Assembly: GCA_012862575.1 (NCBI GenBank)
Contig: BLSF01000034.1
Coordinates: 379,712-443,711, forward strand
Length of the DNA: 64,000 nucleotides
Source: Parietichytrium sp. I65-24A
Lineage: Eukaryota; Sar; Bigyra; Thraustochytrida; Thraustochytriidae
Direction: 5' to 3'
A program made the translations under genes and the position numbers. Positions 1 through 64,000 of this stretch are shown piece after piece. Within the stretch, counting starts at the first letter, position 1. Every line of letters starts with the position of its first letter. A model generated the notes under the pieces. It saw nothing but the letters and a program-made list of their open reading frames with translations. It was not told the DNA's origin and searched no databases.

Positions 1-1428
1 TGTTGAAAACCAAAGCAAGTCTACGGTTTTCGTAACTAGACAGTTCCTTCTGCTTTGGCTTCGTTGCACTAGGCCACCTTCCTGAATGAGAACTAAAAAA
101 GAGCGAGAAATCCACGCTCGAAGTTCGTCTGCCGCCATCGCGCCATGTTTCTAACAAATAAATTAGAAACCGTTCATAACGAACGATAAAATATGCATAG
201 ACTTTACCCTGGCAATCGAAACGCACCATGCGTTCCGCCCTTACAAAAGAGGAGATGTACGCGCTCTGCGATGTCCAACCCATACCGCACGACCGAGAGC
301 GAGGACCGACCCCTCAAGTCTCGCCGCACTGAGGACGTCCCTGATAATCGTAGCACATATTCAAGTGCAAACGCAAATGCAAATGCAAATGCAAACACAG
401 GCGCTGTTAGCCGAGGAGATGACTTCACGAACGACAATAATGACACGAACACAAGCGCTGTAGAGTCCGATGGCCGGGCAGAGAGTTGCGAGACGCAAGT
501 AAGTGCGGCTAACGCGAGAGCTAGTGTGGACGTGGGGGATCGCAGCGAGGCAGCGCCGCTCGAGGGTCGCTCGAAGGCGGTGTTTGAGGACTTTGTGCAG
601 CAAGACCCGTTCGAAGAAGAGCGGCGATTTCGCGGCGTTTCATGGNCGGAGAGAGAGAAGTGAAAGAAGGTACCATACTGACTGACTGACTCTGTTGCAG
701 AGAAATCGTTTCCCACATTTTGATTGAACATTGAACGAAAGATGAGCCCTGGTTTCTGTTAGTTTGATTTGAAAAGGCTTTTTTCGTTGTAAATTTGAAT
801 CGTTGCTTTTGTTTCTTTGTTTGTTTCTTCTCTGTTGATCGGTTCGCACGTGGAGCGGCGTGAAATGTGATCGCGTGCGAAGGCGGCGTGAAGAAGCCGA
901 TGGTGGAGAACAGTATGAGGTTGGTTGGAGACCGTGGAGCTGATGGAAAGTAGGTGGTGTTTGCGAATGGCTGCATCATCTTTCGACTCGTGTGCGGCGT
1001 TGAAGGAGAGGAAGGTTGAATGAAGGTCGCGAAGTGATGAAAACCGATCGATGCCATGGGTTGAGGACTTCCTGAAATGGGGCGAGCCAGTTTTTTACTT
1101 TAAAAAGACCTTGACGAAACGAGCACGTCAACGAAGCCTACACTTAGTATAGTTTGGCTCCTTGCTCCATTGCAGACTGATCTTCACGAAGCAAAGGAAA
1201 CGTTGCTCGCCTCAAATCTGTTCTGAAAAAGTAATGCAGAGGTTGATTTCTGGAGATTTTTTTTGGGTTTCGAGTTTCGGGCTGATGTTGTTACGAACGT
1301 GAGAATGAGAAAACTTCAAAGGCATCAAATCAAGTCATCATCGCTCAAGCGCCCAATCCTTCAAAATTTTCAGATTTCAGATTTCAGAATGTCATAATTC
1401 AGAATTCGTTGACGTTTTGATGTGAATG
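1..1428. repeat. Direct repeat unit 1: 5' flank and 5' half of the AP2 gene
   Basis: This is the first of three head-to-tail copies of one segment: about 190 bp of upstream sequence, then the 5' part of the AP2-domain gene. The copy stops at a single N (position 646), directly after the codons for the F-R-G-V-S-W start of the AP2 domain. About 780 bp of intergenic sequence follows, leading into unit 2. The single N marks an assembly gap, so the unit's true length is unknown. Confidence 0.85.
193..646 (+). pseudogene. Partial copy 1 of AP2-domain gene (cut by assembly gap)
   Basis: The reading frame starts with the same M-H-R-L-Y-P-G-N as the complete copy at 3084-3944. Its protein agrees with that copy throughout, including five Ala-Asn dipeptides. 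The frame ends at the N at 646, just as the AP2 domain begins; what follows the N is unrelated intergenic sequence. It is therefore either an incompletely assembled intact gene or a truncated duplicate. The shared break point with copy 2, exactly at an N, makes an assembly gap the simpler explanation. Confidence 0.6.
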
Positions 1429-1619
1429 TTGGAAACCAAAAGCAAGTCTACGGTATTCGTGACTAGACAGTTCCTTCTGCTTAGGCTTCGTTGCACTAGG
1501 CCACCTTCCTGAATGAGAACTAAAAAAGAGCGAGAAATCCACGCTCGAAGTTCGTGTGCCGCCATCGCGCCATGTTTCTAACAAATAAATTAGAAACCGT
1601 TCATAACGAACGATAAAAT
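664..1619. other. Intergenic spacer of the AP2 repeat array
   Basis: No supported gene. This sequence is near-identical to 2128-3083. It contains a run of TTCAGA-type hexamers around 1373-1405 and the short AT-rich stretch just before the AP2 start codon. It carries the presumed promoter of AP2 copy 2. Confidence 0.6.
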
Positions 1620-2892
1620 ATGCATAGACTTTACCCTGGCAATCGAAACGCGCCATGCGTTCCGCCCTTACAAAAGAGGAGATGTACGCGCTCTGCGATG
1701 TCCAACCCATACCGCACGACCGAGAGCGAGGACCGGCCCCTCAAGTCGCGCCGCACTGAGGACGTCCCTGATAATCGTAGCACATATTCAAGTGCAAATG
1801 CAAATGCAAACACAGGCGCTGTTAGCCGAGGAGATGACTTCACGAACGACAATAATGACACGAACACAAGCGCTGTAGAGTCCGATGGCCGGGCAGAGAG
1901 TTGCGAGACGCAAGTAAGTGCGGCTAACGCGAGAGCTAGTGTGGACGTGGGGGATCACAGCGAGGCAGCGCCGCTCGAGGGTCGCTCGAAGGCGGTGTTT
2001 GAGGACTTTGTGCAGCAAGACCCGTTCGAAGAAGGGCGGCGATTTCGCGGCGTTTCATGGNCTGAAGCATGTTGCTATCGAAAGCATAGTGACTGTTAGC
2101 TGGGGAGAAACGGAGAGAGAGAAGTGAAAGAAGGTACCATACTGACTGACTGACTCTGTTGCAGAGAAATCGTTTCCCACATTTTGATTGAACATTGAAC
2201 GAAAGATGAGCCCTGGTTTCTGTTAGTTTGATTTGAAAAGGCTTTTTTCGTTGTAAATTTGAATCGTTGCTTTTGTTTCTTTGTTTGTTTCTTCTCTGTT
2301 GATCGGTTCGCACGTGGAGCGGCGTGAAATGTGATCGCGTGCGAAGGCGGCGTGAAGAAGCCGATGGTGGAGAACAGTATGAGGTTGGTTGGAGACCGTG
2401 GAGCTGATGGAAAGTAGGTGGTGTTTGCGAATGGCTGCATCATCTTTCGACTCGTGTGCGGCGTTGAAGGAGAGGAAGGTTGAATGAAGGTCGCGAAGTG
2501 ATGAAAACCGATCGATGCCATGGGTTGAGGACTTCCTGAAATGGGGCGAGCCAGTTTTTTACTTTAAAAAGACCTTGACGAAACGAGCACGTCAACGAAG
2601 CCTACACTTAGTATAGTTTGGCTCCTTGCTCCATTGCAGACTGATCTTCACGAAGCAAAGGAAACGTTGCTCGCCTCAAATCTGTTCTGAAAAAGTAATG
2701 CAGAGGTTGATTTCTGGAGATTTTTTTTGGGTTTCGAGTTTCGGGCTGATGTTGTTACGAACGTGAGAATGAGAAAACTTCAAAGGCATCAAATCAAGTC
2801 ATCATCGCTCAAGCGCCCAATCCTTCAAAATTTTCAGATTTCAGATTTCAGAATGTCATAATTCAGAATTCGTTGACGTTTTGATGTGAATG
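1429..2892. repeat. Direct repeat unit 2 of the AP2 array
   Basis: Second copy, about 1,464 bp start to start with unit 3 and 1,427 bp with unit 1. It again contains one N (2070) at the same base of the AP2 gene. After the N it has about 50 bp (around 2071-2120) that is missing after the N in unit 1. Single-base differences from units 1 and 3 show it is not simply the same read placed twice. Confidence 0.85.
1620..2070 (+). pseudogene. Partial copy 2 of AP2-domain gene (cut by assembly gap)
   Basis: Same frame as the complete gene, ending at the N at 2070 inside the first residues of the AP2 domain. It differs from copies 1 and 3 by having three rather than five Ala-Asn dipeptides, and by Arg-to-His and Glu-to-Gly changes shortly before the AP2 domain. 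These differences support a genuine second allele or paralog. Whether it is intact cannot be seen because the 3' half lies in the gap. Confidence 0.6.
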
Positions 2893-3083
2893 TTGGAAAC
2901 CAAAAGCAAGTCTACGGTATTCGTGACTAGACAGTTCCTTCTGCTTAGGCTTCGTTGCACTAGGCCACCTTCCTGAATGAGAACTAAAAAAGAGCGAGAA
3001 ATCCACGCTCGAAGTTCGTCTGCCGCCATCGCGCCATGTTTCTAACAAATAAATTAGAAACCGTTCATAACGAACGATAAAAT

Positions 3084-3944
3084 ATGCATAGACTTTACCC
3101 TGGCAATCGAAACGCACCATGCGTTCCGCCCTTACAAAAGAGGAGATGTACGCGCTCTGCGATGTCCAACCCATACCGCACGACCGAGAGCGAGGACCGA
3201 CCCCTCAAGTCTCGCCGCACTGAGGACGTCCCTGATAATCGTAGCACATATTCAAGTGCAAACGCAAATGCAAATGCAAATGCAAACACAGGCGCTGTTA
3301 GCCGAGGAGATGACTTCACGAACGACAATAATGACACGAACACAAGCGCTGTAGAGTCCGATGGCCGGGCAGAGAGTTGCGAGACGCAAGTAAGTGCGGC
3401 TAACGCGAGAGCTAGTGTGGACGTGGGGGATCGCAGCGAGGCAGCGCCGCTCGAGGGTCGCTCGAAGGCGGTGTTTGAGGACTTTGTGCAGCAAGACCCG
3501 TTCGAAGAAGAGCGGCGATTTCGCGGCGTTTCATGGCACAAGAGAGACCGGCGATGGGTCGCTAGGCTGTGGGTTAAAGACCGCGTGAGGTACCTTGGTA
3601 GCTTTGAGTCTAAAGTGTACGCGGCGTTGGTTGTGGACGAAGAGGCTATCGCAAGCGCAGGTGCCAGCGCCCACAGGCTTAACTTTCCGGATGGTAGAGA
3701 ACGAAAACGGCTACGCGAAGAGCTCGGGCCGAATGCGGACAAGGTAGTGCAGAAACGGAAGGCTGGCGAGAAGAGGATGATGGACTCGGTGAAAGCGCTA
3801 GCGGCGAAATTGGCAGCCGATGGCCAGGATCCGTCGCGAGCGGCGCAGATGTTGGGGGTCAGTCTGCCTGAAGGCGTCTTGCTGGGCCCGCGATTGGTCC
3901 AAAGCGAGAAAATGACGTTGGAGAGGGCCGATGATGCGGCGTGA
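3084..3944 (+). CDS. AP2-domain protein, complete copy of the array
   Basis: 286 residues, apparently intronless. Residues about 146-201 form a single AP2/ERF-type DNA-binding domain: F-R-G-V-S-W opening, W-V-A-R-L-W strand, Y-L-G-S-F turn, an Ala-rich helix, and L-N-F at the end. By family knowledge such a domain binds DNA, so a nuclear regulatory role is inferred. The N-terminal 145 residues are hydrophilic and low in complexity, with five Ala-Asn dipeptides (residues about 57-66) encoded by a GCAAAT hexanucleotide repeat. The C-terminal 80 residues are charged and unrecognised. I used the ATG at 3084 (A at -3); the ATG at 3162 (M-S-N-P-Y) is a possible alternative start. Two 5' copies lie upstream in the same orientation. 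AP2 domains also occur in mobile-element endonucleases, but no endonuclease motif is present here. Confidence 0.8.
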   Translation: MHRLYPGNRNAPCVPPLQKRRCTRSAMSNPYRTTESEDRPLKSRRTEDVPDNRSTYSSANANANANANTGAVSRGDDFTNDNNDTNTSAVESDGRAESCETQVSAANARASVDVGDRSEAAPLEGRSKAVFEDFVQQDPFEEERRFRGVSWHKRDRRWVARLWVKDRVRYLGSFESKVYAALVVDEEAIASAGASAHRLNFPDGRERKRLREELGPNADKVVQKRKAGEKRMMDSVKALAAKLAADGQDPSRAAQMLGVSLPEGVLLGPRLVQSEKMTLERADDAA

Positions 3945-4877
3945 CTCAACCGAAGGGCTCTTTCGCGATGGATCAGATGCCTGGTTTTTGTTTTTACTAG
4001 CTCTATTTGAGCACTTAAAGTGCCCTCATCGGTCGCAGTCCAAATTCGGCCAGAAGGTGCGAGACCGATTCACACAAGCACATTTTCTCGTCACTCGCAT
4101 GGCGGAGGAGGCATTTTGGGCTGGAGCAAATTAACTCCATGACCGTATGCCAAGTCTTCGATCGCAGCGTTCCTCAACCTTTTCAGTGTTACACGCTGTC
4201 ACACCCACACACCTGGGCAAACCACCGACAACTTGAGGCACGGACAGTGTGTCACCATTTTCTTTCCGGTGAAGATTCTGCTCGCCGAGCCACAAAGAGT
4301 GCTAGTACCACGGCACTAAAGTTGGCAGCTGCGAGGGCAATTGCACTCAACTATGGCAGGATTTACAGCTGCTCACTATCGTTCGCCTTTGCTAGGGCAC
4401 TTCTGGAATGCTTTGGAGCAAGATGGGATTCGCGATCTTTCCACTTGTTATTGTTCGCTCTTGCCAGCTTTAGCTAAAGCTCAAAAGCTCTATCACTGTG
4501 AGTGTGTATTGAACAGCGTTTCAGTATCCAACTCCCGTACTACCGGTACGGGTAAACGGGTAATACGTGAACAGTACCGTACTCAGGCAGTACAGTACGT
4601 ACACGTACACGTTCGAGTTGAGTTGCCGAGTTTTCTTGGCACTGGCGAGTTCGAAAATCAACGATACCCCGAGGTACTCAAGTTGTAGTGCGTACATACA
4701 GCGCGGAGAGTTTTGTAGTAGTCTGTGTATGTCTATGGGTTACTCAGTATCTGTCGATCGTGTGTGGCTGCTTGCAAAACAGGAACTTGGCCACGTCGAG
4801 CCGGGACCGCGGTCTTGTATAGAGAAGTGGAAGAGGCAGGCGCAGGGAAGCGAACGCGGTGCATACAGGAGACAACG
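3945..4877. promoter_or_regulatory. Intergenic region with a dense GTAC cluster upstream of the BTB-like gene
   Basis: No gene seen. Between 4537 and 4607 the tetranucleotide GTAC occurs eight times in about 70 bp, with two more at about 4672 and 4691. The cluster ends about 270 bp before the start codon at 4878, where a promoter is expected. A regulatory role is inference from position and density only. Confidence 0.4.
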
Positions 4878-5972
4878 ATGGCGACACACGAGGGAGAGCA
4901 GCTCAGCCCCGTTTTGCTGGACGATGAGATGTCTTCTAACTTTGTGATTGAATGCTATCCTAATTCCGGCGAAGAAAAGTTCTCGGAAAGTATTCACGTG
5001 AATTTACGGATGCTTGAGGGAGCTTTCAAGGATAAAATCGAAAGTTGGAAGAAATTCAAAGAATGGGCTGAGAGAAAGGCGGAGCTACCGTTTTGCAAAT
5101 GTGTTTTGTTGGGGGTTCTCCAATACGCATATACTCGCGAAATTCAACTTGACGAGGTGCAGCTCTTGCCTGCACACGTGAAAAAGATGGTACCTTGTGC
5201 GAACTATCTCACGAGCGATCCAGAATCCGCCTTTTGCAAAGACTTTAAGAAGGACTTGTCTGAACGAATTTATGGGGATGCCAAAACGTCTGCAAATGCA
5301 GCAGTTGCAATTCTTTGCTTGCCAGATTTGCCGCAGCGATACTGGTCCGCGTTCGAGAGGGGATTCCGCCACTACGGCAAGGAACGGACTGAACTCTTCA
5401 TGAAGGTTTTAATCGAAGGTGACGAGATTGGCGGAGAAGTCTTCGCAAAATTGGTTAAGGAGAAGGGCTTGCTAGGTGACAAAATATTTTCTGATAGGTA
5501 TGAAAGATATTCGATGTGTGGGAGTTTTCGCTGCCCGTGCAAGTCAGATGATGGAGAAATATGCCAAGAAATCTTGGATGCTTTCGCGGTTGCACCTGAG
5601 GAATACTTTGAGCGGTTGAGTAAAGTATGGGATACTCTCACACAGGAGGAAAAGCAATGGTCACTCTGTTTCTTTCCAGCGGAGAAACGTTTTGGCATCG
5701 ATAAACTCTTGAAAATTTCAGGATCAGAAATGGCTGAGTCTTCTGCATTTAAAGCGTATGTGAACAAAAAATTTCCTGAGTCGATAAAGTGCTGGGAGCT
5801 CGCATCCAAGAATTACCTGTGTGGCTTTAATGAAGTGGATGCGGAAGCTGTTGCCTTGATTAACGGATCGAAGCAATTTTACGAGATGTGTCTTGAACAA
5901 GCCGATGCGTTGTCTAAAAATCTTGAAAGCCTCCGCAAGAAGTGCTCGGACCTGAACATCACAACGCCTTGA
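4878..5972 (+). CDS. BTB/POZ-like protein
   Basis: 364 residues, no introns needed. The ATG at 4878 (M-A-T-H-E-G) was chosen because upstream in-frame sequence is Cys-rich and unlike protein. Residues about 15-110 fit the BTB/POZ pattern weakly. There is an exposed strand (F-V-I-E-C), a segment resembling the region where BTB proteins carry their conserved His, then a hydrophobic helix (V-L-L-G-V-L-Q-Y-A-Y-T) matching the usual L-L-x-x-I-Y-T-G position, a D-E-V-x-x-L-L stretch and an A-N-Y-L end. A BACK-like helical region may follow (about 120-190). By family knowledge such proteins are often Cul3 adaptors or scaffolds. No kelch or MATH domain is present; the C-terminal 170 residues, with several Cys, are unrecognised. 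Confidence 0.6.
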   Translation: MATHEGEQLSPVLLDDEMSSNFVIECYPNSGEEKFSESIHVNLRMLEGAFKDKIESWKKFKEWAERKAELPFCKCVLLGVLQYAYTREIQLDEVQLLPAHVKKMVPCANYLTSDPESAFCKDFKKDLSERIYGDAKTSANAAVAILCLPDLPQRYWSAFERGFRHYGKERTELFMKVLIEGDEIGGEVFAKLVKEKGLLGDKIFSDRYERYSMCGSFRCPCKSDDGEICQEILDAFAVAPEEYFERLSKVWDTLTQEEKQWSLCFFPAEKRFGIDKLLKISGSEMAESSAFKAYVNKKFPESIKCWELASKNYLCGFNEVDAEAVALINGSKQFYEMCLEQADALSKNLESLRKKCSDLNITTP

Positions 5973-8900
5973 GCGAAGTATCTGGGGAAGGCAGAGGCGA
6001 ACCTTTCCAAACAAAAATCACAAACTTACTCTTAAAAACGATTTTCTTCGCATTTCTCCGCACTTTGTCAGCACAAACGTGCTTCGGTAGTACCCACTAC
6101 CCATTTCTAATAGACGCTAATGCTCCAGAAAGTCTAAATTCTAGTGAGTTAGGCACGATTAAGCTTTCTCAACGTTTTCCATGTGTAAGCCTCGACTATG
6201 CTGAAATATACTTGCAGTCCACTACAGTGTGTCAGGAATTACTCTAGCTAGCTAGCACGTTAGGGCATGTTTGGGCAGAAGAAGTTGAGAAAGCGAATTC
6301 AGAATTCAGAATTCAGAGAGACATTAGCAGACTGCAATGACTGCAACATTCGAAAGACTCTACTTGTGGGCGCTCGACAGACTACGGCGTTCATGTGCCT
6401 CGTTTAGTGCTCTGTGAAAAGCACAAACTCTCCACGAAACACACTCCTCACAACTAGAGCATCCTCCTATCTTATTCGGTTCTGTTCGGAACAATCAATC
6501 CATTCCTTCACAGAACACTCACTCCACCACACTGGTACTCAGTACTCGGTGCTATAGTATTACTTAATCAACCGTATTCTGTCTGTAGTACCCGTAGCCC
6601 AGAGTCAGCACCACCCTCCTCCGTAGCCCTCTGCCACCAACTATACCCCTCCCCTTCCCTTTCCTTGAAAACGAACTTGCTGACGCCATTCAGGCAAGAT
6701 TTGCACACGTGGAGCATGAAGAGCGGAGAGATCCGAACTTCCGTCCTAGCGACGTCGCTAAAGAAACCGCCTAGTGCATCTGCTTTTTGCAATCAGCTCG
6801 CAAAATCGGCCTGTCCCCTCTGCAGTCCCTGTCCTCTCATGTCCTCTCTCCACTCCCCGTCCTCTCGGGGCTCCGAGGCCTAGCGGACGGGTAGGCTTTT
6901 ATTCTATCCTGGCTAGGAGCGGACTTTCTCGCAAGGGCGCATGCAGAGTACCGGCGCCTCTAGAAGGGGATATAATAAAAGGTACTATGCGGCAGCTAAG
7001 GAGGATTCGTGGGGGGAATGAAGTAAAGTAATTAGTCCATTTTGAGAGAGGTTTGACTAACTGGAAATAACTGGAAAAAGAGAATTCAGGTCAAAAGTTG
7101 GAAATTAGTTTCTGGAAAAAATGTTTTATGTAGTAGGTGGTTGAAACAGTAGTAGAGACAACAGACGCAGAGGCGTGTCGCAACTTGTTAGAGTGTATGT
7201 CATTCAAGAATCGGACTTTGAGTGTAGACAAGTCGAGTACTCGGGAGTACTCAACGAGAAACTTTCTGTGAGGGAGTGAGCGGTCGTTCAGTTCTATCAT
7301 TTCTCTATCAGTCTAGATAAAAGCAATAGCCGGACGATAGCCTAGTCCAGCACTCCCGGTAAACCTGAATTCTGGTAATCACGAGGTGCTGAGAGGAGTG
7401 CTGACTGAAAACAACAGAACCGAATTCGGAGAAATAGGAATTATTTATCCAAGTTGTCCGTTTGCAAATGTGACCTCAGGCTGTCTATCTCGAAAATTAC
7501 AATTTCCAGTTAGTAATGATCACGAAATCCACTTTTGTCAGTTCATAAATTGGAATAAATGACCGACTCTGAAATTTGAGCAAAAGAACACTCTTTCAAA
7601 AATGAATTCTGTAACCCGGGTACTCGTTGCTCGTGTACAATACACTCACAGTCAGTCCTCAGTACCCAATCGCCGAGTACTCCATTCGGCACAACTACCA
7701 GTACTGCTAATCTCGAGAAAGTGTCTGTTCTTCAATCTTATCGGTAACGATCCGAAGTTTTAAAGTTGCAGAATCGTCCATTAATTATTATCTGTAAGCA
7801 AAAAACAGTTTTAAAACACGCAAGCAAGGGGAGACGGATGGACAAAGTTTGGTTGTTGATTGGCATCGTTCGTTGACCATGTTGACTGGAGAGTATTAGT
7901 ACTCCTTGCGCACCGCGAAAATCGAGTAAGGAGCTTTTTGTCTTACCTCGTCATGCTATGCGCAGCTAGGGATGGGCTGGGAAGCATTTCCCATCCCTAT
8001 AGACTCTGAGGGGATGGGGTACTGAAAGCGCTATGTGCTCCTAGCAGTTGTCTACCAATCGAGCCGTTGGAAAAGCAGACAGTCGCGGCATGTCGCGGCG
8101 GCGGATGAAGGAGGCTCATTAGATTTTCATATTATTTATTTTTATTTTTTTATTCTCGGAAGCGTCCAGACTCGCAGTCCGCGATCTCGGGTACGTTCAA
8201 TACAGGAGCCACGCACGCTTGACAAATAACGAATAGCTTTGGTGACTGTTTCGCCAACGTAGTTTTGAACCCTGAAATCTCTCAAGATTCACGGACCACC
8301 AAACAAACAAACTAAACTAACTCGGACCACTGCATATAAAAACGCAGATCAGTTCAAAAATTGAACTGAGAGTACTGAGAGACCAAAACTGGACTACTGT
8401 ATCTCAGCACTCTCGCAAGTGCGCCGTTCTTGAAGGGGTTCTTCGCTTTCCAGCTATGTGGCCGACTACTACAACCGTAGCGGCTGTCCGTGCCAGGAAG
8501 CTTTTCTCGGTGCTGGTTGTGCTGGTTGTGCTGCAGCACATTGCTTATTCTTAATCAGTGGCAGTGAGTACTCTTTCTGAGACAGTTGGAGTGAGGAGAG
8601 AACGAATGCACAGATGAGAAAGGTGGACCGCTGGGAAGCCTCTTGGTCCTCTTGGTGGTTACCGTTGACAGTAAGGCTGCTTATCCAGAGCTTGGGCCTG
8701 ACAGAAATTCAGAAGAAATTCAGAATCTAAGGTCTGGTTTTTGGATTGGCTTTTCAAAGTTTGCGGTAAATCGACCTAGCAGATGACGGACAAGTGAAAG
8801 ACGAAACAGCAAATAGGCTTTCATGATCACACCCGCAAAAGAATGAGAAAGTTGTGGGCTCTGTTGTTGATGCTCATTTTGTAAAAGAGTGCCTCAAAAT

Positions 8901-11900
8901 TAACCGTCTCGCGCTAGCAAAACTTATGGCAATCGGTAGTGTTCTCTGCAACACCAGCACACTACCGGTCTCTATGCTCGGATTTACCAGAAGACAAAAA
9001 GAATGCTTAATATATGTGCTATATGATACATAGTACGGGTCCTTTGGCTCCACGTCCAATGTTCGCTTTTCTCGAGTTGGTACTATTACTGCATTCTATG
9101 CTCGACACGGTACATTCCTTATGTAAAAATCTAGCGCACTAAGAGTATTGACATCTAGTTTCTAGCCACTCCGTGGATCCTGTCTACTACGGAGGAACAG
9201 CAAATGTCCAAAGCCGAGGTTTTTGTGAGGGCGAGATCGCTAAGGCCCTGTCACCATCCGCCTTAGCAGCTAAAGTCGGGACATACATTACTCACAGCTC
9301 GTACTCAGCAGCGCAAGGGCTATCCGTACCCAGTAGCTGCAGGTAGAAAGCCCGTTGTACAGTACCCACCTCCTCACAGTGCTCACCCGCGGTACACTGC
9401 AATCCTCGGAGAGAGAACACCTCCCCTCACACGTATCCACCGCTAGCAGCGTCTACGCCCGATTCGAGCCACTTTTCAACTCATTTTGCTTCCCCGCCTC
9501 ACAGCGCTCACACACTGTCGTTTGTCAGTGGGTGCTCTCCCGAACGCCCTCCCACTCACAGCCTCATCTCCCCTACAATCATCCACTCTTTACGTTAGTT
9601 AATCCGGTCCTCAGTACCTGACAATAAGGCTCTCTACTGGGTACTGGTAGCAGGGGGCAGCGTACTGGCAGAGGGGCTGGGGAGCTGGAGTGCAGTTACC
9701 CATGCTCATAGGAGATCTTAGTGGGGTGTAGGGGGCCTCTCCATCTGTGCATTTCGCGGAATTGATCTCCATGGAGGGCTAAGGAATACAACTATGGTTC
9801 GCGTAAGTTGTTCGAGCTGTCAGTTCAAAACACTTGCGCGGGGTGTTATGTCACTCTTAGCGAGGAGTCTGCACTCACAAGTACGCAGGAGCGAACTTGG
9901 CGCATTGATTTCTTTTCTTCCCTCCCTTCTCCCTCTCTCACTGCCTCCCTTCAACCTTCTTCCTTCCCTCCTTCCATTTTCCCTCCTCTCTGCTGACGTC
10001 TGAACATGGGACTATCGGTTGGCTGGCGTGTAAGAGAGACTAAGAGCTGCGCAGTCAAATTTTCCATCTTTTGTCGAATTTAGATTGAGATAATTATCAA
10101 TTATTTGTTTGTTCACGCTGCTCCTCTGCGCTCCACTCTTGAGACTTGACTTTGCCACTTCCCTGTTCACGTCATTCGTTTTATACTTTTTCAATTTTTA
10201 TTTTTTTTCCTCCTATTTTGTGTATTTATTCCAAATTTATGATTTAGAGAACGAAAAGAGAATATACGACAAGTCGCCACTCTTTGACACTCACGCAACG
10301 GCTGAGAAGGAGGGAAAGAGAGAAAGAAAGTAAGTAAAAAACAATTGCCAAGTGTCATCTGTGTCATCCGCGTCTCCGGGCTGATCGCTGAGAGAGAGAG
10401 TGAGAGAGAGAGACGGGAGATGTGAGTGCTGAAACGGAAAATGGAAAAAGGACAAAGGAGGAGCTAGCACTCCCTGTAGTGATTGAAACCTAGCTGTACG
10501 AGTGTACTCACAGTCGGCAGGCCTACTGTACAACTTATGAATGCAAACACCTTCCACTGTCCTCCTACGCCACCTCTTTGCGACTTCGAGTCGCACTAGT
10601 CCCCTCACTACGTCTTCCTTCTCCTCAGCGTGATCCTATTGGTATGCCCTAGCTAATTTCAAATTCTTTTTCCCAGGCGCTAGGCGGGTCACTAGTAAAT
10701 TCTTTGGGAGGATGAAAACTGCCCTCACAACCCGCACCGAGGGAGACGAAAGAAATCAGCTTTTCATGAGAGGGAGGTGTTGGGAGTTTCCTCCCTCACT
10801 CACATTTCTCCCTCACAAACGCCCCAATAAAAACATCACAAGAAGAGAGAGAAAGTAATCCTCTCCCTCACAGCCTCACCACCAGCGTCCGCGCACCCTT
10901 TCCTCTCTCGTCCCCGCAGTACGCGCGTACACCGCAAAATACGCCCGCGCCGCGCATACCGCAATACTTAGCCTTGGGAGCCTTTGGAGCCTGTGGGAGA
11001 AGCGGGTACCTGTTGGTGGAGAGGATCCCGCGGGATCTTGATCTTGAGAGGATTTCCGCCGCCGAAGCTCGCTCGCTTCTGCGCAAGTAGCTGACCAAGT
11101 CGGTTTGGTGAGTGCCAGGGCGCGCAGAGAACCCACTGGGAACCTGAATTGAAGAACTTTTTCGGTTCTTTGTTTGGTCTTTTGGGTTTGGTCTTTTGTT
11201 TGTTTGTTTCGGAGACTTTGGGTATCTATATATATTTATATACACATATATATACATTCGACGTCGAAGTTGACAGGCGAACAGACGGACAGACGGACAG
11301 ACAGTCGTGGGCATTGAAGGACAAGGAGCGCGCGAAAGGAGAGAAAGAGCGTGGGCTTTTGTTTATTTTGCGTTGGTGGAAGGAGAACGGGAAGACGAAC
11401 ACTCGCATTGATCGCGTGGATCGCGTGGATCGAGTGGAGGAACAAAAGGAACGGTGATTGTACCTGGTAAGGATACAGTGAGAGTGTGTCCTGACTGTGA
11501 GTTGTGAGTACGGGTAGTGCGCACACTATAAGGTTCGGTTTTGCTGGCTGCGGACTATTCAGCGCGTGTGCCCAGAAAGTCTTGGCTTTTTTGCTCTGTG
11601 GAGCATTGGCTATTGTTGATTGGCAAAAAGAACAGAAGAAGGAAAGAGCGCTACTCGCTCCGTATTTTCTTTCGCCCTCGCTGCCTAGTCTGGACAGTAG
11701 CTAGTAGGGCTGCGTGGAGTACGCGACTAGAAATCTTGCTCCCAGTGCACGCGTGCGCCAAGGGAGGGCTAATTGGATATAAGATAGTGGAGAGGTAGAG
11801 GTAGGAGTACAACATTCTCGGGAGGGTACGTACACGCCTGCGTTACCATTGCACTAGCTTCATCAGGGATACATTTATTTCAAGTGGTTGACGAGGTATA

Positions 11901-12144
11901 ATCGCGGCCCCATCCTTTGCCTACCCACGCATAAAGTGTTAGTTGGTCGAAGGAAGGAAGGAGCAGTTATTGGACTTCTTCAGTCTCTTTCAGTATATAT
12001 TCCTTGGTGCCATCCAGGACTGGAGTGAGTACACACACGCGCGCAAGTAGGTGAGCCTCTGATTGCGGAGGTTAGCACGTTTTTGGTCTTTCATTTCATT
12101 ACATACTCCGAAGAAAACTGGAGTCGCAGTACAACAGACGTGCG
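5973..12144. other. 6.2-kb gene-free region
   Basis: No reading frame here looks like protein and I saw no RNA gene. The sequence has many GTAC-centred words (GAGTACTC, CAGTACC), scattered GAATTCAG words (for example 6294-6318, 7082, 7367), pyrimidine runs (about 9905-9995) and short tandem repeats (GACAGACG, about 11281-11305). An open stretch at 11149-11457 begins with a signal-peptide-like segment but is built from simple repeats, so I did not call it. It includes the upstream region of the AP2 gene at 12145. Confidence 0.5.
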
Positions 12145-13599
12145 ATGTCCTCGCAGCAGCAAGGGGGCGGAATGTTACCATACTTGAGCGGCTCTGGTGG
12201 TGTCGGATCGTCAAGCATGATGGGCCTGCAAGGGTATGGTAGCGCGGGAATGGGGCAGCAGTATGGCGGCATGATGGGCTCCAATTACGAGATGGCCTTG
12301 CTCGAGAACGAGGCGATGCGCAAGATGCAGCATCAAAGGGCTTCCGAGTCCAAGATGATGCAATCTGAAGAAAGACAGCGGCTTCTGAACGAACAGCTCC
12401 GCAAGCAGCGCGCGGAGTTTGAACTTTTCCAGAACGAAATCGACAATGTGCGCGATTCCAACAATGAGCGCAGGCTCGAACTGATGAAGGAAAGAACTCG
12501 CCTCAAACAGGAGCAGCAGACTTTGTTCCGAATCGAAATGCTGCTTCGTCAACAGCAAGATGAACTGGAGCGCAGACATCAGCTACTTGAAGACCTTGAG
12601 GCACGCCATCGCATTATCAGACAAGACCAGGTTGAAAGAGAACGGAATCTCCAGTACAATCCTTCTGCCATGATGGGGGGCTCTGGACAGGGAATGGCGG
12701 GAATGAGAATGGGCGGCATGGGCATGGGCGGAATGTCTGGCGCGATGGGCCGAGGCATGTATGGCTCCCAGATGGATCAGATGCGTATGCAAGCCATGGA
12801 GTTGGAGGAGAAGAAACGTCAAAAGATGTACGGGGTTTCGGTGAAGGAAGAGGAAGACAAGCTTGATGTCAAGAGAAGGAAGAGTTCTTCTGGAGCTTCC
12901 ATCCCGTCCTTGCCTGGCAATGCTAGTGCCGCAGACGAAAATACGATGGCAGCAATGTCGACCTCACAGCCGTCCCAGGCCCTGCTAGATGAGCTGAAAC
13001 GCGCTACGGCAGGCGACATGACCTCGAAGGAGTCTATGCTTGCTCAGCCGCAACCACCTGCTGCTGCAAGTAGTGCTACGGTGCCTGCAGCGGCTGTCGC
13101 TCAACCTGCAGTGCCGACCGCATCGGCTGAGCCTCCAGCTCAGTCTCCAGCTGTTCCAAATGCCGCCGCACCTCCGGCTTCTGCGCCAGCAATGGCTCAA
13201 CAACCTGTTGCACCTGCTGCCACACCTACAGTCACTCAAACGGAATCGGTCGTCGCGAACGGCGTGCCTGCTCAGCAAGCAACAGTACCAGTTGCTTCTG
13301 CCCCAGTGCCTGCTGCTGCTCCTGTTGTAGCCCCTACCGTTGTGCCTGGTGCTCCTGTTGTCGCAAACTCGGCAACACCAGCGAGCGCGGCCCCATCCAC
13401 AGCCGCAAACGCACCAAGTGTGCCAATCGCAGCTGCACCCGCTTCTATCCCCACCGCTGTTTCAAATGAGCCGATGAGCGCTGCTGACGAGCTTTTGAAG
13501 CAAGTTGCCGGAGATACCAACGCGACAGTGCTCCCTTCAGCAGATGGAAAGATTACCAGCAAGAGCGGTCTTGTCCTGACATCGAAGGGGGGCAGCGAT

Positions 13600-13634
<35 letters not shown>

Positions 13635-13932
13635 TGATGACGAAGAAGATAGTGAGGCTCCCGGAGGCGCAAGTAAATACCGGGGCGTTTCATGGGATAG
13701 CTCCAAAAAGTGCTGGCAAGCTAAACTTTGGCAGAATGACAAGGTGGAACTGCTTGGAGAATTCGAAGACGACAAACGCGCCGCGCTCATGGTAGACGAC
13801 GCTCGGTTGGCCTCGGGATTAACTGATCAGAACGCTCTGAACTTTACGGAAACAGAAAGGGCAGCCTTACGGGAGAAGTTCACGCAAGCCGAAGTCGCAA
13901 AGATTAGCAAAGGAAGTGAAGAGCCAAAGTAA
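12145..13932 (+). CDS. Coiled-coil, Ala/Pro-rich protein with C-terminal AP2 domain
   Basis: 595 residues in one exon. Order: Gly/Met-rich N-terminus with GYGSAGMGQ-like repeats (1-55); long charged Gln/Glu/Arg coiled coil (about 56-170); Gly/Met-rich block with G-G-M and G-M-G motifs (about 172-216); basic segment with an E-E-E-x-K and K-R-R-K patch; Ala/Pro/Val-rich low-complexity region (about 285-450); a run of 15 Asp (485-499) followed by E-E-D; then an AP2 domain (about 511-566: K-Y-R-G-V-S-W, W-Q-A-K-L-W, L-L-G-E-F, A-A-L-M-V-D-D, L-N-F). The acidic run next to a DNA-binding domain suggests a transcriptional regulator (inference). It is related to the 3084-3944 gene only in the AP2 part. 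Start context is GCGATGT; stop TAA at 13930. Confidence 0.82.
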
Positions 13933-14366
13933 CAGTGTAAAGAGGTGTCCCCATCGATTCTTCACTTGATTGTGCCGAGGCACCGTTTCCCTCAAGCATT
14001 CCCTGTGTGATTCGCTATTTGTTTTCGTTTGGTTGGACGTCATACCAGAAATTGTGCATTTCGAGCAGCTCGAGGGTCGATCGCAGCTCACTATTTCGCC
14101 AAGAAACTTGGCATTCTCAGCCAAACGCCACAATTGCTCCAATTTCACTTTTTTGCTCAAAACCAAACTCGATAATATCTCCTGAATTCTGAATTGCGCT
14201 TGATTTTTTTCAGTTTCCGCATTCTTTTCTCGTTTCCAATTCCAATATTTGAAAAAAACGTTCTCTTCTTGATTTTTCGGTGGCGGCATCGAGAGGATGA
14301 AACGAAAGCAAGAGGTGAGGTGAGGTGAGGTGAAAAGAGACTGTTCAGGTTACAGGGTTTGTGTTT
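13933..14366. other. Convergent intergenic spacer
   Basis: Lies between the 3' ends of the AP2 coiled-coil gene (+) and the XK-like gene (-). AT-rich, with a short GAGGT tandem repeat at about 14311-14335. No gene or RNA seen. Confidence 0.5.
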
Positions 14367-15107
14367 TTACGGAATAATGACATCTACCACATGAGTTTGC
14401 GACTTCTTCAGGGTCGGGAGCTTGTACAACAGCACGAGGATTCCTCCAAAGGCGGAAAGAATTTTAAGAACGGTCACCAGTGTGGAGACATACCAAGAGA
14501 CGGTCAATGCGCCGTGGGCCACATGCACACCAAAGAGGATCTGAATGATGAACTGTGGCAGGTCCTCTGCAAACAAGAGAAGGATGTTCATGCGCACCTC
14601 AACCGAAGTCGATTTGAAGTCGGACTGCCGCGGTGCCTCGTGTTTGACAATACTCTCAATAAATAAGATGCCATTATGCGGCTCGACCTGGCAGATTAAC
14701 AAGCCAATCAAGAAGAACATCCAGTCTTTCGGCGATTGAAAGTACTTGGCGTACTTGAGCCGGCGCAACCCAATCACCAAACGAGCTACAAAGTTGAAGG
14801 CCATGATGGTGGCGGCAACCACAAACAGTTTGAAGAAAAAGGCGCGGTCTGTCTCGTCCGAATCTTGTACATTCAAGGTTGTGGAAGACACCAGCACGGA
14901 GAGCACTCCTTCGGGGGCGATGTCTTTCGCGAAGATATACAGCGTCACTAAAAACGCAACGTCCGTCCAGAAATCAAACACCTCGATCAGCGTTTCATTG
15001 ATCCTCCCCGACAGCTGGAAGAACTGCAGCCTTTGCAGCTCATACTCGCTCAGCTGCAAGTGCCACGTCGGCCCATCCTTGTTGTCCTTTTCGACCGCGC
15101 TGCTCAT
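14367..15107 (-). CDS. XK-related-like polytopic membrane protein
   Basis: 246 residues, single exon, ATG at 15107 (M-S-S-A-V-E-K). At least five hydrophobic helices are visible: one following F-D-F-W-T-D-V-A-F, one around F-F-F-K-L-F-V-V-A-A-T-I, one around W-M-F-F-L-I-G-L-L-I, one around L-L-F-A-E-D-L-P-Q-F-I-I-Q-I-L-F and one in the C-terminal 40 residues. The D-x-x-T-D signature in the first helix and the E-x-x-P-Q-x-x-x-Q motif in a later one resemble XK/XKR-type proteins, some of which scramble phospholipids. At 246 residues it is shorter than animal XKR proteins (about 350-450) and lacks their caspase site, so membership and activity are uncertain. It converges with the AP2 gene upstream. 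Confidence 0.65.
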   Translation of the reverse strand: MSSAVEKDNKDGPTWHLQLSEYELQRLQFFQLSGRINETLIEVFDFWTDVAFLVTLYIFAKDIAPEGVLSVLVSSTTLNVQDSDETDRAFFFKLFVVAATIMAFNFVARLVIGLRRLKYAKYFQSPKDWMFFLIGLLICQVEPHNGILFIESIVKHEAPRQSDFKSTSVEVRMNILLLFAEDLPQFIIQILFGVHVAHGALTVSWYVSTLVTVLKILSAFGGILVLLYKLPTLKKSQTHVVDVIIP

Positions 15108-16798
15108 CTTGCCTTCTTGCACTGTTTCCGCAGTCCCTTCCGTTCCGGGTCTGGAGATGTCTGGAGCATCATTATGTCAACATCATCTTCTCTCTACAGT
15201 CGATCACACGTCTCTGCATGGTCATTTGTCATTTCCTGAGGACTCATTACCACGCAAGGTAGTGAACATCGTCTTGCAGCTGCACACTATCCACAGTAGA
15301 CGAGATTCGCTTTTCTCTCTCTCTCTCTCTCACTCTATCAGCCCCTTTTTAGAAGATGCGCTGTGGTCCTAGAACGTTGCCACTTTCATGGCAAGTCTTG
15401 ACAAGATGCTTGTGAGTGTCTAGTCTAGCAAGCACGTCGTGGCACGCAGGTGGTGGGGAAAGCAAAAAGGTGGTGGAGAAATAAAAAGTTGCTCTTCCGC
15501 AAAACGCCTTCACTAAAACTTCGCGATCGGTGCGTGGATGGACGGACATCCATACAGAGCATCGAACATCGTCAAAAGTATCTAAATGACGTGCAACGAA
15601 CGGCGATGAACGGTGGCAACGGACCATGATGGACCATGCAAGCAAAGCGCTTTCGTAGACGCGCCAGTACTGATGCTATAGTGCAGTACTCTCACACTCA
15701 CTCGCAGGCGCAGTCGCTCAGAAGTTGTGTGTACCTACCAGTCAGTCAGTCGACTTGTGGCTGGCGGTGACCGAGAAGCAGCGAGTTAGTTGCCATTAGT
15801 TGCTGCTGCAATAATTGAATCAGAGAAATGAAAGGAATGAAAGAGGGAACGTGGAGCGAGGAAGGGGAGCTCTTACGACGGTTGATAGATCACCTCCACC
15901 ATCACCAACTTCATTTCATTCGTTCTACTCCTTCTCGTCTCGTTCTCTTCCCTCCTCTTATCATTTCAATGAGCATGTTCATTGAACTGCGAATGTATAT
16001 CTTTTGCTCGCTGCACTACTCAGAAGTGCAATCTGTTCTGCTATACTAGTGTACACTGAGCAATGCAATAGGAGATGTTGGAGCGTGTGCACGGTGGTGC
16101 TGCCTATGCGGTGCGTAGGCCAACGTTTGGAGAGTTCGTTTTGGAGCGCCGCTCTACTTACCGCGACCTTGGACAAGGCAAAAAGAAACAAAAAGAGAAG
16201 AAATCGAAACAAACAAACAAAGATCGTCGTTGAGCTGAGAGCGGTAAAGATACCACAGCTAGTTCGGGTTGCTCGCAAGTCACAGCCTCTGGCTCCCTGG
16301 GAAGCTGTGCAAGCAAATTGTTATACTAGCACACCAAAGGAGTTGTTAGTTGTTGATTCCTGGCAACCCAGCGTAGCAACGTGGCCTTCTCGCACTAACT
16401 GGACCTACTGGACCGATTCCTTTCGTGTGGAGGAATCCATCTTTGGACAGCAGGATTGGTGAAAGGGTGGCTCACTCGACTTGTACGCCGAGCAAGTAGT
16501 ACTCGTTACGAGAAGGATTGTTGTTTGGTTTGATTTTTTGGTTTCTTTGGAGAGCCCGATAGCCCGATAGCCCGATCAGAAGAGACTTTTGTGCAAATAA
16601 AAAGATTTTTAATGAAATGTTTGCAGCAAACGCTGCTTCGTCAATCAACCGTTTTCCACAAATGCACAAATGTACCGGAGTGAAGGTGAAGAGATGGCAA
16701 CGAAAGAGAGGAAGGAAAAGGAACTCGCGAGCAGGTCTTGAGCAACGTAACAGAAACAGAGTCCCACAAGTTCCAGACTGCCAGCACCGCGTGCTCCT
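15108..16798. other. 1.7-kb intergenic region
   Basis: No supported gene. Contains a CT dinucleotide run (about 15313-15332), a GTCAGTCAGTC repeat (about 15742-15752) and a triple AGCCCGAT repeat (about 16554-16577). It separates the XK-like start from the 3' end of the LRR gene; the polyadenylation region of the LRR gene should lie below 16799. Confidence 0.5.
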
Positions 16799-19700
16799 TT
16801 AAAGCTCGAGCGGTGTGTTTTTCTTTATTGCGCTTCTGATGGCTAAATTTTGTTCTCCGCCAAAGTTGGTCAGAAGGAATCTAAACCAATCACAAATGAA
16901 AACAAGCGCAGGCAAGGTCAGCAACATAACTACAAGAGAAAGGAACGGGCCGTGAACATTTTCACGACATGACTGCCAAGGTCACACGTACTCGAATTTT
17001 GTCAACGTAGTGTTCTTCTCCAAACCGCGAACGAATGCGGATCCCCCTTCAACGCCAATTTCGTTTGAAGCAATGCTATTCGAGAGTCGGTGATAAAAAT
17101 TGTCAGCCATGCGGAAACGAGGAGAATGAGAACGAGTTCTTCATATATTTCAAGGTGCAAAAGTCTCACGTACTCCAAGAAAGTCAGCGCAGCGTTCTTC
17201 TCCAAAACGTGGCCAAATGCCACTCCTCCTTTGGCACCTATCGTATTATCACTTAACCTGAATTCAGAAAAGACATGGGACTGTCAGGTACAAATCAAAA
17301 GTAAGGGAGAAGGGGTGTTTTACACTTACCAGAGAGAGGTCAGCGTCGTGTTCGTTTCCAAAGCGCGACTGATCGCCATTGCACCTTTGGGACCTATCCG
17401 ATTCGTTGCAAGACTATATTTCAGTACGAAAAGACACGAAATCGTCAGCCACAAAGAACGAGCAAGTTTGGCAAAGAATTAGACTCTTTCGCCAACTCAT
17501 TGGAAAAGTTGCACATACTTCAGCTCAGTCAGCACAGTGTTTTTCTCCAGCCCGCGACCGATTGCTGATGCTCCTTTGTCGCCAACCTTATTTGTCCACA
17601 TGCTTATCCAAGAGAACAGAGAACCGTCAGACAGCCACTTATAGAGAGGAGGAAAGCAATGGTTCCACGCCTTCCTCCGGGCCAGGATCAGAGTCACACT
17701 TACTAGAGACGTTTCAGGGTAGTGTTCTTCGATAACCCGCGACCGATCGCTACTGCTCCTTTGTCTCCAATTCCATTGTCCGAAAGACTGTTCACAACAA
17801 GCCAAATCCCGTCAACTAAAGAAAGACGTGAGAAACGCGAGTCCAATGTCTGAGGTCAACATACTTGATTTCAGTCAGCGCGGGGTGTTGCTCCAATGCG
17901 CGACCAATCGCGGATGCTCCTGTGTTGCCAATCCGATTCGTACAAAACCTAGTCCCAAGAGCAAGATGAGTGCGTCAGTCACATCATCAGCGAACATATT
18001 CCTTCTTCGAATTAGCTCGCAAACTCCAAACCAAGTGCAAGCCATAACGTACTCAAATTTAGCCAGCGCAGTGTTCTTTTCCAACGCACTACCGATCGCT
18101 GATGCTCCTAACGCGCCAATCTCGCTCCGCCCAACACTGTTTCGCAGCAAAAGCACAAAATCGTTAGCCACAAACAACACCACGAAAAGAGCGGTTCTTT
18201 CAAGGTTTCAGTACTGAGTGTTATCAGCAGTAGCTCTTGTTTTCCAACATCACACGTACGAGAGACAAGTTAGCGAACTGTTCTTCTCCAAACATCGAGC
18301 AATCGCTGCTGCTGGTGATGAACCTGTGGCTTCTTGCCAAGGGACGAGCTGCTGAAGTTTCGTAGAAGCTTTGCCTTTTTCTTTGCTTTCAGAAAGAATG
18401 CCCCGAAGACTGTGAAAGAGAGCAACAATTTGTCAGCAACAACCAAGCACGCATGACGTGACACCGTGTCAAATTGTGGGATACTGCATCCCTTCTCGAT
18501 AGCGTCAAATGGAAGGACACGTACTCGAGACTTGCAAGCGCGTTGTTCTTTTTCTTTTCCAAAGCGCAAAATATTGCTGACGCCCCTATGCAGCCAACAA
18601 TTCCCTCGTGGAGACTAGTATAAATTGGCAACAAACAAACCACGACGAGTTTAGTTCTTCTCAACGCTCTATGGGCCAGTGACAATGATTACTTCACATA
18701 CTCGAGAAACGTCAGCGCAGTGTTCTTCTCTAGCCCAAATCCGATCGCCGATGCTCCTTCATCGCCAATATGATTACCTGAAAGACTATTTGGAAACCGA
18801 CCAAAACGAATGTCAGCCACATAAAACAACTGAAAAGGTCTAGTTCACAGTCCGCCCTTGCACAAAAGCAGAGCCAAAGTCAAACACGTACTCAAGAAAA
18901 GTCAGCGTCGTGTTCTTTTGCAATGCGCGACCGATTGCTGCAACGTCTTTATCGCCAAGTTTGCAACGGTTCAGTCTGTCACAGATTTGAGTCAGTCACA
19001 GTCGAACAGGACGAAGCCACAATTCAAAATAGCACGTACTCAAGAGAAGTCAGACCGCAATTCTTTTCCAACATGCGCCCGATCGTTGAAGCTCCTAGGG
19101 CGCCAATCCAGTTAGATTTTAGACTGTTTCGGAAAGCAGAAATTCGTCAGATAAATTGACCTCTTCCGCGAGATCGTTCTTAAAGCTACGCTTACCTGAG
19201 ACGTGAAAGTGTAGTGTTGATTTCAAGCGCGGGTTCAATTGCCAATGCTCCTTCGCCGGAAACCCCAGCCCCCAAAAGACTACCATTTTTTTAGATGCAG
19301 CGATCTGTCAACATTACAGTACGAGTAGAAGCCTGAAAAAACCAAAGAAACACGTACTCGAGACTTGTCAGCGCCGTGTTCTTTTCCACGGCACGAAATA
19401 TTGCTGACGTTCCTTCGCTATCAATGCCGTTGCAGACGAGACTAGTTTCAGTCCCAAAAGAAGAACATGTCAGAGGTTTAGTTGACACCTCTATGCTTCA
19501 CAGCCAAGTGCCACCAAAGTCACACATACTTTAGTGTAGTCAGCGTAGCGTTCTTCTCCAAAGCAAGGCCGATCGTCGAAGCTCCTCGAGCGCCGACCAC
19601 ATTCATTGAAAGACTGCGAAACCAATCCGTCAGGCACACATATAGACAAGAGAAAACACCGGTTTTGAATTGTTTGTTTTCGCGAATCCAAAGCCACAAT

Positions 19701-20678
19701 CATACGTACTCCAACGATGTTAGCGCAGTGTTCTTCTCCAACGCGCGGCCGATCGCTGACCCTCCTTCACCGCCAATTTCATTCCAGGCAAGACTGTGAG
19801 ATTGTAATCGTAAGTAAACAGTACCAATTTGAAGAAAGAGATGGTTCTGAATTGGAAACATACTCCAGAACAGTCAGCACAGTATTTCTTTCCAGCAAAC
19901 GACCGATCGCAAGTGCTACTTCATCGTTAATTGTATTTGCTCCAAGACTGTTATTAGCAGGGGAAAGTCGTCAGCCGCACATTACGCAAAATCAAAAATC
20001 ACAAATGGCCGCCGATCTCAAAGTCGTACGTACTCCATATAAGTCAATGCAGCGTGCTTCTCCAGTGCATGACAAATATCTATAGCTCCTGCTGGGCCAA
20101 TTCTACTTCCCCGAAGACTATTTCAAGAGATCAACAGTCAGCCACGAAAAGCATGTGTACATTGGGTTTTTTACTGGGACTGGTTGTCATGTCAAAATAA
20201 CACGTACGAGAGGCATGTCACTGAAGTACCCGCCTTGAGGGACTCAGCAAGCATCGATACGGCTCCCTCGCCAACGTTGGCTAAAGTAAAACTGCGAAGA
20301 CGAGGGTCAATAGCGTCAGATGCATCAAGTTGCAATATATCAGCAAGAGGTGCCAAACATAAGCACATAATCACGTATCCAACCCATTTCCAAACTCACA
20401 ATATGCTCAAAGATCGCTTCTGGCGCAAATGAGGAGCGATCTTGCTAATTCCAATCAGACTCAACCCGCGATGAAACCTACCCATGAAAACAACAATCTC
20501 AATCTCGTCACTACCAACTGCCATTCAATGCCCCGCATACAAACACCCACAACAATACTCACCACACGGCATTTTCTCCTTCTTCGAGCGCCCTCAATCC
20601 TTCGTCCACATCTTCAACTTTCCAATAATTCACTGTCGTTACGCCGTGATTCACGCCCTCATACTTTCCCGTCGCCAT
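16799..20678 (-). CDS. Leucine-rich-repeat protein with one repeat per exon (22 exons)
   Basis: Spliced model of 1,944 nt, 647 residues. Exons (minus strand): 20678-20563, 20477-20400, 20291-20208, 20117-20034, 19947-19864, 19793-19710, 19613-19530, 19441-19358, 19279-19196, 19123-19040, 18975-18892, 18785-18702, 18614-18525, 18409-18260, 18136-18053, 17948-17865, 17787-17704, 17602-17519, 17413-17330, 17257-17174, 17075-16992, 16880-16799 (stop TAA). Seventeen exons are exactly 84 nt and all 21 introns are phase 2. Each encodes one 28-residue ribonuclease-inhibitor/NLRC3-type repeat, with consensus L-x-x-N-x-I-G-x-x-G-A-x-A-I-x-x-A-L-E-K-N-x-x-L-T-x-L. The first exon gives M-A-T-G-K-Y-E; no signal peptide, NACHT, kinase or GTPase domain is seen, so the protein is essentially all LRR solenoid and probably cytosolic. 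Partner unknown. No stop arises at any junction, which strongly supports the model. Confidence 0.88.
18260..18409 (-). other. Enlarged LRR exon with 22-residue insertion
   Basis: This exon of the LRR gene is 150 nt rather than 84. The extra 66 nt encode a Lys/Ser/Gln-rich segment between the first strand and the conserved A-A-A-I-A-R-x-L-E-K-N helix, and the usual N-x-I-G-x-x-G core is lost. Phase is kept (66 is divisible by three). The upstream neighbour exon (18525-18614) carries a smaller, 6-nt expansion (extra Lys codons). Confidence 0.75.
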
Positions 20679-21903
20679 CTTTCTGTGCTTTCTCACACAA
20701 ACCGTACAGTCAGCACGCGTAGCCCCTCTTAGTACCCCTACTTATAGACGCTGCGGTTTCACAACACTACTGTTTAGGCCAAACGTACATTAGCAGCACT
20801 TTTCGTACGCGAGGATACTTTCGGTTACGCGCTGTGAATGAATAGCACTAATAGCGCACACTCTGAAATTTGCGCTCGGTCGACCGTGACGTCTCTCTTA
20901 ATACCAGCTCTAGGTTCGTGAAAAATGACAATCTCATATATTCATGCTAGCACGATACGCGTGGTTCTGTGATATGAAAGAGGTCGCAGTTGCACTGAGT
21001 TTGTGGTAGTGGTCCGGTTAGTGGTACTGGTGAATACTAGTGACCTCAAGAACCGCCGAACTATTCATGAATTCACGAACTGTACCCTCAGACCTGACGA
21101 AGAACCAGTTCTGCAGGATAGGAGACCGACAACAGCAACAGCAAGCAATAACAAGCAAAACGCGCGACCGAGCAAGAAGAACAAGAAGAACAAAAAAGAA
21201 CAACAACCTCCCCAACTTTCCAAACGACCATTCACTTCACATTACTTCGAGCAGTTCAGGTTACAGCAAGTTCCCTTGACCACTATTGAAATCCCTTGAA
21301 CTTCACGGCATCTCCCGAGGGCTAGTGGCGTCTTAAAATTTTGCCTATCTGTGGGTGGCGACAATGGCAGAGTTGGAAGAACGCGAGAGCCATGAGCGAA
21401 AGTTGCGAAAAAGGAGTCAATGGAAACGAAAGAGCCGGACAAGTTGAACAAATTGGACAAGTTGGAAACTTTGGAAAGTTGGACAAGTTGGAAAGTTTGG
21501 GAGATTTGGAAAGTTTGGAAAGTTGGACAAGTTGGAAAAGTTGGAGAAAGGCATCAAGTTCAAAGTGCGATTCGGCAACGCTGATCTTCGCGGAGGCATT
21601 TCGAGATTGTTCGGGCCAGATTGCGAGGACATCGGAACGGTCTTGTTGGTGTTGTTAATATTTGTTGGTGTTGTTGGTGAGGACGATTGCGCATCGCCGC
21701 ACATCGAACTGCACGCTCTTGCCACTTGGAAGCTGCGGCGTTGGAGAAGCAGGCGGAAGAGTCGTGAGTCGCGATACTTTTAGTTGGAACTTTGCGTCGG
21801 GAGATCCCTCCACAGCGAAGGTTGTACGCTCTGGCATTTGTACGTCAGAGATCACCGCAATTCTCCTTTTCTTTCTTTGCTCTCCGACGGCGACTGCTTC
21901 ACG
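20679..21903. promoter_or_regulatory. Divergent intergenic region between LRR gene and ZSWIM7
   Basis: Shared upstream region of two divergently transcribed genes, about 1.2 kb. No other gene supported. The ZSWIM7-proximal half contains a degenerate 9-bp tandem repeat (21437-21545). Confidence 0.5.
21437..21545. repeat. Degenerate 9-bp minisatellite (TTGGACAAG / TTGGAAAGT)
   Basis: About twelve imperfect copies of a 9-bp unit in tandem. It is open in several frames but only because the unit is a multiple of three. It lies about 360-470 bp upstream of the ZSWIM7 start codon. Confidence 0.8.
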
Positions 21904-22395
21904 ATGAGTGCACTGCAGCGTTCGGCCGAATGCTTGTTGGAGACTCTGAGCCAGCTGCTCGAGGCCCCACAAACGGATGACCCAGCTTTGCAGGACAGCA
22001 TGTGCGCCACGGTGGCTGCATTGGACGTGGTGCTGGGCCCTGGTGCGGTGGACAAAGCGTTGGCGGTGTTCAAATGGCGCGGCTCTGGATTCGGCGGGGC
22101 ACTTGGAGGCGGGGTTTCGTCCATGCAAAAGATGCCGACTGGGCAACAGGGCGAAGGAGTCGTGCGCAAGATGGTGGCCGAGCAGTCGCGCAGAGAGTGC
22201 TGGCATGTGCGCGGCGACGGCGGCACGTATGTGTGCGTGGAAGGCTTTTGCAGCTGCAGGAGCTTTGTGACCAAGGTGGCCGCGCACGTGCCCATGTGCA
22301 AGCATCTGGTCGCCATCAAACTAGGAGATGCGCTGGACGCGGTCGATGTGCAGGTCGTGCCAGAGGAGCTCTTCGGTCGCATGCTGCTCAACTGA
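21904..22395 (+). CDS. ZSWIM7: Zinc finger SWIM-domain protein, SWS1/ZSWIM7-like
   Basis: 163 residues, one exon, ATG at 21904 (M-S-A-L-Q-R-S). The C-terminal half carries a SWIM zinc-binding motif: C-S-C-R-S-F, then after about 13 residues M-C-K-H-L-V-A-I-K-L, that is C-x-C-xn-C-x-H. Length and layout (helical N-terminus, SWIM at the C-terminal third) match ZSWIM7/SWS1. By family knowledge SWS1 pairs with a Rad51 paralog (SWSAP1/Rlp1) in the Shu complex, promoting Rad51 filaments in homologous recombination; it acts in the nucleus. It converges with the acyl-CoA oxidase gene, 133 bp between stop codons. Other SWIM proteins are usually much longer, so SWS1 is the best match. Confidence 0.8.
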   Translation: MSALQRSAECLLETLSQLLEAPQTDDPALQDSMCATVAALDVVLGPGAVDKALAVFKWRGSGFGGALGGGVSSMQKMPTGQQGEGVVRKMVAEQSRRECWHVRGDGGTYVCVEGFCSCRSFVTKVAAHVPMCKHLVAIKLGDALDAVDVQVVPEELFGRMLLN

Positions 22396-22528
22396 GGTAC
22401 ATGCGGCACCAGGGCTCTAACTGTTACAAGGTGTGTTGTGTGTTCCACTCAAACTTTTTTTGTTTTGGTTTCTTTTTTCATCAAAAGAATGGAGAGAAGA
22501 ATGAGCGACGACAAGGGTCGGCGCGAAT

Positions 22529-24915
22529 CTAGAGCTTAGACGAAGCCGACAGAGGAGGCGGATAGCCGGTTGTGTCATCTGGCTCGCACATCTCACAAGG
22601 TTTGTTGCGCAGAGCGAGGAATTCAAGATCAAGGTATGGCTTGACTGCCTGGAAAAAGCTCGGCACGACCTCCTCGTTGGTTGGTGAGGATGCGGCTGCG
22701 AGATATTGCTGCTCGTACACGTCGCCATCGAAGCCTCCGATCGTCCTAGAGTATTGCGCGAAACAAGAAGGAAGCAAGAGTAACCCCCGTTAGTCTCCAG
22801 AGCTTCAAGAGGCCGCCAATCGTTTTCAACTCAAGGAATCATCAAATAGAACTTACGATCCAAGCGCCTTGTCGGTGTAGTCCCACGCGTCCACGAGCGC
22901 CACGGCCTCGGGGCGTAGTTCCGAGCAAAGCTGGCCGACGGCCTCCTGAACCATGCCATATTGCTGCATATCGATGAGACCCACCCATTGACGCCCATCA
23001 ATCATGTCGCTGAGCGCAAAGAGAGCGCATACTTTTTGAAGCACGGACCGGCAGGCAGTGTCCTCGCACGTGCTCACGACCTCAGCAAACTTGGTGAGCA
23101 TAAAGTAGAGCACGTGGCTCTGGCCCATGTACACTGCGCGCAAGGTCAAAGCCCCCCACGCAGAGTCGAACGATTCTCCTCGCTTCAGGCGAGCGTCCAA
23201 CGCATCCTTGGTCATCTTGACCTGACACACTGCTCTGTGACGGAACCAGTCGATGAGGTACTCGACCGAGAAGAAGTCCTGGGGCTGTTCTGCTTGGCGC
23301 GGCCGGTCTTTCTCAACCGTGAAAGATTTGTCCTGCAGCACTTGAAGACACTGCGCGAGCCCAGAGAGCGGCTTCCCAGCCTCTGCATCCGCGCAAGCTT
23401 TTACGAGGTAGCGAGCAGTCTGCAGCAGCATGACCTGATAGCACGAACGTGGACAAGACAAACGACTCCGCTAAGTACATTGTTCTCGACAACCCTGGCT
23501 TTCACGAAAAGGCAAGCAAATCTAACCTAAGGAACCATAACATCACTTACATTTGTTTCTCCTTCCGCCGTTGCGCGCCACTTGTAATCCGCTTCGAGAC
23601 CGGCAATTCCGCTACCCATCAAATAACCTGCCCCACCACAGCTCTTGCGCAGCTCTTCAAGACCTTTGGCAGCGGCATTGCAGCAATAGCCCTTCAGACC
23701 TGCCGCAGAAGCGTGGACTTCCGGCAGATCTGCGCCAGCGTCGTCTGGGTTGGCCTGCAAGCTCTCCATCCTGTCACTGAGCCAGTTGCTTGTGAATCGA
23801 ATCGCAAACGCCAAGCTGAGCTCTCGCAAGAGTACATATTGAGTCATTTTGTAGTCAATGACCTTGTTTTCCTCGGCCAAATGAGACCGAGAGGAGGTGT
23901 CTTTGAACCCCTGCCTCCTGACCGCATTGTATCGCACAGCGATCGTAGCGCCCTTGGAAAGAAACACGGACGCACCGGCGACCATGGACACTCTCGCAGA
24001 CATCATGGTCAGGTATGCCGCCTTGTCGTTCGAGCCCCCGCCCCCGAGATCGTGCTTGACATACCGGCCATCAGGTTCCACATGCTGCCTCTTCTCCATC
24101 ATGTGCCTCCGTGGAATGCGGACATCTCGTAGGCGGAGGTACCCGATATCGACTTCGTTTTCGCCGGCCTTCTTGCCGAGATCCCCCACTTCCACTCCAG
24201 GAAGGGGTTTCAGGTTCTCGTCTCGAAGCTGGAGCATAAAGACGTGAAGGCCGTACTCTTTCCCGTCGATGATGAGCTGGGCGTACAAGACGCAGTGCGT
24301 GCTCGTGGCCATCGAACTTGGCCACCACTTCATCGAGGTGAGAGTCGGAGTGTTTAGAACAAACTCCCTGGTCTCTTTATCGTAGTGGGCGGTCGTCTCA
24401 AGCCCTCGCACGTTGCTGCCATGCCCGAGTTCCGTCTGGGCATACGACCCCGTAATTTGCATCGTGTAAGCCTTTGGAAGCCACCAGGACATTTGCTCCG
24501 GGCTGCACTGACCAACAAGGGTCGTGAGGAAGAGGCCAAAGCCTGGGTATCCGGCCATGGTCTGCGCCATGGTCATGTACATCATCTCATTTTTCTTGGG
24601 CGTTTGAAATTTGTCCAAGTACTTTTTGTGGATCTTCATAAAGTGCTCAAAGTTCGCGGCGATCCCTCCTTGCTTTCCAATGCGATCAAGGTCATGCCTC
24701 GAGCTCTTCCCGCCATGGTCGTCCAGCACCTCCGTGGACTCCGCAATCCTTCTGCGGCGAAGCGTCTCAGCCTTCCCGCCATCGATGAACGTGGTCAGCG
24801 TGTCCACTTGGAACGAAGCCTTGCTTCTCTCCTCATCCAAAACGCCTTTGGTGCCGCCGCTCGCCCAGCTCGCCTTGCTCGAGTGTTCCACGTCCGTGTC
24901 GCGGTACTTGGTCAT
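22529..24915 (-). CDS. Peroxisomal acyl-CoA oxidase (3 exons)
   Basis: Exons 24915-23551, 23434-22857 and 22745-22529 join in phase to 719 residues, close to the usual 650-720. Acyl-CoA oxidases are FAD enzymes that oxidise acyl-CoA to trans-2-enoyl-CoA with transfer of electrons to O2, giving H2O2: the first step of peroxisomal beta-oxidation. Visible signatures: an A-Q-T-E-L-G-H-G-S-N-V-x-G-L-E-T-T-A motif, the K-W-W-P segment, a C-G-G-x-G-Y motif, and the E-G-E-T-N-V segment that completes across the first junction and includes the expected catalytic Glu. The second junction restores a L-G-S-T-I-G-G-F-D-G-D-V-Y motif. The protein ends in S-K-L, a canonical PTS1 peroxisomal import signal, independent support for the third exon. 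Donors are GTAAGT. Confidence 0.92.
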
Positions 24916-25687
24916 CTTGCTTCTTTGCCGTCTATGTCGAGATTAACGGGTCGAAAACCTTCTTTCTCACTCACTCACCGCTCAATCCGGGTCTGTGCAG
25001 CTAGACGAGGGCCGACTGCGACGCTCGAAAGACTCGAAAGGAGCGGATTGAGACACTCTTTTCGGCTCTGCCTTGTCTTGTTTCGCTTGGTTCTGTTTTG
25101 AAATGCATGTGTGTGTAGAGTGTGTGTGGCTTTGTTGACTGATTGATCTTTGTTGGGCCGAAAGGAAGAGGCGTTGATTGTTTGTTGACCGCAAGGTTTG
25201 CGTCGTTCAACAAGTTCGTGTTTTATACACGAGCTTGCTTGTTTGTTTGTAAGTTGCAAGTTGCAAGTTGCAAAACAACTCGTTGTCTTTGTTTTCATTT
25301 GTGTGTTTTCATTCATTTGCATTAGTTGTTTCATTTGTTTGCTGTTTCTTTTTCATTCATTTGTTTCTTTTGTTTGTCTTTGTTTGGTCACATCTCACAT
25401 TCCATATCTTTCGTTTGCGCACTCAGCCGACTTTGACCATCTGAACTCTCCGCGTCCGGTACAACGCACCGCCGTGCACTTGTTCCCGTAATATACGCGC
25501 TTGTCCCTGGATACGAAGCTAATGTGCGAGGACTAAAGTGCACGATAACTCTCACAGTGTCCCCGGTCCGTTGCGGAACGTTTTGTGCTTGGGTTTGGGA
25601 CAGGGGTCCTCGATAAGTAACCGCCAACCTGAGGGAGAAGGGGGACATTGACATTTTGATCGACTGAATCCTGCCACAATCATCACC
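24916..25687. promoter_or_regulatory. Divergent intergenic region (acyl-CoA oxidase / DUF1279-like gene)
   Basis: About 770 bp upstream of both flanking genes. Contains a TTTGTTT-rich stretch and a triple TTGCAAG repeat (about 25252-25272). No gene seen. Confidence 0.45.
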
Positions 25688-26446
25688 ATGTTCCGGGCGC
25701 TTGCGTACTCGCGTACACTGCGCGGACAGAGCCTGCGGTGCGTACTTACGCGAAACAGAGTGCTCAGCCAGTCCGCGGCTGCGCAACGCACGAGCCCCAC
25801 GGGCCCCAGTAGCGGCGGCGGTAGCAATGGTATGGTGGACAATCTGGCGGGTCTTGTAAATCGTAGCTTCGAAAAGTACCCGCGCGAAACGATAGCGAGC
25901 ATGCTGTGCATGGAGATCGTTTCAATCTACGGTACGCACAAACTGCTCGTGTGGAGCGGTGTGCATATCCCACCGGACTTTGCAGTGGCGTTCGCAATGG
26001 CGAGACCTCTTCGTCGGCTCAGACTTCCATTGGAAATACTTGGCGCGGCAGCGCTGTGTAGACTGGTTCCGCAGCTGAAGAGCATCAATATGAGCGCAGC
26101 AATTGCCGGGGCAATGCCAGCCGCAATTCGATCGAGGTTCGCGAGCAATTCCACGTTGAGAATGGGCGGGGAGAAATTGGCAGGAGTTATCAACAAGTAC
26201 GGCGCCGCGTACTTTATCTCTGCGCGCTGGATCGGGGTGGGCGTTGTGTTTGCGATCTACGGGGGAATCATGTACGGCTTTGATGTCAGTGGAAAGATGG
26301 CGGAGTATGGCATTGAAAAGTATGGCGAGGTGCTGGGAACGTGGGCTGCCGCTGTGACGATGAGCGCGGCACTGTACCCGTGTACAATTGCCTGCGGTGC
26401 CGTGCTTGCCCGACCGATCGGACTCCTGACGCGAAGATTCTACTGA
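25688..26446 (+). CDS. Probable mitochondrial DUF1279/FAM210-like membrane protein
   Basis: 252 residues, single exon. The N-terminus (M-F-R-A-L-A-Y-S-R-T-L-R) is Arg/Ser-rich and lacks acidic residues for about 50 residues, as in mitochondrial presequences. Two similar halves follow: K-Y-P-R-E-T-I-A-S-M ... S-G-V ... A-M-A-R-P-L-R-R-L-R-L-P-L (about 58-115) and K-Y-G-A-A-Y-F-I-S-A-R-W ... Y-G-F-D-V (about 165-200), the latter continuing into a hydrophobic C-terminus with A-R-P-I. A K-Y-G helix followed by a glycine/aspartate turn and a second helix with an R-P motif is the general pattern of DUF1279/FAM210 proteins of the inner mitochondrial membrane. The assignment is by pattern only and could be wrong; localisation is more certain than family. 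Confidence 0.6.
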   Translation: MFRALAYSRTLRGQSLRCVLTRNRVLSQSAAAQRTSPTGPSSGGGSNGMVDNLAGLVNRSFEKYPRETIASMLCMEIVSIYGTHKLLVWSGVHIPPDFAVAFAMARPLRRLRLPLEILGAAALCRLVPQLKSINMSAAIAGAMPAAIRSRFASNSTLRMGGEKLAGVINKYGAAYFISARWIGVGVVFAIYGGIMYGFDVSGKMAEYGIEKYGEVLGTWAAAVTMSAALYPCTIACGAVLARPIGLLTRRFY

Positions 26447-29215
26447 GAATTCGCGTTGGGGCAATATTGGGAGGTCGCACTTTTGTCATCCGAGCTTAGC
26501 GCTGTAGAAGGCTTCCTTTTGATGCTCGGGTTTTGGGCCAAGAAAAAGTTCGGATGCAGAGCTCATTGTAGTGACACGTGAGAGAAAATAATTAGAGCAA
26601 CGAAACTCGTCTCACGTTTGCGCTGGAACCTTCTCTCGCGTCTTTGTTGAGCACTCTCTGCTTGGTGCAAATGAGAACCCATGATGGACGCAGCGCCATC
26701 TAGTAGCAAGCGCAAATGCATGTCTCGGTCTCGAATTAATATTTCAACTCACAGCCAGCAAGCCTTCTTCGTGCTCCTTCGTCAATCACAGAATTATTTT
26801 GGCTGAAATGGGTCGTTGGCTTTTGCGCTTCAAAGACTTCACAAAGTTCAAAAATTCATCGTCGAGAATGTCGAGTAACTACGCTCTGGTTCTACTGGTA
26901 CAGGGGTGCACACGTTGTTCTTTTGTTCTTCGTAGGAATTATGTATGCGCAATAAGCTAGCTTAACATCTATTAAAGCACTAATCGATTCCGGGACGCCA
27001 TATAGTGGGACGCATGAAGCCTATCGTTTCATCTAGTTGGCTCTTATCTTGACAGGGAGTGACGTGTTCTCGGCGGAAAAGTCACTCGTATGGCTCTGCA
27101 TAAGCTGAACCATAGTATAGAAAGAGTGCTTCTTCGTTCGCTACCGTATGGCGCAGGAGTCGATACAGGAAACCGTAATAGTACCGGGACGATATTGAAG
27201 CCTGATTACCCTGAAGCTGGGAGTTGGGAGGGTGGCGGAGGTCCTAACCAGTGTGTAGATATTCCTATTCAACTCCCTTGCCTTTCCTCTTTCCTCTCCC
27301 CCAGGTTGCCCTCCACCTTCTTTCTTTCTTTCTCTTTCTTCCAGCTACTCGTGTGCATAGCACCACCATAACCGCTCTTAAGAAAGGCATAAACTCAACA
27401 GTAGGAACCCTTCTTTCCGAATTCTGCTCTTTTCCCTAATGCGAGTAATAGGACGAATAGGAGAAGTTGAAACAACCATTTGTTTCGTTTGCTGTGGTGC
27501 GTGCCTGAGTGTCATTGGATGTCATTGGGCGTTGAGAGCTCACAGTTGAGTCAGACTAGGTTATTGCAACGATTGTTGTTCAATGAAAACAATAATGAAG
27601 TTGGTATGATGGTGGATTACAAGGTACCGTGGAGTGCTTGTTAGTACTGAAAAGCTGCGGCGGAAGAGCTCGGAGAGCGGTGCTCCCTCTTTTTGGTGCA
27701 TGTAGATCTTGATTAATTATTTTTTAAATTTTAACGAAACCAAACTCGAAATCAAACGTCTGGAACTGGTTCGTAATTTGGACTGGGAAGAACAACATCA
27801 TAGATCATATCATTGTGTGTTGTAGAATTAGACTTTCATCGGATTTTGAACTTGTTCCCCTCAAGGAGCTCCGGTCAATCACTTCGCAGTCATAGTCACA
27901 AGTTCCTGACCAGCCCTGACAACGATGTTTTTTTGACTTATTTACCAAATTACTACATTGCAGCAGTATGAATTGAAAACGGAAGAAACAGCCTGGAGCT
28001 CAGGTATGAGCCATGTACCATCATCATGTATCATCATGTATCACCATGTACTCAGATCAAAATCAAAATCAAAATCAAAATCAAAATCAAAATCAAAATC
28101 AAAATCAAAATCAAAATCAAAATCAAAATCAAAATCAAAATCAAAATCAAAATCAAAATCAAAATCAAAATCAAAATCAAAATCAAAATCAAAATCGTCG
28201 ATGCTCACAGTGAGTAACTAAAACTGCAGCCCAGAGCCCGTCGGAAATTTCTCGAAGGAGCTTGGGCGGAAATTTCTTCTTCCTCGACGTGCGGGCAACT
28301 TCGTCAGAATTCCAGAATTCAGCTTTTCCTGTGAAGAGAGGGATCATCATCTTCATCTTCATCGATCGATCAACGATCTCCTTCTCGAAAGATGCAACTA
28401 GCAAGCAACCAGCAACCAGCGACAAGCCCTCGAATCGACTCGCGCAGCCAACAACACTCATTTTCAAGAACAATAATTAATAATTAAAATCAGTCTCAAA
28501 ATCAATCAAACATGCAAACATGCAAAGCAAATCTTTGGCGGACAGTGAAAGAAAAATTGCCAAACAGTCTCCCAAGCCTACTCCTTTCCATAAATGAGCC
28601 TAGTACTGTACCCAAGGTCCCAATCCTCTCCACCGGGTGATGGCGCGTGTGGCGCTTCTTACCGTTTACGGTGTCTATCACTACCACATCGCAGAACATC
28701 CCTCTCTCCAAGAGCCGTCTCTTCCAATCTCTCCCACTAAGCGTCCCTATCGACATACATAATCCCCCAGGGTGCTGCTAGTCATGCAATAGCATTTACG
28801 CTGGTAGTCTTGCCCGCCCCTCACAGGAGAGACACAGAGACCATCTCACGTTTGTCTGGAGGTTTCCGGTCGAGTCCTACCACAACCGGTAGCAAGCTTC
28901 CTACCACCGTCGCGGGCGCGTACACACTCGAGCTCACTGCGGGGACCGCGTCCCACCGTCCCACTGTCCCACTGTCCCACTTCTGTCCGTCCCACAGCCC
29001 CACAGCCCCACAGCCCCACAGCTCCACAGTGCGCGAGCGTGTTGGAGGAAAGGGCAGAGAGGGCAGTGCGGTGGAAGGAAAGAAAGACAGAAAGAAAGTA
29101 GGAAAGAAGAAGAAAATTTACCGAGCGTAGAGTCCCCGGCGAGTACCCCCTGAGTGCGTCGGCAAATAGGGGTCGGACTGGGCAAGTAAACCAATCGTGC
29201 CAAGGGACGGCCGAG
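26447..29215. other. 2.8-kb intergenic region with hexanucleotide satellite
   Basis: No supported gene. Holds the (TCAAAA)n array at 28056-28196, preceded by a short ATCATCATGT repeat (about 28020-28050), and CCCACAG repeats (about 28985-29025). Long open frames across the satellite are artefacts of the 6-bp unit. Confidence 0.5.
28056..28196. repeat. (TCAAAA)n hexanucleotide microsatellite, about 23 copies
   Basis: Essentially perfect tandem array of a 6-bp unit over about 140 bp, the longest simple repeat in the window. All three forward frames stay open (Lys-Ser, Gln-Asn or Ile-Lys dipeptides). No conserved protein flanks it. Confidence 0.95.
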
Positions 29216-30250
29216 ATGATTGGCGCGCAGGAGAAAGCGCGCGAGCTGGAGGTGAATGGTGTGGCTCTGCACGTTCTTCTACTGTCCGTGCGCAAGGAAA
29301 GCATGCGCGCGGAGGTGCTGGCGGCCAAGTCGCGTAACAACGGCGCTGTGGAGCTGGGTCAAGTCGGCGCGTTCGGCGGACGAGAACGGATCTTGGCGCT
29401 GTTCCAAGCGGACCCGGAGATGGTGGACGTGGAGAGCGCCACGGAGCGCAAGGCGTTCGCGTGCTCGATGGCTGCGTGCCTGCCGTGCTGCTTGCCAGTG
29501 GCGCCGTGCATGCTGGCCGAACTGGCGTTTCAGAACCGTGCCCGGAAGGCAAGCTATTACGTGGTCACCGACCTAGGTCTGTATTTGATTTTTGAAGAGT
29601 CTCGCAAGCCGGCGGCCGATGAGTATTGCTGTAATTATTATATCCTGGAGGCGCACAACCTGTTCATGAAGTGGAGCGATGTCGTCAAGGTCGAGCAGAG
29701 GGCTGACAAGAGTGCGATCACAATCTCTGGGACCGTGTATGCTCCTGAGCCCAACGTCCTCATGGAGAAGGTGACCTGGGTATGGTTTGTGAGAGAGTCT
29801 CGCGCTTGTGTCGACCTGATTAATCGCCGGGGATCGCTCGTTGCGGGACAGAACCCATCTGCACCTGCACCTGTGCGTTCGCCAGTCCAAAGCTTTGCTT
29901 CGGAACAGCAAGCTCCCCCGGTTGCGGACATTCTCCGTTTCAGATCCCTCGGAAACAGTACTATCGCCCCCTCGCCACCAGTCGTGAGAAGGGTCTTCGT
30001 AGCATCAGAGGGAAACCACTCGGTGGAAACCAACATCGAAAGTATTCTATTGCAGGGCGAAACGTCCTGGCCGGACTTTCTCGAGCTAGTCAGCGGAGCT
30101 CTGGGGATTCAAGGCATGGAGCAGCGGACCTTTTGGATTCGCAGAAGAGACTCACGCATTCAAGTGCACTCATGCGAAAGCTTGCGCACAAATGATTTGG
30201 TATTTGTCGCACAACAGGAAACTGAGCCGACAAACCTGCAACTGCAGTGA
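29216..30250 (+). CDS. Unidentified protein with PH-like core and C-terminal ubiquitin-fold-like segment
   Basis: 344 residues, one exon, ATG at 29216. I do not recognise the family. Visible parts: a helical N-terminus (1-75); a Cys-rich hydrophobic stretch (A-C-S-M-A-A-C-L-P-C-C-L-P, about 80-100); a beta-rich segment (about 105-200: S-Y-Y-V-V-T-D-L-G-L-Y-L-I-F-E ... W-S-D-V-V-K-V-E ... V-T-W-V-W-F-V) that reads like a PH-type fold in which a T-D-x-x-L-x-x-x strand is followed by a charged binding face; a Pro/Ser-rich linker (about 205-265); and a C-terminal beta/helix segment (about 275-335) ending in T-N-D-L-V-F-V-A, reminiscent of ubiquitin-like or PB1-like folds. The Cys-rich stretch could be a palmitoylation or membrane-contact site. 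Function unknown. Confidence 0.7.
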   Translation: MIGAQEKARELEVNGVALHVLLLSVRKESMRAEVLAAKSRNNGAVELGQVGAFGGRERILALFQADPEMVDVESATERKAFACSMAACLPCCLPVAPCMLAELAFQNRARKASYYVVTDLGLYLIFEESRKPAADEYCCNYYILEAHNLFMKWSDVVKVEQRADKSAITISGTVYAPEPNVLMEKVTWVWFVRESRACVDLINRRGSLVAGQNPSAPAPVRSPVQSFASEQQAPPVADILRFRSLGNSTIAPSPPVVRRVFVASEGNHSVETNIESILLQGETSWPDFLELVSGALGIQGMEQRTFWIRRRDSRIQVHSCESLRTNDLVFVAQQETEPTNLQLQ

Positions 30251-30766
30251 TTCTGCAGATTGATGAGTAACGCACGAGAGTCTGACGGACATTCTAGTTG
30301 GGCAACTCTATTTGGTTCAGCCAGGGGTTTGATAGAGAGCAATATCCATTGTATAGTCCTCTTGTTGGCGGCACTCAAAATGTATGACCTCTGTTTCCCC
30401 TGTATCGACTTTTCACTTATGATGTTTAATTTTTATATCGATATGTAAAACAACAAACGAAATGGTAAACTGATATCAAATAATTGTCCTCTGGGTCCAG
30501 CGATGCAGCCGACTTTGTCACGCGATAGCGCAATGCTTTTTGTTCGAATCTTGTCACTGCGAGCCAGAACGATTACTAATTTTGTTCTTTTGTGCATTTT
30601 GTCCCCTACCGTCAAAAGCTATGCATGAAACAGATGCAAACAACAATGACAACCGAAATCGTCATGCTGCAAAGTAGAAACCAGTCAACGTGGAACAACG
30701 TTTGACTTCTTACACTTCTTACTTTACTACCTCCTTGGACAGCATTAAAAAAAATAAAAATATAAG
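30251..30766. other. Spacer between PH-like gene and tRNA-Ala
   Basis: About 500 bp without a gene. Its right end (30746-30766), read on the minus strand, is the T-rich run just after the tRNA and would terminate RNA polymerase III. Confidence 0.5.
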
Positions 30767-30880
30767 TGGAGACGTGGAGAATCGAACTCCAGACAATCTG
30801 AAACTATGTTTCAGTCTAGGTGAACTAACACCTCAACTTGCCATTGCAAATCAGACATGCTACCACTGCATCACGCCCCC
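30767..30880 (-). tRNA. tRNA-Ala (anticodon UGC) with 42-nt intron
   Basis: Reading the minus strand from 30880, every arm folds. The acceptor stem GGGGGCG/CGTCTCC has seven pairs including the G3:U70 wobble that identifies tRNA-Ala. The D stem is ATGC/GCAT with loop AGTGGTA. The anticodon stem is TCTGA/TCAGA with loop TTTGCA. The T arm is TGGAG-TTCGATT-CTCCA, and the discriminator base is A73. The anticodon stem closes only if a 42-nt intron (30844-30803) is removed after position 37, the canonical place for eukaryotic nuclear tRNA introns. Downstream lies a T-rich pol III terminator. The mature tRNA is 72 nt before CCA addition. The match of anticodon TGC with G3:U70 is mutually confirming. 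Confidence 0.9.
30803..30844 (-). other. Intron of tRNA-Ala(UGC)
   Basis: 42 nt inserted one base 3' of the anticodon, between positions 37 and 38. It contains sequence able to pair internally (for example GAGGTGTTAGTTCACCT). Boundaries are set by closure of the five-pair anticodon stem, so they may be off by a base. Confidence 0.8.
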
Positions 30881-31089
30881 ATTTGGTTACCAGGATGCTC
30901 AGGTGAGCAAATATATTCTCTGCGTCACATGGTCTTGAGAAAATTACATCAGAGGTTTGTTTTGATTCATTGAGATTGATTGAGATTGATCTCAAGAAGA
31001 AGAAATTTGACCACGACAGTGGGTGGGTGGGTGAGTGAGTGCAAGCTGTGAATTGACGATGACCAAAATACAAGATTGTTTCCGATTTT

Positions 31090-33693
31090 TTAGGCGCGCT
31101 GGACGTCTGCTCTGCAAGCAAGTACAAGCAAGACGTCTTGCGGAGAAAGCGCGGCGATTCCATAGCCTTCCTCGAGGATGTCGTATAGTTGCGTGCCCAC
31201 AGGGCCATCCCGAGTCCCGTCCCAAGATGTCAACAACTTGCGAATGGCACTGCTTAGGGACATCAGGTTGTGAGCTGGCGCCGAAACCAACTTTCCGAGC
31301 TCTTTCAGCTTTCGGAAAAACTTGTTTTCCGGCCTCTTTGAGAACATTGCAAAGCAGGAGCACAGAGCTTCAAAATCTTTCACGAATCTTTGCCCGCCAG
31401 CAAAATTGAACTTGCAAGACGACTCAAACAGAGCCTCCTCCAAAAATTGCGAAATGCGAGACGCCATCTTTGCAGCGGCAGCGTGAGCAAGTCTCGGGTG
31501 GAGCTTGGTTTCCAGGAGCCTGAGATAGGACGAAAGCAACTCAAGAGGTTCGGATATTTCAGGCGATTGAAAAGGCTCGAGATCGCCGGTATTGTACGCG
31601 CCTTGGCGGGCAGTCGTCGCAAAGGAGTCAGCAGACGACACGAATGCAGCCTTGAACGCGTCACAAACGTTTTCCAAGCTCTGATCAATGAAAGAACCAA
31701 GCCTGTCCATACTGGGACCGAGCACGGAATCCGAGTTCGATGAACCAAGATCGGCGGATTTGGGCTGTTTTCCTGTGACAGTCTTGCGTGCAACCTTTAC
31801 AGGCATCTGCAACAAGCTACGAGTCAAGGATGCCGTCACGCGAGTAGCGCCCTTGAGTACATCAAGAGCGGCAGTCGTATCCATGCGCTTGCTTTCGCGA
31901 GCAGCAAACTGAGCTTCCCCGGCGTTCTCGCGGATATATTGCGAAACTTGAACATAGTTGGGCTCTAGCTGCCAATGATCCAGAACCGTTCGAGGATACT
32001 CAGCCCCATTCACAAGCACGAGGTATTGTGCAAGTGTGGGCACGCTGCAAGTGTTTATGGAGCTAGGTGTGACGTTGAGTCGCTTCAGCCTGGACTCCAG
32101 CGTTGCACAGTATTCTTCGATGAGTGGCAGCTCCACGAGTCTCACAAATACAAACTGCGACTCGATGCAGCGAATCGAAAAAGCCCTTTCAGCGACTGCT
32201 GACACTATTGAAATAAAGTGATCGCAGCACTCTGGTCGAGTGTAAGCTGCAAGTGTGCTGCTGTTCTCCGTGCCTTGCTTTGCCAGCGCAAAGGTCTCCT
32301 CCTCGGATATTCCTACCGTCTCATAAATCGTACGCCAGGCGGTCGTTTTTGCGAGCTCTTGACTGACGCGCTTCTTGGCGAATTCCAAGTCTGACTCCAT
32401 CCACCGCAGGAAAATAGCCCTATCGGCACAGAAAAAGTCCAGGCATTTAGGCCATCGAGAGAGTACAGGTTCTGCAAACCAATCTTGAGCAGTTGTCACC
32501 TTCGCGTCGGCGCAATAGCTGTATGTCTCCAACAATTTCTTATCCAAAGCAAGAGCCTCGTCTACCGTGCTGCATACAAGGCGGTTCATCTGTGTGATTG
32601 TGGGCCACTTGGCCTCGTAATGGATGTGGAGCACTTTCACCAGGATACGAACAAAGTGAGCCAGCACATCGACGAACTGCCCAGGTAAGTACTGATGGAC
32701 GTGCAGCTCTACGATGGGCTGAATGTTGTCTACCAGAAACTCGCTGTGCTCCTTCACTGCCTGCAAAATAAAGTGATGATACCAGTCCGGCTGATCAACT
32801 CTGTTCGTCGCGCGCTCCCCGCTAAAGTGGTATCTAAAGCGCTGCACGATGGGCTTCACGAGCGCCTTGATGCACCAAAGCTCAAAGCTGACCTCCTTGC
32901 CCCGGGTAGGCAGCGCTACCACATCGGCCTCTGCGTCGAGCTGCAGCTGCGCCAGCTCACTCACGGCCTCTTTCAGCTCCGCAAGATTCTCGCCCGCCAG
33001 ATTCAGCGTCGGATTATTCGCGGTGATAGGCCAGTCGATTCTGCGCAGGCAATCCTTCACGCGTAGCTCCATCCTCTTCCTCGCTATGCTCTCGCATTCC
33101 TCGATCTTGAGCGCCAGCGCTTTTCCCACATGTAAATCAGCAACCCCGCTCTCCTCCGTGAACGCGCGACATTCCCTCTGCATCTTTCGCATCTCGGCCA
33201 ACGTTCTGGCCATCTCCGATGTGGCATCCACCGCCGCTCCCGTCTCCTCGCCTTCAGCTGCGTCCCAAGCCAAAGTCTCCGCCATGGCCAACGCCCGGCC
33301 GCATTGCACGTACGACCTGGCCCGCGCGAGCTCTTGCAACGCATCCAGCATGGGCTTGACTCGCTGCGCCAGCGGCCGAGCTTCTTCTCGCGATCGATTC
33401 ACCTTCTCCAGCGCCGTTTCCGCATCCTGTCCTACGCTCCGAAGCCTTCGCACGTCCGCGTCCCGCTTCTCCAAAACTCCAACCCCAACGCCAACATCAA
33501 CGTCAATGTCAATGTCAATGTCAACGCCGCTCTCCATCGACCGCGCGAGTTCGGCATCCTTGCGGGCGTCGGCGAGCGCTCGAGAGATGGTCCCATCTTT
33601 GAGGCACTTTCGCCATGCTTCCAGCAGCGCCGCGTCCGAGTCATTGCCAACGTCCTCCAGCAGCAAAAGCGAGTCCAGCTCCGCGGCGGCCAT
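31090..33693 (-). CDS. RINT1: RINT1/TIP20 family vesicle-tethering protein
   Basis: 867 residues, single exon, ATG at 33693 (M-A-A-A-E-L-D). RINT1/Tip20 is a subunit of the NRZ/Dsl1 complex with NAG and ZW10, which tethers retrograde COPI vesicles to the endoplasmic reticulum. Family-like features: helical N-terminal region with Ala/Arg/Glu-rich coiled coils (about 20-200); the central block with H-F-V-R-I-L-V-K-V-L-H-I-H-Y-E-A-K-W-P and a T-Y-S-Y-C segment; then W-F-A-E-P-V-L-S-R-W-P-K-C-L-D (about 390-470), characteristic of RINT1/TIP20; and a helical C-terminus. Length fits (human about 790). An N-terminal Asp-Ile/Asp-Val/Gly-Val dipeptide run (about 57-73) is encoded by a GTCAAT-type hexanucleotide repeat. 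Tail-to-head with the MFSD5-like gene 890 bp upstream. Confidence 0.85.
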   Translation of the reverse strand: MAAAELDSLLLLEDVGNDSDAALLEAWRKCLKDGTISRALADARKDAELARSMESGVDIDIDIDVDVGVGVGVLEKRDADVRRLRSVGQDAETALEKVNRSREEARPLAQRVKPMLDALQELARARSYVQCGRALAMAETLAWDAAEGEETGAAVDATSEMARTLAEMRKMQRECRAFTEESGVADLHVGKALALKIEECESIARKRMELRVKDCLRRIDWPITANNPTLNLAGENLAELKEAVSELAQLQLDAEADVVALPTRGKEVSFELWCIKALVKPIVQRFRYHFSGERATNRVDQPDWYHHFILQAVKEHSEFLVDNIQPIVELHVHQYLPGQFVDVLAHFVRILVKVLHIHYEAKWPTITQMNRLVCSTVDEALALDKKLLETYSYCADAKVTTAQDWFAEPVLSRWPKCLDFFCADRAIFLRWMESDLEFAKKRVSQELAKTTAWRTIYETVGISEEETFALAKQGTENSSTLAAYTRPECCDHFISIVSAVAERAFSIRCIESQFVFVRLVELPLIEEYCATLESRLKRLNVTPSSINTCSVPTLAQYLVLVNGAEYPRTVLDHWQLEPNYVQVSQYIRENAGEAQFAARESKRMDTTAALDVLKGATRVTASLTRSLLQMPVKVARKTVTGKQPKSADLGSSNSDSVLGPSMDRLGSFIDQSLENVCDAFKAAFVSSADSFATTARQGAYNTGDLEPFQSPEISEPLELLSSYLRLLETKLHPRLAHAAAAKMASRISQFLEEALFESSCKFNFAGGQRFVKDFEALCSCFAMFSKRPENKFFRKLKELGKLVSAPAHNLMSLSSAIRKLLTSWDGTRDGPVGTQLYDILEEGYGIAALSPQDVLLVLACRADVQRA

Positions 33694-34583
33694 GTCCTTG
33701 ACCGCTTGACCGATTGATCGATTGATCGATTGATCGACTCGAGATGAGCCCCGCCCGGAAATCTCACCGCGGATTTAGGCGGTCCCCGAGGACTCCAACC
33801 ACGAATACAAGTACCTCGCCACTCTACCAGCGCACGCAACTTACGTCCGCACTGAAACGTGGATCGACAATGTGCGACGGAGAATGGGCATGTAAAGAGG
33901 TGAACGAGAGCGGGAGGTCTCGGTGCGAGAATCGGAGGGCGAAAGCGGCCGGCCGTAACGTCCGTAACATCCGCAACATCCGTAACGTCCGTAACGGCGA
34001 GCGGGCGCGGAGAGGATGGTGGATACGCGCCACGAGAGTTTGGGCGGCGGTAGGGTTGAGATAGGAGATACGCTAAGAGTTGGAGGCTTGCGATGGAGCT
34101 CAGTCATCATGAGCTCTCGATGTTGATGTTTGGTTGCCGACGATGGGTTCTAGTGCAGTGCTGTCGCTGTCGACGTTAAAAGAATACCGATCCCTTGCGC
34201 TGTTGGGTTTAGGGTTTATTTGACTGTTCAAGTAGAGAAATTGATGAAATTGAGGATGTGGAAACGTTGTCTGGATGGAAACGAGGGATGTCACTTGCAA
34301 ACGGCTTGAGCGTGGCCGAGGGGGCAAGGGGAGCGCAGATTGGTTCGTAGTCGATCACGTTCTGCAGAGTGTGGGTCTGAGCTGCCCGAGCTGGGATTGA
34401 TCGTTGCTGCGGACCTTCAAATCATCGAGTGTTGGAACTAGAACCGTCGTCAGCTTGTGGACAGAGCCGCCAGTGAGTCACGATGAATATAAGAAAGGGT
34501 TGGTGATTGGCGCCAGCCCCAAATCGGAAACGACGCTGGTGCTGTAGCGAAGGAAAGATTGGTCGGTAAAAGCTCGAAATGCG
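33694..34583. other. Intergenic region with 9-bp repeats
   Basis: 890 bp between RINT1 and the MFSD5-like gene. Contains GATTGATC repeats just upstream of RINT1 (about 33710-33735) and about five copies of a CGTAACRTC unit (33954-33996). No gene seen; it should hold the RINT1 promoter. Confidence 0.5.
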
Positions 34584-36104
34584 TCATTGATTCAGGAGCG
34601 GTTCTTCCTGTGCTAGTCGTGCAGAACTGGTGAGTTTGCTGCAAAGAAGCAAGTGCAGGGCGAGCGCCATGAAGAGCAGCGCAGAGCAAATAGAAAAGGT
34701 GGCTGCGACCGAAAAGTTTCCGAGAAGGACAACAAGGACGATTCCGTTCAGCGGAACCCGAAAGAGGTTGTACATTCCAACTCGATACTTTTCAGCAACG
34801 AGTCTGCTCTTCAGGCTGCCCATGCAGGGATAGTACAGACCAACGCACACTTCAAAGAATAGGAATCCGATGTATTGCAGGTGCTTCGCGTCCTTCAGCC
34901 CGAGCAAGCCAGTAAGCGGACCCACTCCAAGGGCAATGCAAGACACGAGGAGAACCCCGACCAGAATGCCGTGCGGGGACCATCCCATCCGCGATACAAT
35001 ATCGAATAGCTGCGAGCCGAGCATGCAGGCGAGCATGAAGGTTGCAAATATTTTACCATATGGCGGCGCCGGCTCTCCTGCGAGGGCAGGAGTCCACATG
35101 AACACAAAGGAGTACATCGCGGCCTCGAAGAAACTCTGGACCAAGCCAATGAGCAAAATGACTACATTTTCTCGGATCGCGCGAAACGCTTCGATGATAC
35201 TTGCGAAAAGGCTCTGGGAATCAGCACCTCCTCCAAAATTCTCTGTCCAAGTCGCGGAAATGAGAACGCATCCGCAAGAGAGGAACGCAATAGCCAAATC
35301 AAACGGGGCTGTGTACCCGCCCCAATACAACCCAGTGTTTCCAATCTCAGAAAACGCAAACGCTGAAGCTGCAACTTGGGCAATTAGACCGCAAACGATT
35401 GCCACGAAAGAATTTGCAAAGACTCCAAGCGCCAAGGTCTCTGCAAGTGCCGCGCTACCCATTCTTCCAGAGTTAAACTCGCACACTAGCCAGGATTCGA
35501 ACACAGACATCAGCAACGAAGTTGCTATGCCGCCCAGTATGCGGCCGAGGAGCAGAATGACCAGGTTTTCGGAGTGTTTAGTCAAGCAGGATACTATATA
35601 CAAGAGCGCGTACACCACCCCGAACTTCCTTCGACCGAATCGATCTGCCTGAGATCCAACAAAGGTCCCGGCTACCATGGACGACCCAAAACCTGCCACG
35701 AAAAGGAACGCAATGGTTTCGCGCTGAAAGCCGTACGCCTCGTAGAGCGCATATACATAAGGGCCTTGCAGCCAATCTCCGGCCATCATCGGGATATACA
35801 CAAGCAAGTATCTCAGCTGCAATGCGCCAACTTTCCCGTCAGCCTCAGTCTCAGCCTCAGCCTCATTCGCCCGGGTCCGGCGAAGCCGGCCAGGGAGACA
35901 CGAAGCGATGACGTCCTTCTGCGTCACAGTGGCCACCACCCCGGTGACTACCAAAGCGCACCAAAATGAGACTTGGTACAGCTGCGCTATTCCGGACTCC
36001 GCCATGGCGCCGCTCTCAGCCAGGGGCGCTGACAAATCTTCCTCTGCGGACATCTCTTCAAGACACCCTTCCACGACGCCAACGGCAACGTCACTTGCGG
36101 TCAT
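34584..36104 (-). CDS. MFSD5: Major facilitator superfamily transporter, MFSD5 (molybdate-anion) type
   Basis: 506 residues, single exon, ATG at 36104 (M-T-A-S-D-V-A). About 12 membrane helices are visible, with a first helix near residue 40 and a charged 30-residue loop after it. The segment D-W-L-Q-G-P-Y-V-Y-A-L-Y, then G-F-G-S-S-M-V-A-G-T, the MFS loop motif A-D-R-F-G-R-R-K, and R-I-L-G-G-I-A-T-S-L-L with F-E-S-W-L-V are hallmarks of the MFSD5/MOT2 molybdate transporter branch. By family knowledge it imports molybdate for molybdenum-cofactor enzymes; substrate here is inferred. The last helices (F-L-F-F-E-V-C-V-G-L-Y-Y-P) are also conserved in that branch. In-frame sequence above 36104 lacks an ATG. 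Confidence 0.85.
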   Translation of the reverse strand: MTASDVAVGVVEGCLEEMSAEEDLSAPLAESGAMAESGIAQLYQVSFWCALVVTGVVATVTQKDVIASCLPGRLRRTRANEAEAETEADGKVGALQLRYLLVYIPMMAGDWLQGPYVYALYEAYGFQRETIAFLFVAGFGSSMVAGTFVGSQADRFGRRKFGVVYALLYIVSCLTKHSENLVILLLGRILGGIATSLLMSVFESWLVCEFNSGRMGSAALAETLALGVFANSFVAIVCGLIAQVAASAFAFSEIGNTGLYWGGYTAPFDLAIAFLSCGCVLISATWTENFGGGADSQSLFASIIEAFRAIRENVVILLIGLVQSFFEAAMYSFVFMWTPALAGEPAPPYGKIFATFMLACMLGSQLFDIVSRMGWSPHGILVGVLLVSCIALGVGPLTGLLGLKDAKHLQYIGFLFFEVCVGLYYPCMGSLKSRLVAEKYRVGMYNLFRVPLNGIVLVVLLGNFSVAATFSICSALLFMALALHLLLCSKLTSSARLAQEEPLLNQ

Positions 36105-36392
36105 GTCACGCCAGCAGCGAGGACAGCCCAAGTCAAGATCGTTTCACAGTTCACATGGAGCACACACTGTGAAAAGTTTCTCTACGAAATGGCTATAACC
36201 TAATCTTGATCAAGACTAAAAACGTAAGTCACAGCTAGTTGCGAGAAGCGCTGGTGAGGGAAAAACAATACAAGAGCTCGGATGCGAGGGAATTGAAACG
36301 TAACGTAGAGGATCAAAAAAGGAGGTTTGTTTTTCAGGATATCGCAAGTTTGCAGGTACAACAAGTCTGAGAAAAACGAAGAGTAGAACAGC

Positions 36393-37595
36393 TCAACCGT
36401 GAACACCGATACCATCTCCCATCATCTTGTGCTGGCGCCAGCGGTTCTTGTTGAGCCAGTTGGTGGTTATGCCCATCTTGAGCCGCTGTGCCTTGTCCAT
36501 GTTTGCCTTTCGCGACTGCTCGCGAGCAAGTGATTTGGTCATCCATGTTGGGCGGCCGCCGTTGTACATTGGGCGAGCCAGCGCACTGGAGTTGGACGAG
36601 TAGTCCACTCCGGCGCGCTTGCACATGAGCATTAGTCGCTCCTTCTGGTTTGCCTGCACAGCCAAGCTTTTCTCGTCCGAGCGGAGCCTCTGTTTGTACT
36701 CGAGCACAAAATCTCTGTGGCCAATGACCTTGACTGATCCAGTGCTTGGATTGGTGATGCTGAGCTCACCAGAGTCCAGCAGCTCCACCTTGAGCTTCTC
36801 CTTGCGTTTGGAAGCGCCAGTCGCGCCGTCGGCAGTCTCGTCTTCATCATCGGATGCGAATCGCGCTTCGAGCTCGCTAAAGTCATAGAAATCTTCAAAC
36901 TCCTCGTAGTCCTCCTCGTACTCCCATGATATTTTACAGTGAGACTTATCTCCCATGTGCATAATGTTCGCGCGAGCGCTCTTGAATGGTCTGTCGCAGA
37001 ACAAGCAAACCTTGCCTGCAAGCGCCTTCTTGTTGCAATACTTGAAAAACCCTTCCAGATCCGTGCAAAACTCGATGTCCGGAACGGAAAACCCGAAGAA
37101 CTTTTTCATGTACAGCAAGTTGTCTTCGAACGACTCGGACACGTGCCCGTCCATAAAGCACACCTTGAAGTCCACTGGCTTCTTCATCTCCACCTCGTCC
37201 ACCTCAAACGGGTTCACCAGCTCAGCCTCCTCGGAATCGTCCTCGGTCTCCATCTTTCCGCTTCCGGCGTTCATGCTCGCACTCGCATTCGCATTGACAT
37301 TGGCATTCGCATCTGTCTGCGGTGGCACCGGCATTTCTGCAGAGCTAGACTCTGGCAAATCCTCCACTCGCTTGGACTTTTTAATGTGCGACTTTCCTTT
37401 CACCTGCGCCGACTTGGCATTCTCGCGTTCGGCCTGTATCTGCTGCAGCTTTTCGAACATGGCGAGCGGCACGGGCGGCAGCTTGGCCACTTTGCGCTTC
37501 AAATTGTACTTGTGCCACTCCGACTTGTAGTGTTCGTGCAGTTCATCGCGACTATTGAACTCCACTCCCGGCGCCGTCCAGCACTTGAGCGACAT
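36393..37595 (-). CDS. REI1: 60S subunit biogenesis factor REI1/ZNF622
   Basis: 400 residues, single exon, ATG at 37595. REI1/ZNF622 is a cytoplasmic factor that helps recycle Arx1 and tests the nascent 60S exit tunnel. Landmarks: N-terminal H-Y-K-S-E-W-H-K-Y-N-L-K-R-K (about 24-37); a low-complexity Asn/Ala linker (about 90-115); the central block ending F-S-V-P-D-I-E; C-L-F-C-D-R-P-F ... H-M-G-D-K-S-H-C-K; the acidic F-E-D-F-Y-D-F-S; and the basic C-terminus with G-H-R-D-F and a conserved W-L-N-K-N-R end. Two of the three zinc fingers have lost metal ligands: finger 1 reads C-W-T-A-P instead of C-x2-C, and finger 2 reads C-F-M-D with both His replaced. Only the third keeps all four. Confidence 0.9.
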   Translation of the reverse strand: MSLKCWTAPGVEFNSRDELHEHYKSEWHKYNLKRKVAKLPPVPLAMFEKLQQIQAERENAKSAQVKGKSHIKKSKRVEDLPESSSAEMPVPPQTDANANVNANASASMNAGSGKMETEDDSEEAELVNPFEVDEVEMKKPVDFKVCFMDGHVSESFEDNLLYMKKFFGFSVPDIEFCTDLEGFFKYCNKKALAGKVCLFCDRPFKSARANIMHMGDKSHCKISWEYEEDYEEFEDFYDFSELEARFASDDEDETADGATGASKRKEKLKVELLDSGELSITNPSTGSVKVIGHRDFVLEYKQRLRSDEKSLAVQANQKERLMLMCKRAGVDYSSNSSALARPMYNGGRPTWMTKSLAREQSRKANMDKAQRLKMGITTNWLNKNRWRQHKMMGDGIGVHG

Positions 37596-39283
37596 TCTGT
37601 CCACAGATCTTCCTTCCTTTCTGCCTCTCTGCCTTTGTTCCGTTGTTCCGTTGTTCCTTTGTTCTCCGAAAGACTTTGCTCCTGCTCGCGAAATGTATAG
37701 CCAATTCCTTTCTCCTGCTCGCGAAATGTATAGCCGATTCCTTTTCTCCCTCTCTCTAAACTCTTCTCTTTTTCACTGTATGTATGTGCGTGTGTTGCGT
37801 GTGTTGTGTGTGTGTTGCGTGACAGGGCGCGCGAGTGGGAATCGCGGAATTTGGCGAGTCACAGCGCGTACACCTTGTTAGTTGTGGGACTGTCGCTTTC
37901 TCGCTTTCTCCTCACAGCACCCAACCAACCAAAATGGACTCTTAGCGTTGCTACGCGGGAGGCTACTGGAACCGGCTCGGAAATATTCTGCAAGACAGGG
38001 CTAGGCGAGGCTAAGGGATGGTTAGGGGAGTGGGGTAGGAGGTAGGAGGCGGTAGTAGCCGTGCGGGGGAGTGCGGAAAGAGAGGGAAAGAACCCGATTT
38101 GGAGAGATGGGAAAAGTTTGGGTTCTTTTTCTTTTTTTTAAAGAGCTGCGTGTGAGTGTTGGTTCCGAATGTAGGGATTGTGTGCTGATCGGGCGCCCGC
38201 GCTCTTTGAATACTTGATCCGCGCCCGAGGACGCAGCAAGCGCGCTTGTCCTTCCACTCACCAGGCTTTTACTACGGTTTATGCTGGTAAACGGTACCCC
38301 TCAGGGAGTCTGGAGAACCGACCGTTCGCGAATGATCCTTGAGTTCCCAATTGCTCGCGAACTGTTCGCCTCATTCCGTCCACACCTTTTGTTTTTTCGT
38401 TTTTCCCACTGAGAGAAAGGATACGGACTGCAAAACTTGAGAGTGAGTGAGCAAGTTTTTCTTTCGTTGAAGAGTTAGTTTGATCTTGATCAAAAGATAA
38501 AGTGAAATAAAATGTAAAGAATCGAAAGAACGTTTCCAACATTCCATTCAATGAAATTCGTGGAAGAAGGTCCGTGCAATGCAAATCTATGCAACGTGAG
38601 ATTCACGTGTCACAATCGAAACTTGAACAACAGAAAAGAAACAGCTTCCTCTAACGAACAGTACAAGCAGCGTCAGTCCGCCTCCAGCAACTCGAGCAGA
38701 ATAATTGATTAAAGTTACAGTCAATTTCGTCCACCTTTCACTGTAGTTCACATCACAATTCATGTCTTTTCTGAAAAAAGAGACCGTCAAGGTAAGCATT
38801 AGACTCGGTCGACCCGACTTTTCATCAGTTGTCAATCAATCAAGCAATCAATCAACAATCTTGATCAATCTCAATCAACAAAGAAACCATCGAAGAAACG
38901 AGCAAGGAAGGATAAAAGCGCAATAGGACTGAGTGAGTAAGTTGAGTGAGTGAGTGAGTGAGTGAGTGAGTGGAAAGACTTGCTTGAAGTACAAGTGACA
39001 GTCCCCCACCCACTGATCCACCCACACAGTCTCTTTCAGTCCCTCAGTCCGTCAAGGCGCTGAGGAGCGCGGGAAGCAGTTGGGTCAAAGTCGATTTCCA
39101 TCGACCGCTCAGAGTTCAGAGTTCGGGAGGACCGTCGATAGTACGCGCTTTGGCACTTGGTTTCGGTGTGGTTGGTCTAGTTGGGAAAGTCGGGAGCTGG
39201 AGATATCATATCACTTTGCTCGCAACTTTGGTTGGGTCTGAGTGCGTGAGTGCGTGAGTGCTTGAGTGCGCGAGGTGGGCAAT
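37596..39283. promoter_or_regulatory. Divergent intergenic region (REI1 / VWA8)
   Basis: 1.7 kb between two divergent start codons. Contains a duplicated CTGCTCGCGAAATGTATAGC element (about 37681-37735), a TGTGTTGCGTG tract, a GAGT tetranucleotide array (38944-38973), ATCAATC repeats (about 38828-38865) and a GAGTGCGT repeat just before the VWA8 start. No gene seen. Confidence 0.5.
38944..38973. repeat. (GAGT)n microsatellite
   Basis: About seven tandem GAGT units, 310 bp upstream of the VWA8 start codon. Confidence 0.85.
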
Positions 39284-42200
39284 ATGGAGCAGAACAGGAG
39301 GTTGGACAAGATCCTGAGGCATCTGGAAAGGCGGTCCAAGGAATGGAGCCAGAAGCTGACGCTGGAGAGGCAGGTGACCGCCGCTGGCAAACCCACTGTG
39401 CGAATCGGTGATGTGGCCATAGAGATTGAGCCGCCTGCGCCAGGGTGCGAGACGCTGATTCCAGTGGGATACCTCGATCCGGACGGAGAGCCGCAAGATG
39501 TGCTCCGCATTCTGAGGTTCCTTATGCAGAAAGATAGCCTCGGGCAAGACGCCTATTTGATCGGCCCTCCAGGCCCACTGAGACGCGAGATCATCTTCAA
39601 ATACTGCGAACTTGTACAGCGGCCCGTTGAATACGTACCACTGTCTCAGGACACCACAGAGTCGGACCTCAAACAACGCAGAGAAATCTCGCATGGGACT
39701 GCAGAGTACATCGATTGTGCGGCAGTTCGCGCCGCGGTGATGGGCTCGGTCCTCGTTCTCGATGGTATCGAGAAGGCGGAGAGAAATGTCATGCCCCTTC
39801 TCAACAATCTTCTGGAGAACAGAGAGATGGCGCTGGAGGACGGACGCTTTTTGGTCAACCCGAAACGCTTTGATGCCCTACTCCAGGAACACTCGCCTGA
39901 AGAAATTGCGAGCTGGAAACTAGTCCGCACTTCTCACCGCTTCAGAGTCGTGGCGCTCGGCCTTCCAGTACCAAGGTACCCAGGGTCGGCCCTTGATCCA
40001 CCTTTTCGATCTCGTTTCCAGGCGAGAGACGTCCCCTCTCTGCAGCCAACCGAGCAGCTGGATGTCATCCAAGGCAGCGTCGGGGAAGCAACGGACCCGC
40101 TGTGCCCACGCCTCTTGGTGCAGACCGCAGCCGTCCTTCACGACCTCCGGCATACAGAAGGGGCCAGCGCAATGTCTGCCATTCCAGAGTTCGCACAGGG
40201 ATACCAGTACACCGCCTCCAAACTGTTTGAGCAGTTTCCTCTTATACACCCTCGCGCCATCGGCGATTTTGTATATCCATTCCCACAGCTCTTGATAGGC
40301 TCTGGCGATGATCGGCGGGCAGTTGTGGACAAAGTCTTGGCACGGTTTTCTCTGCTCAGAGTCGACGTCTTTGATCCTAACGCCAAGAAGGACAACTCCA
40401 CCATGGTTGTGTTTAAAGACGGCGCCGAACCTCTGAAGGAATCGCAAAGCGAGCTATCTGGCTCTCCTCTTTGCAACTATGTCGTGGACTTCGTCGAGAC
40501 ACCTCCAAACGTTCTGCAGGCGACTGTGCGCTTCCGCCTCGAAGCGCTCAACGCCTACTCGTATGAGTACCTCAAAGGCGTGTCACAGCAGCAAACCGTG
40601 ATCACAGTACCAGCTGGAGAATTCGGCTCCGTCTCCAATGTACCTGGCTTTGTGGAGACGATGACAAATATGGAGCACTTCTCCAAGATGGTTCAAGCTC
40701 ACTCTGTGGGAGACTTCCTCCTAATTGGGGAAAAGGGCGGCGGCAAATCAGCACTCGTCAACTACTTTGCCAAGCGGCTCGGGTATCGTGTTGAACACAT
40801 CCCCCTCTACAAGGACATCACCGCTCGCAATCTGCTTCAGCGCCGCATTACGCATCCAAACGGAGACACGGACTGGGAAAACTCAAGCTTGGTCGTCGCG
40901 GCTCTCACTGGGCGGCTTGCGGTACTCGACGGTGTTGAGCAGATGATTCCGGGAACTTTGGCCTCGTTGCAACTCCTCGTGTCCCAGAGGGAAGCGCGTT
41001 TGCCTGACGGAAGCCGACTTGTCTCCGAGGAGCGCTTTGAGCAAATTCGGAGGAGGAATAAGATGTCGCGTGAGGACATGCTCCGCATCGGGGTGCTTCC
41101 TATCCACCCTGCATTCCGCGTCATTGCGCTGGCAAGGCCAGTTGGTGTGAAAGGCGGAGGCTCTCCTACCGGCACATGGCGCGATTGGCTGGGAGCTGAG
41201 GTGCAGAGCATGTTCACTTTTGTCCATATCGGAGCCCTGCGCGTGGAGGAGCAAAAGTTTATTTTGAGAACACTTGCTCCTCGGGTTCATGTTTTGCAGC
41301 TGGAGCGTCTTATGAAATTTGCTGGCGTCTTAAGAGAGGAGGTGGAGAAGGACGAGATGCTCTCGACTTTGTTGACGGCCGTCTCGCTGCGGTCTATGAT
41401 TCGTATCTGCCGCCGCATCTCTGTGCAAATCGGAAATCATGTCGAAGAGGAAAATCCAAGCATGATTCCTCTCCACGAAGCTATCATGCGAGCAGCACTT
41501 TCCCGCTTTTTGCCTCCGATTGTGCTAGAGACCCTCTTGCATTTGCTCAAAGCCTGCGAGATCAACGGCCCTCCAGGAGGCGTCACGGTTGCTCCTGATG
41601 ACCTCAACATCAAGGTTCACGAAGGATCATCCGCCGACGCATTCAAGCGGAATCCGAGTGCAATCGGCGTCGTGCAAATCGGCTCACTCCTGGTGGACGT
41701 CATGCCCCCAAAAGACGTTTTGCTCATACCAGACATTCTCTTTTACGACAACCCTCGTCAAGCGCTCTCCATGCAGGAGATGATGAAGGACTGGATGAGC
41801 GGGCAGCACCTGCTCCTAATCGGAAATCAAGGAGTCGGTAAAAACAAGCTTGCTGATCGCATGCTTCAGCTCCTCAAGCTCCCCCGAGAGTACATCCAGT
41901 TGCATCGTGACACTACGGTACAAAATCTCACAAGCAACCCAACCATCGTGAACGGAGTTCTCAAGTATGAGGACTCGCCACTCGTGCGCGCCGCCCGTGA
42001 AGGCAGGGTTCTCGTCGTTGACGAGGCTGACAAAGCGCCAACCCACGTAACTGCGATTTTGAAGGCTCTCGTGGAGGATAGGTCCATGCTTTTGAGTGAT
42101 GGTCGCCGCATCATGGATCCAGCTGATGTGGTCGTGTCAAACTCACCCGATGGTGCTCTTGGGCCGGAAGTCATTCCTTTGCATCCAGAGTTTCGTCTTA

Positions 42201-45200
42201 TTGCCTTGGCAAATCGCCCAGGCTTTCCCTTCCATGGCAACAATTTCTACGCAGAGGTTGGGGACTCGTTCGCAGCATTTGCAATCGACAATCCTGACAC
42301 CAACTCTGAGATGTATCTTTTGAAACAGTATGGCCCAGACGTTCCCGAGGATACCTTGCGCAAATTGATCGCCGCATTCGACGAGCTGCGTGCAATGTCA
42401 GATGACGGGCAGCTGTCTTATCCGTACTCCACCCGTGAGTTGACTGCAATTGTCAAGCACATGCAACGCTTTCCAGATGACGGCGTTGATCGAATCTTGC
42501 GGAATGTGTTTGACTTTGACAACTACAGTCACGAGGAGAAGCAACTCCTAATGGATGTCTTTGCACGCAACGGCGTGCCCTTCGCGATCGGCGCTTCGTC
42601 TTTCCATGTCAACACCGGCAAAAATCACGTTCTTCCTCCTCCAAAGCTCATTGAAGAGTGGTCTCTGGCCACTCGAGCTTCCAGTGGAGGTCTGCGCTCT
42701 GCAGATATCGATGCGACGCGGTTTAAGTCGGCCCAAGCTATGCTTACGGACCTGCTCCGAATGAACCAGAGCTCCAAGCAGCACATGTGGCCTTTGAAGC
42801 CAGCGCACATGCAAGCTACGCTTCAAAAAAAGGAGAGGGCGTCCACGGTGTTCACTGAAGAACTTTACAAGTTTAACCTGCCCCAAGGTTTGGTTTTGGG
42901 AGTCACCGCTCTCGACAACGGCGCCCTGGCGGCAGCCGTGCGTAGTCACAGCTTTATGCTCTTCCAAGTTGACCCCGCCCACTCTCAGTGCAAGGTTCAT
43001 GATCTCCACGCCGCCGTCCCGTCTGATGGCACGTACAGAGTGGCACCGAACAGCGCCAATGTGTATCGAATGTCCAACTCCGCCAAGATCTTCTCGAATG
43101 CGCACAATGGTGCTTCATTCCAGGTCATGGTACAAAACCCAAGCACCGGAAACATGCTCGCTTTGGACCTTGAGAACGAAGTCTTCGCATTTCTCGAGCT
43201 TCCACCATCGTGTAATCGCCAGGGGCCCAAGATTCAGCTTGTTCAATGCCCAAGTCCGCATTCGGATAGGTTTCTCGTGTACCAAAGAGGACTGAAATTT
43301 GTGACTGTGCTGGATTACAAGACCAACCGCGTGTACTCTACTACGGTATTTTCTCAGGATCCACCTCGGTACCAGCTTCCTGTGGCTGTTGAGCGAGTGG
43401 ATGCTTTGAGTGGCAACTCTTGGCTTCTGACTGCGGTGGGAAATGCCTCATCGAGGGCTGATACCTACAATCTTGTTCTCGACGAGGCGTCGGGCGAATT
43501 TTCTTTGGAGCGTCTGGAGCGAAAGGAGCCCAGCCTTCAGCAGGTGCAAAATACAACCATGCCAACTTTTGCCTCGAGCTCACCGCTTTCCAAGGCCCCC
43601 GGTGCGTTGCAATCCGCCGGCCACTCTGTCAGGATGGTGCAGCTAAAGAGCGACGACTCGCGGCCTGGGGACCGCATCCCGGCGATCGCGGTCGATCTCC
43701 CCAGCGCTTTTGACAATGGCTCAAGGAGTCATATCTACCAGATCGACGAGACATTGACTGTCGGTGACAGTGGCATAGAAGCAGAGGAAGACAAGACCAA
43801 GAGGAAAGATGCCCCCAAGTCGGCTCGCGTGCATGCTTTGCAGCTGACCCGGTCGAATCTGATGGCAGTGCTTCGTGAAGCCCCGGAGAGAATGTCTGTG
43901 GAGCTGGATTTGTTCGACATCAATCGTGCCAATCGACGCACAATTTCCGTCAGTCTCGAGGATAATGTTTTGGAAAACGCCGATCACGACCTGAACATTC
44001 GGACTGATGCTAAAACCAGCCAGTTTGGAACTCCAGTCCGACACTCTCCGAATCTGGCTGCCTTGAAGAATGTTCTGAGCCCATCTCAGCTCAACATGTT
44101 TGCCATGCGACGAACCACGATTGCCGAAGCTTCCCAGCGCCTCTTTGTGGTGGAGGTCTCGGACGAAGCCATCTGCACTGTGGACTGCCTCGGTGTTGTC
44201 AGGGTCTGGTTGGTGGACGACCTGGCGATTCGCCGTGCCTTTTCAGACTGGCGCAAACTTGTCGGGCGCGCAGAGGATGCACCTCTCCAAATCTCGTAAG
44301 TTTGTTTGCCAGAGTAAATGTATTCTGTCGCAAGTGTAACCAGAAAACTCACCTTTGCATACTCATTTTACTATGTCTTGTGTCGTCTTTCGTTTTCTTG
44401 AATCCTTTGATAGGTATCAAAAAGGTGAAGATGATGAAGAAGGGTACGTTCTCTAACCTTTCCGGCCTTTGTGCAGACAAATCTAACGCCCAAGTGTTCG
44501 CCTTTTTTTGTTACTGCCTTTACAAAACTAATCAGGAGCGGCACCAAAGGATCCGGTAAAGGATCTGGCGGGGAAAGTGGGGATGGCGACGGCGACGGCA
44601 ATGGGTAAGTTTCTCGGTTTTGCTGTCTTGATAAGCGTGGAGTGTGATGCTGACGCTACTTGTGGACAATGGCGAAAAAGTGACGGCGATGGAGACGGAG
44701 ACGGAAACGGCTCCGGAGAAGGGTCTGGGGAAGGCTCGGGAAGCGGGCAACTGAGTGGAGGTGGCGGCGGTGGAAACTCGGGAAAAGCTAAAGGCTTGTC
44801 AATTGACCAGCTCAAAGATTTGCCTGACCCTAGCGAAGTCGAGTTCCAGGAGATTGAGAACCCTGCTGCCGAGCGTCGACGAACACCCGAAGAGGGGGAA
44901 CCGGATATTTCAGAGGAAGCGAAGCAGGCCGCAAGTCAATTCAAGCGCGACGAGTGGCTCAAAGTACTTGAAAAGCTAGAAATGACTGAGCACGACGCCG
45001 AAAAGTACGAAAAATACAAGGAGGGTGTGAAGACCGAGATTCGCGAACTGCGGGTCACTTTGGAGGGTCTTGAGGCCAATCAGACCGAGCGTATCTGGCT
45101 CAAGAACCAGACCACTGGGGATATTGATGACATGCGCTTAGTCGATGGTTTGACTGGCGAGCGCTCGATTTACAAGAGGAGGGCCGACCAGCTGCCGGAT

Positions 45201-45888
45201 TCTGCCTCTTACCAGCCGATGCCGAAGAAGTTGCAGTGAGTTTGTATCTATTTGCCTTTTCTCAGAACCCGAAGACGTTGACTAACCGCAAAATTTTGCA
45301 AACAGCTTTGTGTTTGACCTCTCCATGAGTATGGGTCGGTACTCTGCGGACGGGCGTCTGCAGCGCTCGCTAGAAGCTGCGGTCATGATTATGGAAGCTG
45401 CCAAAGGCTTCGAGCAAAAGTTTGATCTCAAGTTCACTGGACATTCCGGCGACAGCGATAATGTTGACTTGGGGGTGGTTTGGGGTCATCCGCCAAAGAA
45501 CGACAAAGACAGGCTCGATGTGATTCGACGCATGAATGCGCATGTTCAGGCGTGCGACTCTGGCGATACGACCCTGCAAGCTATTCGCAAAGCCTTGGAC
45601 GGAATGGCACGTGACGGACGCGATGCCGACGGAAGATATGTGTTCGCGATTTCCGACGCAAACTTGGACCAATACTCGATCGGTCCTGAGCACTTTGAAA
45701 AACTTGTCGCAACCGCTATGAAGTCCAACACGCACCTTTTCGTGCTTTTCATCGCTTCTATGGGTGACCAGGCTCAGGTCTTTGAGGAGAGATTGCCTGG
45801 AAAGGTCTTTTCGTGCTTTTCGAGGGCAGATATCCCCAAAACTTTGAAAAAGATGTTCTTGGCAGCTGCTTCTGCCTCCAAATTCTAG
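39284..45888 (+). CDS. VWA8: von Willebrand factor A domain-containing protein 8 (5 exons)
   Basis: Exons 39284-44295, 44414-44443, 44536-44604, 44681-45235 and 45306-45888 join in phase to 2,082 residues (human VWA8 about 1,900). VWA8 is a mitochondrial AAA+ ATPase of the dynein-related type with a C-terminal VWA domain. Three AAA modules: G-P-P-G-P-L at residue 94; G-E-K-G-G-G-K-S at 482; and G-N-Q-G-V-G-K-N at 847 followed by V-V-D-E-A-D-K-A-P (Walker B). The third Walker A has Asn instead of Ser/Thr, as I recall for the family. A beta-rich region (about 1180-1600) and an Asp/Gly/Ser-rich linker follow. The VWA domain starts in exon 5 with F-D-L-S-M-S, the metal-binding D-x-S-x-S motif. 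Exons 2 and 3 are only 30 and 69 nt. The N-terminus is not an obvious presequence. Confidence 0.92.
44414..44604 (+). other. VWA8 microexons encoding the acidic/glycine linker
   Basis: Two very short exons, 30 nt (44414-44443) and 69 nt (44536-44604), both entered and left in phase 2. They encode an acidic Glu/Asp stretch and then a Gly/Ser/Asp-rich linker that continues into the next exon. Donors are GTACGT and GTAAGT. Confidence 0.75.
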
Positions 45889-46018
45889 CTCTACTGGAGG
45901 TGGTGTGCATGCATGGCTGTTCTAAGCATCAAGCAAACACGTCATGAATTCTCTTTCTCTTTCAAACTGTGTCGTCTACAACTTTCCAAAATCATTCATA
46001 AGGAACTTTTGCTTCAAC

Positions 46019-46336
46019 TCAAGTTAAACTTGTTGGGTACTTAGTTGGAGACGCAGTGGGCTTCATCGTGAGCTCAAGGTCGCAATCCTCGGCCAAATAT
46101 CCGCACTGCTTTCCGTTTGAGTCCACCAGAGAGTCGGTAGCAGGCTCGGGAACTTGTGCTCCTCCGGACACGAAAGAAGCCGACGTGGCCACCAAATAAA
46201 TAAGCCCTGCAGCATACACAAAGACATACATCCAGAACAGCGGCCTTTTGGACAAGGGCTTATGCTCATCATTCAAGACGGTCGCGATCCTGAACGACGA
46301 GGACCGACCTAGCCTCGTCGGGCTCTGTGTGTGCAT
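46019..46336 (-). CDS. Small single-pass membrane protein, unknown function
   Basis: 105 residues from the ATG at 46336. A basic Ser/Arg-rich N-terminus (1-40) precedes one hydrophobic helix (about 43-63: W-M-Y-V-F-V-Y-A-A-G-L-I-Y-L-V), then an acidic tail with two Cys (K-Q-C-G-Y and E-D-C-D-L) and a Thr/Pro/Ser-rich end. The positive-inside rule suggests a cytosolic N-terminus and a luminal tail with a possible disulfide. It converges with VWA8 (130 bp apart). The open frame extends upstream of the ATG, so an earlier exon is possible. I recognise no family; it could be part of a longer protein. Confidence 0.45.
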   Translation of the reverse strand: MHTQSPTRLGRSSSFRIATVLNDEHKPLSKRPLFWMYVFVYAAGLIYLVATSASFVSGGAQVPEPATDSLVDSNGKQCGYLAEDCDLELTMKPTASPTKYPTSLT

Positions 46337-47002
46337 CCTGTCTCCAGTACACCGTGACCAGCTGTCGCTCGCCGGACACTGCACCACTTCTCCTGTGAGT
46401 CCGTCACCCACCTACCGTGCACTCGCTGCCCGTGCTTGCCACGGATGTATTCTCCAGTGCATACTCCGCCTCAGTCTCAGTATGTCGTCGTCACAGCTCA
46501 ACACTTCTTTTCAAGTGTACATTTCAGTGCGGATCTCAAAAGACATTGAAAGCAGTGCTTTTCTTCTTACGTATCCCACTTGCAGTTGAGCATTTTCTTG
46601 TTCTTTTATTGTTGCGGATAATAAATTGCATGGACATGAATCGCTGGAGTATGTATGCATCCATGCACACTCTATGCTCATATACGTGCTTTCGTGTGCC
46701 ATAAATACCATTGCCGCTATTGCCACGCAGTGAACCTCTTCGACACTTGAAACTTGAATAAAGTATTGGTAACGGACAAGCTCGCGATGCAAATGTAATG
46801 CATGTTTTAGTAATTTTAGTAATTTTAGTAGTGTAATGTGCATGCACGATCGTCCGCGCTATTGTCATTTGAGAAGTGTGAGCAACTATGACAAAGTTCG
46901 ACTTAGCATAGCGGATGAAATCTCGAGAGAGAAGGAGAAGATAGGGGACAGAGAGAAGAAAGAAAAGAAAGAGAGAAAGGAGGCAAGGAAAGCGGGTGCG
47001 GA
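46337..47002. other. Intergenic region with TTTTAGTAA repeats
   Basis: No supported gene. Three copies of a 9-bp TTTTAGTAA unit at 46805-46832 and a GAGA-rich purine tract just before the next start codon. Confidence 0.45.
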
Positions 47003-47443
47003 ATGCAGGAGTCTGTTCGATGTCAGCGGTGCAAGTCGACGATTCCACAGGCGAACTTTGCGCTGCACTCAGCACGATGCAGCAAGCAGTCTATCCCAGC
47101 GTCGTGCGGCGCGAGGATCCTGCAGACCGCCTCGCAGGGAGGAGCGCCGAATCAGCCTTGTCATGATGGGAATGCGAACAAGGCCTTGTCTTTGTGGGAA
47201 GACCATTTGCGAATGATTGAGCAGTCAGATCGCGTGCTGGCGGAAGACCTGATGCGTGGAGACCAGGAGGACGCGGATGCTGAGTTCGCAAAGAGACTGG
47301 AGCAGCACGAGTTCGAGCGGGCGGCAAGGATCTCTCCCAGGTTTGACGAAGGGCCAGTAGCCAGCCCGGACATTCTTGAAATGCTTTTGCTCTCCAGCCC
47401 GGTTGGGGACAAGCACGTCCCCGCCAATGGCGATCTTGATTGA
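47003..47443 (+). CDS. Small CCHC (UBZ-type) zinc-finger protein
   Basis: 146 residues from the ATG at 47003. The N-terminus holds C-Q-R-C followed by eleven residues and H-S-A-R-C: C-x2-C-x11-H-x3-C, the spacing of UBZ4/TRAFD1-type fingers, many of which bind ubiquitin. Residues about 95-112 (D-A-D-A-E-F-A-K-R-L-E-Q-H-E) resemble short acidic helices found in ubiquitin-pathway proteins. A role in ubiquitin recognition is inference. A second frame at about 47430-47570 also looks coding-like, so a 3' exon may extend the protein, but I found no in-phase junction. Converges with the next gene, 95 bp apart. Confidence 0.6.
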   Translation: MQESVRCQRCKSTIPQANFALHSARCSKQSIPASCGARILQTASQGGAPNQPCHDGNANKALSLWEDHLRMIEQSDRVLAEDLMRGDQEDADAEFAKRLEQHEFERAARISPRFDEGPVASPDILEMLLLSSPVGDKHVPANGDLD

Positions 47444-47538
47444 CAGCGACATTGAAAGCTTCCTCGGCACGGCTATGAATACTGAAGACATGGCATCTCA
47501 ATCGCTGGAAGTAGCCGTACACCAGCTTCCGGAGACAG

Positions 47539-48111
47539 TTAAGCTGGCAAAGTCGTTGCGACCGATTTGAGGTCACTCAACATTGCCAAAACGATGACGG
47601 GTTGGGCCATGAGCGCGAGACATATGCCCAAAATGCCTTTGTAAATGGTGATAGATCGTACCGTCCAGTTGCCTTCGAGAAATCCCCACGCAACGAGAGT
47701 AAAAGGCGGACCAAGCAGCGCAGCGACAAGGACCCCGTAGATTGCGCCACTTAAAAGATACCTCGCCAAATACCTGTACCAGCGCTCGTTCTCTCGCAAA
47801 GCCAGGTACTGTCCGAGTCGTTGTGCCCAATTCGAGCTCACCGAACCTACAATCCTGAAAGGAAACGTTTTCTTTGCATCTCCGCGCGTAATCGCTCCGG
47901 AGAGCGCCCAAGTGATCACTGACCCGACTATGCAGGTCACCACAACATCGCCGGCAACAGTATCAGGCCAAACAAACAGTCCCAGCTTGTCAATCTTGTC
48001 CTTGTACATTACCCACGCCAGAAAGCCGGTCAGACTTGCGCTGACCAAACACGCCACGACCGTCGAGGCTGCCACGTACGCCGCAATCGGTAACTCGATC
48101 CCTGCAGTCAT
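47539..48111 (-). CDS. Four-helix membrane protein, unknown function
   Basis: 190 residues, ATG at 48111 (M-T-A-G-I-E-L-P). Four hydrophobic segments: about 7-32, 46-70 (V-V-V-T-C-I-V-G-S-V-I-T-W), 108-135 (L-L-S-G-A-I-Y-G-V-L-V-A-A-L-L-G) and 150-175 (G-I-L-G-I-C-L-A-L-M-A-Q-P-V-I-V-L). A conserved-looking basic loop (R-G-D-A-K-K-T-F-P-F-R) separates helices 2 and 3. No family recognised; a small transporter-like or organelle-membrane protein is possible. Confidence 0.55.
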   Translation of the reverse strand: MTAGIELPIAAYVAASTVVACLVSASLTGFLAWVMYKDKIDKLGLFVWPDTVAGDVVVTCIVGSVITWALSGAITRGDAKKTFPFRIVGSVSSNWAQRLGQYLALRENERWYRYLARYLLSGAIYGVLVAALLGPPFTLVAWGFLEGNWTVRSITIYKGILGICLALMAQPVIVLAMLSDLKSVATTLPA

Positions 48112-49088
48112 CCTGACCGCGCCACGCTGCTCTTGACAAAAGGGAGTCGAGTCCTCTCGCAAACCAAACTCAAACTCAATGTCTCGCCCGTGCTTTCAGC
48201 TCTGGACACACTAGCTATTCGCGCGCGCAGTGGGTCCAAACGCACAATAAACGCACGCCTGCCTTTGGCGGCCTTTGGCTCTTGATGCGCTTGCGTTTGG
48301 CTCCAAGGCTTCTTGCTCTTCAAGTTCGACGGAGTTTGACAGTGAAACAAGAGCTTTGCAAGAGAGAGACCAGTTTGGTTTGTTTGATTGATTGATCAAA
48401 ATTCCACTTAGCTTTCAAAACTGGCGGGCAACGCTGGCAGATGTGCCCAAGATTTTGGGCCAGTACGATCGCACGAATATCCCGCCAAATTCGCAAATTC
48501 GAACACAAAGTTTGCTGTCAATCGATGTTCTGTTCATGAAAATGTAAATGAAAATGTTCATTGAAAATGAAACAACAACTTCAACCAACAACCAAAGACC
48601 AAAGTAAACAACAAGGAATGAAAAGAAAGCGTCGCCATCTCCGACGTTTGCGTTTCACTAGCGCTGTCTTTAATAGTGCGCCTCTGTTTTGTGAGCAGGC
48701 AGAGCAAGTATGAGCAGGTGTGCGACGTGGCTGCGCGCGATTCCCGTCACAAACACGGCACTGTGACTCACATTGAGTTTGGACCGCCGTTTCTCGTCTC
48801 GTTGGCGGATGTGTTACGCGGCCGGGACGATTTTTTGTTGTGTCGGCGAGTTGTACGAGTTATATTCTATATATTCTGTTGTTACCACAGTATTGTATTA
48901 GTCCGGCAAAGTGTCCTCGCGGACAAGAGGAGTATTGTAGAGTGGAGCAATTGGCCTAGTTGCATTGCTGGGCGATTGGGTAGTGCGTGCTGCGTTAATT
49001 GTTTGGTTTGCGTTCCACTGTAGTTGCCAGTGTTGTCTTGGAGCTTGAAAAGTTGGAAGCTTTTGATATTTTGATAAGGTGCTTGAAG
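48112..49088. promoter_or_regulatory. Divergent intergenic region (membrane protein / NUDCD2)
   Basis: About 980 bp. AT-rich middle (48530-48610) with AAAATG repeats. No gene seen. Confidence 0.45.
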
Positions 49089-49762
49089 ATGGGAGAGGAG
49101 CGCAAGAAGTTCGAGTATCAGGGACGTACCATCTACGAATGGGAGCAGAGCATGAATGAGGTTTTGATCTACATCACTCCGCCCCAAGGCGTGAAGGCGA
49201 AGGACATGGACATTAAGATTGAACAGGCTCACCTCTCCGTGGGACTGAAAGGGGTTGAGCAGAAATTTATCGACGTGAGTTCTCGTGTTTGCTCAGATGT
49301 GGAGCGGTGTTCTCGCGAAAGAACGGGTCGAAAGCTAACTTGCGCCTTTTGGAACGTGCACAATAGGAAGACTTTTTTGATACTATCGTTGTGTAAGTTT
49401 GCGCCGCTGTGTCGCTGAGTGATGCGGAAATCGTTCCTGCTCCAAGAGAGCGCAGCAGAGTCTCGCACTAACTTGGCGGTGAATTGTTGTTTTTGTGCCG
49501 TGTATATAGAGCCGAGTCTTTTTGGACCTTTGACGATGGAGTGCTAGAAATCAACGTGCAGAAGATGAGGAAGGCTTCGGCTTGGGAGTCTGCGCTTAGG
49601 GGTCATGGCGAACTGGACCCCATGGCAAAAGAGGAGATAAAGAAGAAAATGACTTTAGAAAGATTTCAAGAAGAACACCCAGGGTTCGATTTTTCGGGGG
49701 CTGAATTTTCAGGCTCGGCTCCAGATCCTAGAACCTTTATGGGTGGAGTGCCGTACAAATAA
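49089..49762 (+). CDS. NUDCD2: NudC domain-containing protein 2 (3 exons)
   Basis: Exons 49089-49274, 49367-49392 (26 nt) and 49510-49762 join to 154 residues (human NUDCD2 157). It is a p23/CS-domain co-chaperone of Hsp90; in animals it stabilises LIS1 and dynein function. The CS domain begins W-E-Q-S-M-N-E-V-L-I-Y-I; the joins restore F-I-D-E-D-F-F-D-T-I-V and then S-F-W-T-F-D-D-G-V-L-E-I, the expected central strand. The C-terminus carries the diagnostic L-E-R-F-Q-E-E-H-P-G-F-D-F-S-G-A-E. Because the 26-nt exon is needed to complete the CS domain, the model is well supported. Introns are 92 and 117 nt, donors GTGAGT and GTAAGT. Confidence 0.92.
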
Positions 49763-50043
49763 TTGACATTGACATCATAAAATGCTGAAGGCTGGACTCT
49801 CAGGCTTTCCCGTCGAAGCAAATTTATTAGCATATCTATAATGAGATAGAGGGAGTGAAGAACACGTCGCTACAGATTGGACAGATGTGAGAAAGTTGAT
49901 TTTTTTTTTCAAACCATTAGCTCGAGATGCCGAGCAACTCATGTTCTCCGCAAGGGAAAAAAGTTTGGTATTTCCACAACACCGCCCGAGCTTCCACATT
50001 GTTAGAAAATAGTCGTTCGGATTGCACTTCTTTGAATGAAGTA

Positions 50044-51786
50044 CTATCGCGAATTGCATGCAAACGGAAGCAAGCTGGTTTCCACAGTAAAATTGGTGAG
50101 ATTATATGCGATTGTGCAGTATCGCTCTCTCACTCCGCCTTCTATTAGGCCATTTTGGAAGCAGCAGCACATGTTTACACCTTCACAATTCGAGGTGTCG
50201 TCCACGTGGAGGACGTAAATCAACGAAATGGCGCTCGACAAAAAGCTTGCAAACACGAACGCAGCTGAAAACCACTTGTGGCGACCAAGCCAGATGCTGT
50301 GCAGCGGGTAGCCACTTTGAGTTTCGGTGTAGGAACAAAAAACATCACCAGCAAACTCGAGGAGCAGCTGGGTTGCAGCAGAAATTAGCAGAGACTTCCA
50401 GTCCATGTCTGAGTTGAACTGATTTGGCCCAGGCAGCTGAGCGTAATAGTCTAAAGGCATTAAGAGTTTTTTGTTCCAAAACAGGAAAATTACGATGTGT
50501 GAATCTGCGCGTACCATTTTGATTGGTTAGTTCGATTTGGTCCTAACAACGTGCTGCGAGACAAAAGAGAGTACTTACTAATAATCGCCTGATACTCTGC
50601 GCACATCTCGCCGACAATAACCATGGCATGGAATGTCCTTCTCGATGTGGTGATTTCCGCGCCAGTTTGCGCGCGGGAGTGCGTCGAGGATCCAAATGTT
50701 GTCGACAAGATTTCGGGGTTGGTGGCTGAACTTGGCTTTACCTTGTTGCTTCTCAGTGAAACGGACTGAGGTTGCACAACGACAGTGTGCTGTCGAGCCA
50801 ATTTCAGCCTCTTGCTTACTCTTTCTTTGAAGACTCGGTCCCGATACGACATTGTGACACGCAGAGCAATCTCCGTCAGCGTCTGAGCGAGAGCCACCAA
50901 GAAAATGGTGAGAGGGTCTTCGAAATTACTGTTAAAAATTCGCACCACATTCGCCATGATCATCTGGGTATAGATAAAGAACCACCACGTCCGTTCTCGG
51001 TGAACTCCGACTCCCGACCCAGAAACATGTAAATCCAGAGTGAGATATCCCGCTGAGTATCGCGTAAGGAAGTTGACGAACTCCTTCATGGCAGGCAATA
51101 CAATCAGCGCCAGAACTAAGCGATTTTGCCGCTGTTGCGTGGATAGTCTTCTCAAGAGTTGCAAAAGTACCACTCCTGAGCACAAAATCACGAGATGGAG
51201 AAGACAATGTCGTGGAAGTTTAGAGTCGCGGGGCAGAATAGCCTTTAGTGTCACCGAGGCGAGGAGAAGTGGACCCAATGCTGCCAAATAGTACACCAGC
51301 GACCCTTCGTAATGCTTTCGAACTTCCACAAAGCATGTGTACCCCAGCGAAATAGACATTGCCATCAAAATATTCATTTTCCAGGTGAACCCAGCATAAA
51401 ACCCGAACATGAGTGGGAAATAGGTGGCGTACGGAAGGTCAAAAGGAAGGTCTTTTTGACAAACTTGTTAGTCCCGCCTTCGTTGTATCAGAAACAGAGA
51501 GAAATAAGGAAGGAGCTTTTAACTTACCGTACGACCATGGCAGGTCGCCCCGCGAAACGAATGTAACATCCTCCAATAGTCGTTCGTCGCCGACAAACCG
51601 CGGGTTCGTCTCCAGTCGTTTCGGAATAACGAAGCACGCAAAGCCTCCAAGGCCCAGAATTGATGCTTGCACCGCCAGTTGTAACACAAACCAAGCCTCG
51701 TTCAGCACCCGTCGCTTCTTTCCCATGGTGCCACGTTCGGCGAGACATTCTCCGGGTGCTGCGTCGCGCGGTCTGGTCGGCAGCAT
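50044..51786 (-). CDS. Polytopic membrane protein, unknown function (3 exons)
   Basis: Exons 51786-51528, 51451-50579 and 50504-50044 join in phase to 530 residues. The first junction gives P-W-S-Y-D-L-P-F-D-L-P-Y-A-T-Y, the second A-I-I-N-S-H-I-V-I-F. Hydrophobic helices include F-V-L-Q-L-A-V-Q-A-S-I-L-G-L-G (exon 1), at least six in exon 2 (for example L-V-Y-Y-L-A-A-L-G-P-L-L-L and F-F-I-Y-T-Q-M-I-M-A-N-V-V) and two or three in exon 3. Two helices, one in exon 2 (Q-T-L-T-E-I-A-L-R-V) and one in exon 3 (Q-L-L-L-E-F-A-G-D-V), look like a weak internal repeat. A soluble Ser/Lys-rich loop (about 290-340) separates them. A start at 51728 (M-G-K-K-R-R) is an alternative. Family unknown; channel or transporter is only a guess. 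Confidence 0.7.
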
Positions 51787-52155
51787 GTGGGGCTCTGCCT
51801 TTCAACTTGATCTTCCACGCACTTACATTGCACCCCGCAATAATCCCATCTCTTCTCTTCTTTTCTTCAATCCATCGAAAGCGACTGACGCCTCAAGGAC
51901 AAATACTAGTAATCGCGCAACTCAACGGCTTTTTGAGATCAGGATGAAAGCTAGCCGATAGATTGGACTGTACTGAGTACTACTTGAAGAGAAGCGAAAA
52001 GAAAAGCTTTACCTTCTTTTTTGACAGAGATGAGAATGTCGTAGAGTGGGAAATTGCGCGTTTAGTGACCTGGGTTCGAATGCAGAATGATTTATAGAGT
52101 TGCAAAAGCCCACGGGGGGTCTTGTCTGGGGTACTCGTATGCGTTTGAGTCATGG

Positions 52156-52615
52156 TCACCTCAGAAGATTGTGCTCGCCCATTTTGGCAGCAAGCGCGAG
52201 CTCGTTCTCTTTGCGAATGCGCTCAATTCGCTCCTTTGCTGCGTCTCGTTCGCGCTGGAACTTGTCCGTCAGAAACCTTTTCGCAGACGGATTGATCGCC
52301 TCTAGCTGCCATTGCATCTCTCTGCTCTTTTCGGCCTCGACTTCCTCGGCAATAATGGCTTGCAGGTACTCATGCTGGCGCTTTCGCATTTCTGTCAGCA
52401 CTTTCCTGCGAGGATCAACAGCATCGTCTGCTTGGGCACTGACGCCACGCTCGCGAATCGCTACGCGTGTGTTGAGCTCCAGCCTCTCGCCGGTCTCGGC
52501 ATCGATGACTTGCATTGCGAGCAGACTATCGGCATTGTCGTGCGCGACGATTCGCTCGGAGTGGGCCGATGTTGCGAGCAATCTCAACGCCACGTCACTT
52601 GCGAGAGCCTATCCA
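52156..52615 (-). CDS. Coiled-coil coding exon(s) of an unresolved gene
   Basis: An open frame of about 150 codons without its own good ATG. It starts after a plausible acceptor (GGATAG, about 52616) and ends at a stop or at a possible donor CTGAG/GTGACC (about 52158). The first part (A-L-R-L-L-A-T-S-A-H-S-E-R-I-V-A-H-D) reads like an armadillo-type helix pair; the rest (E-M-R-K-R-Q-H-E-Y ... R-I-R-K-E-N-E-L-A) is a charged coiled coil. It may belong with the exons at 52720-53276, but I could not find a junction that keeps the frame open. Confidence 0.4.
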
Positions 52616-52719
52616 AGGCTTTCATACCGTTGAGAGCCGTTGAGCTTGAGCCCTGAAGGATCTGAGCTGAGCTGAGGCGAGCTGAGCCGCTAAGCGTTGG
52701 CGCTTGAGATTGAACTCTC

Positions 52720-53276
52720 CTAGTCTCTCAAGAATTGCCACAACAGTCCCGCCGCAGTCAGTCGAGTCTGAGAGTCTCCGTGACTCGGACCGGCAACGGC
52801 CAACGGTATCACTTCTGTCTGTACACAAACAAACGCCATCGTACTCGTACAGCTTAGACTTCGATCGCGAGAACTCGCGACGCCATTTGGAAGTGAAATG
52901 GGAGAAGCTGTAATCACCGAGTTCCTCTGTATTTGGGTTGACCTTCAACAGGTAATTGCAAGGAAGAAAGGAAGGCATGGGTTTCGTAGAGGATGGCGGA
53001 AATACAACATATAAAGAAAACAAGTAAAAGTGCAAAAGCGGCTGACAAGCAGAGCAAAGCCTACCTCACGAACACCTGCGACCCAGAAGAGAGCAGCACC
53101 TCCATCGTTCTTCTCCCAATGGAGAACAAATGCAACAGCGCTGTGATGAGGTAAACCGCATCATCATCGAAGATTCCGAGAAACTGCACGAGTAGCGTGG
53201 CAACCATTTGATAGGTTGTGTTCTCTGTCGTTAAAAACGCAGAGCTCGTTGTCGTGGTAGCACTGCTCGAATCGTG
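52720..53276 (-). CDS. Two candidate exons of an armadillo-like protein (5' end missing)
   Basis: Exons 53276-53065 and 52942-52720 (stop TAG) join in phase. The first encodes hydrophobic helices (L-L-V-Q-F-L-G-I-F-D-D-D-A-V-Y-L-I-T-A-L-L-H-L-F typed here only as separate residues of two helices), the second a polar stretch and then T-R-L-T-A-A-G-L-L-W-Q-F-L. The helix pairs look like ARM/HEAT repeats. The donor (GTAGGC) is weak and the upstream exons are not identified, so this is a partial, low-confidence model. Confidence 0.3.
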
Positions 53277-55863
53277 CTATTTGGAGACCCGTTAGAGCGG
53301 CTTGGCCGGGCGGAGCCGACACCGTTCAAGCTCGGATTAAAAAGCTTGATTGAAAAAACTCATGATGTGTTTCATTGCGTGCTCGGAGCCCTTGGGTCAA
53401 AATGATTACTTCAATTCTGCTGAAGATTTCTCGACCGCCGAACTCTCGACACTTTGTTGGAAATATCTGTTCTGAATTTTTAAAACTGAGGACAGATCCT
53501 CGAGAATCTCTCCGCCAGAAAAGTGTTTGTGGTTGCAGTTCCATTTTTCGAACAAATGCAAGCGAACTCAACCGTAAAAGCAAGTTCCCGGGCAAGGGGC
53601 AAGGCTAAAGTGGGGAGAGAGTAGGACAGGGGCGGAAGCCGAGCCGCAGGTTGTGAATGCGACGCAAAATAGCGCAAAACTCAAACGCGAATCGCTGTCA
53701 GTATCTCTGCCAAGTTGTAACGCGGCAATTGAGGTGAGACCTCCGATGAACAGACACTACGTCCGTTGAGAATCCAAACGTGGCAGACTCGTCAATCCAT
53801 GCCGAATTGAAGAAAGCGCAATCGTTCACTTGCTTTTACTGCCTTCTATTTCCTTTTCCTTTTCACGCCAAAAGCAGCAACTTTCTCTGGATGAATGTGT
53901 AAACGAACGAACGAACGAACGAAAGCTTTCGTTGTCAATGTCCACACATTCATTGACTGTGAATCGATTTCAATCAAGAACAAGTACGATGGAAAAAAAA
54001 ATTTAACAAAGTAAAAGTAATTTCCAATTCCTGTCACAAACCCCCTTTTAGGCATTCAGCCTAATCACATATAGTCTCCATAACCTTATGTTCTCCTATA
54101 CATCCCTTACTCTCAACGGTCAGGAGCAAACCCTGGTTCGTAGTCCTAGTGTTTATATTAGGCATTAGTTAAGCTGAGCCCGTAAACCTGCATTCCAACA
54201 TCTTGCGGTGGTGCTATTGAGGCACTATCGAATACAATAGAAGGACTGGAAATTACCGTTCACGGAGTTGATGGAAAAATGTGGCGAAGGAAAATATTAT
54301 CCAATTATGCATTCCGTGAAAGGAGCAAGAGCAAAGGCACGCAAAAGGCTAGCGCTCTTCGCCCATCGACCATCGACGAATGTTCAAATGAATACATTTG
54401 GAGAGAGAGGAAGAAAGAAAGAAAGGTTCAAGTTCGCAAGGAAATTGAGAGTTGCACTTCCCACATTCAGGAATCCAATTCGGATGCCATGGAATACTGA
54501 GTACTTTGAGCTCGACCGCGCCCCTACGAGCACAGCACCGCCATCCATCTATCTATCCTTCCATCCCTCACGACCCAACAGTTCAAGGCTTTCTGGTAAA
54601 CATCAACATCTCTCCTTTCAACTCGTCATTCAGTACTCACTCCCACTACGCTTTCGGTTCACGCAAGAGAAAAGAGAAACAGAGCTCAGAGGGCCAGCGA
54701 GCCCTAAACTGTGAAAGCGACCCTTCTCCTTCTTCGTAGCTTTCCCCAACGCGCGCAGCCCCCACCTAATCACCCACCCACCCGACCACCCAATCGCGAG
54801 ACTGTTGCGAACATTTCCAAGGGTCTGAAACCCTCTCCTCAGTTAGGGAGACGACGCTACGCGACACGAGACCATTCGCAACGCGACTACTCGGACTCAT
54901 CCAAGCCATAAGACCGAAGACCTGTGAAAACCAAGCCGCTCCGAAAACCCATTCCAAAAAACCACAAAGTTTTCATGAGCACTTCCATTCACGTCAATGT
55001 TCATGTTCTAAAAAAAAAAAGAATGCTCCACGAAAAGTTTTTCGTCTCGCTGTGAACGGCCAAACAACTACCCACTATCCATACTATCCATTACCTAAAA
55101 CTGGTACCATCTACCTACTCTTGGTCAAGTTACCGGTGCAATTCAATCATACTCTTAACACTCTTAACAATAACAGTAGAACTACAAATAAGTCCTCGCG
55201 CCTGTCAGAGCGCCTCTAAGGCGGGACATAGTTGACTACTACTGGAGCGAGTAGCAGAACTAGAGGACCGGCCGGTGAGGTGAGGAAGAGGCACAATCGC
55301 CGTCTAGGCTCCACACTAGCGAAAGCGGTAAGTTCACTGCGACAACGGTATGACCGGTAGCTTGCTAAATTCCGGAGTCCTAAATTCTCTAAAAGCATTT
55401 TGATTGAAAGTGAGAACAACAACCAAAACAACACACCAAAATAAGAAGCGCCTAGTACAAGAAATAGTACTCGCCAAGGCACTAGAGAAAGCAGCAACCT
55501 GCGAGTAGAAAGTGAAAGCGAAAGTAGAGTATAGAGAGAGAGAGAGAGATGCAGAGAGATGGAGACAGAGACAGAGACAGAGAGAGAGAGAGAGTACCGG
55601 TAAGTTTGGTTCATTATTAGACGTTGCGCTGGGAACGGCTAAGCCGAGGCGAAGGGCAAGAGGGCAAGTAAGTGAGCTGTTTGAGTGAAAAAAGTACCAC
55701 AGACCACAGACCACAGACCCGAGACAGGCACAGCGCAGGCAGCTCGTCGGTTGGGAGACCACAGCGCCAGAAGCGGAGTGTCGGCATCTGCATTCGGCAG
55801 CAGGAGCAGTGGCAGCAGGTTTGCATCGAGGCCGGAAGGAAGGTCGGGTTTCGATTGAGCGAA

Positions 55864-55898
<35 letters not shown>

Positions 55899-55912
55899 TG
55901 ATCGAGGGCGAG
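53277..55912. other. 2.6-kb region without a firm gene, upstream of the P-type ATPase
   Basis: The left end may hide 5' exons of the armadillo-like gene. The remainder has GAAC repeats (about 53903-53925), a poly-A tract (about 55010-55020) and long GA-dinucleotide tracts (55531-55560, 55579-55594, 55863-55895), the last ending 17 bp before the ATPase ATG. Such purine tracts in a 5' leader could affect transcription or translation; this is inference. Confidence 0.45.
55863..55895. repeat. (GA)n tract in the ATPase 5' leader
   Basis: About 15 GA dinucleotides immediately upstream of the start codon at 55913. A second, interrupted GA tract lies at 55531-55594. Confidence 0.85.
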
Positions 55913-58900
55913 ATGGCTGCTGTAGAAGCAGGGAACGTCAAGGTCTCCCTGGACGAGCTCAGGAATGGGGGCCCCCCATCCCCGGAGGAGCTCGCCGGGG
56001 AGTTCAAGGATCACATGTGCGAAGGGGATGTCGTGGTGGCCCGCTTCGCAACTTCGTTCAACTTTGAGGACGCCAAGTCGTCCAATGGGTTGACCAGTGA
56101 GGAGGCTCAAAAACGTCTCAAGATTTATGGCATTAACAAGCTCACCCCGCCATTCCAAAAGCCGGAGTGGCAGCGATTCTTGGAGAAGTTTCTTGACCGA
56201 TTCATTTTGCTGCTCCTTCTTGCGGGCACCCTGTCCATGGCTCTTGCGAAGGAAGACGTTATGAATTTGTACCTTGGAGTTATCCTCTATGTTGTAGTCA
56301 TTGTCGCTTGCACCCTGTCTTACATTGAGGAAGGCAAAGTCTCCTCCTTGATGGACACCTTTAGAAAAATGCTTCCCCAATGCACCCGTGTCATCCGCGA
56401 CGGCGCCATCCGCGAGATTTCTGCAGAGGAGCTTGTTGTTGGTGATGTCGTCCACCTCAAAGGCGGGGATCAGGTCCCAGCAGACATCCGCATCCTGCAG
56501 TGCAACAACATGCGTGTAGAGTGCAGCTCTCTCACTGGAGAAAGTGAGCCAATCGCGCTCAACACCATTACTGCTGATGACCCAACTCCTCCCCATGAAG
56601 CCGTGAATGTCGCATTTTCGAGCTCTCTCGTTCTTGAGGGTGATGGAATCGGCGTTGTCATCCGCACCAGCGATCAGACCCTGCTCGGACGTATCGCAAA
56701 CGTCGCCATGAATGTGAAGAAGGGCAAGACCACTCTTGAGCTCGAGATCGACCGCTTGGTGAACTTTATCTCCGTACTTGCAATCGTCATGGCTGTGGTG
56801 GTTTTCGTGGCATCGGTGGCGCAAGGCACCGACCCAGCATTTGCCTTCGTCAACGGTTTCGTGGTGATCATCATTGCTAACGTCCCACAGGGTTTACAGC
56901 TCACCGTCATGGTGGCTCTCAACGTCAGTGGACGCCGCCTCGCTCGCAAGAATGTCTATGTCAAGTCCCTCAACACCATCGAGACCCTTGGATCTGCCTC
57001 TTGCATCTGCACTGACAAGACCGGGACGCTTACTCAGAACGTTATGAGTGCCTGCCACTTGTGGGTTGGCTGCGAAGTGCTGCACGCCAACCAGCTTACC
57101 CAGGGAGACTCTTCGCGCATGCATTGGGAACGCAATCCTCACCTCGACAACTTGATCAACATCGCAGCCGTGTGCAACAAGGCGGCGTACGACGATCCAA
57201 AGTTCACCCTCTGCGCAAACTCCTTCACCAGCGAACTGCGCCTGCTCAGCTCCACTGACTTGCAAGCCTCCGTCGCAACCTTGGCTGCCCTCTCCAAGCC
57301 TCAGGACGAGAATATGGTTGGCGTTGGCGGAGGTACAAAGGTCGTTGCTGCTGGCCGCCGTGAGGAGTCCATGAGCAAGATTGCAATCCGCGCGAAGATG
57401 AGCTCTACATCTGTCATGACTGGCCGTGCACGCACTAACCGCAGGCCATCCCTTGCCCGTGGATCCTCTGCTCGCGGCATCCCTCCATCCGACCCAACTC
57501 AGATCCCTGGAACTACTGGAGATGCATCCGACGTCGGTCTCATGAAGTTTTGCGACCAGATCACCCCGATCTATGCTGTTCGTGAGCAACATGATGTAAT
57601 CTGCGAAGTGCCTTTCAACTCTACCAACAAATACTCGTGCTGCATTCTCCGCCCAAGCGCAACCGATCCTGACCAACGCCGCCAGTTGTGGATCAAGGGA
57701 GCTCCAGAGATTGTCCTGGCCATGTGCACCATGTTCGAGCAAGATGGAAAGACCCTCCAGATTGATGACACCTTCAAAGAGAAGTACGACCAGGCCTACC
57801 GCTCTTTCGCAAAGCAAGGTGAGCGCGTTCTCGGATTCGCCAAGACTCGTCTTGACGCGACCACCTTCGGACCGGATCACGATCATCACTACGTTGCTGG
57901 AACCGAAGCATTTCCAAAGCTCAGCGAGCTCACGTTCACCGGCCTCATTTCGCTCGTGGATCCACCTCGAGACGGAGTCAAGGAGGCCGTTGCAACTTGC
58001 CGCAGGGCTGGTGTCAAGGTTATCATGGTTACCGGCGACCACCCTTTGACCGGAGAGGCAATCGCTCGCAAGGTGGGTATCATCGGAGACTTTTTCACCG
58101 CAGACGAACTCGCAGAAGCACAGGGAACCAAGCCAGAGGACATTCCTCAGGACATGGTCGGCGCAGTCGTTGTCCATGGACACAAACTCAACGGCAAAGA
58201 CGAAGCGTACTGGGACCACCTCCTCTCTCACCAGGAGATCGTTTTCGCACGCACTACTCCGGAGCAGAAGCTCGAGATTGTCAAGAACTGCCAGCGCCTT
58301 GGAGAGGTTGTTGCTGTGACTGGAGATGGTGTCAATGACGCCCCAGCTCTCCGCCAAGCAAACATTGGTATTGCCATGGGAACTGTCGGAAGTGATGTGT
58401 CTCGTAACGCTGCGAATGTCGTCCTTGTTACCAATGACTGGGCTTCCATTGTTGTCGGAATCGAAGAAGGTCGCGTCATTTTTGATAACCTGGTCAAGTC
58501 CATTGCGTACACTCTCACTCATCTTTGGCCAGAAGTCTTTCCTTCCATCCTGGCACTCGTGTTCGGCTTCCCATTTTTCATTTCCTCCATCCTCGTTCTT
58601 ATGATCGATCTTGGAACCGAGATGTTCCCCGCCGTTGCGCTCGCCTACGAAGGACCAGAGCCTGGTCTTATGTTGCGCCCTCCAAGAGATATGGAGAATG
58701 ACCGTCTTGTTACTAAGCCTCTTCTCGCATACTCTTACCTTGAAGCAGGAATTGCTGAGCTCTCTGCTGCCATGCTCGGTGCCTTCTTCGTTCTTTGGCA
58801 GCACAACATTCCATTCGGTGAGCTACCATTCTCCACCGGCAAGTACTTTAATGGAACTGAATTCTGCGCATCGCTTACCGCTACCGATGGAACAAAACTC

Positions 58901-59254
58901 AATTGCCAAGAACAGGAAGACATTCTCAACGAGGTTCACGCTGGATACTTTATCGGCCTCGTCGGTTCCCAAGCGCTTCACATCTGGGTTCTGCGCTCCC
59001 GCCAGGTCCCAATTTGGCAGCTCGACTCGTGGAACGTGGTTGCAATCTACGGTGTCATCATTGAGGTGCTCATCCTTGCATTTATCGTGTACATGCCATT
59101 TTCCCAGGGCTTCTTCACCACCGCGAACCCACCTCCGGTTGTGTGGACGACTCCGCTCATGTTCGCTGCCATTATCTGGCCATTCGTGGAGGGACGCAAG
59201 ATGGCCGTACTTCGCAACCCTTCTGGTTGCACGTCCAAGTTCTTCTCCTGGTAG
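55913..59254 (+). CDS. P2C-type (Na+/K+-ATPase-like) P-type ATPase alpha chain
   Basis: 1,113 residues, intronless. All catalytic motifs are present: L-T-G-E-S (actuator, T208), D-K-T-G-T-L-T (phosphorylated Asp368), K-G-A-P-E (nucleotide binding, K595) and T-G-D-G-V-N-D-A-P (hinge, T803). Sequence around them (I-E-T-L-G-S-x-S-x-I-C, S-I-A-Y-T-L-T, I-D-L-G-T-x-M-x-P-A) is that of Na/K- and H/K-ATPases, with about ten membrane helices. Several cation-site residues differ: Gln326 for the TM4 Glu, His870 and Leu871 in TM5 for Ser and Asn, Glu903 for the second TM6 Asp; Tyr866, Glu874 and Asp899 are kept. The nucleotide domain has an extra Ser/Arg-rich insertion (about 460-535). A plasma-membrane cation pump is likely; which ions it moves is unclear. 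No beta subunit is in the window. Confidence 0.9.
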   Translation: MAAVEAGNVKVSLDELRNGGPPSPEELAGEFKDHMCEGDVVVARFATSFNFEDAKSSNGLTSEEAQKRLKIYGINKLTPPFQKPEWQRFLEKFLDRFILLLLLAGTLSMALAKEDVMNLYLGVILYVVVIVACTLSYIEEGKVSSLMDTFRKMLPQCTRVIRDGAIREISAEELVVGDVVHLKGGDQVPADIRILQCNNMRVECSSLTGESEPIALNTITADDPTPPHEAVNVAFSSSLVLEGDGIGVVIRTSDQTLLGRIANVAMNVKKGKTTLELEIDRLVNFISVLAIVMAVVVFVASVAQGTDPAFAFVNGFVVIIIANVPQGLQLTVMVALNVSGRRLARKNVYVKSLNTIETLGSASCICTDKTGTLTQNVMSACHLWVGCEVLHANQLTQGDSSRMHWERNPHLDNLINIAAVCNKAAYDDPKFTLCANSFTSELRLLSSTDLQASVATLAALSKPQDENMVGVGGGTKVVAAGRREESMSKIAIRAKMSSTSVMTGRARTNRRPSLARGSSARGIPPSDPTQIPGTTGDASDVGLMKFCDQITPIYAVREQHDVICEVPFNSTNKYSCCILRPSATDPDQRRQLWIKGAPEIVLAMCTMFEQDGKTLQIDDTFKEKYDQAYRSFAKQGERVLGFAKTRLDATTFGPDHDHHYVAGTEAFPKLSELTFTGLISLVDPPRDGVKEAVATCRRAGVKVIMVTGDHPLTGEAIARKVGIIGDFFTADELAEAQGTKPEDIPQDMVGAVVVHGHKLNGKDEAYWDHLLSHQEIVFARTTPEQKLEIVKNCQRLGEVVAVTGDGVNDAPALRQANIGIAMGTVGSDVSRNAANVVLVTNDWASIVVGIEEGRVIFDNLVKSIAYTLTHLWPEVFPSILALVFGFPFFISSILVLMIDLGTEMFPAVALAYEGPEPGLMLRPPRDMENDRLVTKPLLAYSYLEAGIAELSAAMLGAFFVLWQHNIPFGELPFSTGKYFNGTEFCASLTATDGTKLNCQEQEDILNEVHAGYFIGLVGSQALHIWVLRSRQVPIWQLDSWNVVAIYGVIIEVLILAFIVYMPFSQGFFTTANPPPVVWTTPLMFAAIIWPFVEGRKMAVLRNPSGCTSKFFSW

Positions 59255-60105
59255 AAAAGAAAAATGTGAAAAGGGGTTTCGGCGCTTTCGCACGTTCGCA
59301 GTCATTTCATTCTTCTAATTAAACAGAAAACAACTCTTCTCGTTCAATTAAACAAACTATCCCCAATTCTACAGCAACTGAATCCACTTTCACTCAATCT
59401 CCGCTCTGCTCTTTCTAATAGAAAAGATCCTTGCGTCTCCTCTATCCATCTATCTCTCTCTTGGTCGTCATCTCATCATCTTTGAAAGATCTCTGAAAGC
59501 ATGACATTGTTTCACTCTAAATCAAAGTACCGGTAGCATGTTCGTTTCTGTTCGCTCGCATCCGAATGCATCGAGGAACACAAACGAAGTTCTTCGGGGG
59601 TCTATCCCGAGAGATAGTGCAACTCATAGCAAATACAGTACACTTCCTGAGGGTCAAGATTGAGCCTAGGAGTTCCCAGCGGTCCCCGCTAAGTTAGAAG
59701 CGCATGCTCACACACACACACTGTGCTGTATGTACGATTGCGAACTGCGGATATATATACAAGAGTTGGGCGTTAAGTTATCGTTTGTTTATGTTCATTG
59801 AAAAGGTTTTGCGAGTTTTGAAGAAGAAGAAGAAGAAGAGTAGAGAGAATCGAGCAAGTCGAAAACGATCGGGGATTAACAAAGTGTAGGTAGCTTCGAT
59901 CTCTCCTTGGACTCCCCAAATCTCAATCTCAATCTCAATCTCAATCTCAATCTCAATCTCAACTTGCAAGCCTCGGCTCATCGTTCGTGCGTGATAGTAG
60001 CAGCGCGAATCTGGGGCGAATAGTAGCAGCGTTTTGTAGGTCTGCATTTGATTCTTGGTTTGGTTCCGTGGTTGGTGTGCTTGTGCTTGTGCGCACAGAT
60101 GGGGA
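59255..60105. other. Intergenic spacer with (TCTCAA)n repeat
   Basis: 850 bp between ATPase and the Gln-rich gene. Contains the hexanucleotide array at 59921-59962 and a GAAGAAGAA run (about 59820-59838). No gene seen. Confidence 0.5.
59921..59962. repeat. (TCTCAA)n hexanucleotide microsatellite
   Basis: About seven perfect 6-bp units, 145 bp upstream of the next start codon. Confidence 0.9.
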
Positions 60106-61893
60106 ATGGATTCGCGCGCCAGCTCCCGAGCGCCTCCCGTCCGCCCACTCGTCATTCCATTTGATCCGTCTGTGCATCAGCGCCCTCTCACGCCGCCATT
60201 GCGCTCGCCTGGCCCGCCACCACCATCACCAACAGGTTTCGCTGCGTCGCAGAACGCAAATTCCTTTGCGGGAAAATCGTCGACGGCTGCATCCGGGAAA
60301 GAGCGGTCTGATGGCTCACAGATGAATGCTGACGTGGCTGGGAATGAGCAAGAGCGGCACCAGCACACTGCTCGCCATTTTCAACAGCATCAGCATCAAC
60401 AGCTGCGGCATCAGCAACAAAACGTGCAACAGCAAAACAAACAACAAGGACAACAACTACAAAAGGGCCAAGTTGAGCCGGAAAGTCTGCATCAAGCTAA
60501 TCAACGGCAGAATGGAAATCGTCTCTCTAGCCTTCCTGCGCCGCCGCCTTTGATTATCCAGCCGCATAGATTGGCTCAGAACACAACAGGCGTGAACAGC
60601 GGTGGATGGACAAGCGTTTCGGGCACTCCATTGTCTGGGGTGGCGAGCGAAGATACACCACACTCTACGGGACTTACCAGCCATGGAAGCTGGGGAAGTT
60701 TCTCTGCAGCAGCGATGGAGAGGAACAGACAGGCGGGCTCTCGCTGGCAGGAACAATCCACAAACTCAGGCACGAACCCGAACTCGACTGGAACTTGGAA
60801 TAGTCACCAGCAGTCTGGGACGAATCCGCTTACTGGGCTCAGGCAGAACTCTGCCAAGCACGAGCGAGCGGCGCAGCATAGTCAACTTGCGACTGATTAC
60901 CGGCATCATGAGCACCAGGCGCCGGAGTTTCTCGTTCCTGTCGGGCTTGGCCACGTGCAAGGCGATGTTGCAGCTCAGCAGGAGTGGGAAGGGAGGCATT
61001 ACGTGCGGCCAGCTGTGGCCGGAGTGGAAGGGCTAGAGGACCTTCACATTGGGGCATCTGAGGATGACGAGGATGGAGAAGATGTTGTAGAAGGCTCACG
61101 CGGGGATCTCAATGAAATTGAGGATATTGATCTCTCAGAATGGGGAAGCACTGGGGACCCGTACCAACGCAGGAACGATAATCTTGTGGCACTTCAAGAG
61201 CTGCTCGGTGCGCAGATTGGAGGGCGCGGTGGCGCAAGCGGGCCACAAAATTTCAAGGTTTCCGAGAAGGGCAGCGGAGTAGCTGGAGGAGGGAGTAGAT
61301 TGTTTACCCAGATCTTATCGTCTACCCAGCCACCGGTGGAGTCTCCGGTCGCGGGGGGCATAGCTCCAATGGGGTACTCCAGTTCTGAGATTGCCGCAGC
61401 AGCCACCGCGAAGAGAGCGCACACTACGGCTCTGGCTTTCAAGGAGTATGCAGAGGAGCTGGAGAGCAAACTCGAGCTCGCGAATGCCCACCATTTGCTG
61501 CTGAAAGATCGTATCCACGTTCTCGAATTGCATCGAGTTTTGCTTGGAATTCTTGCGGCAACCGCAGTCCCTGTTGCCGCGTTCGTAATGGCATTGCATT
61601 TTGTCAATTTGGAGGACATGGAGATCTCTCCGGTCTTTTTCGCTTTGTGGCTCGGACTGGTGGTGGTACTTTTATTCGCTCTTGTGAGCTTGCTCAGGCA
61701 GGTCCGCGGCAAGCTGAACGAACCCGTCACCGCAGATGTACGCAAGCTGAAATCAATTGCAGACAAGGTAGTCTCCGGCCACAATGTTTACCAGTCGGCG
61801 GCAACAATCCCAGCCAACGGGAATCTAACAGGCGCATCAGATTCCTCTGGAGCAATTCGAAAACGTCGCACCACGTCTAAACTAAGTGTATGA
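60106..61893 (+). CDS. Gln/Ser-rich protein with two C-terminal membrane helices
   Basis: 595 residues, ATG at 60106 (M-D-S-R-A-S-S-R); upstream in-frame sequence has no ATG. N-terminal 160 residues are Pro/Ser then Gln/His/Asn-rich (residues about 85-145). The middle is Gly/Ser/Asn-rich with no recognised domain, followed by an acidic patch (E-D-D-E-D-G-E-D, about 325-345). A short helix (A-L-A-F-K-E-Y-A-E-E-L-E-S-K-L-E-L-A-N, about 445-470) leads to two hydrophobic helices (about 485-508 and 515-540) with a short loop, then a basic tail. The hairpin arrangement suggests a tail-anchored or reticulon-like membrane protein with a disordered cytosolic N-terminus; this is inference. Family not recognised. 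Converges with the ATP synthase b gene. Confidence 0.65.
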   Translation: MDSRASSRAPPVRPLVIPFDPSVHQRPLTPPLRSPGPPPPSPTGFAASQNANSFAGKSSTAASGKERSDGSQMNADVAGNEQERHQHTARHFQQHQHQQLRHQQQNVQQQNKQQGQQLQKGQVEPESLHQANQRQNGNRLSSLPAPPPLIIQPHRLAQNTTGVNSGGWTSVSGTPLSGVASEDTPHSTGLTSHGSWGSFSAAAMERNRQAGSRWQEQSTNSGTNPNSTGTWNSHQQSGTNPLTGLRQNSAKHERAAQHSQLATDYRHHEHQAPEFLVPVGLGHVQGDVAAQQEWEGRHYVRPAVAGVEGLEDLHIGASEDDEDGEDVVEGSRGDLNEIEDIDLSEWGSTGDPYQRRNDNLVALQELLGAQIGGRGGASGPQNFKVSEKGSGVAGGGSRLFTQILSSTQPPVESPVAGGIAPMGYSSSEIAAAATAKRAHTTALAFKEYAEELESKLELANAHHLLLKDRIHVLELHRVLLGILAATAVPVAAFVMALHFVNLEDMEISPVFFALWLGLVVVLLFALVSLLRQVRGKLNEPVTADVRKLKSIADKVVSGHNVYQSAATIPANGNLTGASDSSGAIRKRRTTSKLSV

Positions 61894-62302
61894 TATATTA
61901 ATTGCAGTAAGCGCTGCCTGGCTCGCCACGGGCCTGCTTGAACGATACCGGGATTTTTTAAAAAGACTTGCTTGACTGACATTTATTCATTGAAAGAACT
62001 TTTTGTTTGCGATTGATGTCTTTCTTGATCAAAAGAAAAAAGAATAGAGAGAACGATTCAGACAAAACGACTGCTATTGTCCAAAACAGGCAAACTGTGC
62101 AGAGAAAAAAAATCAGAATTCAGCTCATTCTTCACCTATTTCCTCGAACAGGTCGGTCATCAGCACACCCGCGATAAAATTGACAAGCAGAGTCAAACGC
62201 CTCACACTCCTGCGCTATAGAGACAGACTCCGCATTCACAAATTTGCGGGTACCCCGTAGAGAAAAGAATTTTCAGTGTATTTTTTAAAAAGAGGAGAGC
62301 GA
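61894..62302. other. Convergent spacer
   Basis: 410 bp between two 3' ends. AT-rich, with TTGATCAAAAGAAAAAAG (about 62023-62041) and one AGAATTCAG word. No gene seen. Confidence 0.45.
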
Positions 62303-63202
62303 TTAAGCCGAGAGGGTTGCGGTTTTTGGTACTGGGAACACAGATGGGTCAATTCCATCACGGCGAGCGATAGTCTCGATCGACTCCTTGATCTCCTGGT
62401 AGTCTTCTTCAGAAAGCTTGATCTGCTTGCCAGCAGCCTTCTTGGAGGTGGCCTTCACGTCAGCAAAAAATTTCGAGTACAAGTCGGAGACGGTGGAGTC
62501 CCTCTTGGCGCCCTCTGGGTTGGAAAGAGCAGCGATGGCAGAGTCAATAGCCTTGGTCTTGAGGGAGGCGTCCGATCCGGAGAGGTAAGTGCTCTTAACA
62601 GTGGAGGTAGCCTTCTCCACCAAAAACTTGCGGGTGTCTTCAGCAGCGCTGCTCTCAAGGTGAGCGACAGTGTCCAGCTGCTTTACAAAAGCATCACGGA
62701 CAGCCTGGCGGAGCTGGTTCTGCGCGCTGGAGGCGCTCTGCTCCATGAGCTTGTTGCCGCCCTCAAAGAGGTGCTTGATGTCCTCAAACACAGCTGTCTG
62801 GCGCTTGTGCGCTTCGAGAGCGAGCTTGAGAGCATCGATCTCAGCCTGCTCGAGAGCCTGGTGCTGCTTTGCGACCTCTGCCTTGGTCTCGTCGAGCATC
62901 TCGGCGATGATTGGGCCTCCCCTCGAGTACACGGTACCGCAAAACAGCACCCACAGAGCCAGAAGCTGCGACTCAGCGTCGAAGTGGTACAGCCCGGTCA
63001 AACTAGCAAGACTAAACCCTCCCACAGTGAGTGGCACGTATCTGCTTGGGTCGGTGAGCTTGTACTTCTCCACCATGCTTGGTGGCAATGGCTCCTCATC
63101 CTGCTTTCTCAGTGGCATGCCGCCATGCAAATGCCTGCTGCCTGCCAACGCACGCGCTGACATTTGGCTGCGCGCCACGCGCACTCCGATCCTGCCCAAC
63201 AT
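62303..63202 (-). CDS. ATP4: Mitochondrial F1Fo-ATP synthase subunit b
   Basis: 299 residues, single exon, ATG at 63202. The N-terminus (M-L-G-R-I-G-V-R-V-A-R-S, then S-A-R-A-L-A-G-S-R-H-L-H) is a typical mitochondrial presequence. Residues about 60-95 (V-G-G-F-S-L-A-S-L-T-G-L-Y and L-L-A-L-W-V-L-F-C-G-T-V-Y) form the two membrane segments, followed by G-G-P-I-I-A-E-M-L-D-E and a long Ala/Gln/Glu/Lys helix (about 100-230), the peripheral stalk. This layout matches subunit b (ATP4/ATP5PB), which holds the catalytic head against the rotor. Some protists encode this subunit in the mitochondrial genome; here it is nuclear. Length is greater than animal subunit b (about 210-256) because of a longer C-terminus. 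Confidence 0.8.
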   Translation of the reverse strand: MLGRIGVRVARSQMSARALAGSRHLHGGMPLRKQDEEPLPPSMVEKYKLTDPSRYVPLTVGGFSLASLTGLYHFDAESQLLALWVLFCGTVYSRGGPIIAEMLDETKAEVAKQHQALEQAEIDALKLALEAHKRQTAVFEDIKHLFEGGNKLMEQSASSAQNQLRQAVRDAFVKQLDTVAHLESSAAEDTRKFLVEKATSTVKSTYLSGSDASLKTKAIDSAIAALSNPEGAKRDSTVSDLYSKFFADVKATSKKAAGKQIKLSEEDYQEIKESIETIARRDGIDPSVFPVPKTATLSA

Positions 63203-64000
63203 TCTGTCCTCAACCTTCTCCTTATTTGGTGTTCAATCTCTCTCTCTGCCCACAATCTGAACCTATTCTCGCGCAACTATCGCTCTTCTCGCGCGGCCTC
63301 TGCGTTCGCCGCTCCGGTTTTTCACAAAGTCCGAATCGCCCTCGACGTACGCTCTTTGCTCGGCAGCTCTCCTCCGGGGCTAGGTCTTTTTGGTAGATGG
63401 GGATAGCACTGCCCCTGCAGCGTAGAGTACCATCGAGTCCGACTAGGTGGAGAAGGACTATGGAAGATGGTAGATGAGAGTAGCGATCGACGTGGATCTC
63501 ACCGCGCGTCGTAGCCGCAGACCGGAGTAGAGTTTGTGGTGAGTGGGATTACCCTCTGCTATTCGAGCTTAGTTGCTGCATATGGTACCTCTTCTGCATT
63601 TAAGGAGTTACAGTGGTGGCATCGTGACGCTAAGCGTAATGTGTACGGATGTGTGATTAATGGTGTATAATTAGGTTTTGTATGTGCAGCAAAGAAATTT
63701 AAGGTGGGGCAGTGCGGGAGGTAACCTAACCCTCACCAGCCAGTGCGGCCGCCCCTGAAGTGCGTGATAAAATACCCTCGATAGACGCTTTAACGAGATC
63801 AATGGAATGGTAGTTTGATCAGGAAGGCTTCCATTATTCCTTGAATCTATCCAAGATGGTTCTAACAAATACCTACCAGATCGACTATCTTTTGACTGTT
63901 ACAATGAATGTTGATTCCACAGTCAATGTTCATTGACAGTGAATAAAGGCTATGAAGGCCATGCGAAACCGACGACCACTTTTCACATGCAATGAAACGC
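63203..64000. other. Terminal intergenic region
   Basis: Upstream region of the ATP synthase b gene (minus strand), and sequence to the window edge. No gene or RNA that I can support. Confidence 0.45.

Follow-up and report, generated by a model that had tools for sequence, protein, structure and literature searches.

In the window, the 64,000-nt stretch of DNA that was analysed, an LRR gene (hereafter the window gene) occupies positions 20678 to 16799 of the minus strand, starting with an ATG at 20678; its TAA stop ends at 16799. Exon junctions were predicted and the gene was spliced in silico, which gave an open frame of 648 codons including the stop and therewith a 647-residue LRR-only protein. 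The exons measure, in order, 116, 78, 10 x 84, 90, 150, 7 x 84 and 82 nt, and the 21 predicted introns (64-123 nt) are all GT-AG and phase 2. The features are as follows, with the exons placed by the spliced frame.

16799..20678, minus strand: LRR-only gene, 22 predicted exons, 647 aa (spliced frame; Pfam LRR_6, E 6.5e-70)
20563..20678, minus strand: exon 1, 116 nt, N-terminal cap, divergent member of the family cap (..FW.VDSLxEGLxAxDREVAVW)
20400..20477, minus strand: exon 2, 78 nt, cap repeat
20208..20291, minus strand: exon 3, 84 nt, first LRR (divergent)
20034..20117, minus strand: exon 4, 84 nt, LRR
19864..19947, minus strand: exon 5, 84 nt, LRR
19710..19793, minus strand: exon 6, 84 nt, LRR, seed of the genome searches
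19530..19613, minus strand: exon 7, 84 nt, LRR
19358..19441, minus strand: exon 8, 84 nt, LRR
19196..19279, minus strand: exon 9, 84 nt, LRR
19040..19123, minus strand: exon 10, 84 nt, LRR
18892..18975, minus strand: exon 11, 84 nt, LRR
18702..18785, minus strand: exon 12, 84 nt, LRR
18525..18614, minus strand: exon 13, 90 nt, LRR with a 2-residue insertion
18260..18409, minus strand: exon 14, 150 nt, LRR with a 22-residue insertion
18053..18136, minus strand: exon 15, 84 nt, LRR
17865..17948, minus strand: exon 16, 84 nt, LRR
17704..17787, minus strand: exon 17, 84 nt, LRR
17519..17602, minus strand: exon 18, 84 nt, LRR
17330..17413, minus strand: exon 19, 84 nt, LRR
17174..17257, minus strand: exon 20, 84 nt, LRR
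16992..17075, minus strand: exon 21, 84 nt, LRR
16799..16880, minus strand: exon 22, 82 nt, truncated last LRR and stop

In silico splicing reproduced the 22 exons (17 of exactly 84 nt) and 21 phase-2 introns that a preliminary description of this DNA had counted. Its claim that exons can be lost, gained or swapped safely was also borne out, since every internal exon is symmetrical (2-2) and any such change therefore preserves the frame. The window was scanned for AG-[84 nt]-GT/GC segments with an LRR-like phase-2 translation, which recovered 16 of the 17 84-nt exons, zero segments on the other strand and zero in the reversed sequence, although the scan is partly circular because its scoring matrix came from these same exons. 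Symmetrical exons would also suit exon skipping, by which each gene would yield many isoforms and diversity would arise in the RNA, a mechanism suggested for the ROCO genes of brown algae; alternative LRR-exon transcripts are described for Ectocarpus (PMC11378527, in the part available). An origin by tandem duplication explains the symmetry as well, and we consider skipping quite improbable as the source of diversity.

The window protein passed only LRR families in the Pfam scan (LRR_6 in 12 stretches, E 6.5e-70), which bears out the earlier statement that no GTPase or NB-ARC is attached and sets the protein apart from NACHT-LRR proteins (NLRs). Its tandem 28-residue LxxLxLxxNxI..G repeats are those of ribonuclease-inhibitor-like LRRs. 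In the PDB, the protein matched, among others, ribonuclease inhibitors, chains of NLRPs and 5irl (taken to be NOD2), as well as Dynein regulatory complex subunit 5, LRRC34, radial spoke protein 15 and chains of RanGAP. Inspection by eye revealed neither a signal peptide nor a membrane anchor in the cap exons. A link to NACHT domains was rejected for the LRR arrays listed, as the 15 NACHT matches in the genome lie in long open frames away from these arrays.

Relatives were sought in the same 42.5-Mb genome. One window-gene exon has 144 DNA matches genome-wide (itself included), a 27-mer of the repeat core has 480 (vs 0 for the reversed pattern), and the cap exon has 63 copies at E<=0.001. The family sample comprises 43 loci, namely the window gene and 42 fetched loci, and their recruitment via similarity to one window exon favours consensus-like arrays. 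Both AG and GT stand at exactly 84 nt in 412/447 family core matches, one of the two is missing in 35/447, and none lacks both. Read-through meets an in-frame stop in 321/330 family introns, the length of which has a median of 102 and a mode of 103 nt. As predicted from these data, a family gene typically opens with a short conserved cap, encoded by exons 1-2, and continues as tandemly arranged units of ~187 nt, each unit being an 84-nt phase-2 exon for one 28-residue ribonuclease-inhibitor-like repeat plus a ~103-nt intron. Loose patterns located a cap exon in 29 of the 43 loci; 28 of these also have a candidate second cap exon. The window gene has the family cap, a 71-116 nt exon 1 ending in phase 2 and then a cap repeat exon; it was caught by the loose pattern, as in 28 other loci, and is absent from the 77 cap-consensus matches.

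In order to assess this architecture from nucleotides only, the 27-mer of the repeat core was matched with <=5 mismatches, with frame and splice information left unused. Across the 43 loci, 405 core matches were clear of N and of sequence ends; 400 of these are open over 27 codons, and 375 are open exons with AG and GT/GC exactly 84 nt apart. This is non-circular support for the 84-nt exon architecture. Further 84-nt phase-2 LRR exons, for which a genome search had been proposed, are thus many (480 core matches; 375/405 intact). The pattern of many exons of one length with phase-2 introns known from Tetrahymena is seen both in the window gene (17/22 exons) and in the family (375/405 matches).

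Several exons are present as identical pairs with no intervening N, either adjacent (L002, L003, L018 and L030), within a two-unit block (L033) or 4 kb apart (L039). The nearest relative of an exon lies in the same locus in 31% of cases (vs 3.2% by chance) and elsewhere in 69%. Codons 2-5 are identical in 28 inter-locus pairs, where free combination of codons predicts 3.1, a figure for all pairs with identical codons 2-5, same-locus pairs included. In about half of the 28, the remainder of the exon is nearly identical too: 14 have <=4/57 differences (15 counting ties) against a random median of 10. Among 148 inter-locus pairs chosen for downstream introns at >=0.8 of the maximum score, the upstream introns also reached >=0.8 in 3, fell below 0.4 in 27 and lay between in 118, although choosing pairs by one similar flank biases toward a less similar other flank. 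On the sequence evidence, units have been duplicated and exons shared within and between loci. Recent block duplications containing a single N may be assembly artefacts.

Entropy across family exons peaks at codons 2, 3, 5 and 26, the hypervariable concave-face positions. Selection was gauged in 91 independent exon pairs matched on both introns, with an intron divergence of 0.086; all other pair counts are non-independent. In these pairs, pN at codons 2, 3, 5 and 26 was 0.411, 4.8-fold the intron rate (bootstrap 95% 4.3-5.3), and the remaining codons were constrained (pN/pS 0.42, 0.35-0.49). The excess persisted (0.509 vs 0.105) after removal of 21 pairs having N between them. The matched pairs thus reveal excess change at concave codons together with constraint on framework codons. 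Synonymous change at the concave codons (0.395) was as high as nonsynonymous change, and local mutation or short-tract conversion may therefore play a part alongside selection. In the 43 most recent pairs (40 of them same-locus), raw concave rates were ~0.09-0.19 per site vs 0.02-0.03 in adjoining introns, but concave codons were not in excess once scaled by site heterozygosity (ratios of 0.17-0.26 vs 0.08-0.36 for the rest). The silent base of Asn4 differs in 0/23 pairs with matching codons 3 and 5 and in 17/52 pairs in which at least one of these codons differs; in a divergence-stratified comparison with Asn21, p was 0.009 for the older class and 0.11 for the younger. Short-tract block replacement at codons 2-5 may be involved.

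Very similar ~187-nt units and several identical exon pairs are also what would be expected of satellite-like repeats homogenised by unequal crossing over, with no selected function. The open frames in 400/405 core matches, the framework pN/pS of 0.42 and the concentration of change at concave codons contradict this reading, which we hold to be extremely unlikely and have rejected.

The window gene itself stands apart in the family. Its exons have the lowest mean identity to their nearest exons among the 43 loci (73.8% vs 83-100% for the others), not one of its 16 scanned exons is most closely related to another exon of the gene, and the best-match scores of its introns average only 0.22-0.25 of the maximum. 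With two exons as query, no close second copy was found among the 150 scored of 718 candidates. The preliminary description had taken the gene for a modular repertoire-type locus; a modular repertoire stands for the genome, in which further 84-nt phase-2 exons are duplicated and shared across loci, but a live repertoire locus is not supported for the window gene, which is the most divergent locus sampled and shows no recent exon exchange.

This divergence, the lack of a close second copy and the strongly diverged introns would suit an ordinary conserved LRR protein (ribonuclease-inhibitor-like, axonemal or Ran-regulator-like), of which the exon-per-repeat structure would be a relic; the repertoire elsewhere in the genome would then be a side branch that says little about the window gene. 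All 22 predicted exons are intact despite the divergence, and the PDB matches to Dynein regulatory complex subunit 5, LRRC34, radial spoke protein 15 and RanGAP point the same way. Against this, the gene keeps the family cap layout and intron register, and from exon to exon its concave positions vary just as they do elsewhere in the family. We regard an ordinary conserved protein as somewhat unlikely.

Array places lie <=10 kb from a contig end in 17 of 40 cases vs 5.0 expected (three C88 arrays counted once). Nine loci at or near contig ends have only 0-2 scattered telomere-like hexamers each, and several contigs stop inside LRR arrays. Ten of the 77 cap matches are on the minus strand <=500 nt from the contig start, so that those arrays run off the contig. 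A subtelomeric location was rejected and the contig-end excess was read as assembly breakage, given the few hexamers and the contigs ending inside arrays.

The host is probably a non-photosynthetic stramenopile. The 3' end of its 18S bears CGCACC, which we take to be a stramenopile signature, and the V9 wording presumably points to labyrinthulomycetes. The exon length of 84 nt and this motif, on the same assumption, also separate the gene from the 90-bp-exon type of ciliates such as Tetrahymena. Genome searches, which here go exon by exon and therefore do not establish absence, gave no match over the cut-off for the omega-3 synthase PfaA (best 143.8 vs 1010.1 bits) and no chlorophyll a/b-binding protein, for which a control Synechococcus genome was positive. 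The 18S 3' end, located by pattern search, adjoins a copia-like polyprotein frame (element label by eye).

Ribonuclease inhibitors and the LRR domains of vertebrate NLRs have the 28-residue repeat class in common with this family (Pfam LRR_6, PDB), and in vertebrate NLRs, too, the LRR exons frequently measure about 84 bp; unlike vertebrate NLRs, the present proteins are LRR-only, lack NACHT and form a large expanded family. Lamprey variable lymphocyte receptors (VLRs) are an LRR-solenoid repertoire differing at concave positions, and are somatically assembled and tethered or secreted. The likeness here is a repertoire of concave-variable LRR solenoids, seen in this case in one genome assembly.

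Tetrahymena LRR genes, in the available part of PMC6564038, have very many 90-bp exons (nearly 50,000 and about 72,000 are both given, for ten species), an extreme phase-2 bias, recent unit expansion and exons common to several genes via ectopic recombination. The present family is alike in its one exact exon length, phase-2 bias, unit expansion and inter-gene exon sharing, and differs in its 84-nt exons, its probable stramenopile host and its some hundreds rather than tens of thousands of exons. The authors suggested that the exon pattern evolved only once, and a word search of that text found no positive selection, diversifying selection, concave or hypervariab.

Brown algal ROCO genes, according to the available part of PMC11378527, are mainly LRR-ROC-COR genes with 72-bp exons of 23 residues and selected sites 14, 16, 18 and 19 within one exon; in Saccharina japonica, another 15 sequences have exons of this kind, and most of these are LRR-only. 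They share with the present family one LRR per phase-2 exon, exon shuffling, concave-site selection and a host that is, here probably, a stramenopile. The comparison with Ectocarpus drawn at the outset is therefore apt in kind but not as homology, given the other exon and repeat length and the mostly LRR-ROC-COR genes there; the window protein has no ROC or COR in Pfam and its exons are of 84 nt, not 72. The variable strand is, moreover, split here by an intron across two exons.

Fungal NLR repeat domains, for example those of the Podospora nwd family (PMC4986451, in part), combine strong conservation of the repeats with concerted evolution, both inside single genes and across genes, and with positive selection at few positions per repeat (four in WD repeats). 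Conserved repeats, exchange and selection at few positions recur in the present family; the fungal domains are WD, ANK or TPR on NACHT or NB-ARC, with no LRR in the text available. Since comparable fungal NLR repeats include incompatibility genes (PMC4986451, in part), the family might act in mating or in self/non-self recognition among cells, and not in antimicrobial defence. The LRR-only Pfam result for the window protein and the absence of a signal peptide or membrane anchor by eye in the cap exons speak against such a role, which we think unlikely.

We consider it probable that the window gene belongs, as an old and by now stable member, to a large LRR-only family that would constitute a germline-diversified recognition repertoire of a probable stramenopile. 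Unequal crossing over and gene conversion in introns would generate new exon orders. The intron splits the binding strand, with codons 26 and 28 in one exon and 2, 3 and 5 in the next, and each exchange would therefore re-pair half-strands too. The proteins would recognise variable ligands, for which reason selection would retain new concave surfaces; the likeliest ligands would come from viruses, bacteria or competitors, or be non-self tags. Signalling would need a partner protein, as the window protein has no visible effector domain. The family could have a structural or regulatory role instead. A stronger version, in which several hundred germline half-strand LRR cassettes recombine so often, both inside loci and across them, that clones of the same species differ in their receptor sets, would amount to a fast, anticipatory clonal repertoire in a unicellular stramenopile, with the intron within the binding strand as a device re-pairing left and right halves of the binding surface; this we rate as rather improbable.

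No paper on 84-nt LRR exon arrays was among the matches listed in the open literature searched. After ciliates and brown algae, the family described here appears to be a third case of fixed-length phase-2 one-LRR exons expanding into a gene system. The differing exon length and repeat class suggest an origin independent of those two systems, which, if true, would hint that such a recognition repertoire can be reached repeatedly by this route. The introns provide a neutral yardstick beside every exon, and exchange and selection are therefore directly measurable. If strains differ in their exon sets, the family would offer a unicellular model of receptor diversity without somatic immune cells.

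The LRR gene was modelled by scanning the minus strand for acceptor-exon-donor triples and splicing these in silico; its junctions are predictions. The gene and the other features seen in the window are as follows.

20678 to 16799, minus strand: predicted LRR gene of 22 exons
1-3536: unit carrying a weak AP2-like open frame that scores under Pfam's cut-off, present as two copies of 1.4 kb and a partial one of 0.65 kb (96-99% identical); one N stands at 646 and another at 2061, and the repeat is probably an artefact of assembly joining and not genuine
28056-28196: perfect hexamer array (ATCAAA), 23.5 copies
30767-30880, minus strand: tRNA by Rfam, probably intron-containing given that the match spans 114 nt; ARAGORN reported none in the window

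Splicing gave a frame of 648 codons with TAA at its end. The preliminary description of a gene built of 84-nt exons of one LRR each, joined by phase-2 introns, was borne out: 17 of the 22 exons are 84 nt long (the remaining five are 116, 78, 90, 150, and 82 nt), each of the 17 carries one repeat, and all 21 predicted introns are GT-AG, phase 2, and 64-123 nt in length. When the 84-nt exons were aligned to each other, 16 fitted one consensus, LxxNxIGxxGASAIGRALEKNTxLTxLE. A Pfam scan of the protein, run for this gene alone as the sole one spliced whole, returned only LRR families above the cut-off (LRR_6, E 6.5e-70), in agreement with the earlier statement that no GTPase or NB-ARC is attached. 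PDB matches include ribonuclease inhibitors, 5irl (NOD2), NLRP chains, and axonemal LRR proteins.

The genome was then searched for more 84-nt phase-2 LRR exons, as had been proposed, and a large family was found. With one window exon as query, a DNA search gave 144 matches (query itself counted) and a protein search at least 150 (the best 150 of 740 candidates). Array loci were taken in sets of 9, 20, and 13 stretches (42 in total, with about 12 further match places left out) and analyzed together with the window. A splice-blind scan of these 43 loci yielded 447 core hits, with AG and GT exactly bordering 84 nt in 412, one of the two missing in 35, and both missing in none. A nucleotide-only scan yielded 405 hits away from N and ends, of which 400 were open and 375 were both open and bordered at 84 nt by AG and by GT or GC. 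Genome-wide, a core 27-mer occurred 480 times at ≤ 3 mismatches and its reversed pattern 0 times. Given that the 27-mer recovers 329 of the 447 core hits (but just 2 of the window gene's 16), 480 should be taken as the minimum number of repeat exons in the assembly. These data come from one assembly with N gaps within arrays and contigs ending in arrays; arrays running off contigs were missed from the sample. Repeats of the same class also occur in long intronless frames of 384-1429 codons (contig positions C30:445974, C59:271047, and C4:475376, and contigs C99, C1, and C48), in contrast to the exon-per-repeat family.

By loose patterns, 29 of the 43 loci carry a cap exon (the cap being the conserved N-terminal exons 1-2) ahead of the array, and 28 of those 29 also carry a candidate for the second exon, the cap repeat. 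A genome search with an LRR-free cap consensus returned 77 matches, of which 63 had E ≤ 0.001; the window gene's cap keeps the family layout, yet is too divergent to be among them. NACHT frames are present in the genome, but none at the listed array places. Ten cap exons lie within 500 nt of a contig start and face off the contig (C41, C54, C110, C22, C53, C58, C4, C19, C121, and C125 of assembly G000), which suggests that LRR arrays are places where the assembly breaks. At the edge of one array locus (L042:1-63) lies a 63-nt tail fragment (98%) of a polyprotein frame, labelled copia-like by eye, that immediately precedes an 18S gene's 3' end at L044:1-1580. Elsewhere (G000:C66:8562-22499), seven PfaA-model matches fall within a single uninterrupted 5583-residue frame, which has the look of a modular synthase for polyketides or fatty acids that lacks introns. 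An 18S signature in the genome marks the host as a probable stramenopile. A genome search found no light-harvesting protein, so the host is probably non-photosynthetic.

For 401 exons with two flanks, the nearest relative was in the same locus in 31% (3.2% expected) and in another locus for the rest. Only inter-locus pairs were counted for ancestry switching, because one-unit tandem duplication mimics the pattern within a locus. Among 148 such pairs with downstream introns at ≥ 0.8 of maximum score (pair counts here and for recent pairs being non-independent, with the exception of the 91 matched pairs below), upstream introns were ≥ 0.8 in 3, intermediate in 118, and < 0.4 in 27; conversely, 139 inter-locus pairs chosen by upstream introns gave 3, 82, and 54. 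We read this as ancestry switching across single exons, noting that selecting on one flank depresses the other. Identical exons without N between them are neighbours in four array loci (L002, L003, L018, and L030); in L033 they make up a block of two units, and in L039 they are separated by 4 kb. An N lies between the members in 10 of 19 same-locus identical pairs, which may be assembly artefacts, as may very recent duplicates beside a single N. The family is large, with modular symmetrical exons, unit duplication, and inter-locus sharing.

Among 419 exons, codons 2, 3, and 5 had an entropy of 3.4-3.9 bits, codon 26 one of 3.0, codon 8 (mostly Asp or Ala) one of 2.6, and all other scored codons < 1.7; codon 28, which the intron divides and which lay outside this scoring, varies more moderately. 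Codons 26, 28, 2, 3, and 5 are exposed concave positions of the LxxLxLxxNxL strand. Rates were compared in 91 independent exon pairs, paired by both flanking introns rather than by exon (intron divergence 0.086). Concave codons 2, 3, 5, and 26 had a pN of 0.411 and a pS of 0.395, and the other 23 codons a pN of 0.056 and a pS of 0.133, placing concave pN at 4.8 times intron divergence (95%, 4.3-5.3). Removing 21 same-locus pairs with N between left 70 pairs (concave 0.509 vs intron 0.105); the 44 inter-locus matched pairs gave 0.582 vs 0.122, and the same excess was obtained when pairs were picked by downstream intron only. Once scaled by heterozygosity, however, concave codons changed no more than the rest in the 43 most recent pairs, 40 of them same-locus, although raw concave rates exceeded those of adjoining introns. 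The framework is constrained and the concave codons carry an excess of change. Since pS equals pN at the concave codons, selection there may be joined by path averaging, short-tract conversion, or local mutation. In brown algal LRR exons, selected sites likewise fall at concave positions (PMC11378527).

The window gene had been described as a modular repertoire locus; its modular symmetrical exons and large exon-sharing family uphold this in part, but the gene itself is old and stable. Its mean nearest-exon identity (73.8% over 16 scanned exons) is the lowest of 43 loci, none of the 16 has its nearest relative within the gene, and the mean score of its introns against their best match is 0.22-0.25 of the maximum. 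A two-exon query found no close second copy (best 150 of 718 candidates). Among the BLAST matches listed, its exon-intron register still aligns with paralogous arrays (63.5-67% over 565-1041 nt). Diverged introns, no close copy, and exons still intact point to an old, stable family member. Given that loci were picked by similarity to one window-gene exon, other old members were probably missed.

The 90-bp phase-2 LRR exons of Tetrahymena (PMC6564038) and the 72-bp phase-2 LRR exons of brown algae (PMC11378527) are the same kind of device, and fungal NLR repeats share the evolutionary regime (PMC4986451); the 84-nt family differs from these systems in exon length, repeat class, domain context, or lineage. 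The phase-2 intron sits inside the binding strand, so that exchange re-pairs codons 26 and 28 of one exon with codons 2, 3, and 5 of the next. Such exchange would proceed by recombination within homologous introns, and selection would favour new binding surfaces. The proteins would be intracellular, as cap exons carry no hydrophobic leader by eye, and would signal via a partner protein.
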